Shown here: piece after piece, positions 1 to 64,000 of the stretch
Layout of the letters: every line of letters begins with the position of its first letter
Position numbering within the stretch: the first letter of the stretch is position 1
Assembly (NCBI RefSeq): GCF_000279145.1
Contig: NC_018178.1
Location: 2,685,800-2,749,799, forward strand
Reading direction: 5' to 3'
Length of the DNA stretch: 64,000 nt
From: Melioribacter roseus P3M-2
GTDB taxonomy: Bacteria > Bacteroidota > Ignavibacteria > Ignavibacteriales > Melioribacteraceae
Made by a program: the position numbers and the translations under genes
The notes under the pieces: model-generated
Told to the model about the DNA's origin: nothing
Databases searched by the model: none
What the model saw: only the letters and a program-made list of their open reading frames with translations

Positions 1-1
1 C

Positions 2-1153
2 GTACAAACCGAAAAAGTTTCAAGACGGACTATAACGCAGGTGGTAACTGCAACGGGAAAAATTAATCCCGAATTTCAGGTTAAAATTGCAGCCGAAGCT
101 ACGGGCGAAATTGTGAGTCTGTTGGTTCAAGAAGGAGACCACGTCAAAAAAGGACAATTGCTTTTGCGGATTAAACCCGATATCTACGAAGCTCAGAAGA
201 ACAGCGCCGAAGCCCGTCTTCAACAGGCTCGCGCGTCTTTGAGTTCTACAAAAGCTTTGCTCGAAAAAGTCGAATCGGATTACAAACGCGTTCAGGAATT
301 GACTCAGAAAGGATTGGCAAGCGACGCCGATCTTGAAGCCGCCCGCTCGAATTATTTGCAAACTCTCGGCAATTACGAATCGCAAAAGTCTTTGGTCTCC
401 CAAGCCGAAGCGGCTTTGAAAGAGGCTATCGAAACTCTGAATAAAACTTATGTCTATTCGCCGATGGACGGCACCATAAGCAAATTGAACGTAGAACTGG
501 GCGAAAGAGTCATCGGCAGCGGCTTTACAGGCACGGAGCTTTTAACGGTTGCGGATTTGAATAATATGGAAGCTACGGTTGAAGTGGATGAAAACGACGT
601 TGTGCTCGTGTCGATCGGAGACACGGCTAAGATTAATATCGACGCTTTCGGCGACAAAGTGTTCAAAGGAATTGTTACTCAGATTGGCAACAGCGCAATA
701 ACTTCGGGACTGGGAACTCAGGATGAGGTGGTCAACTTCGAAGTTAAAATTCGTTTGACCGATAAAGACGATAAAATACGTCCGGGAATGTCGTGCGATG
801 CAGACATTGAAACGGAGACCAAAGAAAACGTCCTTGCGGTTCCGATTCAAAGCGTTACAGCCAGAGTGCCTAAACCTGAAAAATCGGAGGAAGGCGACGA
901 AGACAACGTTAAAGAAAACAACAGGAAAAATAAACCGCAGGAAGTGGTTTTTATTGTTGAAAACGGAAAAGCCAAAATGGTTAAAGTGAAGACCGGCATA
1001 AGCGACGATAATTATATCGAAATTATCGAAGGATTGCAAGGCGGCGAAGAAGTTATCAGCGGTCCTTATCGTGCAATATCGAAAGAACTTGAAGACGGAA
1101 AAACTGTCACAGTAACATCAGGCAAGTCAAAATTGGCACAAAACGAAAAATAA
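2..1153 (+). CDS. Periplasmic adaptor (HlyD/MacA-type) of an ABC export system, 5' end outside window
   Basis: Membrane fusion protein that would link the inner-membrane MacB-like permeases encoded just downstream to an outer-membrane channel. The reading frame is open from the first bases of the window and the sequence just before the first GTG (position 41) still matches the family (EKVSRRTITQ), so the true start and membrane anchor lie upstream. Visible parts in order: half lipoyl motif with GDHVKKGQLLLRI, a long alpha-helical hairpin rich in Ala, Glu and Gln, the second lipoyl half (YVYSPMDGTISKL), a beta-barrel domain and a C-terminal membrane-proximal domain. A charged Lys/Glu/Asn-rich insert lies near codons 277-300. 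It ends 12 bp before the ATPase gene, so the four genes form one operon. Family assignment is firm; the substrate is unknown. Confidence 0.9.
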   Translation, partial: VQTEKVSRRTITQVVTATGKINPEFQVKIAAEATGEIVSLLVQEGDHVKKGQLLLRIKPDIYEAQKNSAEARLQQARASLSSTKALLEKVESDYKRVQELTQKGLASDADLEAARSNYLQTLGNYESQKSLVSQAEAALKEAIETLNKTYVYSPMDGTISKLNVELGERVIGSGFTGTELLTVADLNNMEATVEVDENDVVLVSIGDTAKINIDAFGDKVFKGIVTQIGNSAITSGLGTQDEVVNFEVKIRLTDKDDKIRPGMSCDADIETETKENVLAVPIQSVTARVPKPEKSEEGDEDNVKENNRKNKPQEVVFIVENGKAKMVKVKTGISDDNYIEIIEGLQGGEEVISGPYRAISKELEDGKTVTVTSGKSKLAQNEK

Positions 1154-1165
1154 GGCGGTAATGCT

Positions 1166-1888
1166 ATGAACATAATCAATATTGAACATATTGCAAAAAT
1201 ATATCAGGTGGGCAGCGAAGAAGTTCATGCTCTAAGGGATGTATCGTTGCGAATCGACAAAGGTGAATACGTCGCCATTATGGGTCCGTCGGGTTCAGGT
1301 AAATCGACTTTGATGAATATTATCGGCTGCCTCGATACTCCGACGAAAGGCTTGTATGATTTCAAGGGCGTTAACGTAAGCGAAATGAGCGACAACGAAC
1401 TGGCTGCCATCAGAAATCGCGAAATTGGTTTCGTGTTCCAGACTTTTAATTTACTTCCACGTTCGGACGCATTGCACAATGTGGAACTGCCTTTGATTTA
1501 TGCAGGAGTGCCGGCTCACGTAAGAAAAGAACGCGCCCGATTGGCTCTCGAACAAGTGGGACTTGCCGACAGAATTCATCATAAACCGAATGAACTCTCG
1601 GGCGGTCAGCGTCAGAGAGTCGCAATTGCAAGAGCGCTTGTAACCGATCCTGCAATTATTCTCGCCGACGAGCCGACGGGTAATCTCGATACTAAAACCG
1701 GCGAAGATATTATGGCTCTCTTCAACGAAATCTACGAACAAGGTAATACTATTATTCTTGTCACTCACGAAGAATATATAGCCGAACACGCAGAAAGAAT
1801 TATAAGAATTCGCGACGGTTTGATAGAAAAAGACGAGAAAGTTCTTAACCGTTATGTTCCTCAAAAGAACGGCGCTTCAAAAACATAA
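1166..1888 (+). CDS. ABC transporter ATP-binding protein (MacB/LolD type)
   Basis: Cytoplasmic ATPase that powers the two adjacent FtsX/MacB-type permeases. Walker A is GPSGSGKST (residues 40-48), the signature is [15 protein letters not shown], Walker B is IILADEPTG, and the H-loop is VTHE, all intact. At 240 residues it is the normal size for the MacB/LolD group, whose members do mechanotransmission rather than classical transport. The ATG at 1166 is chosen over an out-of-frame ATG at 1161. Its 3' end precedes the first permease start by 10 bp. The exported substrate (lipoprotein, peptide or macrolide-like compound) cannot be read from sequence. Confidence 0.93.
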
Positions 1889-1898
1889 AGGATTCGAT

Positions 1899-3137
1899 AT
1901 GAAAGAGTATTTATATGAACTGAAAGAAGGCTTGATTATTTCGTTTAGAGCAATCGCTTCCAACAAGGCGCGTTCTGTACTGACTACGCTCGGCATTATT
2001 ATCGGCGTTACGTCGGTCGTGCTTATGTCGACGGCAATAAACGGCATTGACAACGCATTCCAAAAAGGTGTCTCTTCGTTGGGTTCCGATAATCTTTATA
2101 TCGATAAATGGAAATGGTTCAACAACGATACGCCATGGTGGGAGCTGCGGAACCGAAGGAATTTGACACTGGAGGATTATGAAAGATTTAAGGAATTGGC
2201 TAAGCTGCCTTTGGCTACCGCTCCAACAGTTTGGTCGTATCAGAACGTTAAATATAAAGATAGAGTCGTCGAATCGATTATTGTTCAAGGCACAAATGAC
2301 GAGTATATTAAAACTACAAATCTTACTTTCAGCGAAGGCAGGTTTTTCAATGAATTCGAAAGCAAGGGAGGCAGAAACGTTGTAGTCCTCGGTTACGAAA
2401 TAGCCAAGAATCTTTTCCCGAACGGTTATGCGGTTGGGGAATTTGTGAGAGTTAAGGGACATAAGTTCAAGGTTGTCGGAGTTCTCGACGAGCAGGGAAG
2501 CTGGGTTATGGGCAACTTCAATCCGGACAAACAGATTTTTATGCCTCTGCAAAACATCTACAAATACTTTCAGGGAGAGAACTTCAGAAGCCTTACGATA
2601 AACGTAAGAGCCCGAAACAGTATGATGGTCGAAGCTACAAAAGAAGAAGCCATCGGCATTATGCGCAGAATAAGAGGACTGAAATATAACGAACCCGACG
2701 ACTTTTCCATTAATCAGCAGGAAGGAATTCTTAATACGATTAATCAGACAGTAGGGGTAATTCAGATAGCCGGATTATTCATTACGGGCCTTGCGCTATT
2801 TGTAGGCGCCGTAGGAATTATGAATATAATGTTCGTCTCTGTAAAAGAGCGTACAAAAGAAATCGGCATCAGAAAAGCAATCGGCGCAAAAAGGAGAACC
2901 ATCCTGAGTCAGTTTATTACCGAATCCGCTATTATCTGCCTTATTGGCGGTTTTTTAGGACTAATAATAGCGCTGATTTTGAGTCTTGTGGTCAATCAAT
3001 TTTTGCCCACCTCCGTTCAGGTCGATACGATAATTCTCGCAATTGTTATATCGATAGCAACGGGCGTAATATCGGGATTTGCTCCCGCGTACACTGCAGC
3101 TAAACTGGATCCAGTAGAAGCATTGAGGTATGAATAA
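1899..3137 (+). CDS. MacB-like ABC transporter permease, first copy
   Basis: Inner-membrane permease with an N-terminal transmembrane helix (about residues 20-45), a large periplasmic MacB core domain and three C-terminal FtsX-type helices. The segment GIMNIMFVSVKERTKEIGI and the following RKAIGAKRR are the hallmark coupling region. I choose ATG 1899 (MKEYLYELKEG) because AAAGGA lies just upstream and it avoids overlap with the ATPase gene; an in-frame ATG at 1854 would overlap it. The stop overlaps the next start (TAATG), indicating translational coupling. Paired non-identical permeases suggest a heterodimer. Confidence 0.92.
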   Translation: MKEYLYELKEGLIISFRAIASNKARSVLTTLGIIIGVTSVVLMSTAINGIDNAFQKGVSSLGSDNLYIDKWKWFNNDTPWWELRNRRNLTLEDYERFKELAKLPLATAPTVWSYQNVKYKDRVVESIIVQGTNDEYIKTTNLTFSEGRFFNEFESKGGRNVVVLGYEIAKNLFPNGYAVGEFVRVKGHKFKVVGVLDEQGSWVMGNFNPDKQIFMPLQNIYKYFQGENFRSLTINVRARNSMMVEATKEEAIGIMRRIRGLKYNEPDDFSINQQEGILNTINQTVGVIQIAGLFITGLALFVGAVGIMNIMFVSVKERTKEIGIRKAIGAKRRTILSQFITESAIICLIGGFLGLIIALILSLVVNQFLPTSVQVDTIILAIVISIATGVISGFAPAYTAAKLDPVEALRYE

Positions 3138-4369
3138 TGGAATTCATCGAAATTATTAAAGTGGCGTTTAATTCTTTGAAAGCAAACCGGCTGCGTTCGA
3201 TATTGACGGTAGTCGGAATTATTGTCGGTATTTTTTCGATTATTGCGATTAGTACAATAATCGAAATGCTGCAGACGAGCATTGAAAAAGGCGTATCGCA
3301 ATTGGGGCAGAACACTTTCCAGATTCAAAAGTGGCCTGCGGTTCAAACCGGCGGGCGCGCCGAAAGAATGAAATACCGGAACAGACCCGATATTACGCTA
3401 GAAGAATATTATCGTCTTAAAGAAAAATTGACCGAAGCCAAATATGTGGGCGCGGAGCAATGGCAATTCGGTAAACAATTAAAAGCCGGCAATCTCGAAA
3501 CAAATCCGAACGTGCCCGTGGCGGGAGTCACTCCGGAGGCGTTTCCAAATAATAAATGGGAGATTGAATCCGGCCGGGCTCTCAACGAACGCGACGTTCA
3601 AAGGTACGAACATTATATTGTCTTGGGACCCGACGTTGCCAAACGTCTGTTTCCCAATACTGACCCGATCGACCAATATGTAAAAGTCGACGGTCATAAA
3701 TTGCGCGTGATTGGCGTCCTGGAGTCGCAGGGAGACGTTTTTGGTCAGAGCCAGGATAATTTTGCTATTATGCCGATTACTACTTTTCAATCGTTTTACG
3801 GCAAACGTTCCAGAAGCGTGAATATTACAGTCATGTCGTACGATAAAGAATCGTATAATCGTCTTATCGAACTTGCCGAAGGTTATTTCCGGTTAATAAG
3901 GAAAGTGCCGCCTGGCGAAGAGAGCGATTTTGAAATATGGTCTAACGAACAGGTGCTATCGCAAATCAACGATATTACATCGGGAGTGAGGATCGGTTCG
4001 ATTGTAGTAGCCGCAATAGCGTTGCTTGCAGCAGGAGTTGGTATTATGAATATAATGCTGGTCTCGGTTACCGAACGAACGCGCGAAATCGGAATCAGAA
4101 AAGCTATCGGCGCCAAAAAAGTTAATATTCTCACTCAATTTATTTTCGAAGCCGTCACGCTTTCTCTGCTGGGTGGAATTGTAGGCATTGTGCTCGGTAT
4201 TATAGTCGGTAATTTTGCCGGGTCGTTTCTCGACGCCACGGCTGTAATTCCTGTCGATTGGGTGCTGATTGGCGTCTTTTTGTGCGTGCTTATCGGAGTA
4301 GGATTCGGCACGTATCCGGCGTACAAAGCGGCTAATTTAGACCCGATCGATGCGCTCAGATACGAGTGA
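3137..4369 (+). CDS. MacB-like ABC transporter permease, second copy
   Basis: Second permease, 410 residues, with the same layout as the one before it: N-terminal helix, periplasmic MacB core and three C-terminal helices, with GVGIMNIMLVSVTERTREIG and IRKAIGAKK. The ATG overlaps the preceding stop by one base (TAATG), so the two are probably co-translated and heterodimerise. The two permeases are clearly diverged paralogues rather than a recent duplication. A hairpin with a T-run follows (4385-4406) and should end this operon. Confidence 0.92.
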   Translation: MEFIEIIKVAFNSLKANRLRSILTVVGIIVGIFSIIAISTIIEMLQTSIEKGVSQLGQNTFQIQKWPAVQTGGRAERMKYRNRPDITLEEYYRLKEKLTEAKYVGAEQWQFGKQLKAGNLETNPNVPVAGVTPEAFPNNKWEIESGRALNERDVQRYEHYIVLGPDVAKRLFPNTDPIDQYVKVDGHKLRVIGVLESQGDVFGQSQDNFAIMPITTFQSFYGKRSRSVNITVMSYDKESYNRLIELAEGYFRLIRKVPPGEESDFEIWSNEQVLSQINDITSGVRIGSIVVAAIALLAAGVGIMNIMLVSVTERTREIGIRKAIGAKKVNILTQFIFEAVTLSLLGGIVGIVLGIIVGNFAGSFLDATAVIPVDWVLIGVFLCVLIGVGFGTYPAYKAANLDPIDALRYE

Positions 4370-4384
4370 TTAACTATACTGAAG

Positions 4385-4406
4385 AAAGAGGGCTCTTTAT
4401 TTTTTT
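4385..4406 (+). terminator. Putative intrinsic terminator of the export operon
   Basis: AAAGAG-GG-CTCTTT forms a short hairpin immediately followed by A and a T7 run, 15 bp after the permease stop. The stem is short and has only two GC pairs on each arm, so strength is uncertain. The rest of the 159-bp gap to dapF shows no gene. Confidence 0.5.
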
Positions 4407-4528
4407 CTTTAACAGGTTCGCAGACGTCTGCGCCAAAATAAGTCAGATTGTCTAAATGCCGTACATCTCTCAAAAAACATCTTTTTTGATTGCTTTCATT
4501 TTCATATTGAATTAAATTTGAAATCGCT

Positions 4529-5368
4529 ATGAATCGAATTTATTTTTTTAAATGTTCCGCTGCGGGAAACGACTTCGTTCTTTTTGATGATGATATAACG
4601 CCGGATTTGAGTTTAGACGGAAAATTTATACGGAAAATATGCGACCGAAGATTAGGCGTAGGCGCCGACGGTATCATACGCATTAAAAATTCCGGTAAAG
4701 CGGATTTCGAAATGTTTTATTATAACTCCGACGGCACGGGCGGCATGCTGTGCGCAAACGGAGCAAGAGCCGCTCTGAAGTACGTCCGTTTCGCCGGCAA
4801 AGTTAAAAATAATGATATTGTTTTCGAATCATCCGGCAGACGATATAAAGGCAATATTGTTAGCGAAACCGAAATTAAATTTTATTTCTCGGATATCGGA
4901 GAGATTAACGTAATTGAGGATTTGGAAATAGCCGGCAGAAAGATCGCTGGTTACGAAATCGACACAGGCGCAAGGCATCTCGTCATAAATATTAACGATT
5001 TGAAAAATTCCGCGCCTGATGAATTATCTGATTTTCCGGTAGTTGAGCTGGGAAGAATAATCAGATATTCCGAACGGTTCGAACCGGAAGGAATAAATGT
5101 GAATTTCGTCGAATTTACAGGTCCCGAATTAAAAATAAGAACATACGAAAAAGGCGTAGAGGACGAAACTCTTTCGTGCGGCACGGGAAGCGCTGCGGCG
5201 GCAATTGTAGCGCATAAAATATTCAATTACAAACCGCCGGTCGTTTTGTATCCCAAAAGCGGCGATAAATTTATTGTCGATTTCAATGTGAATGGAAATA
5301 AAATTGCAGACGTCTCTTTAACAGGTCCTGCACAAATTATTTATAAAGGCGAATTATTAAACTTATAA
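4529..5368 (+). CDS. dapF: Diaminopimelate epimerase, with an atypical first active-site motif
   Basis: Converts LL- to meso-diaminopimelate for lysine and peptidoglycan synthesis in the cytoplasm. The 279 residues contain both active-site cysteines of the family: C75 in MLCANGARA and C217 in ETLSCGTGSA. The second motif is canonical; the first is not, since most DapF proteins have CGNGxRC and here the Gly after the cysteine is Ala and the second Cys is Ala. Substrate-contact segments such as GADGII and the Asn-Ser-Asp-Gly stretch before C75 are present. A DapF-fold relative with another substrate is possible but less likely. It is followed 11 bp later by a small gene, so the pair may be co-transcribed. 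Confidence 0.85.
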   Translation: MNRIYFFKCSAAGNDFVLFDDDITPDLSLDGKFIRKICDRRLGVGADGIIRIKNSGKADFEMFYYNSDGTGGMLCANGARAALKYVRFAGKVKNNDIVFESSGRRYKGNIVSETEIKFYFSDIGEINVIEDLEIAGRKIAGYEIDTGARHLVININDLKNSAPDELSDFPVVELGRIIRYSERFEPEGINVNFVEFTGPELKIRTYEKGVEDETLSCGTGSAAAAIVAHKIFNYKPPVVLYPKSGDKFIVDFNVNGNKIADVSLTGPAQIIYKGELLNL

Positions 5369-5379
5369 AGAGGAAATAA

Positions 5380-5682
5380 ATGAGTAGAGTTATTTTTTCA
5401 ATCCGTTACAGTATTATTCCCGAAAAAAGGAGCGAATATCTTAACGTAGTAAAAGAATTAAAAAATCTTGTTCAGGCAGAGGGTCTGGAAAGTTATTCGG
5501 TTTATGAACAAAAAAATAAATCGAACTATTTTGAAGAAGTTTATATTTTCAGTTCGGAAGAAGCTTTTGAAGATTTCGACGACAATCAGGACGAACGCAT
5601 CGATCTGTTGATGACAAAATTATCCGACCTGATAAAAGAACAAACCACTCAATACACCACGCTCGTCGAAGTGGAAGGTTAA
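5380..5682 (+). CDS. Small hypothetical protein, likely ferredoxin-like dimeric alpha/beta barrel
   Basis: A 100-residue soluble protein with no signal peptide. The order beta (VIFSIRYSII), alpha (KRSEYLNVVKELKNLV), beta (ESYSVYEQ), beta (NYFEEVYIF), alpha resembles the antibiotic-biosynthesis-monooxygenase/dimeric alpha-beta barrel fold. I do not recognise a specific family and no catalytic residues stand out. It follows dapF by 11 bp with an AGAGGA ribosome site and precedes the PHP-domain gene by 16 bp, so the three probably form one operon. Confidence 0.6.
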   Translation: MSRVIFSIRYSIIPEKRSEYLNVVKELKNLVQAEGLESYSVYEQKNKSNYFEEVYIFSSEEAFEDFDDNQDERIDLLMTKLSDLIKEQTTQYTTLVEVEG

Positions 5683-5698
5683 TATTACCGGGCGTATT

Positions 5699-6739
5699 AT
5701 GTATGAATACACGGGCGCAATCCATATCCATTCGAATTTCTCGGACGGATCGGGTACGGTCGAAGAAATTGCGTCGTTTGCCGGCGAAGCCGGGCTCGAC
5801 TATATAATTATTACCGACCATAATACGCTCAGGGCTCTCCACGAAGGCTACGAAGGATGGTACGATAAGACTCTTGTATTGGTCGGCTGCGAAATTAACG
5901 ATAAAGAAAATAAGAACCATCTCCTGGCAATCGGAATTAACGAAGCTTATTCCACACGACTAAGCGCTAAAGAATACGTTAAACTTGTTAAAGACGCCGG
6001 CGGAATAGGCATTATTGCGCATCCGCACGAAAAAAGAAACTCGATGGAAAAACATCCGCCTTACCCGTGGACGGAATGGGACACGGATGACTTTACCGGC
6101 ATCGAAATTTGGAATCATATGTCCGAGTGGATGGAAGGTTTGACCGAAGAAAATAAATATAATTATTTTGTCCATCCGCTCAAGTCGATAAGCGTGCCTC
6201 CGCAAGAAACTATAGAAGTGTGGGACAAACTGAATTTGAAAAGAAAAGTGGTGGGCGTTGGCGGCGTCGACGCTCATGCTCACAAGGTTAATCTGCTCGG
6301 TTTCTTCGAAGTCGAGGTTTTTCCCTACAAAGTGTTGTTCAAGTCGATACGCACGCACGTTCTGACAGACGAACCTCTTGAGCCTTCTAAGAGCGTCTAT
6401 GAAAATAAGAATATCGTTCTTAACGCACTGAAAGAAGGGAGATGTTTCGTTTCTAACTTTTACAGAGGCGACGCGAAAGGTTTCGAATTCTATGCGCTTA
6501 AGGAGAATCGAAAATATTTTATGGGGGAAGCGCTTGACTTTTCCGGTAATGTGAAAATTAATGTCAGAGTGCCCGGCAAACCCGCCCGGGTGAAAATTAT
6601 ACGTAACGGTGAGATTTGTGAATCCGTAGACACGGCAGAATTATCAATGCCCGTCGATAAACCAGGCGTCTACAGAGCTGAAGTTTTTATAGGACATCAC
6701 GGATGGATTTTTTCCAATCATATTAGAATTGGAATCTAA
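5699..6739 (+). CDS. PHP-domain metal-dependent phosphoesterase
   Basis: Soluble 346-residue protein of the PHP superfamily, which hydrolyses phosphoester bonds using several metal ions. Metal-binding motifs are visible in order: HIHSNFSDG near the N-terminus, ITDHNT at about residue 40, GIIAHPHEKR at about residue 105 and GGVDAHAHK near residue 195. The C-terminal 120 residues look like a beta-rich appended domain (VKINVRVPGKPARVKIIRNG). It lacks polymerase or histidinol-phosphatase context, so the substrate is unknown. Confidence 0.82.
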   Translation: MYEYTGAIHIHSNFSDGSGTVEEIASFAGEAGLDYIIITDHNTLRALHEGYEGWYDKTLVLVGCEINDKENKNHLLAIGINEAYSTRLSAKEYVKLVKDAGGIGIIAHPHEKRNSMEKHPPYPWTEWDTDDFTGIEIWNHMSEWMEGLTEENKYNYFVHPLKSISVPPQETIEVWDKLNLKRKVVGVGGVDAHAHKVNLLGFFEVEVFPYKVLFKSIRTHVLTDEPLEPSKSVYENKNIVLNALKEGRCFVSNFYRGDAKGFEFYALKENRKYFMGEALDFSGNVKINVRVPGKPARVKIIRNGEICESVDTAELSMPVDKPGVYRAEVFIGHHGWIFSNHIRIGI

Positions 6740-6786
6740 TATTTACTAAATTTCTACTTCGATTTAAAAATTATTGTGAGGTTACT

Positions 6787-7476
6787 GTGTTACAGAAGAA
6801 GAAAAAAATAACCAAAAAAGAAATCAAACAAGACACACTCGTTACAACATTTTATAAGTTCAATACTTTTTTCCAAGAACACCAGATGAAAATTTATATC
6901 GGCGCTGCGGTGTTTGCGCTGATAATCGTAGCGGTAGTTCTTTATTCGAACAAAAAAGAAAATGACAACTTAATGGCCGCTACGCTTCTGACTAAAGTTA
7001 TACCGTTTTACGATGCGGCTCAGTACGAGCAGGCTATTGCAGGCGACAAAGCTCAAAATATCACAGGATTGAAAGAGATAGTCGACAGATACGAAGGGAC
7101 AGAGCAGGGAGAAACCGCTAAAATATATTTGGCTAATTGTTATCTTCTTACGGGCAAGATTGACGAAGCGTATGAATTGTATGACGATTACGGCGGCAGC
7201 AATCCTTTATTGAAAGCTACGTCTTTAGCGGGTAAAGCTGCGTATTACGAGGTTAAAGAAGAATACGAAGACGCCGCTGAATTTTATAGAAAAGCCGCCT
7301 CCGTTACAAAAGAAAATCCTTCGAATCCGGAATACTTGTTAAAAGCCGGAATAGCTCTTTTGAACGCAAATCAAAAAGAAGAAGCAAAAAAAATATTCCT
7401 GAAGATTCAGGAAGAATATAAAGACTATCCGCAAATGCAGGAAGTTAACAGGTATTTGGCGCTTGCGGAAAATTGA
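6787..7476 (+). CDS. Single-span membrane protein with tetratricopeptide repeats
   Basis: 229 residues with a lysine-rich N-terminus, one membrane helix at about residues 38-56 (IGAAVFALIIVAVVLY), and a periplasmic helical region with TPR-like units (AKIYLANCYLLTGKIDEAYELY and similar). This matches the YfgM/TPR_21 type of envelope protein in size and topology. The start is GTG at 6787, preceded by TGAGG at a proper distance. It contains an A8 run (7386-7393) that stays in frame, a useful comparison for the frameshifted A-runs elsewhere. Function is unknown; a chaperone or translocon-associated role is typical of relatives. Confidence 0.7.
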   Translation: MLQKKKKITKKEIKQDTLVTTFYKFNTFFQEHQMKIYIGAAVFALIIVAVVLYSNKKENDNLMAATLLTKVIPFYDAAQYEQAIAGDKAQNITGLKEIVDRYEGTEQGETAKIYLANCYLLTGKIDEAYELYDDYGGSNPLLKATSLAGKAAYYEVKEEYEDAAEFYRKAASVTKENPSNPEYLLKAGIALLNANQKEEAKKIFLKIQEEYKDYPQMQEVNRYLALAEN

Positions 7477-7527
7477 CTATATTGGGAATTAACGGTTAAT
7501 ATTAATCAACAAACGAAGGTGCGATAA

Positions 7528-8094
7528 ATGGCAGATACATCTGATTTCAGAAACGGTCTTATTATAAAATTCAAAGGGGAACCGTACGTTATAGTCGAAT
7601 TTCAGCATGTTAAACCCGGCAAAGGCGGCGCTTTTGTCAGAACAACTTTGAAGAATTTACGCACAGGCAGAGTGCTCGACAATACTTTTCGCTCCGGCGA
7701 ATCCGTCGACGTGGTTCGGGTCGAGAGAAGAAAATATCAGTTCCTCTATAAAGAAGCGTCGGGACTCGTATTGATGGACAACGAAACATACGAGCAAATT
7801 ACAATTCCACAAGAATTGCTGGAAGAAAAAGTTCTCTATCTGAAAGAAGGAGAAGAAATCGAACTGCTCGTCGACGACGACGAAAAAATTATTTCAGCGG
7901 AAATTCCGATATTTGTTACGCTTAAAGTAGTTGAAACAGAGCCGGGCTTCAAAGGCGATACGGCAAACACCGCGCTTAAACCGGCTAAAGTTGAAACCGG
8001 CGCGACAATTAACGTGCCCCTTTTCATTAACGAAGGGGACGTATTGAAAGTCGATACGCGCACCGGTGAATACGTCGAAAGAGTCAAAAATTAA
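7528..8094 (+). CDS. efp: Translation elongation factor P
   Basis: Relieves ribosome stalling at consecutive prolines. The 188-residue length and three-domain layout fit: an N-terminal KOW-like domain (FRNGLIIKFKGEPY), the loop PGKGGAF whose lysine is the usual modification site at the tip, and a C-terminal OB domain ending TRTGEYVERV. It is followed 13 bp later by accB, an arrangement seen in many bacteria. Confidence 0.97.
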   Translation: MADTSDFRNGLIIKFKGEPYVIVEFQHVKPGKGGAFVRTTLKNLRTGRVLDNTFRSGESVDVVRVERRKYQFLYKEASGLVLMDNETYEQITIPQELLEEKVLYLKEGEEIELLVDDDEKIISAEIPIFVTLKVVETEPGFKGDTANTALKPAKVETGATINVPLFINEGDVLKVDTRTGEYVERVKN

Positions 8095-8107
8095 ATAGTG
8101 GGCGAAA

Positions 8108-8581
8108 ATGGACATTAACTTAGTAAAAAAGCTGATTAAAATAGTTGAGCAGAGCGATATATCGAAAATTTCGATTCAGGAGGGAGATGTAAAAATAAAA
8201 ATATCGAAAAATTCGGATTCGCAGGCTCAAGTTGCATTTACGCAAAGCGCTCCGGCTCCCGTTCCGGCTCAAACGCCGACGGAACCGGCAATCGAAAAAC
8301 AAACCGAAAAACAAACCGAAAAAGAGACTCCTAAGTCTAATCTGCACGAAATAAGGTCGCCTATTGTGGGCACGTTTTACAGAGCTCCCGCTCCTGATGC
8401 AGACCCGTATGTTAAAGTCGGCGACGAAGTAAGTCCCGGCACCGTTCTGTGTATTGTAGAAGCGATGAAGTTGATGAACGAAATCGAAAGCGACGTAAGC
8501 GGTAAAATCGTTAAGATTCTCGTTGAAAATGCAACCCCGGTTGAGTACAATCAGCCGCTCTTTTTAATCGAAACTTCGTAA
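8108..8581 (+). CDS. accB: Biotin carboxyl carrier protein of acetyl-CoA carboxylase
   Basis: Carries the biotin that shuttles CO2 between AccC and the carboxyltransferase in the first step of fatty-acid synthesis. The biotinylation motif is EAMKLMNE with K121. The C-terminal 80 residues form the biotinyl domain ([20 protein letters not shown]), preceded by a flexible Ala/Pro-rich linker and a [10 protein letters not shown] charged repeat. An N-terminal helical segment serves assembly. The gene sits between efp and accC with 11-13 bp gaps. Confidence 0.97.
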
Positions 8582-8592
8582 AAGAGGAAAAA

Positions 8593-9945
8593 GTGTTTAA
8601 GAAAATTCTTATTGCAAATCGCGGCGAGATTGCGGTACGTATAATTCGTACATGCAAAGAGATGGGAATTAAAACCGTTGCCGTCTATTCTGAAGCCGAC
8701 CGCGATTCTTTACATACATATCTGGCGGACGAAGCCGTTTGTATAGGCCCTCCGCAAAGCGGCAACAGCTATTTGAAAATTCCAAACATACTGTCGGCGG
8801 CAGCCATAACCGGAGCGGAAGCTATCCACCCGGGCTACGGATTCCTTGCCGAGAATGCCGAATTCAGCGAAATATGCGAAGAGTCGAACATAAAATTCAT
8901 CGGTCCTTCGCCCGATTCTATCCGAAAGATGGGCGATAAATCATTTGCCAAAGAAACGATGAAAAGCGTCGGTGTGCCAGTCGTTCCCGGCAGCGACGGC
9001 GTAGTTAAAGACGTAAAAACTGCAAAAGAAGTTGCTTCCCAAATCGGTTACCCGGTAATGCTCAAAGCTTCTGCAGGCGGCGGCGGTAAAGGTATGAGAA
9101 TCGTCTGGGAAGAAAAAGAAATCGAAAAGATGTTTCAAACCGCAAGTTCGGAGGCTGAAGCTGCTTTCGGCGTGCCCGACCTGTATATCGAAAAATTTAT
9201 TGAAAATCCTCATCACGTCGAAATTCAGATAATGAGCGATCGCTACGGCAACGCATTTCACTACGGCGAACGCGATTGCTCGATTCAACGCAGGCACCAA
9301 AAATTAATTGAAGAATCGCCTTCTCCGCTGATTACTCCGGAAGTCCGTCAGAAAATGTGCGAAGCCGCATTGCTCGGCGTCAAAGCGGTCAATTACGAAG
9401 GCGCTGGCACAATTGAATTTCTGGTCGACAAATATCTCAATTTCTATTTTATCGAAATGAATACTCGAATACAGGTGGAACATCCCGTTACCGAGATGGT
9501 ACGAAATACCGACCTTATTAAACAGCAGATTCTCGTAGCGGCTGGAGAACGACTCGATTCCCCGCCGTTGGAGCCGAGAGGACATTCGATTGAATTCCGC
9601 ATCAACGCAGAGGATCCTGAACATAATTTCCGGCCCAGCCCGGGCAAAATTGAATATCTTCATTTTCCAGGCGGCTTTGGAGTTAGAATCGATTCCCATG
9701 TCTATAATCAATACGTCATTCCCCCGTACTACGATTCTTTAATTGCAAAACTGATCGTGTGGGGAACCGACAGAAAACACGCCATTGCAAGAGCAAGAAG
9801 AGCGTTCGAAGAATTTGCAGTCGAGGGTATTAAAACAACCATTCCTTTCCACCAAAAAATTCTTGAAAATGACGATTTTGTCAACGGAAATTTCGATACT
9901 TCATTTATCGACAAAAACTTAAATAAATTAATGAGGATGTCATGA
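8593..9945 (+). CDS. accC: Biotin carboxylase subunit of acetyl-CoA carboxylase
   Basis: ATP-dependent carboxylation of biotin on AccB. The 450-residue protein starts [15 protein letters not shown], contains the ATP-grasp loop [14 protein letters not shown], the catalytic region [15 protein letters not shown] and a complete C-terminal domain. It uses a GTG start at 8593 preceded by AGAGGAAA. The last four bases overlap the gcvH start (ATGA), so accB, accC and gcvH are one operon. Confidence 0.97.
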
Positions 9946-10319
9946 ACGTACCAGCGGAATTACTTTACACGAAAGACCACGAATGGATTAAAGTAGAAGG
10001 CAATACGGGAATTATCGGAATTACCGATTATGCCCAGAGCGAATTGGGCGATATTGTCTTTGTCGACATTAATCCGGGACTGGAAGAAATTAAAATGTCC
10101 GAATCATTCGGGACTATCGAAGCCGTTAAAACGGTTAGCGAACTCTATGCTCCGATAGACGGAAAAGTAATTGAAATTAATCCCAAATTACAGGATGAAC
10201 CTCAGCTTGTAAATTCAGACCCGTATGGAGAAGGCTGGCTGATTAAAATTGAAATATCGAATCCTGATCAGGTAAATCAACTTCTCGATGCAGAAGCTTA
10301 CAAAAATCAAATAGCCTGA
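9942..10319 (+). CDS. gcvH: Glycine cleavage system H protein / lipoyl carrier
   Basis: Lipoyl-domain carrier protein of 125 residues. The lipoylated lysine is K63 in [15 protein letters not shown], and the N-terminus [12 protein letters not shown] is typical. The start overlaps the accC stop (ATGA). No gcvT or gcvP is nearby; translational coupling to fatty-acid genes fits the known role of GcvH as the primary octanoyl acceptor in lipoate synthesis as well as in glycine cleavage. Which role dominates here cannot be told from the window. Confidence 0.95.
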
Positions 10320-10325
10320 CTGCAG

Positions 10326-11867
10326 ATGGAACATCCTCAAAAAATAATCATACTCGACTTCGGGTCGCAGTACACACAGCTTATTGCGCGTCGTATCCGC
10401 GAATCGAAAGTCTATTCCGAAATTCATCCTCATCATTACGATCTGAATAAAATTATCGAAGAACGCCCGAAAGGCATAATCCTTTCGGGCGGCCCGATGA
10501 GCGTTTACGACGAAGACGCTCCGGTCGTCGACAAAAAGATTTTTGAGCTCGGCATCCCGATATTGGGTATTTGTTACGGAATGCAGCTGATTGCCAGGTA
10601 TAACGGCGGTAATGTCGAACCGGCTTCGAACAGGGAATACGGCAAAGCCGAGATTAATATTATCGGCGACGATAATCTTTTGAAGGATGTGGAAAACAAT
10701 TCTGTGGTCTGGATGAGCCACGGCGATTATATTACCGAACTGCCGAATGATTACAAAATTATTGCGCGAACGGAAAACTCGCCCATTTGCGCGATCAGTA
10801 ATCCCGCCAAAAAAATTTACGGACTCCAGTTTCACCCGGAAGTAGTTCATTCCAAAGACGGAAAAAAAATCATAGATAATTTTTTATTCGACTTATGCGG
10901 TTGCAAACCAGATTGGACGCCCGGCAATTTTATAGAAAATACGATCGATGAAGTAAAAAAACTTGTGGGTGACAAAAAGGCTATTTGCGCATTGAGCGGG
11001 GGCGTCGATTCCTCGGTGGCGGCCGTTCTGTTGCACAAGGCTCTCGGTAAAAATTTGATTAACATCCACGTCGACACAGGACTTATGCGCAAAAACGAAT
11101 CGAACGACGTTGTTAAGATGTTCAAAGAAAACTTCGATATCGAATTAGTGCATGTGGACGCTTCGGAACTCTTCCTTGAAAGGCTCCAGGGAGTGACCGA
11201 TCCGGAGAAAAAAAGAAAAATTATCGGAAATACTTTTATCGAGGTGTTCGAAAAGGAAGCAAAGAAATTCGAAGACGCTGAATTTCTCGTGCAGGGAACT
11301 CTTTACCCGGATGTAATCGAGTCGGTCTCGGTAAAAGGCAAGTCGGTTACAATTAAAACGCATCACAATGTTGGCGGATTGCCCGAAAGGATGAATTTGA
11401 AATTGATCGAACCCTTCCGCGAGCTTTTCAAAGATGAAGTGCGGGAAATCGGGTTGAAACTCGGCATTCCGGAAATATTTATTAAACGGCACCCGTTCCC
11501 GGGTCCCGGACTGGCGGTGCGCGTATTGGGAGAAATTACAAAAGAGCGCCTCGACATTCTTCGGGAAGCCGACGACATTTTTATCAAAGCCCTGCATGAA
11601 GACGGCATCTACGACAATATCTGGCAGGCTTTTGCTGTTTTACTGCCGGTTCAAAGCGTCGGGGTTATGGGCGACGCGCGCACATACGAAAACGTTCTGG
11701 CATTACGAGCCGTCACTTCGACCGATGGTATGACAGCGGATTGGTACCGCTTCGACCACCGGTTTCTGGAAAAAGTATCCAACAGAATAATCCGTTCGGT
11801 TAAGGGAATTAACCGCGTCGTCTACGATATCAGTTCCAAGCCTCCTTCCACTATCGAGTGGGAATAA
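10326..11867 (+). CDS. guaA: GMP synthase (glutamine-hydrolysing)
   Basis: Amination of XMP to GMP. The 513 residues contain the class-I glutamine amidotransferase domain (nucleophile C83 in [10 protein letters not shown], and the His in [10 protein letters not shown]), the ATP pyrophosphatase loop [12 protein letters not shown], and the C-terminal dimerisation domain ending [11 protein letters not shown]. It starts 6 bp after gcvH. An A8 run at 10862-10869 remains in frame. Confidence 0.97.
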
Positions 11868-11888
11868 GTAAAAAGAGGAGATAAAGGG

Positions 11889-12572
11889 ATGGCTATCTTA
11901 AAAGAATTGCCGCCCGACGACCGCCCGAGAGAAAAACTTATAACCAAGGGCGTTCAAAGTCTTTCCGACGCAGAATTGCTTGCAATACTTCTTCGAACCG
12001 GAACCAAGGGAACCAACGTAATCGAGATTGCTAGAAACCTCCTGAAAAATTTTAAGGATTTGAGCGTTTTGTCAATTCAAACTTTCGACTCGTTGAAAAA
12101 TCAGCGCGGAATAGGCAAAGACAAAGCGGCTACGTTATTGGCGGCTTTCGAGTTGGGCAGAAGAATAGACGCTAACCGCAGGTGGCGCTCCGACAAAAAG
12201 ATCGTTTCTCCGTCAGATATTGCGGAGTATATGATTCCCATGCTTCGCGACGAAGTCAAAGAAAAATTTTATGTTGTGTGTTTAAGCAGCTCGAATAAAA
12301 TCATTAAAGAATATAACTTGATTTCGGAAGGAAGTCTTAATTCGAGCGTCGTTCAGCCGAGGGAAGTCTTCAAAGTGGCAATCGAAAGCAATTCCGCCAG
12401 CGTAATACTCGTTCATAATCATCCCAGCGGCAATTTGGAACCGAGTAGGGAGGATATTCAACTGACAAAAAGGATGATCGAAGCCGGCAAATTGCTGAAC
12501 ATAAAGGTGCTCGATCACTTGATTATAGCTGGGAACAATTACACGAGTTTGGTTGAAAAAAGACTTGTATAA
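11889..12572 (+). CDS. radC: RadC family JAMM/MPN-domain protein
   Basis: 227-residue protein with an N-terminal helix-hairpin-helix region (LKNQRGIGKDKAATLLAAFELG) and a C-terminal JAB/MPN domain with the metal motif VHNHPSGNLEPS. The historical DNA-repair name is not well supported; the biochemical role remains uncertain in general. It has its own ribosome site (AGAGGAG) 21 bp after guaA and is followed by an AT-rich hairpin. Confidence 0.93.
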   Translation: MAILKELPPDDRPREKLITKGVQSLSDAELLAILLRTGTKGTNVIEIARNLLKNFKDLSVLSIQTFDSLKNQRGIGKDKAATLLAAFELGRRIDANRRWRSDKKIVSPSDIAEYMIPMLRDEVKEKFYVVCLSSSNKIIKEYNLISEGSLNSSVVQPREVFKVAIESNSASVILVHNHPSGNLEPSREDIQLTKRMIEAGKLLNIKVLDHLIIAGNNYTSLVEKRLV

Positions 12573-12591
12573 TCAATATTATTGATTTTTT
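12571..12591 (+). terminator. AT-rich hairpin and T-run after radC
   Basis: AATCAAT-ATT-ATTGATT is a perfect 7-bp inverted repeat followed by TTTT, overlapping the radC stop codon. It is weak because of low GC content but is placed as an intrinsic terminator would be. An adjacent AGGGAAAATTTTCCT palindrome (12592-12606) may belong to the promoter region of the next gene. Confidence 0.4.
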
Positions 12592-12663
12592 AGGGAAAAT
12601 TTTCCTTATATTTAACATAGAAAATTACGTTTCATATAACCAACAAATTGAGGAGTAAAGACT

Positions 12664-12939
12664 ATGGTTAAAATCAAAAAAGCACTAAATGCAGGAATTA
12701 TGGTAGTTCTGTTTGCGTCTTTAATGGGAATTACAGCCTGCAGCGGCGTATCCGAAGAACAGATGGCGGAACTCGAAGCGCTTCGTTCAGAAGTTAAAGC
12801 GCTCGAAAAAGAAGTTAATTCCCTGAAGAGCGAAAAAGCAGCGCTCGAAAAAGAAATTGCAGAAAAGAACGCAAAATTGGATGAATGCGCAAAAACAAAA
12901 GCCGAAACCAAAAAAAATCTTGAAAAACTCGGCATGTAA
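12664..12939 (+). CDS. Small coiled-coil lipoprotein (Lpp-like)
   Basis: 91 residues: a lipoprotein signal peptide with lipobox ITAC (lipidated C26) and a mature part that is almost entirely heptad-repeat coiled coil rich in Glu and Lys (ELEALRSEVKALEKEVNSLK). Likely anchored in the outer membrane facing the periplasm. It resembles a Braun-type lipoprotein in form only; no terminal Lys-specific peptidoglycan attachment motif is evident. It precedes a LysM protein by 44 bp, which suggests a joint envelope role. Confidence 0.78.
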   Translation: MVKIKKALNAGIMVVLFASLMGITACSGVSEEQMAELEALRSEVKALEKEVNSLKSEKAALEKEIAEKNAKLDECAKTKAETKKNLEKLGM

Positions 12940-12983
12940 TTTCTTTTTTAATCCAAAAGTTTAAAATAAAATCGGAGGAATAG

Positions 12984-13679
12984 ATGAAAATTCACAAAAC
13001 TTTAATGGTAGTATTATCCGTATTACTCCTCTCTGCCACGGTTTTTGCGCAGGAAAAGGAAATGACAAAAGAGGAGTGGCAGAACGAAATTAATCGTCTG
13101 ACCGAAAAGAAAGCCGCTCTTACCACTGAATTGAACGCTCTCAAACAAGAAGTAGCCGACTTGAAAGCTACAAGCGAAAAATTACAGAGTTACGACGACT
13201 GTATGAAGGAATTGTACGAAATGGTAGGCGCTACGAAAGCCGATGTCGACAATTTCGGTAAGCAAGTTGCCGCATTGGAAAAAAAGATCGACGCTAAGGA
13301 ATCTCCAAAGGCAGATCGTCAGGCTGAATTGGACGCTCTCAAAAAGAACAAAATTTCCGCTTTGCCGCAATTCTTCGATAAAGTTCACAATCAATTGCAG
13401 CGCAAACTCGATGCCTGGGTAGAACCGCCGAAAGAAATTAACTATACTGTTGTTAAAGGCGACTGCCTCTGGAACATCGCCAAGAAAAAAGAACACTACG
13501 ACAATCCTTTTGCTTGGCCGATGATTTACAAAGCCAACAGAGACCAGATCAAAAATCCCGATCTGATTTATCCGAAACAGGTCTTCAAGATTCCGAATTT
13601 GACCGAAGAAGAAAAAGCAAAATACGACAAGATCAGAAGAAATTACAAACCGGCTCCCCCGGCACAATCTGCTCAATAA
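12984..13679 (+). CDS. Secreted coiled-coil protein with C-terminal LysM domain
   Basis: 231 residues with a signal peptide ending near VFAQ, a long coiled-coil region (residues about 25-120), and a C-terminal LysM-type peptidoglycan-binding domain beginning NYTVVKGDCLWNIAKK and continuing to YPKQVFKIPNL. A proline-rich tail follows. The architecture suggests an envelope-spacing or peptidoglycan-attached structural protein working with the coiled-coil lipoprotein encoded just upstream. A strong terminator follows. Confidence 0.85.
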   Translation: MKIHKTLMVVLSVLLLSATVFAQEKEMTKEEWQNEINRLTEKKAALTTELNALKQEVADLKATSEKLQSYDDCMKELYEMVGATKADVDNFGKQVAALEKKIDAKESPKADRQAELDALKKNKISALPQFFDKVHNQLQRKLDAWVEPPKEINYTVVKGDCLWNIAKKKEHYDNPFAWPMIYKANRDQIKNPDLIYPKQVFKIPNLTEEEKAKYDKIRRNYKPAPPAQSAQ

Positions 13680-13720
13680 TCGGAGTCGTTAAGTATAAGT
13701 GAAGTTTGTTTGACTTTCAT

Positions 13721-13759
13721 AAAGCCCTTTTCATTCTGAAATGAAGAGGGCTTTTTTTT
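13721..13759 (+). terminator. Strong intrinsic terminator after the LysM gene
   Basis: AGCCCTTTTCAT (13723-13734) pairs with ATGAAGAGGGCT (13741-13752) with one G-T wobble and a 6-base loop, followed by a T7 tract. This separates the envelope genes from phoH. Confidence 0.88.
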
Positions 13760-13770
13760 ATTTTTGAAGA

Positions 13771-13776
13771 AGGAGG
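13771..13776 (+). promoter_or_regulatory. Shine-Dalgarno site fixing a CTG start for phoH
   Basis: A perfect AGGAGG stands 7 bases before CTG 13784. That codon is in frame with phoH, and no ATG, GTG or TTG occurs in that frame between the preceding terminator and codon 44 of the gene. Position and spacing make CTG the best initiation codon. Confidence 0.75.
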
Positions 13777-13783
13777 CGACACT

Positions 13784-14761
13784 CTGAAAGAAAAAACAAT
13801 AAAACTTGAAAACGTTGATCTGATATCCCTTTTCGGTTTTAACGATAAGAACATTAAGCCGATTGAAGCGCGGTTTTCCTCCGACATTATAGTCAGGGGC
13901 GACAATATTATATTGAAGGGCAACGACGAAGAAGTCAATACGATCGAAAGAATTGTAAAGGAAATGGTCTTTGTATTGAACACAACGGGCAGGCTTACCA
14001 GCGAAGACGTTGAAACCATAATCGACCTGACGCTCCAGGGCAAAGAAATAATCAACGACAATGAATACGATAACATTGTTCTCTATTCGAAAAAAGACGC
14101 CATCAAAGCTAAAACGCCGAACCAGATAAGTTACATGAAAGCCGTTAGGGAAAACGACATCTGTTTTGCAATCGGACCTGCGGGCACGGGCAAAACGTAT
14201 CTCGCCGTAGCCTCGGCGGTGGCTTCTTTGAAAAAAGGGAGCGTGAAAAAAATTATATTGTCGCGTCCCGCGGTTGAAGCAGGCGAGAGTCTCGGATTTT
14301 TACCCGGCGACTTCCGAGAAAAAATCGATCCGTATCTTCGTCCCCTCTACGACGCTCTCGAGGATATGCTGCCAGCCGAACAACTCCGCAATTATATCGA
14401 AAGGGGAGTGATTGAAATAGTTCCGCTGGCATATATGAGAGGCAGAACTCTAAATAACGCCTATGTAATTCTGGACGAGGCCCAAAACGCAACAACCATG
14501 CAGATGAAAATGTTTTTGACCCGGCTCGGACCGAATTCCAAAGCAATTATTACGGGCGACATTACTCAAATCGATTTGCCGTCGTATTCTCAGAGCGGAT
14601 TGGTGCAGGTGAAGGAAATATTAAAGAATGTGGACGGAGTGGCATTCGTGTATTTCGATAAAGCCGACGTTGTACGGCATAAACTCGTCAAAGACATTAT
14701 CGACGCTTACGAAAAACATTACAGCGAAAATAACGGCAAAAGCAAAAAGAACGGAGAGTGA
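13784..14761 (+). CDS. phoH: PhoH-family ATPase, probable CTG start
   Basis: PhoH-like P-loop ATPase (PhoH/YbeZ type), implicated in RNA metabolism and ribosome biogenesis. From CTG 13784 it is 325 residues, the normal family length, and the N-terminal part matches the family (VDLISLFGFNDKNIKPIEARF), which an internal ATG/GTG start at 13913 would delete. Walker A is GPAGTGKT; downstream are SRPAVEAGESLGFLPG and the Walker B region AYVILDEAQNAT. No ybeY is adjacent. It converges on mazG, with 2 bp between the stops. Confidence 0.92.
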   Translation: MKEKTIKLENVDLISLFGFNDKNIKPIEARFSSDIIVRGDNIILKGNDEEVNTIERIVKEMVFVLNTTGRLTSEDVETIIDLTLQGKEIINDNEYDNIVLYSKKDAIKAKTPNQISYMKAVRENDICFAIGPAGTGKTYLAVASAVASLKKGSVKKIILSRPAVEAGESLGFLPGDFREKIDPYLRPLYDALEDMLPAEQLRNYIERGVIEIVPLAYMRGRTLNNAYVILDEAQNATTMQMKMFLTRLGPNSKAIITGDITQIDLPSYSQSGLVQVKEILKNVDGVAFVYFDKADVVRHKLVKDIIDAYEKHYSENNGKSKKNGE

Positions 14762-14763
14762 CT

Positions 14764-15525
14764 CTACTCTTTGTTTTTACTCTCTTCCCAGAATCGATCC
14801 ATCTCTTTTAAGTCGGAATCGGTTATCGGCTTCCCGGATTCTTTAATTTTCCGTTCGACGTAATTGAATCTTTTTATAAACTTCTCGTTTGTTATTCTGA
14901 GGGCGTTTTCAGGATTTACTCCCAAAAATCGGGCGTAGTTTGTTATTGCAAAAAGCAAATCCCCGAGTTCTTCTTCGGTTTTTTTAATATCGCCCGTCTT
15001 TTCGGATTCTCTTAGTTCTTCGATTTCTTCCAGAACTTTTTTCCATACATCTTCTTTATTGTCCCAGTCGAAACCTACTTTTGAGGCTTTTTCCTGTAAA
15101 CGGTAGGCTCTTGCCAGACCGGGCAAGTTTTTAGGCACGCCTTGCAATACCGATTCTCTTCCTTCGGAGAGCTTTATCTCTTCCCAATTTTTTACTACTT
15201 CGTCTGTCCCGTTAACTTTTACCTCTCCGAAAACGTGGGGGTGCCGCCTGATAAGTTTTTCCGTTATAGTGTCGATTACGTCGTTTATATCGAATTTGCC
15301 GTTCTCTTCGGCGATAGCCGAATGGAATAAAATGTGAAGCAGCAGATCGCCCAGTTCGGATTTCATTTCCTCGTAATTTTTTTCGTCTATTGCTTCGACC
15401 AATTCGTATGTTTCTTCTATGGTTGCGCCTTTGATTGAATCGTGGGTTTGTTCTCTGTCCCACGGACATTCTTTACGCAGGCGTTTCATGATTTCGTAGA
15501 GTTTTTCGAACTTGGAATTTGTCAT
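14764..15525 (-). CDS. mazG: Nucleoside triphosphate pyrophosphohydrolase MazG
   Basis: Hydrolyses (d)NTPs to NMP and pyrophosphate. Two MazG domains are visible: the N-terminal one with CPWDREQTHDSI and the metal-binding GATIEETYELVEAID, and a C-terminal one with EELRESEKTGDIKKTEEELG. Two adjacent ATGs (15528 and 15525) follow AAGGA; the second has the better spacing and I use it. Length of about 253 residues is normal for the family. Confidence 0.93.
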   Translation of the reverse strand: MTNSKFEKLYEIMKRLRKECPWDREQTHDSIKGATIEETYELVEAIDEKNYEEMKSELGDLLLHILFHSAIAEENGKFDINDVIDTITEKLIRRHPHVFGEVKVNGTDEVVKNWEEIKLSEGRESVLQGVPKNLPGLARAYRLQEKASKVGFDWDNKEDVWKKVLEEIEELRESEKTGDIKKTEEELGDLLFAITNYARFLGVNPENALRITNEKFIKRFNYVERKIKESGKPITDSDLKEMDRFWEESKNKE

Positions 15526-15622
15526 CATACTTCCTTCAATTTGATTACGCAAAAATAAATTGAAATGTCGACGTTACCAAAAAATATCTAATATTCGTAT
15601 ATTTGGTAAAAAAGAGGAAGAA

Positions 15623-16084
15623 ATGATAGAAGAAAAAATTAAAGAACTTACAGGATACGAATTGCCTGCCGCCGCAAAACCTCTTGCGGCTTATGTGCCG
15701 GCTCGGATAGCGGGCAACATGATTTTTACGGCGGGACAGCTTCCGACGATCGACGGAAAATTAATAGCGGAAGGTAAAGTAGACGCGGAGGTAACTGTTG
15801 AAAAGGCTGCCGAGTGCGCTCGAATTGCAGCGTTGAATTGTCTTAGCGTAATTAAAGCCGAAATCGGAAGTTTGGAGAAAATCAAAAAGATAGTCAAACT
15901 TACGGTGTTTGTTAATTCCTCCGATAATTTTACCGGGCAACCGAAAGTGGCAAACGGAGCGTCGGATTTTTTAATTAATTTGTTCGGCGATAAAGGCAAA
16001 CATGCTCGCAGCGCAGTCGGCGTCAACGAATTGCCGATCAATGCGCCGGTGGAAATCGAAATGATAGCGGAAATTTCCGAATAA
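15623..16084 (+). CDS. RidA/YjgF/YER057c/UK114 family protein
   Basis: 153-residue protein of the larger RidA subgroup (KPLAAYVPARIAGNMIFTAGQ at the N-terminus, SAVGVNELPINAPVEIEM at the C-terminus). RidA proteins deaminate reactive enamine/imine intermediates; this subgroup lacks the classical short RidA motif and its substrate is unclear. Start ATG 15623 is preceded by AGAGGAAG, which is better than an in-frame ATG at 15560. A 7-bp inverted repeat TACCAAA/TTTGGTA (15575-15581 and 15602-15608) lies in the leader. Confidence 0.85.
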   Translation: MIEEKIKELTGYELPAAAKPLAAYVPARIAGNMIFTAGQLPTIDGKLIAEGKVDAEVTVEKAAECARIAALNCLSVIKAEIGSLEKIKKIVKLTVFVNSSDNFTGQPKVANGASDFLINLFGDKGKHARSAVGVNELPINAPVEIEMIAEISE

Positions 16085-16089
16085 TTGAC

Positions 16090-16118
16090 TTGACAATTGA
16101 GATAACTAATCTTAATAT
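16090..16118 (+). promoter_or_regulatory. Predicted sigma-70-type promoter
   Basis: TTGACA at 16090-16095, a 17-base spacer, then TAATAT at 16113-16118, located 64 bases before the start of a secreted hypothetical gene. The -35 box is perfect; the -10 box matches four of six consensus positions. Seen by eye only. Confidence 0.45.
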
Positions 16119-16181
16119 TACATCGAAAATTGAAACCAAATTGAATGCCGTGATGTCTAACATTCAAAAATCGGAGCGGAA

Positions 16182-16652
16182 ATGAGAAAATCGGTAGTAA
16201 TCTTAATGATTTTTGCTGCTTCCACGTTATTCGGGCAGTTCAAGGATCAGCCTGCGCCCGACATTAAAAGCGGCATTTTGAATAACTCGCAATCGAATAT
16301 ATTCGGCTTCTTTAATCCGAACAATTTTAAAATGAATCATACTATCGATGTTTCATTCAGCTCTTTCGGTTCGGCGGGCAATCTTGCGCTTACCACTTAT
16401 ACAAACAGCATGTTTTACAAATTCAACGATAAATTGAATGTCTCTGCGGATATAAGCATTGTCAATTCGCCTTATAACACATTCGGTTCGGGTTTTACGC
16501 AAAACATCAACGGAATATATTTGAGCAGGGCTCAACTTACATACAGACCTACCGAAAATATGTCGGTTATCTTTCAGTATCGTAATGTACCGTATTCGTA
16601 CTATTCGCCTTTCGGGAATTATTATTCGCCGTTTTATTATTACGGTTACTGA
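16182..16652 (+). CDS. Secreted hypothetical protein, probably outer-membrane associated
   Basis: 156 residues with a signal peptide (MRKSVVILMIFAASTLFGQ) and a beta-rich mature part with alternating hydrophobic and polar residues. It ends in an aromatic tail rich in Tyr, Phe, Pro and Ser (YYSPFGNYYSPFYYYGY), reminiscent of a terminal outer-membrane strand. No family is recognised. A short outer-membrane or periplasmic protein is the best description. Confidence 0.65.
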   Translation: MRKSVVILMIFAASTLFGQFKDQPAPDIKSGILNNSQSNIFGFFNPNNFKMNHTIDVSFSSFGSAGNLALTTYTNSMFYKFNDKLNVSADISIVNSPYNTFGSGFTQNINGIYLSRAQLTYRPTENMSVIFQYRNVPYSYYSPFGNYYSPFYYYGY

Positions 16653-16841
16653 TAAATTATTATACTGCGCAGAAGCATAAAACCAAGTCGTTCCGTAACG
16701 CGGAGGAAGATGATTCCGCACAAAATTTCGAGTTCCATTTCGTATTAATTATTTACTCAAAGAAATAGTTGATGATTTTTATTATTTTTCGTTTTAAGTA
16801 AATATTCTTAAAGCAGTAAAAAAATTATAAAGAATAATAAA

Positions 16842-17315
16842 TTGCCGGATAAAAAAGAAAATACGGTATCTTCGGTAAAGAATTTGTTTTTGAATATAGC
16901 AAACTTTCTATTGATTGCCGTAATCATATTGATGATTTATTCGATTTACGTGAAGATTCATAATGGCGGGAACGGATATAATTCGAACGCGGTTTTAGGC
17001 GAGCCTTCCGAAATAATTCAGGTGGAAGTGCTCAACGGATGCGGCATATCGGGAGTAGGCGAAAGGTTTACCGATTATCTCAGGAATAACGGTTTCGACG
17101 TTGTCAACGTGGATAATTATATTCGTTTCGACATTGACGAGACAATAGTTATCGACCGGATCGGAAATAAAGCCAATGCTTTGAAAGTAGCCGACGCCCT
17201 AGGAGTTAAAAAGGGAAATATTATACAGCAGCTCAACGAAGATTATTTTCTCGATGTGTCGATAATTATCGGGCGCGATTATTACTCATTAAAACCAACA
17301 GAAACAAAGAGGTAA
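16842..17315 (+). CDS. Membrane-anchored LytR C-terminal-domain protein
   Basis: 157 residues, apparently started at TTG 16842; upstream stop at 16809 leaves few alternatives. One membrane helix (about residues 15-35, LFLNIANFLLIAVIILMIYS) is followed by a LytR_C-type domain (IQVEVLNGCGISGVGERFTDYLRNN and DVSIIIGRDY). This domain occurs alone next to rsfS in several Bacteroidota-related genomes. Two bases separate it from rsfS, so they are co-transcribed. Its role is probably in the cell envelope. Confidence 0.78.
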   Translation: MPDKKENTVSSVKNLFLNIANFLLIAVIILMIYSIYVKIHNGGNGYNSNAVLGEPSEIIQVEVLNGCGISGVGERFTDYLRNNGFDVVNVDNYIRFDIDETIVIDRIGNKANALKVADALGVKKGNIIQQLNEDYFLDVSIIIGRDYYSLKPTETKR

Positions 17316-17317
17316 AA

Positions 17318-17698
17318 GTGAATTCACTTACATTTTCGAAAAAGATTGCTTCCATTATAGAATCGAAAAAAGGTTACGACATTAAAATTCTCGACCTGAG
17401 AAAATTATCGGGAATAGCCGATTTCTTCGTTATCTGCTCTGCCGAAGCCGATAAGCAGGTTAAAGCCATAGCCGATGAAATCGACAAAAAACTTTCCGAA
17501 CAGGGCATTAAATGTTTGCACAGGGAAGGATACGAAACCTTGAGGTGGGTTATACTCGACTATTTTGACGTAATAGTTCACGTTTTCAAATACGACGTGC
17601 GCGATTATTACGGGCTCGAAAAATTGTGGGGAGACGCTCCTGCGATTATCCCGGAATCGAAAGCATCCGCTACAAAAGTTAAGGAGAAGAAAAATTGA
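17318..17698 (+). CDS. rsfS: Ribosomal silencing factor RsfS
   Basis: 126-residue RsfS/Iojap protein that binds L14 and blocks subunit joining under starvation. Diagnostic segments: ADFFVICSAEADKQVKAIAD, and EGYETLRWVILDYFDVIVHVF followed by YGLEKLWGDAP. The start is GTG 17318 behind AAAGAGG. Its last four bases overlap the argS start (ATTGAGA region), so argS translation is probably coupled. Confidence 0.95.
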   Translation: MNSLTFSKKIASIIESKKGYDIKILDLRKLSGIADFFVICSAEADKQVKAIADEIDKKLSEQGIKCLHREGYETLRWVILDYFDVIVHVFKYDVRDYYGLEKLWGDAPAIIPESKASATKVKEKKN

Positions 17699-19322
17699 GA
17701 AACTACCTTTATTCGTTATTCGACAAAGCCGCTCGAAAACTCGATTATCTTAAAGACGTAAATATAATTTTTACCGTTCCTCAGCAGGAGAGTCACGGCG
17801 ATTTTTCGACGAATATAGCGATGCTCCTTTCCAGAAAACTTAAAAAAATCCAAGGGAAATCGCCTCCGAAATTTTATCCGCGCTGGAAATCGATACGGGT
17901 ATACTTGAAAAGACTGAAATTGCGGGAGCCGGTTTTATCAATTTCTTCTTTACAAAGAATTATGTAAGTAACCTTGCAAAAACTATCATCGACGCCGGAG
18001 AGACCTACGGCAGGTCGGATAAACATAAAGGCAAAAGGGCGCAAGTCGAATTCGTATCGGCAAATCCGACGGGACCTTTGACCGTTGGGCACGGACGGAA
18101 TGCGGTTACTGGCGATACGGTTGCAAATCTGTTGAGCGCAGTCGGTTATGAAGTCGACAGGGAGTATTATTTCAACAACGCCGGCAGACAAATGCGCGTG
18201 CTCGGCGATTCGGTGCGTCTGCGGTATCTGGAGTTGCTCGGTGAGAAAATTGATTTCCCGGAAGAATATTATCAGGGGGAGTACATTAAAGATATCGCCC
18301 GGAAACTATTTGACGAGTACGGCGACAAGCTGAAAGAGGAAAGCGCCGACGGTATTTTCAAAGAAAGAGCCGAAAAAGAAATTTTTGTGGAAATTAATCA
18401 AACCCTTAAACGCCTCGATATCGTCTTTGACAATTACTTCAACGAGCACAGTCTTTATGAAGAAGGCAGAATTAAGAATTTGTTGGAGCTATTCAAACAA
18501 AAAAATCTCTCGTACGAAAAAGACGGCGCAGTCTGGCTCAAATTTTCAGAACTGGGCAACGAGCAGGACAAAGTGATAGTCAAATCGTCAGGCGAACCTA
18601 CATACAGACTTCCGGACATTGCGTATCATATAACGAAATTCGAACGCGGTTACGATTTGATTGTGGATTTGTTCGGCTCCGACCACAATGCCACATATCC
18701 GGACGTAATGGCGGCGCTTAAAGCTTTGGGATACGATACGGACAAAGTGAAAGTTTTGATTCATCAGTTCGTTACGATTATGCAGGGCGGCGAAATTGTT
18801 AAAATGTCCACGCGTAAAGCTAATTATATAACTCTCGATGAATTGATTGACGAAGTCGGCGCGGATGTAGTAAGATACTTTTTTAACATGAGAAGTATAA
18901 CGAGCCACTTGAATTTCGATATTGACCTTGCCAAAAAGCAATCGGACGAAAATCCCGTTTTTTATCTCCAGTATGCCCACGCCCGTATTTCTTCAATTCT
19001 GAGGATGACTAAAGAAGAAGGGCTCGAAATGTCGACGGAAAATCTGCATCTGCTAGAAACCGACGAAGAACAACGCCTGCTCAAAAAATTGTATCAGTAT
19101 CCGGACGAAGTGACGCTGAGCGCGGAAAATTATGAGCCGCACAGAATCTGCGTTTATCTGGAAGAACTTGCGGCGCTCTTTCATAAATTCTATACTGTAT
19201 GCAGGGTTATCGGAAGTCCGAAAGATTTAGCCGAAGCGCGAATTGCTTTGATAGTGGCGACAAAAACAGTTCTCAAAAACGGATTGTCCTTGCTCGGCGT
19301 ATCGGCGCCCGACAGAATGTAA
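17695..19322 (+). CDS. argS: Arginyl-tRNA synthetase, reading frame broken by a -1 shift at an A7 run
   Basis: Charges tRNA-Arg. The N-terminal part (TTG start at 17695, MRNYLYSLFDKAARKL) reads to LLSRKLKK; then the family sequence continues in the -1 frame as NPREIASEILSALEIDTG and on through NPTGPLTVGHGRNA (HIGH-like) and KMSTRKA (KMSKS-like) to a normal C-terminus. The break is the A7 run at 17842-17848: one more A gives an uninterrupted 542-residue protein, the usual ArgS size. In frame 0 the ribosome would stop at 17967. Because ArgS is normally essential, an assembly error or slippage is more likely than a dead gene. It converges on comF. Confidence 0.88.
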
Positions 19323-19325
19323 GCG

Positions 19326-19988
19326 TTATACGGCAATTGCAACCGAAGCGGCAAATATTTTAGCGGCTCCCGCTTCGAGTAGAACTGTAGCGCACTCGTT
19401 GACCGTTGAACCTGTTGTAATTACGTCGTCAACGAGTAGTATTTTTTTACCGTCGAGTTTCTTATAACGTTTTTTTTCAAATGCGCCTTGTACATTCAGT
19501 ATCCGTTCGGTAAGCGTTAAATCTGTTTGCGATTGCGTATATCTATTTCGCTTTATTGCTCCGGTTATTTTTATATCCGTTATTTTGTTTATTCCTTTCG
19601 CTATAAAGTATGATTGGTTATATCCGCGCTCGGCTTTTTTTGTATGATAGAGCGGCACCGGTACGATGACCTCGATATTCCATTCATTGAGAAATACATT
19701 TTTGTATTCTTTCCCTAATAGCTTACCGAGATAAATTCCGATTCTGAAATTTCCGTTGTATTTCAAATTATGAATCAAGGATTGAACGGGCATTTCTTTT
19801 TCAAAAAGAAAAAGAGTTCTGCAATCGCTTAACGACCTGATTCTGCTTAAATTTAACTGAGGTTTTTCAATTCTGCGTAAAGAATCCGAGCATCTTTTAC
19901 AAAGATACTTTTCGTCGGCGTTTAGTTTAATATTGCAGTGTAAACAAAATCGGGGGAGCAGAAAATCGATATAATTTATAAGTTCCAA
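19326..19988 (-). CDS. ComF family phosphoribosyltransferase-like protein
   Basis: 220 residues with an N-terminal zinc-ribbon (CLHCNIKL and CKRC) and a C-terminal PRPP-binding motif ILLVDDVITTGSTVNE, the hallmark of ComF/GntX proteins. In naturally competent bacteria ComF acts in DNA uptake; elsewhere its role is unclear. It is separated from the VWA-protein gene upstream by about 30 bp and lies on the same strand as surE, so these three may be one unit. Confidence 0.88.
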   Translation of the reverse strand: MELINYIDFLLPRFCLHCNIKLNADEKYLCKRCSDSLRRIEKPQLNLSRIRSLSDCRTLFLFEKEMPVQSLIHNLKYNGNFRIGIYLGKLLGKEYKNVFLNEWNIEVIVPVPLYHTKKAERGYNQSYFIAKGINKITDIKITGAIKRNRYTQSQTDLTLTERILNVQGAFEKKRYKKLDGKKILLVDDVITTGSTVNECATVLLEAGAAKIFAASVAIAV

Positions 19989-20017
19989 TTTGCCCTCTTT
20001 TAATTCGGCAAATTATA

Positions 20018-22105
20018 CTATAACATACCGATTCTTTTTCGTAAAAACCATTCGATCGTAAACAAAAATATCAGCAATAAAGCGATTACGTAGTGCGATT
20101 TTAAGTCAAACGTCTCCGTGAGAAGTTCTTCGCTTTTACGGCTTTCAATTAATTTCCCGAGTTTGTCCGACAATTCCGAAATATTCTCGGCGGAATAATA
20201 TTTTCCTCCGGAATTGTAAGCGATTCTTTTGAGCAACTCTGTGTTCATCCGGGTCGATATCTTTTCCGGATTGGCATTTACTACGGAAAAACGTCCTGAG
20301 TCGGATAAAATAATATTGCCATACGCCGCAAGAGCCGAAAAACTGTAATCTCCGGCATGAAGCCCAGAAATCTTTGTAGAGTAAATACCGTTTTGAATTG
20401 GAAGAAATTGAAGCTCCGTTTTCAATTCGCCCGATTTTATTTCCATTTTAATATTTGCGTTATTAACAGGGATAAATGTCGGATCGTATAATTCTGCAAT
20501 GAATTCAACCTCTTCGACCGAGGAGAACAAATCTTTTTGCGGCATTACTCTGAAATGCTTTTTCGAATTGTTCGCCGTCAACCATTTGACAAGTTTATTA
20601 AAAAATCCGGGCAATACAATATTGGAACGTTCCGCTGTCGTGAGATGCCATCTCCATATTCCTTCTGCAAGAAAGACAGCGGATCTGACGCCCGCTGTTG
20701 AACGGGTAATAAATAACGGGCGAGAATTGTTGTTGAGCGAATACGACAGGTGCGTTTCCGTATCGGGCGAAAACCGATAGATGTTTCCGTTTGTAATCAA
20801 CGGCGGTAAAGATTGTAGCTCGTTGTCGTGGAAGAAAAACGAATTGTTGTTTAATGCGTTTATCTCAAGTTTCTCGGGATTTATTTTCTCCGCGCTTAAC
20901 GGAATTATATCCGAATACTTGTTAATTATCGAAAGGTCGGTTTTCGTAGTAACGAATTGCAAAAAGGGTATATTCTTTCTCATTATCGTTTCGTATATCA
21001 GTCTTACGGATTTTTCAGGCGTAGATTTCAGCGGAAAGTCAACTAAAATGAAAAGTTCGCTGCTGTCGATTTTGGAAAGATTCTCCGAACCGTAAACTTT
21101 TTGCGGGGAGACATAAACAATTTTTTTAATATCGAAATTTTCGTTGCCCTTCAGAACAAGATTTAATATAGTAAAATCGGGCGAGGGTTTGCCGGCAATT
21201 AAAAAAATCCTCGTCTTATTCTTAAGAACGTCAATGAACTCGGTTTTCGTATTGTTGTTTTTATTGAACTCGTCTTCTTCCGGCGGTACGTTTACCGTAA
21301 TTTTATGTTTGCCCGGATTGGCGGGCGTGAAAGCGAATTTAACTCTGTTGATTCCGGAATTATCCAATTCGATTTGTTTACGGGTCAGTAAAACATTGTC
21401 GAGATAAAACTCGATTGTTTTATGTATGCCGGCGGTATTATTATTTCTGACCGTTACTTCGGCTTCGGTTTCGTTGCCGGCATAAATAATATTGTTGTTA
21501 TAAATGTTTTCGATATAAATATCCGGATGCGATACGGAGTCGCCTATGCCGACGGTAAAAATGGGAACCGCTTCGGATTTTATATTGTCATTGCCTGCGG
21601 TAATTATTCCGTCGCTTATAATAACTAAAGCCGCTGTCGAATCGATATCGAGGTTTGAAGTTATCGGGGTGAAATCGGTTGAATATTCCGAAAAGTCTAT
21701 ATCATCGAGTGAATCGGCGCTCAACGGTTTTGTTTTTTCTCCAAATGTAAAAAGCCGCGCCGAGGCGCCGAATCGATCCTGTATTTTTTCTACTATCTCA
21801 CGGACTTTTTTTACGTTAAGAGCGCTGTCTGGCATCGTCATCGAGTTGGAATTATCGACGAATACTTTAATTGCCGGTTTATTTATTTTTTGATACGTAA
21901 CTTTTATTGCCGGGTCAATTAAGAGAAGAATGAGTAATGTAAAAATCAGACTTCTCACAGAAGCCAGAAAATATCTTATAAGTTTACCCGTCGGAGGTAG
22001 CGTGTATTTGTACGTATAAAATGCAAAAAGTATCGACAGTATTAGCGCAGTCAGAACAAGGAAGGGCTCGAAGTCGAATGCGATGTCGATGCTTTTTAAA
22101 TTCAT
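20018..22105 (-). CDS. Large membrane protein with von Willebrand factor A-like domain
   Basis: 695 residues. Two N-terminal helices (about residues 15-35 and 45-65), then a VWA-like domain starting KVFVDNSNSM whose DNSNS fits the metal-site DxSxS pattern, a long beta-rich periplasmic portion with CARDB/Ig-like segments (NNNTAGIHKTIEFYLDN), and a C-terminal helix (VIALLLIFLFTIEWFL). This is the layout of BatA-like or related N-terminal membrane VWA proteins of Bacteroidota and Planctomycetes. The start lies 1 bp after the surE stop. Function unknown. Confidence 0.75.
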   Translation of the reverse strand: MNLKSIDIAFDFEPFLVLTALILSILFAFYTYKYTLPPTGKLIRYFLASVRSLIFTLLILLLIDPAIKVTYQKINKPAIKVFVDNSNSMTMPDSALNVKKVREIVEKIQDRFGASARLFTFGEKTKPLSADSLDDIDFSEYSTDFTPITSNLDIDSTAALVIISDGIITAGNDNIKSEAVPIFTVGIGDSVSHPDIYIENIYNNNIIYAGNETEAEVTVRNNNTAGIHKTIEFYLDNVLLTRKQIELDNSGINRVKFAFTPANPGKHKITVNVPPEEDEFNKNNNTKTEFIDVLKNKTRIFLIAGKPSPDFTILNLVLKGNENFDIKKIVYVSPQKVYGSENLSKIDSSELFILVDFPLKSTPEKSVRLIYETIMRKNIPFLQFVTTKTDLSIINKYSDIIPLSAEKINPEKLEINALNNNSFFFHDNELQSLPPLITNGNIYRFSPDTETHLSYSLNNNSRPLFITRSTAGVRSAVFLAEGIWRWHLTTAERSNIVLPGFFNKLVKWLTANNSKKHFRVMPQKDLFSSVEEVEFIAELYDPTFIPVNNANIKMEIKSGELKTELQFLPIQNGIYSTKISGLHAGDYSFSALAAYGNIILSDSGRFSVVNANPEKISTRMNTELLKRIAYNSGGKYYSAENISELSDKLGKLIESRKSEELLTETFDLKSHYVIALLLIFLFTIEWFLRKRIGML

Positions 22106-22106
22106 A

Positions 22107-22880
22107 TCAGTTGTCGGTCGATAGGTTTTCGATATTCCAGTTTTTCATGTCTTCGAATGTGTCGTAATCGGTCAGATCAAAATGAATCGGAGTAACAGCA
22201 ACATAGTTATTCCGAATTGCAAATTGGTCTGTTTCCAGATCTGTGTCGGCTTCTATTAATTTTCCCGTAAGCCAGAAATATTTTTTGCCGTAGGGGTCGA
22301 TTCTTTCCTCGTATATATCGTCCCATTTGGATTTCCCTTGCCGGGTAAGTTTCATACCTTTTATTTCTTTTTCAGGCAAGTCAGGCACGTTTACATTCAA
22401 GAGCGTTCCGGCGGGCAATCCGTTTTTTACTACTGTTTGAGCTAACAATGAAGCGATTTTGGCGGCATAAGAAAAATCGGTCGCTTCGTGACTTGTTACA
22501 GAAATTGCAATCGCAGGCACATCCATTATTGCCGCTTCTCTTGCCGCTGAAACAGTTCCCGAGTATATTATGTTGATTGCCGTATTCGATCCGTGATTGA
22601 TACCGGATATAACAATATCCGGCTTGGTCTTCATTATATTCCGGATACCCATTTTGATACAGTCTGCAGGCGTGCCTTCGACGGCATAGCCGAAAAAATC
22701 GCCGTTCTTATAATATTCGGTTACGCGTAGAGGAATTTTCATCGTAATTGCATGTCCTACAGCGCTCTGTTCGGTTCTCGGGGCTACTACCGTTACATCG
22801 CCGATTTTTTTTAACTCTTCAGCCAGAGCGGCAATTCCCGCCGAGTCGATGCCGTCGTCGTTCGATACCAGTATTTTCAT
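22107..22880 (-). CDS. surE: 5'/3'-nucleotidase SurE
   Basis: 257-residue acid phosphatase/nucleotidase with the N-terminal metal site LVSNDDGIDSAGI, the APRTEQSAVGHAIT loop, and the ISGINHGSNTAINIIYSGTV signature. It hydrolyses nucleoside monophosphates and survival-related substrates. It is the first gene of a leftward unit followed 1 bp later by the VWA protein gene, and diverges from the 23006 gene. Confidence 0.96.
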   Translation of the reverse strand: MKILVSNDDGIDSAGIAALAEELKKIGDVTVVAPRTEQSAVGHAITMKIPLRVTEYYKNGDFFGYAVEGTPADCIKMGIRNIMKTKPDIVISGINHGSNTAINIIYSGTVSAAREAAIMDVPAIAISVTSHEATDFSYAAKIASLLAQTVVKNGLPAGTLLNVNVPDLPEKEIKGMKLTRQGKSKWDDIYEERIDPYGKKYFWLTGKLIEADTDLETDQFAIRNNYVAVTPIHFDLTDYDTFEDMKNWNIENLSTDN

Positions 22881-23005
22881 TTTTTATATCCGTGTTTTTT
22901 TATTCCAATCCTAAATATAGCTATTTTTTCACAGTAGTATCCGGACGGATTGCCAAAAAGTTATTTCAAAAAAGTGTATTTTTAACGGACAATTTTTTTG
23001 GGGAT

Positions 23006-23854
23006 ATGAATAAGTATCTGATTACTTTATTTATAGTTTTATATGTATTTCCATCTTCGGGAGCTTTGTTTGCTCAGGGCGAAGAAGATATCGAAATTTA
23101 CATAATCGATTCTTACATCACGCCGGAAGCCCCTTATGTTTTTAACCTGACTTTTTTTACAACCGACAGCGTAGAATCGAAAATAATTATTGAAAATTCG
23201 GCAGAGTTTATTATTTCGGAAAAACCGGAGGTAGATCATAAATTCGAAAAAGATGTATCCGAACTAAAAACTAACGGCAAATACCTCCGCTACAAAATTG
23301 AAATAACCGACAGAAACGGGAAGAAAATTCGGAGCCAACAATACGAAGTTGAATTTCCGAATAATCTTATAATGAAAGACCGTAATCTCAATCTGTTGCA
23401 GGTTTGTTGTTTCGGGGGCGTAATATTCGGATTGCCTTCGCCGGTTTATATGAGATATGACGGAAAGGATTATTTCGGGCTGTCAAAAGAGATTCCGCTC
23501 TTTTCATTTTACTCGGGAGGATACAATTATCCGGTCGGTTTTGTAGGCGTAGAGTATACGTACGTCTTTAACAAAGACAACCCGGATCTAAGCCGGGATT
23601 TCATCCGGGTGGGATATAAACAGATTATACAGGCGCCGGCAATCGAGTATATCTCTTTAGGTATCTCTTATTTTAATGATTTCAAAGGAACATACGGTTA
23701 CAGTCCGGAATTGTCTCTCGGATTGTTCAAAATCGAAAACGTCTTTACTTTTTATGCAAGATACCGTTATACAAATGGAATTTCCGGAGGAAATTATTGT
23801 TTAAATGAATATTCGGTAGGAATTTACTCGAACTTTTTTTCAATTAATTTTTAA
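23006..23854 (+). CDS. Secreted hypothetical protein, likely beta-barrel
   Basis: 282 residues with a signal peptide (MNKYLITLFIVLYVFPSSGALFAQ) and two parts: an Ig-like N-terminal half (YITPEAPYVFNLTFFTTDSV) and a C-terminal half with beta-barrel character and aromatic strand ends (VGVEYTYVFNKD, NVFTFYARYRYTNG), ending FFSINF. An outer-membrane protein is the best guess. ATG 23006 follows GGGGAT; the frame is also open upstream into surE but that would overlap the divergent gene and lose the signal peptide. xseA begins 1 bp after the stop. Confidence 0.65.
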   Translation: MNKYLITLFIVLYVFPSSGALFAQGEEDIEIYIIDSYITPEAPYVFNLTFFTTDSVESKIIIENSAEFIISEKPEVDHKFEKDVSELKTNGKYLRYKIEITDRNGKKIRSQQYEVEFPNNLIMKDRNLNLLQVCCFGGVIFGLPSPVYMRYDGKDYFGLSKEIPLFSFYSGGYNYPVGFVGVEYTYVFNKDNPDLSRDFIRVGYKQIIQAPAIEYISLGISYFNDFKGTYGYSPELSLGLFKIENVFTFYARYRYTNGISGGNYCLNEYSVGIYSNFFSINF

Positions 23855-23855
23855 G

Positions 23856-25058
23856 ATGAAGATGCAGGACGGCGAATTGAATTTAGATAATATATTGACT
23901 GTCAGCGAAATTACCGGTCAGATAAAAAGTCTTCTCGAAGAAAATTTCGCAGAAATTTCCGTAGTCGGTGAAATATCAAATTTCAAGGCTCACGTATCGG
24001 GACATTGGTATTTTACGCTTAAAGACGCAAATGCGCAGATAAGTTGCACCATGTGGCGGGGCGTCAACAGTTTCGTCTTTTTTTCTCCGGAAGACGGTAT
24101 GAAAGTTATAGTAAAAGGACGATTGACGGTATATCCTCCGCGCGGAAATTATCAAATAGACGTTCGTTCAATGAAGCCTGCCGGCGTAGGGGAACTTCAA
24201 GCTGCTTTCGAAAAATTGAAACAAAAGCTCGCTGCGGAAGGACTTTTCGATGAGGAATACAAAAAGCCGATTCCGCAATTCCCGGAAAAGATAGGAATAG
24301 TAACGGCAATCGACGGAGCGGCATTCAAGGACATGCAAAGCGTCGCCAAACGGCGTTATCCGGCGGTTGAACTTGTAATCGCTCCATGCAGAGTGCAGGG
24401 ACCCGGCTCTGCCGAAGAAATTGTCGAAAGCATTAAACTTCTTAATCAACGAGACGATATCGACGTTATTATTGTGGGACGGGGAGGCGGTTCGCTCGAA
24501 GATTTATGGGCTTTCAACGAAGAAATTGTAGCCCGGGCTATTTTCGAATCCCGTATACCGGTCATTAGCGCCGTGGGGCACGAAATCGACTTTACAATTT
24601 CCGATTTTGTCGCAGACCTCCGGGCTCCTACTCCTTCGGCTGCAATGGAACTGGCTACGCCGGATATTAACGAAATCTTTGCCTTTATTGACGATTTTTC
24701 CTATAATTTTACGGATAAAATATTCTCACTTGTTTCTGATTATAAAGAAACCGTGGAATCGTTTTTATCGTCGTACGGATTTAAACTCCCGATCGATAAT
24801 ATCAGAACAAAGGAACAATACCTCGATAATTTATTCTACAGATTTCAGAACAATTTCGATAACATATTTCAAAACTCGAAAAATCGTCTGGAACTGTTAA
24901 AAGTAAAATTGGAAAAATTCGATACGAATCGTATACTCGAAAGGGGATTTACGCTCGTCAAACAAAACGACCGCGTTATAACGCGATTGAAAAATTTAGA
25001 CAAAAAAGAAAAATTCAATTTAATTTTTTATGACGGAGAGACAATAATAAATGGGTAA
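23856..25058 (+). CDS. xseA: Exodeoxyribonuclease VII large subunit
   Basis: 400 residues: N-terminal OB-fold (VVGEISNFKAHVSGHWYFTLKD), catalytic domain with GRGGGSLEDLWAFNEE and SAVGHEIDFTISDFVADLRAPTPSAA, and a helical C-terminus ending in the RGFTLVKQNDRVI region. It degrades single-stranded DNA with XseB. In-frame ATGs at 23856 and 23862 are both possible. The 3' end overlaps the expected xseB ATG at 25051. Confidence 0.95.
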   Translation: MKMQDGELNLDNILTVSEITGQIKSLLEENFAEISVVGEISNFKAHVSGHWYFTLKDANAQISCTMWRGVNSFVFFSPEDGMKVIVKGRLTVYPPRGNYQIDVRSMKPAGVGELQAAFEKLKQKLAAEGLFDEEYKKPIPQFPEKIGIVTAIDGAAFKDMQSVAKRRYPAVELVIAPCRVQGPGSAEEIVESIKLLNQRDDIDVIIVGRGGGSLEDLWAFNEEIVARAIFESRIPVISAVGHEIDFTISDFVADLRAPTPSAAMELATPDINEIFAFIDDFSYNFTDKIFSLVSDYKETVESFLSSYGFKLPIDNIRTKEQYLDNLFYRFQNNFDNIFQNSKNRLELLKVKLEKFDTNRILERGFTLVKQNDRVITRLKNLDKKEKFNLIFYDGETIING

Positions 25059-25271
25059 AAAGAAAGAAAAAAATTCGAAGAAATGTTGGCGCGTCTGGAG
25101 GAAATTTCCGGTAAACTCGAAGACGGTAGCCTTCAACTCGACGAATCGATCCGGCTCTATGAAGAGGGAATGGAACTTGCAAAAGCATGCTACCACGTTC
25201 TGAAAACCGCGGAACTGAAAATAACGGAGATAAAAAAGAAATTCGAAGAAGAAATTAACAAGGACTCATAA
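25051..25271 (+). CDS. xseB: Exodeoxyribonuclease VII small subunit, start region frameshifted at an A7 run
   Basis: Small helical subunit of exonuclease VII (LARLEEISGKLEDGSLQLDESI, then LYEEGMELAKACY). The natural ATG at 25051, overlapping xseA, reads MGKKKEK and then leaves the frame; the conserved KFEEMLARLEE continues in the -1 frame. One extra A in the A7 run 25067-25073 restores a 73-residue protein of normal length. The only in-frame ATG in the downstream frame is 25083, which would start at MLARLEE and drop the conserved FEE. Either that short form is used, or the run is under-counted or slips. Confidence 0.85.
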
Positions 25272-25280
25272 AGGAATAAA

Positions 25281-27200
25281 ATGCCAAATAAGAACGACTA
25301 CAAACTGCTATTCGATATTAATTCCCCTGACGACATAAAAAAGTTGGAAGGGCAGGATCTTAAACAGCTTTGTTCGGAAATCCGTCAATATATGGTTGAC
25401 GTAATTTCACAAATCGGAGGCCATTTCGGGGGCGGGCTCGGCACGGTTGAACTAACCGTCGCTCTGCATAAAGTCTTTAATACGCCTTATGATCAAATTG
25501 TTTGGGATACGGGACATCAAGCATACCCTCATAAAATTGTTACGGGCAGAAGGGACGCTTTGAAGACCATACGACAATTCAAAGGTATCAGCGGATTTTT
25601 GAAAAGAAGCGAAAGTCCGTATGATTCGTTCGGAGCCGGACATGCTTCTACGTCGATTTCCGCCGCGCTCGGTATGGCTGTTGCCAGCGATATTCTGAAA
25701 GAAAATCGAAAAGTAGTTGCAGTCATAGGCGACGGCGCAATGACGGGCGGTATGGCATACGAAGCGATGAATAATTCCGGACTGTTGAAAAAAAATCTGA
25801 TCGTCGTCCTAAACGACAATCAAATGTCGATTGCGCCCAATGTATGGCAAATCTCGAAGTATTTCAACGAAATGATTTCTCATCCTGAATATAACAGGTT
25901 CAAGGGCGCTATATGGGACTTAACCGGCAAGCTCGATTATTTCGGAGACAGACTCAGAAAAGTTGCAGCTCGTATCGAACAGGGCATTAAAGCCATTCTT
26001 ACTCCTGGAATGCTGTTCGAAGCCCTCGGTTTCAGGTATTTCGGACCCATTAACGGTCATAATATTACTCAACTGGTTAGGCTGTTCGAGCACGTTAAAG
26101 ACTTAAACGGACCGATACTTGTGCATGTGTTGACAGAGAAAGGGAAAGGTTACAAACCGGCGGAAAATCATTCGCAGCGATTACATGCGGCAACGCCGTT
26201 CGACAAATTAACCGGTGTGTCGTTGAAAAAAGGAACATCCCTGCCTTCGTATACTTCCGTATTCGGAAACGCGCTTGTCGAAATTGCCAAAAGCAACGAT
26301 AAAGTTGTCGGCATTACGGCGGCAATGCCCGACGGCACCGGACTCGATAAACTCCAGGCGGAAATACCCGAAAGGTATTACGACGTCGGTATTGCAGAGG
26401 AACATGCCGTTACGTTTGCGGCGGGATTGGCAACGCGGGGAATTATTCCTGTAGTGGCAATTTATTCTACTTTTTTGCAAAGGGCATTCGATCAGATAAT
26501 TCACGACGTTGCATTACAAGATCTGCACGTTGTTTTTGCGCTCGACAGAGCGGGTTTGGTCGGCGCCGACGGTCCGACTCACCACGGAACGTTCGATTTA
26601 TCTTATTTGAGAATGATTCCTAATATTGTAATAATGGCGCCGAAAGACGAAGCCGAATTGAGAAATATGCTCTATACGGCGGTTAATTATAAAAAGGGTC
26701 CCATAGCGCTCAGATATCCCAGAGGAAATGCGCTAGGCGTGGAACTCAAAGAAGGCTTCGAGGAAATTGAAATCGGCAAATCCGAAAGAATCAAGTCCGG
26801 TAATGATTTGGCGCTCCTTGCCGTCGGATCGATGGTGGACTACGCCTCGAAGGCGGCAAATATACTTGCGCGGCAAGGCATCGAGGCTGAAATAGTAAAT
26901 ATGCGTTTTATTAAACCGCTCGACGAAGAAATGCTTCTTGAAGTTGCGGCAAAGTTCGATAAAATAGTTACGCTCGAGGAAAACAGCCTGGTAGGCGGAT
27001 TCGGCTCGGGAGTTATCGAATTTTATAACGACCGTCATGTTAAAGTAGACGTTTTGAGGGTAGGTCTTCCCGATGAATTCGTTGAACACGGCTCTCAAAA
27101 AGAACTTCATCAAATGCTCGGAATCGATCCGGAAGGCATAGCGCAAAAGGTCGCGGCTTTTCTGAAAAATAAAAATTACAAAAACGGTGTAGTCGCCTGA
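25281..27200 (+). CDS. dxs: 1-deoxy-D-xylulose-5-phosphate synthase
   Basis: First step of the MEP isoprenoid pathway: pyruvate plus glyceraldehyde-3-phosphate to DXP, thiamine diphosphate dependent. The 639 residues contain the TPP motif GDGAMTGGMAYEAMNN, the N-terminal GHFGGGLGTVELTVALH, the catalytic Glu region DVGIAEEHAVTFAAGLA, and ALDRAGLVGADGPTHHG. It begins 9 bp after xseB, a common gene order. Confidence 0.97.
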   Translation: MPNKNDYKLLFDINSPDDIKKLEGQDLKQLCSEIRQYMVDVISQIGGHFGGGLGTVELTVALHKVFNTPYDQIVWDTGHQAYPHKIVTGRRDALKTIRQFKGISGFLKRSESPYDSFGAGHASTSISAALGMAVASDILKENRKVVAVIGDGAMTGGMAYEAMNNSGLLKKNLIVVLNDNQMSIAPNVWQISKYFNEMISHPEYNRFKGAIWDLTGKLDYFGDRLRKVAARIEQGIKAILTPGMLFEALGFRYFGPINGHNITQLVRLFEHVKDLNGPILVHVLTEKGKGYKPAENHSQRLHAATPFDKLTGVSLKKGTSLPSYTSVFGNALVEIAKSNDKVVGITAAMPDGTGLDKLQAEIPERYYDVGIAEEHAVTFAAGLATRGIIPVVAIYSTFLQRAFDQIIHDVALQDLHVVFALDRAGLVGADGPTHHGTFDLSYLRMIPNIVIMAPKDEAELRNMLYTAVNYKKGPIALRYPRGNALGVELKEGFEEIEIGKSERIKSGNDLALLAVGSMVDYASKAANILARQGIEAEIVNMRFIKPLDEEMLLEVAAKFDKIVTLEENSLVGGFGSGVIEFYNDRHVKVDVLRVGLPDEFVEHGSQKELHQMLGIDPEGIAQKVAAFLKNKNYKNGVVA

Positions 27201-28198
27201 TGGATAAAACAAGAATAGCTATAATCGGATTGGGTTCGATTGCCCAACTTGTTCACCTGCCAGTTATCACAAAATTGAGTAATGTTGAACTCAAAGCAGT
27301 TTGCGAGGTCAATAAAAACCGTTTAAGGACAATCGGAGATAAAATTCCCGCGTCTAAACGCTATACCGATTACCGTGAGATGATATCCCAGGAAGAGCTC
27401 GATGCGGTTGTCATTACCACTCCGACCGATACTCATAAACAGATAGCTGTGGATTGTTTGAACGCGGGATTAGACCTGCTGATTGAAAAACCGGTTGCTC
27501 TCAATTACAAAGAAGCTCAGGAAATCGACAGAGCCGCTCAAAAAAACAAAAAACTCGCTATGGTTGGAATGAATTTGCGTTTCAGACCCGATTCGATGCT
27601 GATGAAAAGTATTATTAACAGCGGCGAACTTGGCGATATATTTTATATAAAATGCGGTTGGCTCAGAAAGAAGAGCAGCGCTCAAAAGTGGTTCATGGAC
27701 AAAAAGAAATCGGGCGGAGGCGTTGTTATCGACCTCGGAATATTATTGCTTGATCTGGCTGTCTGGATGTTCGGAGAGGATAAAATCGAAAGCTCCGCTG
27801 TTCATAAATTCAACACAAAATATGAGGATGTGGAAGACTCGGCTGTTGGGATTGTGAGACTCGATCCTAATAAAGCGATTAACTTTGAAGTAAGCTGGGA
27901 GCTCTATTCGGATACCGACAGTTTTAATTTTATAATACACGGCACAAAAGGAGCCGCTCAATTAAACCCGTTGAAAGTATTCAGGAAAATAGAATCGACT
28001 TATTTCGATTACAGTCTTTCCAAATCGAGCGTTTCGAATTTATACCGTAAGTCGTATGAAAACGAGATTAAGCATTTTATTGCTTCGTTGAGAGGCGAAG
28101 TGCCGCCCGTATCGACTTCCGAAGAAGCTGTCGTAAGAATGAAATTGCTCGATACAATCTATAAATCGGCCGATCTGAAAAAGGAAATAAAATTTTAA
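27200..28198 (+). CDS. Gfo/Idh/MocA family oxidoreductase
   Basis: 332-residue NAD(P)-dependent oxidoreductase with a Rossmann N-terminus (IAIIGLGSIAQLVHLPV) and the family motif EKPVALNYKEAQEI, in which the lysine of EKP is catalytic. Substrates are typically sugars, inositols or aldehydes; this one is not identifiable. Its first base is the last base of the dxs stop (TGATGG), so it is translationally coupled to dxs, and it precedes the response regulator by 1 bp. Confidence 0.88.
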   Translation: MDKTRIAIIGLGSIAQLVHLPVITKLSNVELKAVCEVNKNRLRTIGDKIPASKRYTDYREMISQEELDAVVITTPTDTHKQIAVDCLNAGLDLLIEKPVALNYKEAQEIDRAAQKNKKLAMVGMNLRFRPDSMLMKSIINSGELGDIFYIKCGWLRKKSSAQKWFMDKKKSGGGVVIDLGILLLDLAVWMFGEDKIESSAVHKFNTKYEDVEDSAVGIVRLDPNKAINFEVSWELYSDTDSFNFIIHGTKGAAQLNPLKVFRKIESTYFDYSLSKSSVSNLYRKSYENEIKHFIASLRGEVPPVSTSEEAVVRMKLLDTIYKSADLKKEIKF

Positions 28199-28199
28199 G

Positions 28200-28898
28200 A
28201 TGAACGAAAAAATATTACTTGTCGACGACGAAAAGGACATAATAGAATTTCTTAAGTACAATCTCGAAAATGAAGGCTTCGAAGTTATCGCCGCTTTTAA
28301 CGGTCAGGAAGCGATCGAAAAGCTCGAGAATAATCCTGACCTGATCATCCTCGACGTTATGATGCCCAAAATGGACGGCTACGAAACGTGCAAACAGATA
28401 AGAAAGAGGGAAGAGTTTAAGAACACGCCGGTAATTTTTCTAACGGCAAAGTCATCCGAAATCGACGAAGTATACGGTTTGAATATCGGAGCGGACGATT
28501 TTATTCAGAAACCGATATCGCCCAAGAAACTGATAGCGCGCGTCAAATCGAATCTTCGTAAAGTCGAACAATTGAAACAGAGCGAAGAAGAAGTTAAAGA
28601 AATAAATGCCGGGCCACTCTTGATTAACAGAACAAAATACACGGTGACGGTGGATAAAAGGGAGGTGGTTTTCCCGAAAAAGGAATTCGAGATACTTGCA
28701 TATCTTGCTTCAAAACCAGGCAAAGTCTTCGAAAGAGAAAGAATTCTGCGCGATATATGGGGCGGCGACGTTTATGTGGTTGAAAGAACAATCGACGTTC
28801 ACGTCAGAAAAATCAGAGAAAAGCTGGGCGAATACTCGTATCTGATCGAAACTATCAAGGGGGTGGGCTATCGTTTCAAGGACATTGAAAAATATTGA
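28200..28898 (+). CDS. OmpR/PhoB-family response regulator
   Basis: 232 residues: receiver domain with acidic pair LLVDDEKD, phospho-acceptor Asp in IILDVMMPKMDG, the conserved Thr in FLTAKS and Lys in FIQKPIS, then a winged-helix DNA-binding domain (RTIDVHVRKIREKLG and IETIKGVGYRF). Overlapped by the histidine kinase gene, with which it pairs. PhoB/PhoR-like overall; signal unknown, and no phosphate genes are nearby. Confidence 0.93.
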   Translation: MNEKILLVDDEKDIIEFLKYNLENEGFEVIAAFNGQEAIEKLENNPDLIILDVMMPKMDGYETCKQIRKREEFKNTPVIFLTAKSSEIDEVYGLNIGADDFIQKPISPKKLIARVKSNLRKVEQLKQSEEEVKEINAGPLLINRTKYTVTVDKREVVFPKKEFEILAYLASKPGKVFERERILRDIWGGDVYVVERTIDVHVRKIREKLGEYSYLIETIKGVGYRFKDIEKY

Positions 28899-29919
28899 TG
28901 AAAATCTGCGCTTCGGAAGGAATTACGCGCTGCCGCTCTTCATCTACAATTCCGCTTTTTTTTTGCTGTTGTATCTGATTGCCGGTCACTCCCCGGAAAT
29001 TCTCTTTACAATTTTTTTGTTCATTCTGATTACATATTTCGGATTGTTGAATTACCTCGGGCTGAAAAGGAAAAAAGAAGTCAATTCTATTACCGAAACT
29101 ATTCGTAAAATCAGAAACAATCAACTGGTGGATCATTACGACATTCAACTGAGCGGCGGATTGCGAATACTCGAAGAAGAAATCCGCGAGATGTATCGCC
29201 GCAACAAGGAAGTAATCGAAAATCTGAAGAAAATGGAAAAGGTCAGGACGGAATTTTTGGGCAACGTTTCGCACGAATTGAGAACGCCCATATTTGCAAT
29301 CCAGGGATTTATAGAGACGCTACTCGACGGCGCCGTTAACGACCCGAATGTAAATATTGCATTCCTTCAAAAAGCAAATCAGCATTTGAATAATTTGAAT
29401 AATCTGTTAAACGATTTGATCGATATCTCGATGATTGAATCCGGACAGATGAAAATGAATCTCCGTTATTTCGACTTGGAACCGATTCTCCGGAATTTAA
29501 TTACGGAATTTAAGCCGTATGCGGAAAACAAGAATTTGAATCTGGAAATTAAACTGAGCAAGCCGGCTCCTGAAGTGTACGGCGACAAGGAAAAAATTCG
29601 GCAAGTGTTATCGAACCTAATCGTCAATGCAATAAAATATACCGAACAGGGTAAAGTAGAGGTGGGATTACAGGATTACGAAAAAGAGGCTCGAATTTAT
29701 GTGCGGGATACGGGTATCGGTATAAGTCCCGAAGACCAGCGCCGTATATTCGAGCGGTTTTACAGAGTTGATAAAAACCGTTCAAGGGAATTGGGCGGCA
29801 CCGGGCTCGGATTGGCAATTGTAAAACATATAATTGAAGCGCATAATTCGAGAATGGAACTTATCAGTAAGCCGGGCGAGGGGAGCGAATTTGCATTCAG
29901 ATTGAAGAAATTTAAATAA
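28885..29919 (+). CDS. Sensor histidine kinase (PhoR-like)
   Basis: 344 residues with two N-terminal membrane helices (about residues 15-50), a coiled linker, the H-box NVSHELRTPIFAIQGF with the phospho-histidine, N-box NLIVNAIKYTEQG, G1 DTGIGIS and G2 GGTGLGLAIVKHII. The start is uncertain: TTG 28885 lies within the regulator's last codons with AAGGA only two bases upstream, and ATT or CTG codons follow. It is the last gene before the AT-rich island. Confidence 0.92.
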   Translation: MKNIDENLRFGRNYALPLFIYNSAFFLLLYLIAGHSPEILFTIFLFILITYFGLLNYLGLKRKKEVNSITETIRKIRNNQLVDHYDIQLSGGLRILEEEIREMYRRNKEVIENLKKMEKVRTEFLGNVSHELRTPIFAIQGFIETLLDGAVNDPNVNIAFLQKANQHLNNLNNLLNDLIDISMIESGQMKMNLRYFDLEPILRNLITEFKPYAENKNLNLEIKLSKPAPEVYGDKEKIRQVLSNLIVNAIKYTEQGKVEVGLQDYEKEARIYVRDTGIGISPEDQRRIFERFYRVDKNRSRELGGTGLGLAIVKHIIEAHNSRMELISKPGEGSEFAFRLKKFK

Positions 29920-29929
29920 TTATTATAAT

Positions 29930-31117
29930 TTATAATTTATTAAAATATATTATACTGGTTCTAAAAGCAGTTAACTCAACCCCTTCTACTTTTAATACCA
30001 TTTCGAAATGTTTTAAACTATCAACATTAGTAACCGTTGATACTTTTCTAATTTTTTGTTCAATATTTTTATCTAAAGCCGTTCTAATTGATTCCATAAT
30101 GCCAACTTCGCTAAAACCAGAAAGTATTAAAATACTATTATTCTTATAACTTTGAATTTTTAATATAAGTCCAAAATCATTTTGGTATCTGCCTGCCTGC
30201 CAAGATAGACTATAGGTGTTCTTAATTTTTTCGTTCCCATCGACTATACTTATTGTATATGGGGATATATGATAGCGTACATTTGTTCTCATCAGTAATG
30301 TATCAATCTTGTACAAGTTTTTTACAGTACCAATAAAAATAATATTCCCATTTTCAAAATCTTTCCATTGTAATTCCGATGCCAATTTAATAAATATTTT
30401 TTGGGGGTGTAATGTATTTATTATCTCATATAAACCATATACGGAGCTGGGTCTTAGATAAGTAATATTTGCCTTGTCATATTTATCAGTAAAATGTGGA
30501 TCTTCTGTAGCATATTTTTCGTAGTCTTTATCGCTGTTTATGTATGGTATTCTAATAAAAATTCTATCTAAACTATTTTTATCAGTTAATATATAATAGT
30601 CGCCAAGAACTATAGTCAATCTATTTTGATTGTTTAAGAAATCATCCCAGATGAAATTTCTATAATTACTTTTAGGAACCGTACTAAAATGTGATATAAG
30701 AAAATATAATAAAGCACTAGCTATAACTATAATCAGGATAGCAGAATAAGTTCTACGATTAACTTTGAAAGAAGAAGTAGCTGATTTATTAGGTAAATAT
30801 TCAATTCGATAATGTCCCTTAGGTATTTCAATTCGATAGTTGAATTTTTCTCCATTCGTTAAAAAAAAATGTTCCAATTTTTTTCTAAGATTGCTAATGT
30901 AAGAACGAACTTGAGGGTCGCTTGAAGGATCAAAATTAGAGTCTTTTCCAAAAACATCGATAGCTATATCAATTTCCTTAACTGAATCGCATTCTTCAGA
31001 CTTTTTAGCTAAATAACTTAATAATTCCTGATAACGTGAAGAGTCTTTAAATTCATCACTTTCCAATATCTTGGATAAAATTTCATTCTTCTCTTTGTCG
31101 CTAATGCTATTAGGCAT
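29930..31117 (-). CDS. Membrane-anchored one-component transcription regulator (CadC-like layout)
   Basis: 395 residues. The N-terminal 100 residues match the OmpR-type winged-helix variant found on large sensors of Acidobacteria and Bacteroidota: SRYQELLSYL, then VKEIDIAIDVFGKDSNFDP, SSDPQVRSYISNLRKKLEHFF and IPKGHYRIEY. One membrane helix follows (about residues 122-142, YSAILIIVIASALLYFLI), then a roughly 250-residue extracytoplasmic domain of no recognised family, presumably the ligand sensor. ATG 31117 is chosen because AAGGTGG stands 5 bases upstream. It is divergent from the lyase genes and is the obvious candidate to control them; that control is inference. Confidence 0.75.
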   Translation of the reverse strand: MPNSISDKEKNEILSKILESDEFKDSSRYQELLSYLAKKSEECDSVKEIDIAIDVFGKDSNFDPSSDPQVRSYISNLRKKLEHFFLTNGEKFNYRIEIPKGHYRIEYLPNKSATSSFKVNRRTYSAILIIVIASALLYFLISHFSTVPKSNYRNFIWDDFLNNQNRLTIVLGDYYILTDKNSLDRIFIRIPYINSDKDYEKYATEDPHFTDKYDKANITYLRPSSVYGLYEIINTLHPQKIFIKLASELQWKDFENGNIIFIGTVKNLYKIDTLLMRTNVRYHISPYTISIVDGNEKIKNTYSLSWQAGRYQNDFGLILKIQSYKNNSILILSGFSEVGIMESIRTALDKNIEQKIRKVSTVTNVDSLKHFEMVLKVEGVELTAFRTSIIYFNKL

Positions 31118-31139
31118 TGTATCCACCTTGTTAAGTTAT

Positions 31140-31181
31140 GTAATATACTGATTTTTGCCCGTAATTTACTGTAAAATACTT
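31140..31181. promoter_or_regulatory. Three phased GTAAWWTAC boxes, candidate operator of the divergent regulator
   Basis: GTAATATACT (31140-31149), GTAATTTACT (31161-31170) and GTAAAATACT (31171-31180). The spacings are 21 and 10 bp, whole helical turns, and the last two are tandem direct repeats. OmpR-type winged helices bind head-to-tail to repeats about 10 bp apart. The boxes lie 23 bp before the regulator start codon and about 100 bp before the first lyase start codon, suiting autoregulation plus activation. Confidence 0.5.
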
Positions 31182-31278
31182 GAGTTGCCATATCCATTTT
31201 ATTAAATATGCACCAGTTATAGGCGAAAATGTATAAACTATTTGTACTGTCATGGGCGTAAATAAAAATCATATTAAA

Positions 31279-32459
31279 ATGAATAAATCTAAATTTAACT
31301 ATTTAATGAGAGTTGTTATTTTTATAACAGTTGGAATTTCCCCCTCAAGTTTATATTCCAACTCACTGTATTTATTTCTGCAAGAAAAAAATATTGAAAT
31401 AAGTAATCCTGTAAAACAAAAAATCCTCGATAAAGCTGAATTACTACTCTTTACTAAAATAGCGACTGTGACTGATAAAAATCAAGTGCCTCCCAGCGGT
31501 GATAAACATGATTACATGAGTATGGCTCCATATTGGTGGCCCAACCCTAATTCAAAAGACGGATTGCCATATATAAGAAAAGACGGTTTAAGAAATCCGG
31601 AAATTAAAAAAATACCCGACAGAGATAATATGCGGGCCATGATTGACGCTGTTGAAACTCAATCCTTAGCTTATAGAATTACGCGAGAGAATAAATATTC
31701 GAAAAAGGCAATAGAGTTCTTAAAAGCATGGTTTATTGACGAACAAACTAAGATGAATCCAAACTTAAATTTTGCTCAATTTATTCCTGGCGTAAATACT
31801 GGTCGTGGAATAGGAATAATCGAAGCATCTTCAATTTATAAAATTATTGATGCAATTGGGATTTTGAAAATGTCAGAAGATTGGGATCCACATTTTGAAT
31901 ACAAAATAAGAAAATGGTTTGAAGATTATTTCATCTGGCTGACTACAAGTAAAAATGGTATTGATGAATCGAACGAAAAAATAATCATGGTTCATGGTAT
32001 GATGTGCAGGCTGCCTCAATTTCATTGTTTCTCGGGAAAACTGATTATGCTAAAAAAATTATTGAAAAGGTCAAAACAAAAAGAATTGATTTGCAAATAC
32101 AACAAGATGGGAAACAGCCTTTTGAAATTGTGAGGACACGTTCATGGCATTATAGTGTATTTAACTTGCATGCACTTTTTCTATTAGCAGTTTTAGGTGA
32201 ACGTGTTGGTATTGATTTATGGAATTATCCTGATAAAAAGAATTCTGCATTAAGAAAAGCGCTGGATTATTTGCTGCCTTACTGCATTGAACCTGATAAA
32301 TGGAAGTATAAGCAAATCGAAAAAATTAGTTCGGAAGAAATTTATCCCCTGGTTTTAATTGCAAGAAAAAAATATGACAAAAATGCTTACGACAAGTGGC
32401 TGAAAAAATTATCAAATGATGAAAACCAACAGAAAATCGAAAATTTAATTTATGAATAA
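31279..32459 (+). pseudogene. Polysaccharide lyase of the alginate-lyase fold (PF05426-type), frameshifted at an A6 run
   Basis: Secreted or periplasmic lyase that would cleave uronate-containing polymers by beta-elimination. Signal peptide within residues 1-30 (MRVVIFITVGISPSSLYS), then PYWWPNPNSKDGLPYIRKDG and GVNTGRGIGIIEASSIYKII. Frame 0 runs to 32133 but loses homology after ESNEK at position 31980; the -1 frame continues NNHGSWYDVQAASISLFLG, matching NNHGTCWVMQAAVYAKLVG in the next gene. One added A in the run 31976-31981 gives 393 residues, exactly the length of the neighbour. The catalytic Asn-His pair falls at the break. Called pseudogene for caution; sequencing error or slippage is equally open. 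Confidence 0.8.
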
Positions 32460-33633
32460 CAGAACAATTTTTTTAATTGCTTTTATCTATTGCCTGTTTG
32501 CAGCATATTATATGTTCGCTAAGGATAAAATAATATCAGAAATAATAGCAATAGAAAAGCAAAGAATTATACCAATAGCAGAAAGATATTTATTAGAAAT
32601 ACCAATAACTATAACTGCATTTCATTGTGAGCGTAGCGCCGGGGGGACGCACGATTTTTACTCTGAGGGCGATTATTGGTGGCCTGATCCGGATAATCCT
32701 GATGCTCCATATATTCAACGAGATGGAATGACAAATCCTCAGAATATTACAGCGCATCGAAAAGTATTAATTCGATTCAGCCTTCATGTAGCCACATTAA
32801 CGTCTGCATATAAATTAACTAATGATATTAAGTATGCGCAAAAAGCAATTGAACACTTGTTAGCATGGTTTGTAAATCCAGATACAAAAATGAATCCTAA
32901 TTTGCTTTATGCACAAGCAATAAAGGGCAGAGTTACGGGAAGAGGAATTGGGATTATTGATACTATTCATTTAATCGAAATTTCTCAATCAATAATGATA
33001 TTGGAAAAGGCAGGGATATTAAAAGGGAATGACTTGAATGCAATTAAAAAATGGTTTCGAGATTATCTTGAATGGCTAACAACTCATCAATATGGTATCG
33101 ATGAAATGAATGCAAAAAATAATCATGGGACATGCTGGGTAATGCAGGCAGCAGTGTATGCAAAGTTGGTGGGGGACAGCAGTAAAATAGAATTCTGCAG
33201 AAAAAGATTTAAGGAAGTATTGCTGCCGAACCAAATGGATAAAGATGGGAGCTTTCCTTTGGAGTTGGCTAGAACTAAACCGTATAATTATTCCTTATTT
33301 AACCTTGATGCAATGACAACAATATGTCAAATTCTTTCAACGAATCAAGATAATCTTTGGAATTTTACATTACCGGATGGAAGAGGAATAAAAAAGGCAA
33401 TTGATTTTATGTATCCGTACATATTGGACAAATCAAAGTGGCCATATCGGCATGATGTAATGTATTTTGATGAATATCCGGTAAGACAGCCGTCGTTATT
33501 ATTTGGCGGATTAGCTTACAATGAATATAAATATATCGATTTGTGGAAAACGCTGAAAGCTGATCCATCTAATGAAGAAGTTATTAGGAATTTACCAATT
33601 CGACATCCAATATTATGGATTAATACAGATTGA
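32452..33633 (+). CDS. Polysaccharide lyase of the alginate-lyase fold (PF05426-type)
   Basis: 393 residues, paralogue of the preceding gene and complete. N-terminal hydrophobic segment (IFLIAFIYCLFAAYYMFA) is a signal peptide or anchor. Conserved features: RSAGGTHDFYSEGDYWWPDP, PYIQRDGMTNP, GRGIGIIDTIHLIEI, KNNHGTCWVMQAA and YNYSLFNLDAM. PF05426 covers PL5 alginate lyases and PL38 glucuronan lyases; the exact family and substrate cannot be fixed by eye. It overlaps the preceding gene by 8 bp and leads into the GH88 gene, so released unsaturated oligosaccharides are passed on to GH88. Confidence 0.88.
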   Translation: MNNRTIFLIAFIYCLFAAYYMFAKDKIISEIIAIEKQRIIPIAERYLLEIPITITAFHCERSAGGTHDFYSEGDYWWPDPDNPDAPYIQRDGMTNPQNITAHRKVLIRFSLHVATLTSAYKLTNDIKYAQKAIEHLLAWFVNPDTKMNPNLLYAQAIKGRVTGRGIGIIDTIHLIEISQSIMILEKAGILKGNDLNAIKKWFRDYLEWLTTHQYGIDEMNAKNNHGTCWVMQAAVYAKLVGDSSKIEFCRKRFKEVLLPNQMDKDGSFPLELARTKPYNYSLFNLDAMTTICQILSTNQDNLWNFTLPDGRGIKKAIDFMYPYILDKSKWPYRHDVMYFDEYPVRQPSLLFGGLAYNEYKYIDLWKTLKADPSNEEVIRNLPIRHPILWINTD

Positions 33634-33653
33634 TAATAAAATCAGAGAACTAT

Positions 33654-34850
33654 ATGAAAAAACTAATCATGTTAATTATAGCGCTGTTAATTACACTATC
33701 AAGTAGAATTTATTCTCAGAGTATTATTGATATAGTTGGTGAACAACTAATTAAAAAAGACAAAATATTTGACGGACGCTTTCCTTTATATACAGAAAAT
33801 GGGAAGTGGAAACTAAGTGATAAACCAAATTGGTTCGCTGGTTTTACAGCCGGAGAATTATGGTATATGTATGACATGACAGGCAATGAAGAATATAAAG
33901 TAAGAGCGCTGAGGCATTCAGATATTTTAATTAAATATGCAACGTTAGACAATACGCACGATTTGGGATTCATATTTTATAATTCCTGCGTAAAGGCATA
34001 TCAACATACGGGAGAAATAAAATACCGCGATGCAGCTATAAAAGCTGCTTATATGCTTGCAAAGAGATTGAATGAAAAAGGAAATTTCATAAGAGCATGG
34101 GGGAGATTAGGAACGGACGACCGCGAAGGTCTTATGATTATTGACACAATGATGAACTTAGAGCTTTTATTCTGGGCGGCAAAGGAAACCGGAGATTATA
34201 CTCTCTACGATATCGCCTATAAGCACGCAATTACCTGCATGAATGAAAATGTAAGAAAAGATTATTCTTCTTATCACGTAATAGAATTTAATCCCAAGAC
34301 AGGAGAAGTAATAAAGAAAAGAACGCACCAGGGTTTTGGTGATGAAACTACTTGGGCACGGGGACAAGCATGGGGAATATATGGATTCGCAATAGCTTAT
34401 AAGTACACTCAAGACGAAAGATTTCTGAATATTTCAAAGAAAATGGCAGATTATTTTATTTCTAAGTTGCCAGCTGATAATGTTCCTTACTGGGATTTAA
34501 GCTTGACTGATTCTGACGCTCTAAAGGATGCCTCGGCAGGCGCAATTGCAGCCTCTGGAATGTTTCTTATTTCAGAATTAACAAGTCTAAAATCTGATTA
34601 CAAGAAATATTTAAGCGAAGCGCTGCAAATAATTAAATCATTGAAAGACAGTTACTTATTTACAAAAAGCATACGCGCTGCAGAAGAAGGTATATTAATT
34701 CATACGGTTTATCATTTCCACAATAAATGGGGTGTTGATGAATCTTATCCGGCCGGTGATTTTTATTTTATTGAATGCTTGAAAAAAGAATATGATTACA
34801 ACAAAGCAGAATATTTTATAGAAAAAACAGACCAAAGAAAAAATATTTAA
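33654..34850 (+). CDS. GH88 unsaturated glucuronyl hydrolase, possibly the N-terminal half of a GH88-GH2 fusion
   Basis: Removes the 4,5-unsaturated uronate that lyases leave on the non-reducing end. 398 residues with a signal peptide (MKKLIMLIIALLITLSSRIYS). Catalytic Asp candidates are D103 in NTHDLGFIFYNS and D164 in GLMIIDTMMN; HQGFGDETTWARGQAWGIYG is the family signature. ATG 33654 is preferred to 33630 because it begins the signal peptide. The domain is complete by GDFYFIECLKKEY. One extra A in the run 34838-34843 would join it without a stop to the downstream GH2, which lacks a start codon and signal peptide of its own. Confidence 0.9.
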   Translation: MKKLIMLIIALLITLSSRIYSQSIIDIVGEQLIKKDKIFDGRFPLYTENGKWKLSDKPNWFAGFTAGELWYMYDMTGNEEYKVRALRHSDILIKYATLDNTHDLGFIFYNSCVKAYQHTGEIKYRDAAIKAAYMLAKRLNEKGNFIRAWGRLGTDDREGLMIIDTMMNLELLFWAAKETGDYTLYDIAYKHAITCMNENVRKDYSSYHVIEFNPKTGEVIKKRTHQGFGDETTWARGQAWGIYGFAIAYKYTQDERFLNISKKMADYFISKLPADNVPYWDLSLTDSDALKDASAGAIAASGMFLISELTSLKSDYKKYLSEALQIIKSLKDSYLFTKSIRAAEEGILIHTVYHFHNKWGVDESYPAGDFYFIECLKKEYDYNKAEYFIEKTDQRKNI

Positions 34851-37183
34851 TAAACAACAATTGGTTCTTCCTTTGTGAGGATATAGAAGATAAAAATAAT
34901 CTGTATCAACATACGGCTATATGGGAAAAAATAAATTTACCGCATACGTGGAACAAGACAGATGTATTAGACCAGGTTCCCGGTTATAGAAGAGGAATAG
35001 GCTGGTATGAAAAGGAAATATTTATTCCGGAAGTTAGTGTTGATATGGACTATGTTCTTCATTTTGAAGGAGTCAACATAAAATCTGAAGTTTATGTTAA
35101 TGGGGAAAAAGCAGGCGGTCACATTGGCGGGTATGTAGGTTTCGATGTCGATATAACTCCGTTTGTTTATAAAGGCAAAAATAATTTAATCCAGGTGAAA
35201 GCCGATAATTCCTATGACCCTTATGTAGTGCCTTCACAAAAATCTGATTTTGCTATTTATGGAGGTATAACTCGTAACGTATGGCTGAATGTTTTACCCA
35301 AAACTCATTTTGTTGGAATGCTAATTCAAACCCCGGAGGTAAGTAAAGAAACTGCAAGAACAAGTGTTCGACTTAAAATCAAAAATGAGAATGCAATTGA
35401 AAATTTTAAAATCAATCTTGTTATAAAAGATGCAAATGGTAAACCAGTAGTAGAAAAGAACAGTAAAGAAAAATTAGACTTTGGTGAAAATTCAATTCAA
35501 TTAGATTTACCTGTAATTAAAAATCCAAATCTATGGTCTCCATCTGCGCCATACTTGTATACCATTGAAGCAAATTTAGTATACGATGAGAAAGTAATCG
35601 ACAAAATAAAAGAAAGAATAGGTTACCGCTGGTATGAGTTCAAAGAACATGATGGATTTTATCTTAATGGTGAAAGATTATTATTAAGAGGTACGCACCG
35701 GCATGAGGATTTAGCAGGTTATGGTAATGCTATACCTGATAGTTTGCATCGTAAAGATATAGAAATGATTAAATCAATGGGGGCAAATTTTATAAGATTA
35801 GCACATTACCCCCAAGCGCCTGAAATATACAGAGCTTGTGATGAATTGGGCTTACTTGTTTGGGATGAAAATCCATGGTGCAGAGGCGGTGTTGGTCCGA
35901 AAGAATGGAAAGAAAATACAAAAAGAATCTTTCAAGAAATGATACTTCAGAATTACAATCATCCATCAATAATTTTATGGTCAATAGGCAATGAAAGCGA
36001 TTGGATGCCTGATTTCCCGGGTGGAGATAACCCAGATTCCTTAAAGGCATTTGCAAAAGAGTTGCATCAGTTAGCAAAAAAATTAGATCCTTATCGTTAT
36101 ACCGTTACAAGAAAATTTCCTGCCGCTCAAGATGTTGTAGATGTCTTCTCCCCCTCAATTTGGTCAGGATGGTATTCTGATGTTTATAAAAATTATGAGA
36201 AAACAATTACAAAAGCCCGTGATACTTATAAAAGATTATTCCACGCTGAATATGGTGGCGATAGTCATGCAGGAAGACATACAGAAAACCCAATCAATGG
36301 AGATGGTAAAATAATTTTAGAAGGAGGCGATGAACCAATTAATAAAATACAATTGAATAGTATTGCAAATATTGGTGATTGGAGTGAAAGTTATATAGTT
36401 GATTTATTTGATTGGTATTTGCATGTAACAGAAAATTTAGACTGGTTCAGCGGCTCGGCTCAATGGATATTTAGAGATTTTGTCACTCCGTTACGCCCAG
36501 AAAATCCTATACCATATGTTAATCAAAAAGGACTCGTTGACAGAAGCAACAAACCCAAAGATGCTTATTATGTATTCAAAAGTTACTGGACTAATGAGCC
36601 GAAATTTTGTTACATCGAATCTCATACATGGACTGAAAGGATCGGCAAGGAGAATGAGCTGAAAGAAGTAAATGTTTTTAGTAATTGTGACGAAGTAGAA
36701 TTGGTTGTCAATGGAGTGAGTTATGGTAAATTGAAAAAGGATATAAATAAATACCCGGCATGCGGCTTAAGCTGGAATGTAAAATTTCAAGTAGGGAAAA
36801 ATATAATTGAAGCAATAGGTTATAATGTAACTGAAAAAGTTGCTTATGATAGTATGACGATCAATTACACAACGCAGAAAAATGGAAGACCTGATGAAAT
36901 TATTCTTAAAAAAGAAAGATTAAAAAACGGCAACTACTTAATAACAGCATATGCTGTTGACAAAAATGGCAAGCGTTGTATCGATTACGAAGAAAGAGTT
37001 TACTTTGCGGCGTTGAGCGGTGGAAAATTAATAGACAATCTTGGCACCCCCAATGGCAGCTGCGTAATAGAGATGGCAAACGGTAAGGCATTAATTGAAT
37101 TCAAACATATTCCGTTGCAAAAGGGTATTGTAGAAGTTCGCAACCAGGATTTTAAGGGTACGTTCATAACTATCGAAGATTAA
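34850..37183 (+). CDS. Glycoside hydrolase family 2, no standard start codon in frame
   Basis: GH2 enzyme (beta-galactosidase/beta-glucuronidase/beta-mannosidase superfamily). The family N-terminus begins around 34844 (INNNWFFL, then KINLPHTWNKTDVLD), followed by the jelly-roll (GYRRGIGWYEKEIFI), an Ig-like domain, the TIM barrel with LRGTHRHEDLAG and DENPWCRGG, the acid/base Glu in LWSIGNESDW and the nucleophile Glu in HAEYGGDSHAG, and C-terminal beta domains. The frame is open back to 34796 but has no ATG, GTG or TTG before ATG 35045, which would delete about 65 conserved residues. The start I give (ATA 34850) is only a marker. Substrate could be a glucuronide or galacturonide, judging by neighbours. 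Confidence 0.85.
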   Translation: MNNNWFFLCEDIEDKNNLYQHTAIWEKINLPHTWNKTDVLDQVPGYRRGIGWYEKEIFIPEVSVDMDYVLHFEGVNIKSEVYVNGEKAGGHIGGYVGFDVDITPFVYKGKNNLIQVKADNSYDPYVVPSQKSDFAIYGGITRNVWLNVLPKTHFVGMLIQTPEVSKETARTSVRLKIKNENAIENFKINLVIKDANGKPVVEKNSKEKLDFGENSIQLDLPVIKNPNLWSPSAPYLYTIEANLVYDEKVIDKIKERIGYRWYEFKEHDGFYLNGERLLLRGTHRHEDLAGYGNAIPDSLHRKDIEMIKSMGANFIRLAHYPQAPEIYRACDELGLLVWDENPWCRGGVGPKEWKENTKRIFQEMILQNYNHPSIILWSIGNESDWMPDFPGGDNPDSLKAFAKELHQLAKKLDPYRYTVTRKFPAAQDVVDVFSPSIWSGWYSDVYKNYEKTITKARDTYKRLFHAEYGGDSHAGRHTENPINGDGKIILEGGDEPINKIQLNSIANIGDWSESYIVDLFDWYLHVTENLDWFSGSAQWIFRDFVTPLRPENPIPYVNQKGLVDRSNKPKDAYYVFKSYWTNEPKFCYIESHTWTERIGKENELKEVNVFSNCDEVELVVNGVSYGKLKKDINKYPACGLSWNVKFQVGKNIIEAIGYNVTEKVAYDSMTINYTTQKNGRPDEIILKKERLKNGNYLITAYAVDKNGKRCIDYEERVYFAALSGGKLIDNLGTPNGSCVIEMANGKALIEFKHIPLQKGIVEVRNQDFKGTFITIED

Positions 37184-37219
37184 TTATAACAATCTACAAA
37201 TTATTAAAGGGAAATAATA

Positions 37220-39838
37220 ATGAAAAATGAAAAAGTACTATTCTTTTTATCGCTATTGTATTGCTTCCTATTTATTAATTATGAAAGCTATGGGCAATTA
37301 AAAGGAACAGTACAAGGAAAGGTTAGTTCTGAAGGGGAGGCTCTTCCTTACGCTAATGTCATAATACTTGGAACAAGCTATGGCGCTTCAACCGATGCCG
37401 AAGGCTATTATAAAATTAGCGGCATCCCGGTTGGCACATATAAAATACAAGCCAGGTATATAGGTTTTGAGGCAAAAGAAGTTACGGTCGAAATAAAGGC
37501 AAACAAAATTACTGAGATTAATTTTTCTCTTGTTCCTACTGTTCTGGAAGGTATGGAAGTTATAACTATAACTGGGCAGGCAAAAGGACAGGTAGAAGCG
37601 ATAAATCAACAACTTAATTCGAACACGATTGTTAATGTTGTGTCAAAAACGAAAATAGAAGAGCTTCCTGATGCAAACGCGGCAGAATCTGTCGGACGTC
37701 TGCCTGGAGTTTCGATTATTCGAAGCGGAGGCGAAGGAAATATGGTATCTATTAGAGGGTTGGAACCAAAATTTAATCTTATTACTGTAAACGGCGTAAG
37801 AATACCTTCCACAGAAAACGAAAATAGAAGCGTTGACCTCAGTATGTTCTCAGTAAATATGCTTGATGGAATTGAGTTAACAAAGGCAATAACGCCCGAT
37901 AGAGACGCGGACGCAGTAGGGGGGATTATTGATTTTAAGGTTAACAGGGTGCAGCAAGGGCTTGATAGAAAAATACAAGTTCAACAAGGCTATAATGGAC
38001 ATTCAAAAACTTTTTATCCTTTTAAAATTAATGGCGCCATAAGTAATCGTTACTTCGATAATTCGGTGGGAGCTTACCTTTATTTAAATTACGAACAGGT
38101 GGATAGAAGCGCTCATCAATTTACAGGAAATTATGATGTGCAAGGAACTCCGCTTCCGGGAGAGGAATTTGTGAAAAACCTTACGGTTACGAATTTTTCA
38201 TTAAGGGATGTGCGGTCTAAAGTTAAGCGCGTTGGGGCGACTCTAAACTTAGACTATTTACTCAGTAACGGTTCTATTATGTTAATGAATATTTTTAGTT
38301 ATCTAAATAACGATAAAATTACTTATTATGATGGCTATAATGTGTCTAATGTAAATCATACTTATCGACTTATGCATGATAATTATGATTTGAGTTTACT
38401 TACCAATTCTTTTGTCTTTGATTATGATTTACAATGGATAAAGTCGGAGGTGAAATTATCCCATTCTGTATCTCAAAGAGATAATCCCACCGACTATTAT
38501 GTAGAATTTCAAGAAAATTCGGCTTTTAGCGGGGACTGGGCTGAGCACATATATGATGGGCCGGCTATTTTGCAAAGATATGCTAGAAATAATTTGACTG
38601 AAACAGGCCTGAATACTTTGGTTAAGCAACCTTCAGAAAATTTGGAGAGAAATATCACTGGAGAAATTAATTTAACGTTGCCTTTTAACTTGGGAGACGC
38701 GATTTATGGCAAAGTTAAAACCGGCTCGAAATTTAGATACACAAATAAAAACGCAAATAGCAACTATTACAGATCTAACCCTGGCATTGCGGATTCATAT
38801 GACCCTACAAAAGGTATTGCAGGTGTGATTAATGCTTATCCTGATCGTACTTTTCCAATGACCTCCAACGGATTAATACAAATGCGTCCGTTTTGGGATT
38901 CAACTTTTAGTATAAGCTCTTTTATGAATAACAAGTATAATTTCGGCTACGCATTAAATAAAGATATTATTGAAGAATTATATAGAAGAGTTTCTAATAA
39001 TAGTTACTATTATTCACCGCGTGGCGATATTAATGACAATACAGTATATGAAAGGATATACGCTGGATATTTAATGTCCGTGATTAATCTAGGCTCAAAT
39101 ATTATGATACTTCCTGGCGTACGCTATGAGAAAGAGCTAAGTCATTATAAAGGGGCTTACGTAATTTATGAAGATACTGGATTAAGAGCCAATGAGAGTT
39201 CGAGGCGAGATTCACTACAAATTCGCAAGAATGAAAATTGGTTCCCGATGTTGCATCTAAGATTTAAAGCTAGCTCGTGGTTTGATGTTCGATTGGCTTT
39301 TACTAAAACTATTATCAGACCCGATTATCAATATCTCGTTCCAAAATATTTTGAAAATTCATTAGGGTTAAGCGTTATAAGAGGAAACCCTCAATTAAAA
39401 CCGGCAATTGCCCGTAATCTTGACTTAAGCCTTGCGTTCCATTCTAATGTTATAGGACTCTTCACTGTCTCGGCTTTTTACAAAGAAATAGAAAATATGT
39501 TCTATACAATATCGAGGCCGATAATTTCCAAAGATGACGCTCTTAATTTAGGCTTAACGTCTGATAAAAACGGTTTTACGTTGACTGATCCTATCAATAA
39601 TACTTCCAAAGCTTTCATAAGAGGTATTGAATTTGATTTGCAAACAAGACTTTGGTATCTCCCGGGATTATTAAATGGTATTGTCTTAAGTCTAAATTAC
39701 ACTACAATGAATTCAATAACTTACTATCCAAGAACACTACTGCTCCAGGAAAGACTAACTACGCCGCCTTGGTTTAGGATTACAAGAATTGATACAAGTC
39801 GTAAAGGGAGGATGCTTGACCAACCTAATGATGTTTGA
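37220..39838 (+). pseudogene. TonB-dependent outer-membrane receptor, C-terminus cut off by an IS element
   Basis: Receptor that would import oligouronides. Signal peptide, then a carboxypeptidase-regulatory-like domain (GTVQGKVSSEGEALPYANVI, residues about 30-110), plug domain (IEELPDANAAESVGRLPGVS, then SIRGLEPKFNLITVNGVRI) and most of the beta-barrel. It is of the TonB-dep_Rec type with the N-terminal extension, not a classical SusC, and no SusD lies next to it. The TGA stop at 39836-39838 is the terminal TGA of the inserted element. Removing the element and one GTT copy restores DQPNDV-LNLSLGYDYKN in frame and a 970-residue receptor. The truncated form lacks the last 98 residues, including the final strand needed for outer-membrane insertion. 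Confidence 0.9.
39833..39835. repeat. Target-site duplication, left copy (GTT)
   Basis: GTT directly before the left end of the IS3-family element, matching GTT directly after its right end. Three-base duplications are typical of this family. Confidence 0.8.
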
Positions 39839-39865
39839 TCTTTCCCCCAAAAAGTATACAATAAG

Positions 39866-40738
39866 TTAAGCAACTCTTTCTTTAATTTCTTCCTTATTTT
39901 TTTCTTCGAATTCAACCGGAGATAAATAACCCAAAGCTGAATGTAATCTCTGCCTGTTGTAAAATATTTCAATGTATCTAAATATACTTTGCCTGGCTTC
40001 GTCACGCGTTTCATATTTCTCAAAATTCACCAATTCGGTTTTCAATGTATGAAAAAACGATTCCGTAATTGCATTGTCATAACAATTGCCGCTCGAACTC
40101 ATCGATTGTTTCATCTGATAGCTTTTCAATTGTTCTCTGAATGATTTGCTCGTATACTGACTGCCTCTGTCACTGTGAAAAATTAACCCCGCCGGTGGAT
40201 TTCTATGAATTACGGCAATCCTTAAAGCTCTATTTATTATTTCAGCGCTCAATCTCTGACTTACCGACCATCCCACTATCTTTCTTGAGTAAATATCCAT
40301 TATCACTGCCAAATACAACCAGCCTTCTGATGTCCACAAATATGTTATATCGCTCGTCCAGACCTTATCTTTCTCTTCCGAACGAAAATTGCCTTTTACC
40401 AAATTTTCGCTCACCTCCGCTTTTCGATTCTGACGCGTCGTTGATTTGTATCTCTTCTTCATCTTGGCTCGTATATTGTGTAGCCTCATCAACCTTGCCA
40501 CTTTCTTCCTGTTTACAATTATTCCATTCCTTCTGATCGACGCCGTTATCCTTGGCGATCCATACCTGCCATCGCTTCTATTGTAATGAAATCTTATTAT
40601 CTCTAATAATTTCCGATCTTCTATCTCTCTACTACTTAATTTCCTTTTTAGCCAATTATAATACCCGGAGCGGCTGACCCGTAATACCCGGCACATTAAC
40701 TCTAAAGGATAATTCCTTCGGTTCTCTTTTATGAACAT
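39866..40738 (-). CDS. IS3-family transposase OrfB (DDE integrase core)
   Basis: 290 residues. N-terminal LMCRVLRVSRSGYYNW region, then rve/DDE core: first Asp in WTSDITYLWTSEGWLYLAV, second in LIFHSDRGSQYTS, and Glu in NAITESFFHTLKTELV. All catalytic residues are intact, so the element should be active. It is expressed as an OrfAB fusion through -1 frameshifting from orfA. The frame could also be opened at ATG 40738. Confidence 0.95.
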   Translation of the reverse strand: MFIKENRRNYPLELMCRVLRVSRSGYYNWLKRKLSSREIEDRKLLEIIRFHYNRSDGRYGSPRITASIRRNGIIVNRKKVARLMRLHNIRAKMKKRYKSTTRQNRKAEVSENLVKGNFRSEEKDKVWTSDITYLWTSEGWLYLAVIMDIYSRKIVGWSVSQRLSAEIINRALRIAVIHRNPPAGLIFHSDRGSQYTSKSFREQLKSYQMKQSMSSSGNCYDNAITESFFHTLKTELVNFEKYETRDEARQSIFRYIEIFYNRQRLHSALGYLSPVEFEEKNKEEIKERVA

Positions 40739-40743
40739 ATATT

Positions 40744-41040
40744 TTACTCCGTATCCTTTGAAAAAAAAGATATGGCTTTTTTTAATATGTCTCTTTCCAT
40801 TTTTACTCGCTTGAGCTCCCTCTCAAGTCGTCTTATTTCTTCATCTTCCGGTTTTAATTTCCCTTTTCCCGGAAATGCATTATTCTTGTCTTCGAGATAT
40901 TTCTTCTTCCATTTATGAATCGAGTTCTCGCTTATGCCCAAGTCTCTGGATACTTCTGCCACCGACATTCCTTCTTCGGTTACCATTTTGACTGCCGATA
41001 GCTTAAACTCTTTGTCGTAGGTTCTTCTTGTTTGTCCCAT
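40744..41040 (-). CDS. IS3-family transposase OrfA (helix-turn-helix)
   Basis: 98 residues: DNA-binding HTH (RTYDKEFKLSAVKMVTEEGM, then SVAEVSRDLGISENSIHKWK) and a C-terminal leucine-zipper-like helix (EDEEIRRLERELKRVKMERD). Frameshift sites to orfB are present near its end: an in-phase A_AAA_AAA (T7 on the plus strand, 40777-40783) and a T8 run (A8 on the plus strand, 40761-40768). Either would produce the OrfAB transposase by -1 slippage. Confidence 0.93.
   Translation of the reverse strand: MGQTRRTYDKEFKLSAVKMVTEEGMSVAEVSRDLGISENSIHKWKKKYLEDKNNAFPGKGKLKPEDEEIRRLERELKRVKMERDILKKAISFFSKDTE
40761..40783 (-). promoter_or_regulatory. Programmed -1 frameshift region of the IS3 element
   Basis: On the minus strand orfA reads TTA-AAA-AAA-GCC and then TCT-TTT-TTT-TCA. 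Both contain an in-phase X_XXX_XXX heptamer. A -1 slip at either enters the orfB frame and reads on through its ATG into MFIKENRRNYP. Which of the two is used is not decidable by eye. Confidence 0.65.
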
Positions 41041-41116
41041 CTTAGTGTTCTCCTATATTTGTTTTAATTTAAATATAGTTGCTTTTCTGTCTGTCTACAA
41101 GATGGGGGCAAGATCA

Positions 41117-41119
41117 GTT
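41117..41119. repeat. Target-site duplication, right copy (GTT)
   Basis: GTT immediately after the right inverted repeat, identical to the three bases before the left one. Confidence 0.8.
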
Positions 41120-41416
41120 TTAAATTTATCATTAGGATACGATTACAAGAATTTTTCCGGAAGGATATCGCTCTTATATCAAGGGAATACATTGAGTAGA
41201 ATTGGCTCTAGACCGGAATTAGACGGTTTTACTAAAGATCTGCTACGTTTCGATCTCTCGCTCAAACAAAATTTAAACGAACACATTCAGTTATTCTTTA
41301 ATCTAAATAACTTCACAAACTCGGCGGATGTGTCTACCGAACCCGTTAAGGGCTTTGAAACATCTGCATCTTATTATGACTGGACGGCGGATTTAGGTGT
41401 TAGATACACCTTTTAA
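41120..41416 (+). pseudogene. Severed C-terminal part of the TonB-dependent receptor
   Basis: The last 98 codons of the receptor interrupted by the IS element: LNLSLGYDYKNFSGRISLLY, then LKQNLNEHIQLFFNLNNFTN, ending in a classic outer-membrane C-terminal strand WTADLGVRYTF with terminal Phe. An open frame from inside the IS right end (41045) runs into it, but that product would lack plug and most of the barrel. It is followed 24 bp later by the first T9SS cargo gene. Confidence 0.92.
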
Positions 41417-41440
41417 TTAATTTATCAAATAGGAGGTAAC

Positions 41441-43036
41441 ATGAAGACGCGTTTATTTATTGTATTATTTGTTGTTTTTTCTTCACTTTCATTTGCTCAA
41501 AATAAAGATACTGTAGATGTAATTCCCGGATTTAATACTCTGTCTGAGCAAATAGAGTCAGATATTCAACGCGGGGTTGACGTTGGCAATAGAGTCTATC
41601 GGTTAGCTAATGGACAGCCCTATTTGCTTGACCATACTATGGAAATTAACTTCCCACTAACTTTAATTTGTCCAGACGGCGAACCTGCGCTTGTACAGGC
41701 GGCAAAAGACATTAATGGCAGTTCTCCCTCTGATTTGTTCCATATTTATAAAGATGTATATGTAGAAAATATTGCATTCTCTGGAGTCGACAATGGAGGG
41801 GCTGTGCGTTTGCGCGTATTTGTATTACAAACTGACAGTCTAACAGCAGAGGCGCATAAATGTATATTCGAGTTAGCAAGACTAAATGTTTTCAGCTCAA
41901 ACGGTTTGTATGCGAAAATAAAGTTTACAAATTGTATATTCAATAACTGCTTAACAGACAACAACTTATATAATGGAAGGGCATTTGACGATAGGCAGAA
42001 TGTCGTAGAATCTTTTTATGCCGAGAACTGTTCTTTTATCAATATGAGGAGCCCAATACATTTCTGGGGTACGCTAGTTAAAAATTATTATGTGAATCAT
42101 TGCACATTTTACAATACAACCATGTATGTGAGAGGTTTTAGCACAGGTGTTAACGTAACTTTCACGAATAATAATCTTGTTAACACAGGTATATACCCGA
42201 TAGCATTTAATCCCGCAACGAACGTAGATACCGCCGAAGGATTCCAGGTGCCCGGTGTGGTTGACGTCGATACACTTTCTCACGAATTAGCTTCCGAAGA
42301 CCAGAAAAAGTGGACAGTTAAAAATAACAATTATTACTTCAGCCAAAACGTCCTAGATTTCTTCTCGTCTTTAGATGATACTTTAGTTTTACGACCTTGG
42401 ATAAGTAGTCACGATAGCGCCTTTGCAGCCAAATATCCTCAGCGTTATGATATTGAAGTTGCGCTTTCAGAAAATCCTAATTTTATTAATGCTCCACAAA
42501 CCGATACATTAATTAAATGGATTGGACTTTACCTCTCAGGTGAACGATCGACAGATAAATTACCAGATACAAGATTCTTACCTGATGGTTATGTTGACGA
42601 GAATGGAATTGCATACTTAGCTTATAAGTATTATGACTTCTCTTATGATAAAAATAATCCTTTATACAGCGCCGGAACGGACGGGAAACCAATAGGAGAC
42701 CTTCAATGGTTCCAAAATATTACGTCCGTTGAAAGGGTTACTGATGTTATCCCTACTAATATAAAGTTAAATCAAAATTATCCAAATCCATTTAATCCGA
42801 CCACAAATATTACTTACGAATTACCAAAACAGTCTAATGTAACAATTACTGTTTATAATTCTTTAGGGCAAGAAGTAATAAGACTTGTCAATAATGAAAT
42901 GCAAAGCGCCGGGACTTATAAAATTACTTGGAGCGGTAAGGATGCATACGGAAATTCTTTAGCGTCGGGAATTTACTATTATCAATTAAATACAGACGAC
43001 GTCGTTTTGTCTAAGAAAATGATTCTTCTTAAATAG
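41441..43036 (+). CDS. Secreted beta-helix protein with T9SS type A sorting domain
   Basis: 531 residues with a signal peptide (MKTRLFIVLFVVFSSLSFAQ), a right-handed beta-helix body with repeated short strands (FTNCIFNNCLTDNN, FYAENCSFINMRSP, YYVNHCTFYNTTMY) and a C-terminal T9SS sorting domain (NYPNPFNPTTNITYELPKQS, ending SKKMILLK). The body resembles pectate-lyase-fold proteins of the DUF4957/DUF5123 sort found in uronate loci. Enzymatic activity is not certain; a surface-bound lyase or binding protein is likely. Ribosome site AGGAGG precedes the ATG. Confidence 0.85.
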   Translation: MKTRLFIVLFVVFSSLSFAQNKDTVDVIPGFNTLSEQIESDIQRGVDVGNRVYRLANGQPYLLDHTMEINFPLTLICPDGEPALVQAAKDINGSSPSDLFHIYKDVYVENIAFSGVDNGGAVRLRVFVLQTDSLTAEAHKCIFELARLNVFSSNGLYAKIKFTNCIFNNCLTDNNLYNGRAFDDRQNVVESFYAENCSFINMRSPIHFWGTLVKNYYVNHCTFYNTTMYVRGFSTGVNVTFTNNNLVNTGIYPIAFNPATNVDTAEGFQVPGVVDVDTLSHELASEDQKKWTVKNNNYYFSQNVLDFFSSLDDTLVLRPWISSHDSAFAAKYPQRYDIEVALSENPNFINAPQTDTLIKWIGLYLSGERSTDKLPDTRFLPDGYVDENGIAYLAYKYYDFSYDKNNPLYSAGTDGKPIGDLQWFQNITSVERVTDVIPTNIKLNQNYPNPFNPTTNITYELPKQSNVTITVYNSLGQEVIRLVNNEMQSAGTYKITWSGKDAYGNSLASGIYYYQLNTDDVVLSKKMILLK

Positions 43037-43048
43037 TACCTGATTGTT

Positions 43049-43079
43049 AGGGGATACGGGAAAAGTTTCTCGTTCCCCT
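43049..43079 (+). terminator. Hairpin between the two T9SS cargo genes
   Basis: AGGGGA (43049-43054) pairs with TCCCCT (43074-43079), and inner ACG/CGT and GAAA/TTTC blocks extend the stem. No strong T-tract follows, so it may be a transcript-stabilising or attenuating hairpin rather than a full terminator. Confidence 0.45.
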
Positions 43080-43111
43080 CATATTTATATTAATTATTAT
43101 TGAATAAACAT

Positions 43112-46009
43112 ATGAAAAAATTTGTATCGATTTTATTGACCTTATTCTTTACAGCGGTAAATCTTTCTTTTGTCGAAGCGCAAACTTGGCAGTCCAAGAT
43201 TCTATATTATAATGATTCAGGAAAGTTGGTATACGTAAGCGATGATGAGGGCAATAAAATTCCCGATTTTAGTTATGCTGGTTATAGGAATGGGGAGGTT
43301 GATATACCATATATTCCTGTTGTAAAAACAATTTCTCCAATTGAAGGAGATAATACCAGGAATATTCAAAATGCTATCGACGAAGCCGGTAAATTGCCAA
43401 TTAATGAAAACGGTTTTAGAGGAGCTGTACTGCTATCGGCAGGCACTTATGAAATATATGGTACAATAAAAATTAATTATGATGGAGTTATATTGAGAGG
43501 CGTAGGTGATGGCGCCGATCCTTCTAACAATACAATTCTTATAGGTAAAGGCGATAAGCCGCATCAAAGAACAATTATAGTAGCCGGCGGGGGTAATATT
43601 ACCAAGTGGCAAGAGCAAGCGCCTGGAACAAAAACAAATATAAAAGATTCTATTTTATACATAGGCGCTAATATGTTCACAGTGGAAAATCCCGAATATT
43701 TCAATGTTGGAGATAACATAATAATATTTCATCCGGTTACAGACAAGTGGATTGCTGCCGTTGGCGGTGGAGGTACGGATACTGACAGAGAATGGCAAGT
43801 ATCAGACGGAATTAATATAGTGTATAATCGGTTTATAAAAAATATTAAAGACGACACTATTTTTATTGATGCCCCAATATACAATACTTTAGATAAAAGT
43901 TTATCACAGTCCTATATATATAAATATGCTCGGACAGGATTAAAGAAAAATATAGGTATAGAAAATTTACGTATTGATATCGAGGCTAATGGAATAACTA
44001 CAGACTCCAATGGTGATGAAAACCATGCATGGCAAGCTATCGACCTAATCCAAATTGAAGATGCTTGGGTAAAGAATTGTACTTTGCTTCATTTTGGGCA
44101 ATCGGGTGTAAGAACAAGCACAGCTACGAGAATTACAATTGACTCTTGTAAAGCTTTGGAACCTGTAAGTAACATAACCGGCGAGAGGCGTTATAATTTT
44201 AATTTGTACCATGCTTCTCAATTAATACTAGTGAAGAATTGCTTAACTACATATGCAAGACATAGTTATATTTCTAATGGAACGAGTACGGTTTCTGGAT
44301 GCGTATTTTATAATAACAGAAGCGAAAATGATTTTGCATCTAGCGAGGGGCATCGTATGTGGAGCCAGGCTCTTTTATATGATAATATTATTTATACAAA
44401 ACCAAATACCACTATTCTTATAGGACTATACAGTCGGGGCAACTATGGGACTTCGCACGGATGGGGAGCGGTTCATTCTGTCGCCTGGAATTGCACTGTT
44501 CCTAGCAATAATAAAATTATAATTCAAAAACCACCTACAGCACAAAATTATGCAATTGGATGTAAAGGGATTGTTACCGGATTAAAGTATGAAGGAGCGC
44601 CTTTTGATTACCCGCAGGGTTATATCGAGGGAACTAATAAAATCGGCTTGTATCCAGCTTCTCTTTATGAAGCGCAATTACAAGAGAGGCTTGGAATAGG
44701 AAAATTGCCTTCTGCGCCTAGCAATTTGGTAGCTACGGCATTATCGAGTAATAAAATTCTTTTAGAATGGATAGATAATTCAAAAAATGAAATGAGTTAT
44801 AGTATAGAACGTTCAGTTGATGAAGGCAATACATGGACTATAATTGCTTCGGTAGGAGCTAATGTAACAAAATTCTTAGATACAAGTGTAATTCCAGCAA
44901 CTTCTTATTTATATAAGATAAAAGCGGCAAATTCGATGGGAAGCTCAGAGTATTCAAATATTGCAAGCGTAACGACACCGAATGCTCTGCCAATAAATGC
45001 TCCGTCTAACATAACTGTAACAGATATAACTTATGATAAAATAATTTTAAAATGGTCTGATAATTCTAATAATGAAGATTTCTTTTATATAGAAAGGAAA
45101 AGTGAAAATGATACAGTTTGGATTGTAATAGGTATTGTCAATATGAATATTACGGAATTCCAAGATAGTTCATTTCTGGAATCGACAAAATATTATTACC
45201 GACTTCAAGCGAAAAATGCTTACGGCTCATCAGATTATTCTAATATTGTAAGTATTACTACTCTAAGCAGAGGTGGAAGTGAAAATTTAGCTTTAAATCG
45301 CCCAGTTAAATTTTCCAGTCAACAAATTGAGCCGGGTAACGAAAATTTAGCAATTTACGCTGTAGACGGCGATTTAAATACAAGGTGGTCTTCAGAACGA
45401 GGGGCTACATGGCCGCAATGGATTGAAGTAGACCTAGGAGAATTAAAAACTTTTAACAAAACAGAGCTTATCTGTTTTAATGATAGAGCATATCAATATA
45501 CAATAGAAGCAAGAAGTGATACGAATGATTCTTATATTGAAATAGTTGATAGGACAAATAACACAACTCCGGGCACAAAAGAAAATCCTATAATAGATGT
45601 TTTTAACTCTGTTAAAGCTAGATATGTCAAGTTAACAGTAACAGGCGCATATAATTATCCCGGGCCATGGACCAGTATATTAGAATTTCGGATATATTAT
45701 GATAGTAATTTAGTCAGTGTAGCAAAAAATATCGATAAGCCTATTGGTTTTGTATTATATCAAAACACTCCAAATCCTTTTAATCCTACAACCAATATTA
45801 AATTTACGATTCCTAATGATGGAACTGTAACGTTTAAAATATATGATATTTTAGGTAATGAAATAACTACGCTGATAGATAATAAATATTATTCAATGGG
45901 AGACTACAATATACTATTTAACGGAGCTTCATACAGCTCAGGCGTGTACATTTATCAATTAATATATAATAATAATATTTATGTAAAAAAAATGATGCTT
46001 CTAAAATAG
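43112..46009 (+). CDS. Large multidomain surface protein: beta-helix, two fibronectin III, discoidin-like and T9SS sorting domains
   Basis: 965 residues from ATG 43112; the frame also opens at TTG 43100. Signal peptide (MKKFVSILLTLFFTAVNLSF), then a pectate-lyase superfamily beta-helix (about residues 55-520; DNTRNIQNAIDEAGKLP, ILRGVGDGADPS), two FN3 domains (NLVATALSSNKILLEWIDNS and NITVTDITYDKIILKWSDNS), an F5/8-type C/CBM32-like domain (ENLALNRPVKFSSQQ to RYVKLTVTGAYNYPG), and the sorting domain (NTPNPFNPTTNIKFTIPNDG to YVKKMMLLK). It is probably a cell-surface polysaccharide lyase or hydrolase; the specific family is not recognised. Confidence 0.88.
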   Translation: MKKFVSILLTLFFTAVNLSFVEAQTWQSKILYYNDSGKLVYVSDDEGNKIPDFSYAGYRNGEVDIPYIPVVKTISPIEGDNTRNIQNAIDEAGKLPINENGFRGAVLLSAGTYEIYGTIKINYDGVILRGVGDGADPSNNTILIGKGDKPHQRTIIVAGGGNITKWQEQAPGTKTNIKDSILYIGANMFTVENPEYFNVGDNIIIFHPVTDKWIAAVGGGGTDTDREWQVSDGINIVYNRFIKNIKDDTIFIDAPIYNTLDKSLSQSYIYKYARTGLKKNIGIENLRIDIEANGITTDSNGDENHAWQAIDLIQIEDAWVKNCTLLHFGQSGVRTSTATRITIDSCKALEPVSNITGERRYNFNLYHASQLILVKNCLTTYARHSYISNGTSTVSGCVFYNNRSENDFASSEGHRMWSQALLYDNIIYTKPNTTILIGLYSRGNYGTSHGWGAVHSVAWNCTVPSNNKIIIQKPPTAQNYAIGCKGIVTGLKYEGAPFDYPQGYIEGTNKIGLYPASLYEAQLQERLGIGKLPSAPSNLVATALSSNKILLEWIDNSKNEMSYSIERSVDEGNTWTIIASVGANVTKFLDTSVIPATSYLYKIKAANSMGSSEYSNIASVTTPNALPINAPSNITVTDITYDKIILKWSDNSNNEDFFYIERKSENDTVWIVIGIVNMNITEFQDSSFLESTKYYYRLQAKNAYGSSDYSNIVSITTLSRGGSENLALNRPVKFSSQQIEPGNENLAIYAVDGDLNTRWSSERGATWPQWIEVDLGELKTFNKTELICFNDRAYQYTIEARSDTNDSYIEIVDRTNNTTPGTKENPIIDVFNSVKARYVKLTVTGAYNYPGPWTSILEFRIYYDSNLVSVAKNIDKPIGFVLYQNTPNPFNPTTNIKFTIPNDGTVTFKIYDILGNEITTLIDNKYYSMGDYNILFNGASYSSGVYIYQLIYNNNIYVKKMMLLK

Positions 46010-47027
46010 TATCAAATGATACGAAAAATAGTAATAAATCAGGCGGTAAGACATGCTACTGCCTGAAGACTGATTTTAATAAACGAGTTAGAAGAGAAAT
46101 AGAGTAGAAGTTATCAACCTTAGAACAAAAAATTTAACGGCTTAGTAGTTGCTAAGGTAATATTCACTATAATCTTTGTAGTGATTAGTTCTTTGGCAAA
46201 TTGACGGAATCTAACGATTAAATAATATGGTTTCTTGCTTGTGAGTTAATCCACTGCCATCAAACTATTTGTTACCGCTTATATGTAGAGTTTTAACGTA
46301 AAGAGCCTGAAATTCACGGAGGTTTTGACCCGCAGTATATACATTGCCGGAAAGCTCAGCAGCATGGTCAAGTTGAGATAACAGAATACCAAGTTGGTAA
46401 TTCTGGTTAGTCCAGCGTATAATACCCTTAAGACGAGGAGTAATACGATAAATAGATTTCAAGTTATTCGATGTCATGCTTGGAGATAATATCAGGGAAT
46501 GATGGATGCTATTTTCGATTTCAATAAATAGATAACCTGCGAGGTAAAACCGATTATTTGAGATTCGTGAGCTTTAATCTGCCTCATTGTGTTGTCAACT
46601 ACAGGTAGGATTGGTTTGCCAAAGCGGTGAGGTGAATTAAAGCTATATCCTTATATATAATAGTAATTGTATTATTCAATCTTTCTTTGGCATTACGGGG
46701 AAGTCGATACTGTCATAGATTAGAAAGACCTTATCTTTGTAAACTTTGAGGCCTTTATCAAAAGGAACGACAGATATTTTAAATATAATTTCAATATTAT
46801 TAGTATAAAATAAAACTATGGAGTATTTGTGAGAAATAACCCTTTTTTACTTTTGGCGTCACATGATTCAAACTAATTAATTTTTATATTGTACTAATAT
46901 TCTTAGATACAATTTTTCTCCTTGAGGAATTTTATTATATAATTTAAAATAATATGCAATATTTTTTCCCGAATAAAATTGTGATTTATCTTTTTTTGTA
47001 GCAAATTAATATAAAAATATCTAAATT
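46010..47027. other. About 1 kb without a convincing gene, at the edge of the island
   Basis: AT-rich and full of stops on both strands. It begins with a hairpin (TCAGGCGGTA at 46039-46048 pairing with TACTGCCTGA at 46057-46066). A 70-codon minus-strand frame (46265-46477) and a roughly 55-codon minus-strand frame (about 46695-46850, reading VPFDKGLKVYKDKVFLIYDS) are not recognised; in-frame stops and shifted frames between them suggest decayed coding sequence. No RNA gene or repeat array is seen. The distal end holds the promoter and operator of the hexuronate operon. Confidence 0.5.
46039..46066 (+). terminator. Hairpin after the last island gene
   Basis: TCAGGCGGTA (46039-46048) pairs with TACTGCCTGA (46057-46066) with one mismatch and an 8-base loop, 30 bp after the stop of the large surface protein. 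The downstream T-tract is poor, so termination strength is uncertain. Confidence 0.45.
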
Positions 47028-47050
47028 AGTAACCGATTAAGTAACCGTTG
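47028..47050. promoter_or_regulatory. Candidate operator before the hexuronate operon
   Basis: A 12-bp-spaced direct repeat AGTAACCG occurs at 47028-47035 and 47040-47047. The first copy is part of TAACCGATTA (47030-47039), which is nearly palindromic around a central CG like LacI-family operators and resembles TAAACGTTTA before kduI. It ends 27 bp before the transporter start codon. Confidence 0.4.
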
Positions 47051-47077
47051 TTTATTTAAAAATAAATTGGAGCCGTA

Positions 47078-48403
47078 ATGCAAGCAGAACTTAATCAAAA
47101 CAGTCCTGTAGCAAAAGTTGGCAAATATCGTTGGACAATCCTGGCGCTCGTCTTTTTTGCTACTACAATTAACTATCTCGACAGACAGGTAATTAGTCTT
47201 CTCAAAGACGATTATCTTGAGCCGGCATTCAATTGGACGGAAACAGACTATGCCAATATAGTTGTTGCATTCCAGGTTATGTACGGCGTCGGTATGCTTT
47301 TTATGGGATGGCTTATCGATAAATTGGGCACTAAAATCGGATATGCGCTGTCGCTCACTGTTTGGAGCTTGGCCGCAGTCGCTCACGCATTTGCCAGAGG
47401 TACTTTAGGCTTTATGGTAGCAAGAGGATTCCTCGGACTGAGCGAAGCCGGCAACTTTCCGGCTGCCATAAAAACAGTCGCCGAGTGGTTTCCTAAAAAG
47501 GAAAGAGCTCTTGCAACAGGTTTATTTAATTCTGGCTCCAATGTGGGAGCTATTCTCGCTCCTCTAACTGTGCCGCTTATTGCTGTCCTGTGGGGATGGC
47601 AATGGGCGTTTATTATCACCGGAGCTATCGGTTTAATATGGTTGGTCTTTTGGTTTATGATATATGAAATTCCTTCCAAACACAAAAAATTATCGAAAGA
47701 AGAATACGAATATATTCATAGCGACAAAGACGAACAGGTGTCGGTAGAAAAAAATGAAGAAAAAGTAGGATGGCTAAGTTTGTTGACTTATAAACAAACA
47801 TGGGCTTTTGTTATCGGTAAATTTTTGACCGATCCGGTTTGGTGGTTCTATCTGTTCTGGTTGCCGTCATTTCTTAACAAACAATACGGAATGACAAAAA
47901 CCGACCTGGCGCTGCCGATCGCCCTGGTTTATACAATGACTACATTCGGAAGTATTTTCGGAGGGTGGCTCTCCGGATACTTCATAGGCAAAGGATGGAC
48001 TGTAAATAAAGCGCGTAAAACTGCTATGCTTATTTTTGCATTGTTTGCATTACCGGTGGTATCCGCACAGGCGCTCGGAGTTTATAGCCCGTGGATAGCA
48101 ATTGTAATCGTCGGCATCGCCGCTTCGGCGCATCAGGCTTGGTCGGCAAATATTTTTACGACTACATCCGACATGTTCCCCAAAAAAGCCGTTGCATCCG
48201 TTACCGGTATAGGCGGTATGGCCGGAGCCGTTGGCGGTATATTGATTGCAACTTTAGCCGGGTGGGTGCTCGACCATTTCAAAGCTCTCGGCACAATCGA
48301 AACGGGTTACTACGTTATGTTCCTCGTCTGCGGTTCGGCTTATTTGATCGCATGGTTTATCTTTAATCTCCTTGCGCCCAAAATGGAAAGAGTAGAAATT
48401 TAA
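47078..48403 (+). CDS. exuT: MFS hexuronate transporter (ExuT-like)
   Basis: 441 residues, 12 predicted membrane helices, anion:cation symporter family of MFS. Typical motifs: INYLDRQVISLL in helix 1, GWLIDKLGTKIGYAL between helices 2 and 3, FPAAIKTVAEWFPKKERALA and GFLGLSEAGNFP. It would import glucuronate or galacturonate through the inner membrane. First gene of the catabolic operon, 18 bp before uxaC. The symbol rests on family plus context. Confidence 0.88.
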   Translation: MQAELNQNSPVAKVGKYRWTILALVFFATTINYLDRQVISLLKDDYLEPAFNWTETDYANIVVAFQVMYGVGMLFMGWLIDKLGTKIGYALSLTVWSLAAVAHAFARGTLGFMVARGFLGLSEAGNFPAAIKTVAEWFPKKERALATGLFNSGSNVGAILAPLTVPLIAVLWGWQWAFIITGAIGLIWLVFWFMIYEIPSKHKKLSKEEYEYIHSDKDEQVSVEKNEEKVGWLSLLTYKQTWAFVIGKFLTDPVWWFYLFWLPSFLNKQYGMTKTDLALPIALVYTMTTFGSIFGGWLSGYFIGKGWTVNKARKTAMLIFALFALPVVSAQALGVYSPWIAIVIVGIAASAHQAWSANIFTTTSDMFPKKAVASVTGIGGMAGAVGGILIATLAGWVLDHFKALGTIETGYYVMFLVCGSAYLIAWFIFNLLAPKMERVEI

Positions 48404-48421
48404 AATAAAACGGAAATAAAA

Positions 48422-49834
48422 ATGAAAGACACATTTATCAAAGAAAATTTCCTGCTGAGCAATAAAACGGCGGAAATACTGTATCACGATCACGCTGCTA
48501 AGCAACCTATTATCGATTATCATTGCCACCTGCCTCCCGACGAAATAGCGTCGAATAAGAAGTTCGAAAATATTACGCAGGTTTGGCTGAACGGCGATCA
48601 TTATAAGTGGCGCGCTATGCGCACCAACGGAGTCGACGAAAAATATATTACAGGCGATTCGACCGATAAAGAAAAATTTATGAAATGGGCGGAAACAGTT
48701 CCCTATACAATTAAAAATCCTCTCTACCACTGGACTCATATGGAACTCAAAAGGCCGTTCGGAATTTCGGACAAATTACTCAATGCGGATACCGCCGAAG
48801 AAATCTGGAAAAAAACAGGCGAGCTTCTGGCTACCGACGAGTTCTCAACCCAGGGAATTATCCGTCAATGGAATGTCGAAATTATTTGTACAACGGACGA
48901 CCCGGTCGATTCGCTGGAATATCACAAAAAGATAAAAGAAAATCCGTTTGGAACTAAAGTTCTGCCTGCTTTTCGTCCCGATAAAGCCATGGCGGTAGAA
49001 AACACAACCGAATTTTTGAAATATCTGGCTAAACTCGAAGAAGCTTCCGGAGTATCGGTCAGCAGTTTCGATAACTTTTTGGAAGCTATTCGTAAACGAC
49101 ACGATTATTTCCACGAAAACGGATGCCGCCTTTCCGACCACGGCTTGGAATCGGCTTATGCGGAGGATTATACCGAATCGGAAATTAAATCGATATTCAA
49201 AAAACTTCTCAATAAGGAAAATCTTGACCATACGGAAATTCTGAAGTTCAAATCCGCAATGATGTATGAATTCGGAGTGATGGATTGGGAAAAAGGCTGG
49301 GTGCAGCAATTGCATCTCGGAGCTTTGAGGAACAACAATACCCGCATGTTCAGACAATTAGGACCCGATACCGGTTGGGATTCGATTGGCGATTTTGAAA
49401 TGGCTCGTCCGCTGGCTAAATATCTGGATAAACTCGACACGGAAAACAAATTGACCAAAACAATCCTTTATAATCTCAATCCTGCGGACAATGAACTCTT
49501 TGCCACAATGATCGGAAATTTCCAGGACGGAACCGTCCCGGGCAAAATGCAATACGGCAGCGCATGGTGGTTCCTCGATCAAAAAAGCGGTATGGAACGT
49601 CAGATCGACGCGCTCTCGAACATGGGACTTCTAAGCAGATTCGTCGGTATGTTAACCGATTCCCGCAGTTTTCTCTCTTATTCCAGGCACGACTATTTCA
49701 GAAGACTTCTCTGCGATATTCTGGGAAGAGAAATAGAAGCAGGACTCATTCCGAACGATCTGGAATTGGTCGGTAAAATGGTAGAAGATATTTCTTATAA
49801 TAACGCTAAAAACTATTTTGATTTCGGACAATAA
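48422..49834 (+). CDS. uxaC: Glucuronate isomerase
   Basis: Interconverts glucuronate with fructuronate and galacturonate with tagaturonate. 470 residues, with the N-terminal metal-site motif IIDYHCHLPPDEIA, TTDDPVDSLEYHK and LHLGALRNNNTRMF, then GTVPGKMQYGSAWWF and LTDSRSFLSYSRHDYFRR, all characteristic of UxaC. Start is 18 bp after the transporter gene; uxaE follows after 14 bp. Confidence 0.97.
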   Translation: MKDTFIKENFLLSNKTAEILYHDHAAKQPIIDYHCHLPPDEIASNKKFENITQVWLNGDHYKWRAMRTNGVDEKYITGDSTDKEKFMKWAETVPYTIKNPLYHWTHMELKRPFGISDKLLNADTAEEIWKKTGELLATDEFSTQGIIRQWNVEIICTTDDPVDSLEYHKKIKENPFGTKVLPAFRPDKAMAVENTTEFLKYLAKLEEASGVSVSSFDNFLEAIRKRHDYFHENGCRLSDHGLESAYAEDYTESEIKSIFKKLLNKENLDHTEILKFKSAMMYEFGVMDWEKGWVQQLHLGALRNNNTRMFRQLGPDTGWDSIGDFEMARPLAKYLDKLDTENKLTKTILYNLNPADNELFATMIGNFQDGTVPGKMQYGSAWWFLDQKSGMERQIDALSNMGLLSRFVGMLTDSRSFLSYSRHDYFRRLLCDILGREIEAGLIPNDLELVGKMVEDISYNNAKNYFDFGQ

Positions 49835-49848
49835 CAAAGGAGTTATCC

Positions 49849-51402
49849 ATGGAAATGCAGAAGCTATATGAGGAAGTGGAAAATAAGAATATTGTTAAAA
49901 ACGATTTGGTCGATCTCACGATAGGCGAGTCGTTAAAAATAAAAGCTTATCCTTTATCGGTATTAAAGAAAGACGATGCTTTCTTTTTTATCGGAAAAGA
50001 AAATTACGACAAATTTCTCTTTGTGATTTCGGCAGGCAAGGAAAACGGATTACTGAATGAATTCGAAGGAGAATTAATTGATGCCGGTAAAGATGTAACG
50101 GTAAAAAAATGCAATCTTTCTACAAAGAACAGAAAAGCAGTTCAAAAAATATTTCCGCACACAGCGCCGATAGTGTTGGGGCTGTGCAACTCTTTCGGCT
50201 GCGGCGACAGACTCGGCGTTGCAAATGCCGGTCACATCAGAGCGATTAAACAGAGCAATTTTCGACCTATTCTCGCTCAACAGTCAATAAGGGAATTGAC
50301 CAGAACCAACAGAACTCCTGACGACGTTATGGACGCCGCCGTATGGGCTGTTCTGCAGGAGGGATATAAAGACGGCTTCGGTTCGGACGCCGACCACCTC
50401 AAAACATTCGAGGATATCGATTTGATGCTCAATGCGGGATTTACGATGTTTACTTTCGACCCGAGCGAACACGTCGATAACGAAGCCGACAACTATTCCG
50501 AAGACCAATTAAAACAAAAATTGGGTGAAATCGACTGGAGCGGGCTGCAGGATACGAGCGCAGATGCGGCTAAGCGTTATGTCGACATGACTTTTAATAT
50601 TTCGGAACGACTCTCCCTTACAATTCAAGAATCAGATTTCTTGCGCGCTTACGCCAAATACGGAAATGCCATTGCTCATATTAAAAAGATGTACGACTAC
50701 CTTGCTTCCAAAGCAGATAAAGATACTTTCGAGATCGAAGTATCGGTCGACGAAACCGAATCCGTAACGTCGCCGTTCGAACATTTCTTCTTTGCCAACG
50801 AACTGAATCGTCTTGGCGTTAAATATGTAAGTCTCGCGCCGCGTTTTATCGGCGACTTCGAAAAAGGAATCGATTACAAAGGCGATTTGAATGTATTCAA
50901 AACCGAATACGAAAAGCATCTCGACATAACAAAATATTTCGGAAGTTATAAAATCAGTCTTCACTCCGGAAGCGATAAGTTCTCGGCTTACCGGGTAATC
51001 GGATCGTTAAAAGGCGCTTATACTCACGTTAAAACGGCGGGCACCAGTTATCTGGAAGCGTTGCGCGTTGTAGCGGCTAAAGAACCGGCGTTGTTCAGAG
51101 ATATTCTCGATTTCTGCCGCGACTTGTACGAAACCGAAAAGAGAAGTTATCACGTATCGGCGGACATCAACAAAGTAAAACCCGCAAACCAATATTCCGA
51201 CACTGAACTTATCGAACTCTTTAACCAAAATGATACAAGGCAGGTTTTGCACGTTACGTTCGGCAAGGTACTAACAGAAAAAGATTCGTCGGGTCATTTC
51301 CTGTTTAAGGATAAAATAATGAAGTGTTTGGTCGAAAATGAAGAATCGCATTATGAATTCCTCGAAAAGCATTTTCTAAAACATCTGGAGTGTTTCAAAT
51401 AA
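49849..51402 (+). CDS. uxaE: Tagaturonate/fructuronate epimerase UxaE
   Basis: 517 residues. UxaE, first described in Thermotoga, links galacturonate to glucuronate catabolism by epimerising tagaturonate to fructuronate. Recognised by VLGLCNSFGCGDRLGVANAG, RTPDDVMDAAVWAVLQEGY, GFTMFTFDPSEHVDNEAD and YFGSYKISLHSGSDKFSAYR. The context, directly between uxaC and eda, supports it and explains the absence of altronate-branch genes here. Two bases separate it from eda (51403 is the only spacer base). Confidence 0.92.
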   Translation: MEMQKLYEEVENKNIVKNDLVDLTIGESLKIKAYPLSVLKKDDAFFFIGKENYDKFLFVISAGKENGLLNEFEGELIDAGKDVTVKKCNLSTKNRKAVQKIFPHTAPIVLGLCNSFGCGDRLGVANAGHIRAIKQSNFRPILAQQSIRELTRTNRTPDDVMDAAVWAVLQEGYKDGFGSDADHLKTFEDIDLMLNAGFTMFTFDPSEHVDNEADNYSEDQLKQKLGEIDWSGLQDTSADAAKRYVDMTFNISERLSLTIQESDFLRAYAKYGNAIAHIKKMYDYLASKADKDTFEIEVSVDETESVTSPFEHFFFANELNRLGVKYVSLAPRFIGDFEKGIDYKGDLNVFKTEYEKHLDITKYFGSYKISLHSGSDKFSAYRVIGSLKGAYTHVKTAGTSYLEALRVVAAKEPALFRDILDFCRDLYETEKRSYHVSADINKVKPANQYSDTELIELFNQNDTRQVLHVTFGKVLTEKDSSGHFLFKDKIMKCLVENEESHYEFLEKHFLKHLECFK

Positions 51403-51403
51403 A

Positions 51404-52051
51404 ATGGAAAGAGAAAAAATATTAAAGTCGATACTTCAAAGAAAGGCGGTCGCAGTTCTCAGAATTAAGGAGCCGGAAAAACTTAAAAAAGTTATCGAGG
51501 CTATTGCGGAAGGAGGAATCACGGTTGCCGAGATTACGATGACGGTTCCGAATGCAATCGAATTAATCGAAAGGATGAGCGAAGAACTCGATGAAAATAT
51601 AATTGTCGGCGTTGGCTCCGTGCTTAATGCCGAAACCGCAGAAGCCGCAATCAAAGCCGGCGCAAAATATGTAGTGAGTCCCGTTTTCAAAAAAGAAATT
51701 ATTGAAAAAGCTCATCAAATGGATGTGCCGGCAATGCCGGGCTGTTTTACTCCGACGGAAATACAAACGGCATACGAAGCCGGAGCGGATATAATCAAAG
51801 TATTTCCGGCGGACGTTCTCGGCATGAAGTTTTTTAAAGGAATTCTTGCGCCGATGCCGCATTTGAAACTGATGCCGACAGGCGGCGTGAATCTTACCAA
51901 CGCCGGCGAATGGTTGAACGCAGGCGCTTGCGCAGTCGGAATCGGTTCGGCATTACTCGATAAAGACGCAATTAAAAAAGAAAACTATTCCGTTCTTACT
52001 GAAAACGCCCGCCTTGTGGTCGGAAGTATTAACGAAGCTTTAAATAAATAG
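51404..52051 (+). CDS. eda: KDPG aldolase (bifunctional KDPG/KHG type)
   Basis: Cleaves 2-keto-3-deoxy-6-phosphogluconate to pyruvate and glyceraldehyde-3-phosphate. 215-residue TIM barrel with GGITVAEITMTVPNA, VGVGSVLNAETAEAAIKAGA, MPGCFTPTEIQTA and the Schiff-base Lys in DIIKVFPADVLG, ending with LMPTGGVNLTNAGEWL. It acts directly after KdgK, encoded three genes on. Confidence 0.96.
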   Translation: MEREKILKSILQRKAVAVLRIKEPEKLKKVIEAIAEGGITVAEITMTVPNAIELIERMSEELDENIIVGVGSVLNAETAEAAIKAGAKYVVSPVFKKEIIEKAHQMDVPAMPGCFTPTEIQTAYEAGADIIKVFPADVLGMKFFKGILAPMPHLKLMPTGGVNLTNAGEWLNAGACAVGIGSALLDKDAIKKENYSVLTENARLVVGSINEALNK

Positions 52052-52059
52052 GAGTAATA

Positions 52060-52908
52060 ATGAAATATTCAATGGACGACATCAAGGGTAAAGTTTGCGC
52101 TGTAACTGGCGGCGGGGGCGTTATCGGTTCGGTCTTTTGCGAAGGATTAGCCGATGCAGGCGCAAAAGTAGCCGTCTTTTACAATTCCAATAAGCAAAAA
52201 GCCGACGCTCTGGTTGAAAAAATAAATTCCGCCTATCCCGGAAGCGCCATCAGCGTCCAGGCAAACGTGCTCGACAAGGATTCGCTTCTGAATGCAAAAA
52301 AAACTATTAACGAAAAATACGGCAAGCTCGACGTGCTCGTAAATTGCGCCGGCGGCAACCATCCGAAAGCTACAACTCAATTGGAATTCTTGACCGAAAA
52401 AGATCTTAATGATATAAGTAAAAGTTTTTTCGGATTGGAGCTGGAAGGATTCAGAAACGTGTTCGATCTTAATTTTATGGGGACGGTGCTGCCGACAATG
52501 ATATTGGCTGAAGACATGCTCGGCAGAGGGGGAGTTATCGTTAATATATCGTCGATGAATTCGTATAAACCATTGACGAAAATTCCGGCATATTCGGCTG
52601 CAAAAGCCGCGGTAAACAATTTGACCGAATGGCTTGCCGTTCATTTTGCCAAAGCCAATATCCGTGTCAATGCAATCGCGCCGGGTTTCTTTTTAACCGA
52701 CCAGAACAGATTTTTGTTGGTAGACAAAGAAACAGAACAATTGACCGAACGAGGAAAGAAAATAATTAACGGCACTCCGATGGGTCGTTTCGGCGAACCG
52801 GAAGAATTGGTCGGCACTTTACTCTACCTGGTCTCCGATATTTCTAAATTTGTTACGGGAGTGGTTATTCCCGTCGACGGAGGATTTAACGCTTACAGCG
52901 GAGTTTAA
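52060..52908 (+). CDS. SDR-family oxidoreductase, probable fructuronate reductase (D-mannonate oxidoreductase)
   Basis: 282-residue short-chain dehydrogenase with the cofactor motif TGGGGVIGSVF, NCAGGN, catalytic Ser in VNISSMNSY, and YSAAKAAVNNLTEWLA containing the Tyr-Lys pair. It belongs to the SDR group annotated as D-mannonate oxidoreductase in uronate operons (NHPKATTQLE region). Inferred reaction: fructuronate to mannonate, next to UxaC/UxaE. The alternative is another sugar-acid reductase. Confidence 0.82.
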   Translation: MKYSMDDIKGKVCAVTGGGGVIGSVFCEGLADAGAKVAVFYNSNKQKADALVEKINSAYPGSAISVQANVLDKDSLLNAKKTINEKYGKLDVLVNCAGGNHPKATTQLEFLTEKDLNDISKSFFGLELEGFRNVFDLNFMGTVLPTMILAEDMLGRGGVIVNISSMNSYKPLTKIPAYSAAKAAVNNLTEWLAVHFAKANIRVNAIAPGFFLTDQNRFLLVDKETEQLTERGKKIINGTPMGRFGEPEELVGTLLYLVSDISKFVTGVVIPVDGGFNAYSGV

Positions 52909-52956
52909 TAAATCGTAATCATAATTTTGTCGAACGATTAAATACAGGGATATAAT

Positions 52957-54039
52957 ATGAGCACAGGACTTAACATCAAAAAAGAAGGACAATACGATTT
53001 GGTGTCATTGGGAGCGCTGGTTCATCGCCTCGATCCCGGCATTATACCTTTTAGAAAAGCTACGGAATGCAAAATACACGTCAGCGGCGGCGAATACAAT
53101 GTAGCCGCCAACCTGGCTGATTGTTTTCGTATGAAAACCGCTATTGTTACAGCTTTGGTCAAATACCCAATCGGCGAATTGATTCGCGAACGCGTCCGCG
53201 CTATGGGCGTAGAAGGAATTTATAAAGAGTTCGAACATAACGGCGTCAACGGTCCTAATATGGCTGCTGTCTATAGCGACAGGGGATTCGGGGCGCGCGC
53301 TCCTGTGGTTTTTTATAATCGTTCCAATGAAGCTGCAGCGCTCCTGAAACCGGGGGACATCAAATGGGACTCGATTTTTGAAAAAGGAGTCCGATGGTTC
53401 CACAGCGGAGGAATTTTTGCGGCTTTGTCCGAAACCACCGGAGAACTGATTATCGAAGGAATGAAAGCCGCAAAAAAATCGGGCGCAATTACAAGTTTCG
53501 ACTTGAATTACAGAGCCAAATTGTGGAATATCTGGGGCGGAGAAGAAAAAGCAGCCGAAGTTATTTCACGTATCGTTGAGCATGTGGACGTTTTGGTCGG
53601 TAACGAAGAAGACCTTCAAAAAGGTTTGGGAATTCCGGGACCGGAAGTTACCGCTAAATCGAAACTAGACCCCTCCGTATTTCTTGCAATGATTGAAGAC
53701 GTCACCAAAAAATTTCCAAATGTAAAAGTAGTCGCTACGACACTGAGAGAAGTCCATTCGACCAATCGTCACAGTTGGAGCGCTGTGGCGTGGATTAACG
53801 GTCAATCGTATCAGGCTCCTACGGCTCAACTCGACGTTTACGACAGAGTCGGCGGCGGCGACGGATTTGCATCGGGCTTCATATACGGACTTTTAAACGA
53901 CGAAGATCCGGAGCAAGCCGTTAAACTCGGCTGGTCTCACGGAGCCTTGCTAACTACTTATCCCGGAGACACCACTATGGCATCCATCGACGAAGTACGG
54001 GCTTTTGCCAAAGGCGGTTCCGCACGAATTCAACGTTAG
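52957..54039 (+). CDS. kdgK: PfkB-family sugar kinase, probable 2-keto-3-deoxygluconate kinase
   Basis: 360 residues. N-terminal VSLGALVHRLDPG, HVSGGEYNVAANLADCFRM, and the C-terminal catalytic motif DRVGGGDGFASGFIYGLL with the base Asp. Phosphorylates KDG to KDPG for Eda; context on the same operon supports this over other PfkB kinases. A strong terminator follows, separating the operon from the LarA-like gene. Confidence 0.85.
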   Translation: MSTGLNIKKEGQYDLVSLGALVHRLDPGIIPFRKATECKIHVSGGEYNVAANLADCFRMKTAIVTALVKYPIGELIRERVRAMGVEGIYKEFEHNGVNGPNMAAVYSDRGFGARAPVVFYNRSNEAAALLKPGDIKWDSIFEKGVRWFHSGGIFAALSETTGELIIEGMKAAKKSGAITSFDLNYRAKLWNIWGGEEKAAEVISRIVEHVDVLVGNEEDLQKGLGIPGPEVTAKSKLDPSVFLAMIEDVTKKFPNVKVVATTLREVHSTNRHSWSAVAWINGQSYQAPTAQLDVYDRVGGGDGFASGFIYGLLNDEDPEQAVKLGWSHGALLTTYPGDTTMASIDEVRAFAKGGSARIQR

Positions 54040-54050
54040 AATTTTCTTAC

Positions 54051-54079
54051 GCGGGTAAATTTATTACCCGCTTTTTTTT
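54051..54079 (+). terminator. Intrinsic terminator after kdgK
   Basis: GCGGGTAA (54051-54058) pairs with TTACCCGC (54064-54071) around a 5-base loop, followed by T8. It lies 12 bp before the LarA-like start codon, so downstream genes need read-through or their own promoter. Confidence 0.88.
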
Positions 54080-54090
54080 ATGAGGTATTT

Positions 54091-55365
54091 ATGATTTATT
54101 GCGCAGTCGGTTCAAAAGATTCGGAAATTAGTTTGAACCGGGCTAAAGAATATCTGTATGAATCGCTCGATAAAATCGGATCGAGAAAGAAAGTTCTCGC
54201 CATTCCGCCTGATTTTACGAGATATCATTCTAAGGCGGGCGAGTTAACTAATTTAATTTATGAATATTACGGAGATAAACTCAAGGATATTCTGCCAGCT
54301 TTGGGAACTCATGCCCCGATGTCCGAAAGCGAAATTAAAACTATGTTCGGGGAAATACCTCTAAAATTATTCCGAGTGCATCGATGGCGCGAGGATCTTG
54401 CTACTCTCGGTATAGTGCCTGAAGAATATGTCTATGAGGTCTCGGAAGGAAAAGTAAAATATTCATGGCCTGCACAGGTTAATAAATTATTAGTGGAAGG
54501 CAAACATGATTTAATCCTTTCCGTCGGACAGGTAGTGCCGCATGAAGTTATCGGAATGGCAAATTATAATAAAAACATTTTTGTGGGCACAGGCGGCAAG
54601 GAAGGAATCAACAAAAGTCATTTCCTGGGAGCAGCTTACGGAATGGAGAAAATAATGGGCAGGGCAGACAATCCCGTCCGGAAAGTGCTAAATTACGCTT
54701 CGGACAATTTCGCAAAAGATTTACCGATAGTCTATATTTTGACGGTTGTAGGAAAAAACGAGAATAACGAACTTGTGCTTAAAGGCTTGTTTATAGGCGA
54801 CGATTACGAATGTTTTAAAATGGCGGCCGAACTTTCCCTTCAGGTTAATTTTGAAATGCTCGATGCGCCGCTCGAAAAGGTGGTCGTATATCTCGACCCG
54901 CATGAATTTAAGAGCACATGGCTCGGCAACAAAAGCATTTACAGAACCAGAATGGCTATTGCAGACCGCGGAGAGTTGATTGTGCTTGCTCCCGGTCTGA
55001 AAGAATTCGGCGAGGACAAAGAAATCGACAGATTGATAAGAAAATACGGCTACAGAACTACTCCGGAAATTCTTAAATTTGTGGATGAAAACAGCGAACT
55101 TAAGGAAAATTTAAGCGCCGCTGCGCATCTGATTCACGGTTCGTCTGAAAACAGGTTTACTGTCAGATATTGTCCCGGCAATTTATCCAGAGAAGAAATT
55201 GAGAGCGTTAATTTTGAGTACGGCGACTTAAATGAAATGTTAAAAAAATATAATCCTGAAAAATTAACAGACGGTTTTAATACAATGCCCGACGGAGAAA
55301 AGATTTTCTTCATTTCGAATCCCGCTCTCGGTCTCTGGGCTTATAAAGGAAGATTTCAAAATTAA
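54091..55365 (+). CDS. LarA-superfamily nickel-pincer racemase/epimerase, candidate sugar-acid 2-epimerase
   Basis: 424-residue DUF2088/LarA-like protein. The residues for the nickel-pincer cofactor are all in place: H74 in LGTHAPMS, H151 in VVPHEVIG, K161 in ANYNKNIFVG (cofactor-linked Lys) and H177 in GINKSHFLG. LarA homologues include lactate, malate and hydroxyglutarate racemases and a D-gluconate 2-epimerase. Placed between kdgK and gnd in a hexuronate locus, a gluconate/mannonate epimerase is the best guess; lactate racemase is less likely. Cofactor synthesis genes (larB, larC, larE) are not in the window. Confidence 0.8.
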   Translation: MIYCAVGSKDSEISLNRAKEYLYESLDKIGSRKKVLAIPPDFTRYHSKAGELTNLIYEYYGDKLKDILPALGTHAPMSESEIKTMFGEIPLKLFRVHRWREDLATLGIVPEEYVYEVSEGKVKYSWPAQVNKLLVEGKHDLILSVGQVVPHEVIGMANYNKNIFVGTGGKEGINKSHFLGAAYGMEKIMGRADNPVRKVLNYASDNFAKDLPIVYILTVVGKNENNELVLKGLFIGDDYECFKMAAELSLQVNFEMLDAPLEKVVVYLDPHEFKSTWLGNKSIYRTRMAIADRGELIVLAPGLKEFGEDKEIDRLIRKYGYRTTPEILKFVDENSELKENLSAAAHLIHGSSENRFTVRYCPGNLSREEIESVNFEYGDLNEMLKKYNPEKLTDGFNTMPDGEKIFFISNPALGLWAYKGRFQN

Positions 55366-55376
55366 GGAGATAAAAA

Positions 55377-56828
55377 ATGAGTAAAGCAGATATCGGTCTG
55401 ATAGGACTTGCCGTAATGGGAGAAAATCTCGTCCTCAATATGGAAAGTCACGGATTTACCGTTGCGGTTTATAACAGAACCACTTCTAAAGTGGACGATT
55501 TCATCAACGGAAGAGCCAAAGGCAAAAATATTATCGGTACGCATTCGCTGGAAGAATTGGTGTCGAATCTCAAAAAGCCTCGTAAAGTAATGCTTATGGT
55601 AAAAGCCGGTAAGCCGGTCGACGATTTTATAGAAGCGTTAATTCCTCTTTTGGAGCAGGGCGATATAATTATCGACGGAGGCAATTCGAATTTTCAAGAC
55701 ACTATTCGAAGAACAAAGTACGTTGAAGAAAAAGGATTGTTCTTCATCGGAACCGGCGTTTCCGGCGGCGAAGAAGGCGCATTAAAAGGTCCTTCGATTA
55801 TGCCGGGCGGTTCGCCGAAAGCCTGGGAATATGTCAAACCGATATTCCAATCGATAGCAGCCAAAGTTGAAGGCGGTTCGCCTTGCTGCGATTGGGTCGG
55901 AGAAAACGGCGCCGGTCATTTCGTTAAAATGGTTCATAACGGCATCGAATACGGCGACATGCAGTTGATTTGCGAAACTTATCAGATTATGAAAGATTTG
56001 TTGGGACTTTCTTACGACGAGATGCATCAAATTTTCAAAGAATGGAACGAAGGCGAACTCGAAAGTTATCTAATTGAAATTACACGCGACATACTGGCTT
56101 ATAAAGATACCGACGGTCAGCCGCTGGTGGAAAAGATACTCGATACGGCGGGGCAAAAAGGAACGGGTAAATGGACGGTTATCGCTTCGATGGAAGCCGG
56201 CGTCCCGCTAACTCTAATAGGCGAAGCCGTTTATGCAAGGTCGCTCTCTGCATTGAAAGAAGAACGAGTTGAAGCTTCGAAAATAATCTCCGGTCCAAAA
56301 CCTAAATTCGAAGGCGATAAAAAACAATTTATAAATGATTTAATGCACGCATTGTACGCTTCGAAAATTATTTCATACGCGCAGGGATTTATGTTAATGC
56401 GCGAAGCGGCAAAAGATTACGGCTGGAATCTCAATTACGGAGGTATTGCTTTGATGTGGCGCGGTGGATGCATTATCCGTTCTAAATTCCTCGGAAAAAT
56501 TAAAGAGGCGTACGACAAAAATCCCGATTTGTCGAACTTGATTCTCGATCCGTTCTTTAAAGAAAAAGTGGAATCGTCGCAGGAATCGTGGCGTAGAGTT
56601 GTTACAACTGCAATAAGCAACGGTATCTGGGCGCCCGCTCTATCGACGGCTTTGAATTTCTTCGACGGCTACCGACATGAAAGACTTCCAGCAAATCTTC
56701 TGCAGGCGCAAAGAGATTATTTCGGAGCACACACTTATGAACGCGTCGACAGACCGAGAGGAGAATTTTTCCATACAAACTGGACTGGACATGGCGGAAC
56801 GACATCTTCGACTACATATAATGTCTGA
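55377..56828 (+). CDS. gnd: 6-phosphogluconate dehydrogenase, decarboxylating
   Basis: Oxidises 6-phosphogluconate to ribulose-5-phosphate, making NAD(P)H. 483 residues with IGLIGLAVMGENLVLNMESH, GTGVSGGEEGALKGPSIMPG, the catalytic Lys in GHFVKMVHNGIEYGDMQL, and the C-terminal tail FHTNWTGHGG. This is the long, decarboxylating form. It follows the LarA-like gene by 11 bp, so the two are co-transcribed, and is followed by tkt. Confidence 0.97.
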   Translation: MSKADIGLIGLAVMGENLVLNMESHGFTVAVYNRTTSKVDDFINGRAKGKNIIGTHSLEELVSNLKKPRKVMLMVKAGKPVDDFIEALIPLLEQGDIIIDGGNSNFQDTIRRTKYVEEKGLFFIGTGVSGGEEGALKGPSIMPGGSPKAWEYVKPIFQSIAAKVEGGSPCCDWVGENGAGHFVKMVHNGIEYGDMQLICETYQIMKDLLGLSYDEMHQIFKEWNEGELESYLIEITRDILAYKDTDGQPLVEKILDTAGQKGTGKWTVIASMEAGVPLTLIGEAVYARSLSALKEERVEASKIISGPKPKFEGDKKQFINDLMHALYASKIISYAQGFMLMREAAKDYGWNLNYGGIALMWRGGCIIRSKFLGKIKEAYDKNPDLSNLILDPFFKEKVESSQESWRRVVTTAISNGIWAPALSTALNFFDGYRHERLPANLLQAQRDYFGAHTYERVDRPRGEFFHTNWTGHGGTTSSTTYNV

Positions 56829-56875
56829 ATTTATTAAATTTGCGGATTACTTTTTAATCAATTTGGGGGAGTTAT

Positions 56876-58873
56876 ATGCAAAACAATGATGTCAAAAAAT
56901 TAGCTGCGAATACTATTCGAATACTGGCAGCCGAAGGTGTCCAGAAAGCAAATTCGGGTCATCCGGGTATGCCGATGGGAATGGCTGACGTGGCTATGGT
57001 TCTATGGACCGAATTTCTGAAACACAATCCCGACGACCCGAAATGGCATAACAGGGATCGGTTCGTATTGTCTGCGGGTCACGGCTCGATGCTTATTTAT
57101 ACTCTGTTGTATCTTAGCGGTTACGATATTACGCTCGACGAACTGAAATCTTTCAGACAGTGGGGCAGCCGAACCGCAGGTCATCCCGAATACGGACTTC
57201 TTCCCGGTATTGAAACGACAACCGGACCGCTCGGACAGGGATTCGGAAATGGAATCGGGATGGCAATTGCAGCTAAAATGACGGCTGCGCGTTTCAACGA
57301 CGACAAGAATCAACTTTTCGGCAAACATTTTATTTATGCGATTGTAAGCGACGGCGATTTGATGGAGGGCGTTTCGCACGAAGCCGCCTCGATTGCAGGT
57401 CATCTCAAACTCGGCAATATAATTTATTTTTACGACGACAATAATATTACTATCGAAGGCGATACTTCGATTACTTTCTCGGAAGATATCGAAAAACGAT
57501 TCGAATCTTACGGATGGCAGGTGCTGAAAACAGACGCTTATAATCACGATGAAATACGCAATGCAATCAACAAAGCTCAGCAGGAAACCGAAAAACCGAC
57601 CATTATAATTACAAAGTCGCATATCGGTTTCGGAAGTCCGAATAAAGTCGACACAGCCGAGGTTCACGGTTCGCCTCTGGGCGAAGAAGAATTGATAGAG
57701 ACAAAGAAAAACTTGGGTTGGCCTCTCGATAAAGAGTTCTATGTGCCTGAAGATGTGAAAAAATTGTTCGATGACAGGAAAGCCGAGCTAAAGAAAGAAT
57801 ATGACAATTGGCAGAAAAATTTCGAGGAATGGAAAAAGAGCAATCCCGAAAAAGCCGACGAATTTAATAAATATATTACAAATTGGCTGCCTGAAAACAT
57901 CGAAGAAGAATTACTGAATGCCGCTCCGAAAGAGCCAGGCGCAACTAGATCATTGTCCGGTAAAGTAATTCAAAAGATTGCCCGGCTGGTTCCGAATTTT
58001 GTTGGCGGTTCGGCTGATCTGGCTCCTTCTACTAATACGTATATGAAAGAATTCGACGCGGTAGCTCCGGGAAAATTCGAAGGCAAAAATTTCCATTTCG
58101 GAATACGCGAACACGGGATGGGCGCTATTCTGAACGGAATGGCTCTCTACGGCGGTTTCAGACCCTTCGGAGCAACTTTCTTTGTATTCTCCGATTATAT
58201 GCGCCCGACGATAAGGCTTGCCGCTTTAATGGAAATACCGGTTACTTATGTATTCACGCACGATTCGATTTTTGTGGGCGAAGACGGTCCGACTCATCAG
58301 CCGGTCGAACATTTAGCGGTTTTAAGAGCAATTCCTAATGTGACCGTATTCAGACCCGCCGACGGAGTTGAAACAGCGATGGCGTGGTCGTTTGCCCTTA
58401 AACATAAAGAAGGCCCTGTAGCGCTGGTTTTGACTCGTCAAAAAATCGAAGCCTTTGAAAGAAGATCGGATTTCGAACCGAAGGAAGTTCTCAAAGGAGC
58501 TTACATTGTTTCGAAAGAAAAAGGCGATAAACCCGACCTTGTAATCGCAGCAAGCGGCTCCGAAGTGCCGGTGGCGGCAGAAGCGGCTAAATTACTCTCC
58601 GACGCTTATTCGGTGCGGGTAGTGTCGATTCCGTCGAAAGAACTTTTTGTTAAACAAAGCGACGATTACAAAAAATCGATTTTCCCGGAAAACGCGCCGG
58701 TAGTGGTTATCGAAGCGGCTTCGATGATGGGATGGGGCGACTTGTTCCGTCAAAAACTTCTTACAATCGGAATGGAAAGATTCGGCGCGTCGGGACCGTA
58801 CAAAACGCTAGCGGAAAAATTCGGATTTACCGGTCCGCAGGTTGCAGCCAAAATTAAAGAATGGCTCGGTTAA
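56876..58873 (+). CDS. tkt: Transketolase
   Basis: 665-residue TPP enzyme of the non-oxidative pentose phosphate pathway. Motifs: GHPGMPMGMADVA, SAGHGSMLIYTLLYLSGYD, TGPLGQGFGNGIGMAIA, the TPP/metal site VSDGDLMEGVSHEAAS, and HDSIFVGEDGPTHQPVEHLA. Start ATG 56876 sits behind GGGGGAG. Together with gnd it recycles pentose phosphates arising from the uronate locus. A hairpin follows. Confidence 0.97.
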   Translation: MQNNDVKKLAANTIRILAAEGVQKANSGHPGMPMGMADVAMVLWTEFLKHNPDDPKWHNRDRFVLSAGHGSMLIYTLLYLSGYDITLDELKSFRQWGSRTAGHPEYGLLPGIETTTGPLGQGFGNGIGMAIAAKMTAARFNDDKNQLFGKHFIYAIVSDGDLMEGVSHEAASIAGHLKLGNIIYFYDDNNITIEGDTSITFSEDIEKRFESYGWQVLKTDAYNHDEIRNAINKAQQETEKPTIIITKSHIGFGSPNKVDTAEVHGSPLGEEELIETKKNLGWPLDKEFYVPEDVKKLFDDRKAELKKEYDNWQKNFEEWKKSNPEKADEFNKYITNWLPENIEEELLNAAPKEPGATRSLSGKVIQKIARLVPNFVGGSADLAPSTNTYMKEFDAVAPGKFEGKNFHFGIREHGMGAILNGMALYGGFRPFGATFFVFSDYMRPTIRLAALMEIPVTYVFTHDSIFVGEDGPTHQPVEHLAVLRAIPNVTVFRPADGVETAMAWSFALKHKEGPVALVLTRQKIEAFERRSDFEPKEVLKGAYIVSKEKGDKPDLVIAASGSEVPVAAEAAKLLSDAYSVRVVSIPSKELFVKQSDDYKKSIFPENAPVVVIEAASMMGWGDLFRQKLLTIGMERFGASGPYKTLAEKFGFTGPQVAAKIKEWLG

Positions 58874-58887
58874 TTTGAACAAATTTG

Positions 58888-58910
58888 GAGCGGAGATTTT
58901 TTCTCCGCTC
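58888..58910 (+). terminator. Intrinsic terminator after tkt
   Basis: GAGCGGAGA (58888-58896) and TCTCCGCTC (58902-58910) form a perfect 9-bp stem with a T5 loop, followed by TTGTT. The stem is strong, the T-tract moderate. The 250 bp between here and kduI otherwise show no gene, only the candidate operator at 59125. Confidence 0.75.
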
Positions 58911-59124
58911 TTGTTAATATAAAAATTTTTCACGCTCGGCGTCTTTTTGAGATAAATTCGACGAAAGTTTTTAAATTATTACCGGTTGTAATTTCTACCA
59001 AGGCCAAAAAAAAGTCGTTAAAAGTAATCGATTGTTTCGTTCTACCGAAAGGCGGTTAGTTAAATTATTTGGTTATATTGATACTGGAGTTAAAAGCAGA
59101 CAATAAATTTTTTATAAAACAAAG

Positions 59125-59134
59125 TAAACGTTTA
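59125..59134. promoter_or_regulatory. Candidate LacI-type operator before kduI
   Basis: TAAACGTTTA is a perfect 10-bp palindrome with a central CG, 26 bp before the kduI start codon. It resembles the near-palindrome TAACCGATTA before the transporter gene, hinting at one shared uronate repressor encoded elsewhere. Confidence 0.4.
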
Positions 59135-59160
59135 ATTTGAATATAAACAGTGAGGTTGAG

Positions 59161-59994
59161 ATGGAAGTACGTTACTCCCCCGATAAAAACGGTTTTAAGA
59201 AAATGACAACCGACGAACTTCGTCAGTCGTTTTTGATCGAAAGCCTTTTTGTCAAAAACGAAGTCCCGATGGTCTATTCCGACATCGACAGGTCGATTAC
59301 AGGCTCTGCGGTGCCTGCAGGAAAAGAACTTACGTTGACCGCGTCAAAAAAAGAAATGGCGGCTGAGTTCTTTTGCGAAAGGAGGGAAGTAGGAGTATTG
59401 AATATCGGCAACAAAGGAAAGATTATCCTCGACGGCGCAGAATACACGATGAATTTCAGAGACGCGCTTTATATTGGCAGAGGCACAAAAGAAGTGAAAT
59501 TTTTGAGCGACGACCCCGACAAACCCGCCGAGTTCTATTTTGTCAGTTATCCGGCGCATAAAGAATATCCTTCGAAGCATATCAAATACGAAGACGCAAT
59601 CCACAGGAATTTGGGCTCGATGGAATCGTCGAACAAGAGAACTATTCATCAATATATATTGCCGGAAATTTTGCCTACATGCCAGCTTGCAATGGGATTG
59701 ACCGAATTGGAAGAAGGATGCGTATGGAACACAATGCCGGCTCATACGCATCAGAGACGTTCCGAAGTGTATATGTATTTTAACTTGAGCGAAGACGATT
59801 TTGTTGTACATTTAATCGGCGATCCGAAAGAAACACGGCACTTGATAATACGAGACCGTCAGGCTGTCTTGTCGACCAGCTGGTCGCTCCACTCGGGCTG
59901 CGGAACCAGGAGTTATTCATTTATCTGGGCTATGGGCGGAGAAAATCAAGCCTTCGACGACATGGATCACATTCCAATGAAAGAATTAAGATAA
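59161..59994 (+). CDS. kduI: 5-dehydro-4-deoxy-D-glucuronate isomerase
   Basis: Isomerises the ring-opened unsaturated uronate (DKI) to 2,5-diketo-3-deoxygluconate. 277 residues from ATG 59161 (MEVRYSPDKN), which follows GAGGT and gives the family length; an in-frame TTG at 59137 is less likely. Metal ligands H195, H197 and E202 lie in PAHTHQRRSEVYMYF. It accepts the product released by GH88 after the lyases of the island. Followed by kduD after 24 bp. Confidence 0.97.
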   Translation: MEVRYSPDKNGFKKMTTDELRQSFLIESLFVKNEVPMVYSDIDRSITGSAVPAGKELTLTASKKEMAAEFFCERREVGVLNIGNKGKIILDGAEYTMNFRDALYIGRGTKEVKFLSDDPDKPAEFYFVSYPAHKEYPSKHIKYEDAIHRNLGSMESSNKRTIHQYILPEILPTCQLAMGLTELEEGCVWNTMPAHTHQRRSEVYMYFNLSEDDFVVHLIGDPKETRHLIIRDRQAVLSTSWSLHSGCGTRSYSFIWAMGGENQAFDDMDHIPMKELR

Positions 59995-60018
59995 AAATAA
60001 ATTAACGGAGGTGTTGTA

Positions 60019-60780
60019 ATGATTCTCGATAAATTCAAACTCGACGGTAAAATTGCATTGGTTACAGGCTCGAATCAGGGGATCGGTCAAAAATACGCTC
60101 AGGCTCTGGCTGAAGCCGGAGCGGATATTATCGGCGTCTCGTATGTAAATGATTTTACCGAAACCGAAAAGCTTGTAAAAGCCGCCGGACGGAATTTTAA
60201 ATCTTATGTAAGCGACTTTTCCGACAGAAAATCGCTCTACGGTTTTATTGAACAGGTCAAAAAAGATTTTCCCCGAATTGATATTCTTGTTAATAACGCG
60301 GGCACAATTTTACGCAAGCCGATAGCCGAACATCCGGACGAGTACTGGGATAAGGTTATCGAAGTTAACTTATCTGCGCAATTTATTTTGACGCGTGAAA
60401 TCGGCAGAGACATGGTCGAAAGAGGATACGGGAAAATCGTCTTTATTGCCTCGCTTTTGTCTTTCCAGGGTGGTATATTGGTACCCGGATATGCCGCATC
60501 GAAAGGAGGAGTTAAACAATTGACGATGGCGTTTGCCAACGAGTGGGCTTCGAAAGGCGTTACCGTAAACGCAATTGCTCCCGGATATATTGCAACTGAA
60601 AATACCCGACCGCTAAGGGAAGACCCCGTAAGAAACAAAGCCATTCAAGATAGAATTCCTGCAGGCAGATGGGGCCTTCCGGAGGATCTTATGGGCGCAA
60701 TGGTTTTCCTCTGCTCGGATGCTTCAAGTTATGTTAACGGTACTGTTCTGGTAGTAGACGGTGGTTGGATGGCTCGATAG
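60019..60780 (+). CDS. kduD: 2-deoxy-D-gluconate 3-dehydrogenase (SDR)
   Basis: Reduces 2,5-diketo-3-deoxygluconate to KDG with NAD(P)H. 253 residues: VTGSNQGIGQKYAQALAEAG, NNAGTILRKPI, catalytic GYAASKGGVKQL with Tyr and Lys, and the C-terminal NGTVLVVDGGWMAR. Ribosome site GGAGGTG precedes the ATG. With kduI, kdgK and eda it completes the route from unsaturated uronates to central metabolism. Confidence 0.96.
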   Translation: MILDKFKLDGKIALVTGSNQGIGQKYAQALAEAGADIIGVSYVNDFTETEKLVKAAGRNFKSYVSDFSDRKSLYGFIEQVKKDFPRIDILVNNAGTILRKPIAEHPDEYWDKVIEVNLSAQFILTREIGRDMVERGYGKIVFIASLLSFQGGILVPGYAASKGGVKQLTMAFANEWASKGVTVNAIAPGYIATENTRPLREDPVRNKAIQDRIPAGRWGLPEDLMGAMVFLCSDASSYVNGTVLVVDGGWMAR

Positions 60781-60809
60781 GAAGTCAACAAATAAAAGGA
60801 AAAAGCGTC

Positions 60810-61826
60810 ATGAAAGGAATACTATTTGTTATTCCTTTCCTTATTTATTCTTGTTCTTTTTTTAGTAATATAGAGAAGGAAAGGGCGCTCGAAAAACCCG
60901 TTCTCCTGAAAACAATCGAATTGTATTATCCGAAGGAAGCTTTGGATAATAATATTCAGGGCAAAGTGGATTTAATGATTTTTGTCGATACTACGGGAAG
61001 CGTAAGCGACATTAAATTGATTAAATCCTCGGGCTTCAAGATTCTCGATACCGCCGCAATTAATTATTCGAGTAAGTTGAAATTCCTTCCCATTAAAGAA
61101 GACGGCAAAAAAGTTGCCCGATGGATTAAATGGAATGTAAATTACAAAATCGATGAAAAGCCGATGGAACCTGAAATGATTAATTTGTTCGTTTTCTACA
61201 AAGCGTCCGATTATGTGCACGAATCGACCGAAACGGCAATCGACATGTTTTGTAAACTTGCGGATAACTATAAATTCCGGATCGATTGCTCGGACGATTC
61301 CACGAAAATCAATACTGAAAATCTGAAAAATTACGACCTTCTGGTTTTTCTGAATACATCGGGCGACATTCTGGATGAAAAAGGGAAACGCGCTCTTATG
61401 GAATTCTCCAAAACGGGAAAGGGTTTCGTCGGTATTCATTCCGCAACCGCGACATTGGAAGACTGGGATTGGTACTGCAATTTTATAGGCGCTTGTTTTG
61501 AAGACCATCCGGAAATTCAGGATGCGGTTGTAAAAGTTGTAAATAAAAATCATCTTTCAACAAAACATCTGCCCGATACTTTTGTCTGGAAAGATGAGTG
61601 GTATAACTGGAAAAAATTACCCGAAAATGTTGAAGTTCTTGTTACAGTTGACGAAAAGACTTATAAAGGGGGAAAACACGGCGATTTTCACCCTGTCTCT
61701 TGGTGCAAAGAAATCGATAAATTCAGAATCTGGTATACCGCGTTGGGACATCTCCCGGAGCACTATACCGACCAGAATTTTATTAAACATATAGTAGGCG
61801 GAATTTATTGGGCTGCAAATAAATAG
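60810..61826 (+). CDS. Lipoprotein fusing a TonB C-terminal-like domain to a ThuA-like domain
   Basis: 338 residues from ATG 60810. A short lipoprotein signal ends at C15 (LIYSC). Residues about 35-125 match the TonB C-terminal/energy-transducer domain (YYPKEALDNNIQGKVDLMIF and KSSGFKILDTAAINYSSKLK). Residues about 130-338 match ThuA-like glutamine-amidotransferase-fold domains (FVGIHSATATLEDWDWYCNF, STKHLPDTFVWKDEWYNWKK, HPVSWCKEIDKFRIWYTALG). I know no described protein with this order. The ThuA domain is often linked to carbohydrate turnover; a surface or periplasmic sugar-related enzyme is likely. An upstream in-frame ATG (60765) overlaps kduD and is less likely. Confidence 0.82.
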   Translation: MKGILFVIPFLIYSCSFFSNIEKERALEKPVLLKTIELYYPKEALDNNIQGKVDLMIFVDTTGSVSDIKLIKSSGFKILDTAAINYSSKLKFLPIKEDGKKVARWIKWNVNYKIDEKPMEPEMINLFVFYKASDYVHESTETAIDMFCKLADNYKFRIDCSDDSTKINTENLKNYDLLVFLNTSGDILDEKGKRALMEFSKTGKGFVGIHSATATLEDWDWYCNFIGACFEDHPEIQDAVVKVVNKNHLSTKHLPDTFVWKDEWYNWKKLPENVEVLVTVDEKTYKGGKHGDFHPVSWCKEIDKFRIWYTALGHLPEHYTDQNFIKHIVGGIYWAANK

Positions 61827-61837
61827 GGGTTTTATTC

Positions 61838-62839
61838 ATGATTTACAGAGAAATTGGAAAATCCGGACTGAATGCCTCTGTAATAGCATTCGGCGCTTGG
61901 GCAATCGGCGGCTGGATGTGGGGCGGCAGCGACGAAAAAGATAGTATCGACGCCATTTATGCGGCTATCGACAACGGAATCAACTTGATCGATACCGCTC
62001 CCGCATACGGCTTCGGTTATTCCGAAGAAATCGTAGGCAAAGCCGTTAAAGGCAAACGGGATAAAGTTTTAATTGCTACCAAATGCGGTTTGAGATGGGA
62101 CCTGGAAAAAGGCGAGTTCTTTTTCTATACGACGGAAAAAGGAGCTGCGGACGAATCGACTCCCGGAGCGATGAAAATCTATAAATATCTTCATCCCGAA
62201 TCGATTCGTTATGAAATAGAGCAAAGCCTGAGAAGACTCCAGACCGATTATATCGATTTATACCAAACTCACTGGCAGGAATCGACAACTCCGATTGAAG
62301 ATACAATGGCGGAATTGACCAAATTAAAAGACGAAGGCAAAATAAGAGCCATCGGAGTATCTAATGCGACGGTCGAACAGATGAAAAGATACGGAGCGAT
62401 CGATTCCGACCAGGAAAAATATAATATGCTCCACAGAAAAATCGAAGAACAGGGCAATCTTGACTACTGTTACGAAAATAAGATTGCAGTTCTGGCATAC
62501 TCGCCGCTTTCGCAGGGCTTGTTGACCGGAAAAATTTCACCCGACAGAAAATACAACGAAGGCGACCTGAGACGCAATAATCCTCTGTTTACGCCGGAAA
62601 ATATCAATAAGGTGAATTCCATGCTGAAAGAATTCGAGCCGATTGCGGAAAAACACGAAGTGTCGGTAGCTCAGCTTGTTTGCGCCTGGACTTTTAACAG
62701 AAAAGGGATTACGCATTTGCTCTGCGGCGCAAGAAATCGTCGGCAGGTAATTGAGAATGCTGGAGCGGGTTCGGTTCAGTTAAGTCGGGAAGATATTGAT
62801 ACGATTAATTCTATTTATTCAAAATATTTTGAACAGTGA
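61838..62839 (+). CDS. Aldo/keto reductase
   Basis: 333-residue NADPH-dependent reductase. Catalytic tetrad in context: Asp in NLIDTAPAYGFG, Tyr in the same segment, Lys in VLIATKCGLRWD, and His in YIDLYQTHWQES. It resembles the YajO/Tas or IolS-like subfamily. In this locus it may reduce uronates or ketosugars derived from the polysaccharide; the substrate is not known. Its stop overlaps the next start (GTGA). Confidence 0.88.
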   Translation: MIYREIGKSGLNASVIAFGAWAIGGWMWGGSDEKDSIDAIYAAIDNGINLIDTAPAYGFGYSEEIVGKAVKGKRDKVLIATKCGLRWDLEKGEFFFYTTEKGAADESTPGAMKIYKYLHPESIRYEIEQSLRRLQTDYIDLYQTHWQESTTPIEDTMAELTKLKDEGKIRAIGVSNATVEQMKRYGAIDSDQEKYNMLHRKIEEQGNLDYCYENKIAVLAYSPLSQGLLTGKISPDRKYNEGDLRRNNPLFTPENINKVNSMLKEFEPIAEKHEVSVAQLVCAWTFNRKGITHLLCGARNRRQVIENAGAGSVQLSREDIDTINSIYSKYFEQ

Positions 62840-63828
62840 CAAAAATAAAAAAAGAAGAACTCAAAGATATATTTCGAATTAAATTATTAGAGCGCGGCTT
62901 TCCAGTTGATGACGCCGAGCTGTGCGCCGAAATTTTTACTGATAATACGGCTAGCGGCGTTTATTCCCACGGCATCAACAGATTTCCTCTTTTTATCGAG
63001 TATATCGACAAGGGGTTGATTAAGCCGGGAGCAAAGCCCGCTTTAAAAAAATCGTATTCGGCAGTCGAGCAATGGGACGGTAATATCGGTCCCGGTCCAT
63101 TGAACGCTTATGCAGTAACGCAAAGAGCAATGGAACTCGCCGAAGAATACGGCATCGGTTGTATTGCTTTGAGAAATACTAATCACTGGATGCGAGCGGG
63201 ATATTTCGGATGGATGGCGGCTGAAAAAGGATTCATCTTTATCTGCTGGACAAATACAATTCCTAATCTGCCGCCGTGGAACGCAAAGCAGGCGGCGACG
63301 GGCAATAACCCGATAGTAGTTGCCGTACCGCGTAAAGAGGGTCCGGTAGTGCTCGATATGGCGTTGTCTCAATTTTCATACGGTAAAATTGCCGATTATA
63401 TAAATAAAAACCGAGAACTCCCTTACTACGGCGGTTTCGACTCGCAGGGTAATTTGACCAAAGATCCCTCTGAAATAAATAAAACGCAGCGGGCTCTGCC
63501 AATAGGACTTTGGAAAGGAGCCGGATTATCGCTCCTGCTCGATTTAATTGCCTCGATTCTTGCCGAAGGCAATTCTACCGCCGATTTGTCGAAATCGGAA
63601 TATGATACGGGAATGTCCCAGGTATTTATAGCTATTAAGCCGGTATTCAACGATAAACTCGAATTGTATGTCGATGAAATTTTGAGATTCTATAAAAGCG
63701 CGGAACCAGTGTCCGTCGACGAAGTTATTTATTACCCTGGAGAAAGATCAGCGCGTTTCAAGAAAAAGTGCGAAGAAGAAGGAATTCCGGTTGAAGAGCA
63801 ATTATTGGATAGAATTAAAGCGTTATGA
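62836..63828 (+). CDS. Ldh2/YiaK-type dehydrogenase, probable 2,3-diketo-L-gulonate or ureidoglycolate-type reductase
   Basis: 330-residue member of the malate/L-lactate dehydrogenase-2 family. GVYSHGINRFPLFIEYIDKG, RNTNHWMRAGYFGWMAAEKG, TNTIPNLPPWNAKQAATGNN and ALPIGLWKGAGLSLLLDLIA match the 2,3-diketo-L-gulonate reductase (YiaK/DlgD) branch best. GTG start at 62836 overlaps the preceding stop by four bases. The context suggests reduction of a sugar-acid keto group. Confidence 0.82.
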   Translation: MTKIKKEELKDIFRIKLLERGFPVDDAELCAEIFTDNTASGVYSHGINRFPLFIEYIDKGLIKPGAKPALKKSYSAVEQWDGNIGPGPLNAYAVTQRAMELAEEYGIGCIALRNTNHWMRAGYFGWMAAEKGFIFICWTNTIPNLPPWNAKQAATGNNPIVVAVPRKEGPVVLDMALSQFSYGKIADYINKNRELPYYGGFDSQGNLTKDPSEINKTQRALPIGLWKGAGLSLLLDLIASILAEGNSTADLSKSEYDTGMSQVFIAIKPVFNDKLELYVDEILRFYKSAEPVSVDEVIYYPGERSARFKKKCEEEGIPVEEQLLDRIKAL

Positions 63829-64000
63829 AGATTTTTATAATTTATTTAATAATTACAGTGACTGGCGTTTTTGCCCAAAACAAAACGGATTTATTGATAG
63901 TAACCGGCGGTAAAGCGGTCGACCCTTCGTTTTACCGGATATTCGACGACAATAAAGAAATAAATTATAAAGCGATAGCCAAACCCGATGCGTTTAACTT
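63825..64000 (+). CDS. ThuA-like secreted protein, 3' end beyond the window
   Basis: ATG 63825 overlaps the preceding stop (ATGA) and opens a frame to the window end. The 58 visible residues show a signal peptide (IFIIYLIITVTGVFAQ) and DLLIVTGGKAVDPSFYRIFD, which matches the first strand of ThuA-type domains (VTGG-[HK]). A second ThuA-like gene directly after the ThuA-containing lipoprotein cluster strengthens the call, but only the start is visible. Confidence 0.65.
   Translation, partial: MKIFIIYLIITVTGVFAQNKTDLLIVTGGKAVDPSFYRIFDDNKEINYKAIAKPDAFN

Follow-up and report, generated by a model that had tools for sequence, protein, structure and literature searches.

Parts of one published account (PMC3878776) name three regulator types for the polysaccharide loci of Bacteroides, and in the main text of a 2024 review on the regulation of hemicellulases (PMC10766802) the words OmpR, ToxR, winged helix and membrane-bound are absent. 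Among open-licence papers, we recognised no description of the family of the regulator considered here, which is encoded in a 64 kb stretch of the Melioribacter roseus genome (the whole DNA analysed, hereafter the window). By domain order this protein fits the ToxR/CadC group, with which it shares an N-terminal OmpR-type winged helix, one transmembrane helix, a C-terminal domain predicted to lie outside the membrane, and the absence of a phosphorylation domain. It differs from ToxR and CadC in its C-terminal fold, which resembles BcsB and the N-terminal domain of GH67 enzymes, and in its predicted targets, which are polysaccharide operons. For CadC, PMC5430869 places Cad1, at -153 to -113, and Cad2 upstream of the core promoter, with the consensus sites arranged head-to-head, whereas the array described below consists of four in-phase units abutting the -35 position.

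The response regulators of the OmpR/PhoB type share with this protein the DNA-binding fold and, if binding proceeds as predicted, the use of tandem repeats at 10-11 bp, which is the spacing of the array. The position of the site against the -35 is PhoB-like as well. Unlike these response regulators, however, the protein has neither a receiver domain nor a partner kinase, is anchored in the membrane, and carries its DNA-binding domain at the N-terminus. The latter feature also sets it apart from SusR-like regulators, whose DNA-binding domain is C-terminal; the 10-11 bp between units is a further difference from that group. Hybrid two-component systems and ECF sigma/anti-sigma pairs are comparable in that they control polysaccharide loci linked to TonB receptors in Bacteroidota, but searches against domain families found no kinase, receiver, AraC-type or sigma-70 region 2 or 4 domain in the regulator. 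The hallmarks of response regulators, of hybrid two-component systems and of ECF pairs are thus missing; the original prediction had set the locus apart from the latter two.

The regulator gene (29930..31117, minus strand, ATG at 31117) encodes 395 amino acids in an intact reading frame and is the only copy in the genome, a single contig of 3,300,414 bases. Its AlphaFold2 model (mean pLDDT 88.6) shows a winged helix (residues 7-109), then a long helix (121-144) and, from approximately residue 150 to 395, an alpha/beta domain. The winged helix (30791..31099, minus strand) has the fold of OmpR/PhoB effector domains: a VIA-align comparison with the PhoB effector domain bound to DNA (1gxp) gave Z 6.7 at 3.6 Å over 86 aligned residues, followed by RpaA (9dvt, Z 6.6) and SaeR (4u88, Z 6.3). 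In sequence the relationship is fainter, Trans_reg_C scoring 17 bits against a Pfam cut-off of 26.2; the same family was matched at E ≤ 0.1 by 26 of the 38 members of the regulator family. Apart from it, Pfam gave only a weak FtsH_ext match. The single transmembrane helix, 121-144, was assigned from the model and a hydrophobic stretch of sequence rather than by a dedicated transmembrane predictor. The PhoB-type fold and this helix bear out the earlier description of the protein as a membrane-anchored one-component regulator of the OmpR type.

Because the DNA-binding domain is N-terminal, the C-terminal domain (29933..30670, minus strand) is predicted to be oriented outwards, and we take it as a periplasmic sensor. 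Modelled alone, it reached a pLDDT of 91.6 and a pTM of 0.89. Its nearest solved folds are the N-terminal domains of GH67 alpha-glucuronidase (1mqr, Z 10.3, 2.8 Å, 121 aligned residues) and BcsB, a periplasmic subunit of cellulose synthase (9fmt, Z 12.6, 2.9 Å, 160 aligned residues); beneath the carbohydrate-enzyme rows of the fold list, Z is about 5. Such a modelled likeness to BcsB and GH67 does not in itself establish sugar binding. Foldseek alone returned no match to the regulator models at E ≤ 0.001. When the PDB was searched by sequence, the regulator gave weak matches only, those listed being all calmodulins, and the family profile gave a helicase at E 0.56 and no BcsB or GH67 sequence match. 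No Pfam or NCBIfam family covers the regulator, and NCBIfam gave isolated weak matches among the 38 members.

The repeats lie where they had been reported, between this regulator and the divergent lyase genes, the first of which begins at 31279 on the plus strand. In the whole window, exact GTAAWWTACT occurs as three boxes only: GTAATATACT at 31140-31149, GTAATTTACT at 31161-31170 and GTAAAATACT at 31171-31180, spaced by 21 and 10 bp. The positions, spacing and clustering of the three nearly identical 10-mers of the original prediction were therefore confirmed, but the array, when read alongside that of the relatives, comprises four units rather than three. These are phased 9-mers on the plus strand: unit 4, GTAATATAC, which is distal to the promoter (31140..31148) and where a chain model trained without the window also places a unit; the degenerate unit 3, GATTTTTGC (31150..31158), placed by models trained without the window; unit 2, GTAATTTAC (31161..31169); and the promoter-proximal unit 1, GTAAAATAC (31171..31179), which anchors the spacing test described below. 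Their starts at 0, 10, 21 and 31 form a ladder of 10, 11 and 10 bp. In the orientation of the regulator the same positions read GTATTTTAC, GTAAATTAC, GCAAAAATC and GTATATTAC, and the degenerate unit occupies the slot that in orthologues holds GCAATnnAC (reverse strand).

The 10-mer by itself is ordinary: the 3.30 Mb genome contains 39 perfect copies of it and 55 of the reversed control, and a search for two adjacent units with up to three mismatches returned the array and three further rows, one of them the other strand of the array, as against three for the reversed control. The cluster is another matter. A motif-independent search, which required three 10-mers inside 41 bp, no more than four pairwise mismatches in total and all four letters in the unit, found two clusters in the window and none in any of 20 dinucleotide shuffles. 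One is the array; the other is a triple at 8290-8323, AATCGAAAAA / AACCGAAAAA / AACCGAAAAA, spaced 12 bp. The three-box cluster is real and beyond chance. Against this, a different motif-free test, for phased 9-mers, failed to pick out the boxes of the window from the 200 bp upstream (p 0.30), and a promoter scan of the intergenic region between regulator and lyase gave one site, fewer than in shuffles.

The regulator has a patchy distribution: sampling 395 genomes of the phylum turned up homologues in 14, and sampling 391 of the class turned them up in 23, the own genome being included in both counts. A contig scan with the single regulator protein found nothing; a scan of named genomes with an alignment of eight members found 22 loci, including some in candidate division KSB1, Neomarinimicrobiota, Calditrichia and marine Gammaproteobacteria (Catenovulum, Paraglaciecola). 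The distant members in marine Gammaproteobacteria are L107, L108, L109, L110, L112 and L113, from Catenovulum, Paraglaciecola, Cellvibrionaceae and Porticoccaceae, which suggests transfer between phyla. For comparison we used 40 homologous loci with their flanks, mostly from Ignavibacteria. In a FastTree phylogeny of the 41 proteins the regulator of the window falls with an orthologue-like clade A (L052-L059) with a local support of 0.97, and is 39-43% identical to the members of that clade compared, which did not include L052.

The boxes had been expected to be conserved upstream of orthologous loci, and arrays do recur there, as well as at paralogous regulators. Read by eye, most clade A orthologues carry GTAAAAGGC, GTnAAnTTC, GCAATnCAC and GTnnATTGC at 0, 10, 21 and 32. 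Trained without the tested clade and scored on chains of three units at 9-12 bp, the unit model detected an array in 19 of the 39 upstream regions, that of the window included, at p ≤ 0.05 (approximately two expected; Fisher 1e-17) and in 10 of the 39 at p ≤ 0.01. For the window itself p was 0.010, a score that none of the 13 upstream regions used as controls reached. At several loci, e.g. L053, L058-L060, L083 and L090, this held-out model was not significant. An EM motif derived from seven orthologues without the window had its best upstream match on the array, with p 0.004 at width 30 (three widths were used). In a rerun over the 250 bp upstream region of the window the best match fell on the array at all seven widths and was significant at three of these (p 0.039, 0.008 and 0.0055; 0.37-0.60 at the others), since the window does not have the GCAAT..ATTGC palindrome of the orthologues. 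In L053-L058 of clade A the promoter-distal half of the array is the palindrome GCAATnnACnnGTnnATTGC, which is absent from the window.

The motif-free phase test across the 39 loci was weak (Fisher 0.001), and an ungapped comparison of the upstream region of the window with those of the loci gave AT-rich noise and nothing significant. The full 41-base array pattern, on the other hand, occurs exactly once in six of the eight clade A genomes and is absent from two, with no match for the reversed controls. Five of the six sites plainly adjoin the regulator. In the remaining genome (G497) the site is found on a different contig, where the locus ends 52 bases past it, as an assembly break would give. 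A shorter pattern revealed an array beside the regulator in G627 too. Elsewhere in the window, including towards the uronate operon (47078 onward), the orthologue model gave scattered matches (e.g. at 59928 and 46297), which we take for chance. The letters drift between clades; conservation extends to the ladder itself, to its location between regulator and divergent operon, and to how far it stands from a -10-like element. The phased direct repeats of the original prediction are supported. As the units are near-palindromic, direct and inverted readings are hard to separate in some clades.

A regular promoter geometry accompanies the array. Array ends were fixed by hand in 27 of the 41 loci, the other 14 being left out for want of a clear end. 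In the direction of the divergent operon, TAnnnT begins precisely 23 bp beyond the array in 17 of the 27 and 24 bp beyond it in 5, the background rate being 3.6% per position. Clades A and B, whose array ends follow the motif, have it at +23 in 8 of 12 loci. Because the array ends had been set by hand, the test was repeated blind, leaving out one clade at a time. TAnnnT was found at +23, or at +33 where the model had placed the array one unit early, in 13 of 27 loci (P 4e-8), and at the predicted distance in 5 of 13 loci that had not been used before (P 0.0014). TTG directly follows the array in 10 of 27 loci, and the -35 is poor in most. In the window, a -35-like TTGAGT (31180..31185, plus strand) comes directly after unit 1, and the slot of the relatives' -10-like element, at +23 from unit 1, is filled by TAAATA (31203..31208, plus strand), which misses the TAnnnT rule by one base, the last. 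An array that abuts the -35 is placed as one would expect for a class II activator, as with PhoB.

Gene order recurs as well. In 39 of the 40 loci that have a nearest upstream gene, that of the window included, this gene is divergent; the exception, L060, has a short ORF followed by a divergent gene resembling a TonB receptor. TonB Plug is matched by 17 and CarboxypepD_reg by 21 of the 39 divergent neighbours, and sulfatases and GH2 enzymes occur twice each. Relatives of the uronate, lyase or GH88 genes of the window were found in six of the eight clade A loci compared with 4 of the 32 others. The lyase/GH88/GH2 set is seen again at L076, L080 and L082, beside regulators of clade F; L076 and L082 lie on one contig approximately 14 kb apart, so that two regulators of the family flank a single copy of that locus.

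The divergent operon of the window begins with a PF05426 lyase gene (31279..32459, plus strand) that is frameshifted near 31975: one homologue aligns to it in two frames, which meet at 31971-31980. Either genuine decay or an error in sequencing could account for the frameshift. It is followed on the same strand by a second, intact PF05426 lyase (32452..33633; solved relatives 3nfv and 8bdq), a GH88-family protein (33630..34850), a GH2-family protein (35045..37183, with homology beginning earlier, at approximately 34760) and a TonB-dependent receptor (37220..41416). The receptor is split by a transposase gene on the minus strand (39866-40738), presumably of the IS3 type from its sequence, residues 11-880 of a homologue aligning at 37238-39844 and residues 874-972 at 41108-41404. 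As the lyase is frameshifted and the receptor split, the switch may control a decaying locus in this genome.

From these results, a mechanism may be proposed. The boxes are probably the operator of the adjacent membrane-anchored regulator, which would act as a class II activator of the divergent polysaccharide-utilisation operon. Its N-terminal winged helices would bind the four 9-bp units, which at 10-11 bp apart share one face of the DNA. Where the array stops, the -35 of the divergent operon would start, and from there the regulator could contact RNA polymerase. A sugar or oligosaccharide is likely to be sensed by the C-terminal domain, on the outer side of the membrane. Autoregulation is likely too, given that a mere 22 bp separate the start codon of the regulator from the array upstream of it.

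That short distance, together with the approximately 46-170 bp within which the array lies from the regulator start in clade C relatives, would also suit an operator for repression, on which the regulator would sit and keep the divergent promoter, or its own gene, silent until a ligand arrives. We consider this unlikely: the fixed 23 bp to the -10-like element and the mostly poor -35 resemble an activator-dependent promoter, and one would more commonly expect a repressor to overlie the -10 or the start site. The boxes might instead be targets of the PhoB/PhoR-like two-component pair encoded next to the regulator gene in the window (28200-29919), and OmpR-family proteins do bind direct repeats. 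The array, however, recurs with the membrane regulator instead, and in the stretches retrieved for the other 40 loci no close homologues of the pair were found, with three partial response-regulator matches and no kinase match at 1e-10, so that ownership by this pair is hardly credible. Scarcely more probable is that the repeats are a functionless chance similarity in AT-rich DNA, or the leftover of a decaying locus, to which the phase test, the damaged lyase and receptor genes and the off-consensus element at +23 could all be attributed; yet 20 shuffles of the 64 kb gave no such cluster, the held-out models fall on the array, and the frame of the regulator is intact. Activation by the adjacent regulator is the best reading.

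In two sister genomes (L076, L080) the lyase/GH88/GH2 set of the window would be run by regulators of another clade of the family with differently spelt arrays, and regulator and operator may form a cassette exchangeable between loci. Whether such cassettes form a further, unnamed class of polysaccharide-locus switch, in which a one-protein transmembrane activator with a BcsB/GH67-like sensor is paired with a four-unit operator 23 bp from the -10 of a divergent TonB-receptor operon, is to us an evenly balanced question. The fixed promoter geometry makes promoters, regulators and likely target operons predictable from sequence, and the array and its regulator could serve as a compact part for building glycan biosensors. 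If the proposed class is true, it would be a fourth kind of regulator beside SusR, hybrid two-component and ECF systems, one in which a single protein would read the outside signal and contact the promoter directly, and it would explain how polysaccharide loci are controlled in Ignavibacteria and their relatives.

Follow-up and report, generated by a model that had tools for sequence, protein, structure and literature searches.

The DNA analysed here (hereafter the window) is a stretch of 64,000 nucleotides from the chromosome of Melioribacter roseus. The genome (G000) is a finished single contig of 3,300,414 bp, equal in length to the published chromosome (PMC3534657). Near the downstream end of the window, a gene encodes a putative lipoprotein that joins a TonB_C domain to a ThuA domain (Table 1). 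It begins 29 bases after an SDR gene and ends 11 bases before an aldo/keto reductase gene. The genes on both sides belong to uronate metabolism, and a KDPG-type aldolase and PfkB are also encoded upstream. With UxaC, UxaE, the hexonate epimerase family member, KduI, the SDR, the aldo/keto reductase, and 3-dehydro-L-gulonate 2-dehydrogenase, they bear out the uronate catabolic cluster of the original prediction. The second ThuA-like gene, proposed to start at 63825, is likewise genuine. Its product is a divergent protein of 237 aa with a signal peptide and a PF06283 match (E 4e-23), and it lacks TonB_C. Beyond the window, GH43 and GH88 enzymes follow downstream, where inspection by eye also finds apparent pectate lyases, a TonB-dependent receptor, and a polygalacturonase. 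The fusion gene thus lies in a pectin/uronate locus. Growth of M. roseus on pectin was reported as not confirmed (PMC3534657).

Table 1. Features of the fusion gene and its neighbours; positions are those of the window.
Feature	Positions	Strand	Evidence
uxaC, uronate isomerase	48422..49834	+	PF02614
uxaE, tagaturonate epimerase	49849..51402	+	PF16257
Nickel-pincer 'putative hexonate epimerase' family, strong member	54091..55365	+	NF052594 682.8 bits, cut-off 500
kduI, 5-dehydro-4-deoxy-D-glucuronate isomerase	59137..59994	+	NF002091 416 bits, cut-off 250
SDR, putative kduD by position and context	60019..60780	+	adh_short_C2
Fusion gene: lipoprotein signal, TonB_C, and ThuA, 338 aa	60810..61826	+	ORF, Pfam, NCBIfam, AlphaFold model
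Predicted lipoprotein signal, residues 1-15, lipobox-like LIYS-C15	60810..60854	+	sequence
TonB_C domain, residues 38-114	60921..61151	+	PF03544 65 bits; fold match 6i97_D
ThuA domain, residues 127-335	61188..61814	+	PF06283 224.8 bits; fold match 4jqs/4pxy
Aldo/keto reductase	61838..62839	+	PF00248
3-dehydro-L-gulonate 2-dehydrogenase (Ldh_2)	62836..63828	+	NF009750 400.6 bits, cut-off 316
Second ThuA gene, start only (continues beyond the window)	63825..64000	+	PF06283

Elsewhere in the window, positions 37220-40738 hold a TonB-dependent receptor gene with carboxypeptidase-regulatory and plug domains and no Pfam barrel match, which is probably interrupted. It ends near an IS3-type transposase frame on the opposite strand (39866-40738).

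The fusion gene reads through 338 codons in one frame without a break, from an ATG to a stop that closes the gene. An alternative in-frame TTG at 60765 would overlap the 3' end of the upstream SDR gene, and the chains of relatives also start at the equivalent MK(x)-hydrophobic-Cys point. TonB_C had been proposed for residues 35-125. PF03544 matches residues 38-114, far above its cut-off (65 bits against 24.6; E 8e-18), and TIGR01352 (tonB_Cterm) matches as well (50.4 bits, cut-off 27.1). The ThuA match covers positions 3-209 of the 209 in PF06283 (cut-off 33.4; E 2e-66). Structure prediction recovers both folds. In the AlphaFold model, built from a 64-sequence alignment (mean pLDDT 91.4), the TonB_C part superposes on the TonB C-terminal domain (CTD) of the FoxA-TonB complex (6i97_D; rmsd 1.6, TMt 0.86; Foldseek), and the ThuA part matches 4jqs/4pxy and 4e5v (4jqs_A, E 1e-16, probability 1.00). 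An earlier model from three sequences, weak in the ThuA part (pLDDT 65.7), was set aside. Reading frame, profiles, and predicted fold therefore agree on a signal with C15, TonB_C, and ThuA in one chain.

The chain starts with a short hydrophobic stretch followed by Cys15 in a relaxed lipobox, and about 20 residues separate this cysteine from TonB_C. A cysteine after a relaxed lipobox occurs at positions 15-24 in all ten fusion proteins that carry the lipoprotein-TonB_C module, three of which fit the strict lipobox pattern. The control gave no relaxed lipobox with a cysteine in residues 10-27 in any of the 46 window ORFs of at least 200 aa. In Bacteroidota, an acidic stretch directly after the cysteine is the general export signal to the cell surface, a rule that may not hold in the Melioribacter lineage. 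None of the ten fusion proteins has such a stretch, which makes a periplasm-facing orientation likelier than surface export. The fusion protein is thus most likely a lipoprotein that faces the periplasm, putatively held by an anchor in the inner leaflet of the outer membrane.

Intact TonB_C-ThuA fusions are present in 5 of 79 family genomes from four genera: M. roseus, G235 of the same genus, G029, G157, and G225. A sixth, diverged fusion occurs in another family of the same order (G611, L214:1501-2505), and several invariant residues of its ThuA appear replaced by eye. Neither the G225 nor the G611 fusion is located in a uronate cluster. In a phylum sample of 395 genomes, in which scoring was limited to the top candidates of each genome, 111 had strong matches, and among the matches listed the TonB_C part was covered only in the five family genomes. 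A search of genome contigs found TonB_C in the same chain in none of the best 80 ThuA relatives. Comparison of M. roseus with G235 gives a dN/dS of about 0.05 for each of the two domains, TonB_C and ThuA, which indicates purifying selection on both. That the fusion is a misassembly or annotation artefact is next to impossible, given the finished single-contig genome, the same architecture in five further genomes, and the low dN/dS. It is a rare, lineage-specific, conserved architecture of known domains. Searches of open-licence papers for ThuA and for TonB C-terminal domain architecture in lipoproteins found none that describes it.

The five family ThuA domains that are fused fall in one clade (100/95) together with the free ThuA of G236 and G058; that of G611 is left out. 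The best tree nests these two free domains among the fused ones, which form no clade of their own (one origin versus several, p-AU 0.068). TonB_C is not needed for ThuA function, since free ThuA of the same clade occurs without it. An aldo/keto reductase gene directly follows ThuA in G235, G157, and G236 as well.

Ordinarily, a TonB_C domain is taken to be the part of the TonB motor that contacts the receptor. The domain of the fusion protein has the fold of the TonB CTD (PF03544; 6i97_D) and its YP...G.V...SSG...LD pattern. However, it is N-terminal rather than C-terminal, and the protein lacks the inner-membrane anchor and the proline-rich, periplasm-spanning linker. A tree of 65 TonB_C domains, a short domain, has few columns and many unresolved forks. 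It puts the modules of both fusion types described here (ThuA and PL22) in one group (95/83, inside 96/83) together with order-specific lipoproteins and STN-TonB_C proteins, and the TonB CTD of M. roseus itself lies on the other side of the 96/83 split. The genome encodes an ExbB-ExbD-TonB set at 2.33 Mb (L057) and, at 0.17 Mb, another TonB, which has a long linker; no ExbB or ExbD gene adjoins the fusion gene. A TonB energy transducer was rejected on these grounds, namely the missing tether, the missing ExbB/ExbD neighbours, the separate branch, and the TonBs encoded elsewhere. MxcH-type receptors (NF038079) also carry an N-terminal TonB_C on an envelope protein. The match to this family (residues 30-121) is weak and below the cut-off, and MxcH is annotated as a TonB-dependent siderophore receptor, whereas the partner here is a soluble ThuA or PL22 domain.

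The same module is found on a second, unrelated pectin protein. In G236, a lipoprotein with TonB_C and an oligogalacturonate lyase domain (PL22, PF14583; L155:3191-4642) occupies the slot that follows kduI and the SDR gene. It shares module and slot with the M. roseus protein but has, in the place of ThuA, a beta-propeller lyase as its catalytic part. A small transposase-like gene (L155:4885-5352) is inserted downstream, between this fusion and a free ThuA, which is followed by the same aldo/keto reductase. A second TonB_C-PL22 fusion (G209, L206:9546-11018) lies beside a 3-keto-disaccharide hydrolase, a GFO/IDH/MocA oxidoreductase, and a GH28-like gene. G236 and G209 represent two genera other than those with the ThuA fusion, and the PL22 histidine cluster is present in both. 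G157 has the reverse arrangement, with PL22 free and the module on ThuA. The modules of G225 (on ThuA) and G236 (on PL22) are sisters in the TonB_C tree (97/91). In G250 and G249 (L173:391-1797 and L177:1480-2255, the latter reaching the locus end), a lipoprotein with TonB_C continues into a diverged propeller that is related to PL22 along its length. The HPHPH histidine cluster appears lost in these by eye, and they may be binders or sensors. The presence of the module on ThuA in some genomes and on PL22 in others marks it as an exchangeable handle for pectin/uronate proteins. This exchangeable lipoprotein-TonB_C module, apparently a reusable handle by which pectin enzymes are held at the cell envelope, is the main new observation.

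TonB_C could have been acquired by chance with the lipoprotein signal and be an inert spacer, with ThuA working as any periplasmic ThuA would; the free ThuA proteins of G236 and G058 make do with simple signal peptides. However, purifying selection on TonB_C is as strong as on ThuA, and the domain is kept in six genomes and on two unrelated partner families. We therefore consider an inert TonB_C improbable.

To our knowledge, the ThuA family has no settled biochemistry. Across 64 ThuA domains from several phyla, H137, H210, W219, H233, E263, Y265, Y285, H294, W298, and H314 are invariant. The fused domain keeps these residues, and the model puts the histidines, tyrosines, and glutamate among them mostly beside the ends of strands, in the manner of an active site. 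By this retained histidine/glutamate set, the fused ThuA is of the active type at the level of sequence. Full-length domain, fold, and invariant residues are as in the family at large (PF06283; 4jqs, 4pxy, 4e5v, 1t0b). The N-terminal TonB_C and lipoprotein anchor are what the fusion adds, whereas other ThuA domains are free or fused to other partners (GSDH/cytochrome c/CBM6, or 3-keto-disaccharide hydrolase). Near single-domain ThuA genes, 3keto-disac_hyd, GFO_IDH_MocA, and Plug domains are found in 6 of 116 genes each, compared with at most 1 of 84 genes farther away, whose 25 most frequent families include none of the three. In addition, the literature connects thuAB operons with 3-keto-disaccharides (PMC4765114, citing Ampomah 2013). 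Taken together, fusion partners, neighbours, and the thuAB link make it more likely that ThuA acts on keto sugar acids than that it only binds. As ThuA ligands, uronates are no more than candidates, and the partners and neighbours of ThuA elsewhere point to oxidised (keto) sugars.

The main rival is glycan binding, in which ThuA captures pectin oligosaccharides without catalysis and TonB_C serves as a structural spacer. ThuA-like folds act in this way in the C-terminal domain of the levan surface glycan-binding protein (SGBP; PMC7618045) and form the carbohydrate-binding domain of Agd3 (PMC7229062). Like the M. roseus protein, the levan SGBP is a lipoprotein with a ThuA-like fold in a glycan locus, and both the anchor and the diverged G250/G249 propellers, which suggest that related fusions may bind, fit a binder. 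The levan SGBP is surface exposed and non-catalytic, with Ig-like N-terminal domains in the place of TonB_C. Against a binding role, Agd3 lacks residues conserved in ThuA-like proteins, the fused ThuA keeps the invariant set by its strand ends, and the PL22 of the close relatives G236 and G209 retains its histidine cluster. A binding role for the fused ThuA is thus rather unlikely, although more plausible than an inert module.

The reading we favour, with a probability of roughly 0.45, is an outer-membrane-anchored periplasmic lipoprotein in which TonB_C docks a partner and ThuA acts on keto or unsaturated sugar acids. Lipobox and lack of an acidic stretch would place the anchor in the inner leaflet of the outer membrane, and the TonB_C fold, some 20 residues past it, would sit at the membrane face. 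Its edge strand may pair with a peptide from a partner protein in the periplasm, for example the TonB box or the STN region of a TonB-dependent receptor. The substrates of ThuA would be sugar acids from pectin breakdown, oxidised (keto) or unsaturated, and the products may pass to KduI/KduD, the aldo/keto reductase, and 3-dehydro-L-gulonate dehydrogenase. The lipoprotein-TonB_C handle sits on ThuA in some genomes and on oligogalacturonate lyase in others. The original prediction that the fusion tethers a carbohydrate-modifying enzyme near TonB-dependent receptors holds in part. The envelope tether of a sugar-acting protein is supported by the lipoprotein signal and by the module on a pectin lyase. 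Only the fold suggests proximity to receptors, and this TonB_C branches apart from the organism's own TonB.

The docking partner would be a TonB-dependent receptor or an STN/FecR-type protein. The latter is as possible as the former because several TonB_C relatives occur in ECF-sigma/FecR operons. These operons also raise a signalling role, with the fusion as a periplasmic sensor, in which TonB_C senses a ligand-loaded ThuA or PL22 domain, contacts FecR/STN-type regulators, and controls pectin genes. Close TonB_C relatives lie in operons with the gene order ECF sigma, FecR, TonB_C lipoprotein, and (STN-)TonB_C protein, and they fall in the same tree clade as the fused modules. However, a sigma or FecR gene adjoins none of the ThuA or PL22 fusions examined, and the fused partners look like enzymes. 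Signalling is therefore about as improbable as an inert TonB_C.

A broader extension of docking is also doubtful, on a par with glycan binding. TonB_C lipoproteins might form an order-wide, portable docking tag that holds pectin enzymes (ThuA, PL22) at the periplasmic mouth or STN domain of TonB-dependent transporters, coupled to or competing with TonB. If so, polysaccharide-uptake machinery would have a periplasmic underside. The TonB_C fold is here parted from its motor, lipid-anchored, and set ahead of two unrelated pectin proteins. Should it dock to receptors or to their signalling domains, enzymes could thereby be positioned where the transporter opens inwards, at its exit, and the fusion would offer a direct route into ThuA biochemistry, which is so far undefined.

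Further TonB_C lipoproteins were seen in related genomes. In G238, one of 283 aa adjoins a GH88 gene (L145:1480-2331, L209:9374-10225), with no FecR or sigma genes alongside. A full Pfam run on L208 (5943-9195) revealed an operon-like set of an ECF sigma factor, a FecR protein, a TonB_C lipoprotein, and a barrel-less protein with STN and TonB_C. The C-terminal part of this lipoprotein, of about 160 aa, has no Pfam match. By eye or by partial Pfam runs, similar sets are present in L207, L210, L211, L212, L213, and L215. Their gene content suggests a signalling relay at the cell surface that lacks a receptor barrel.
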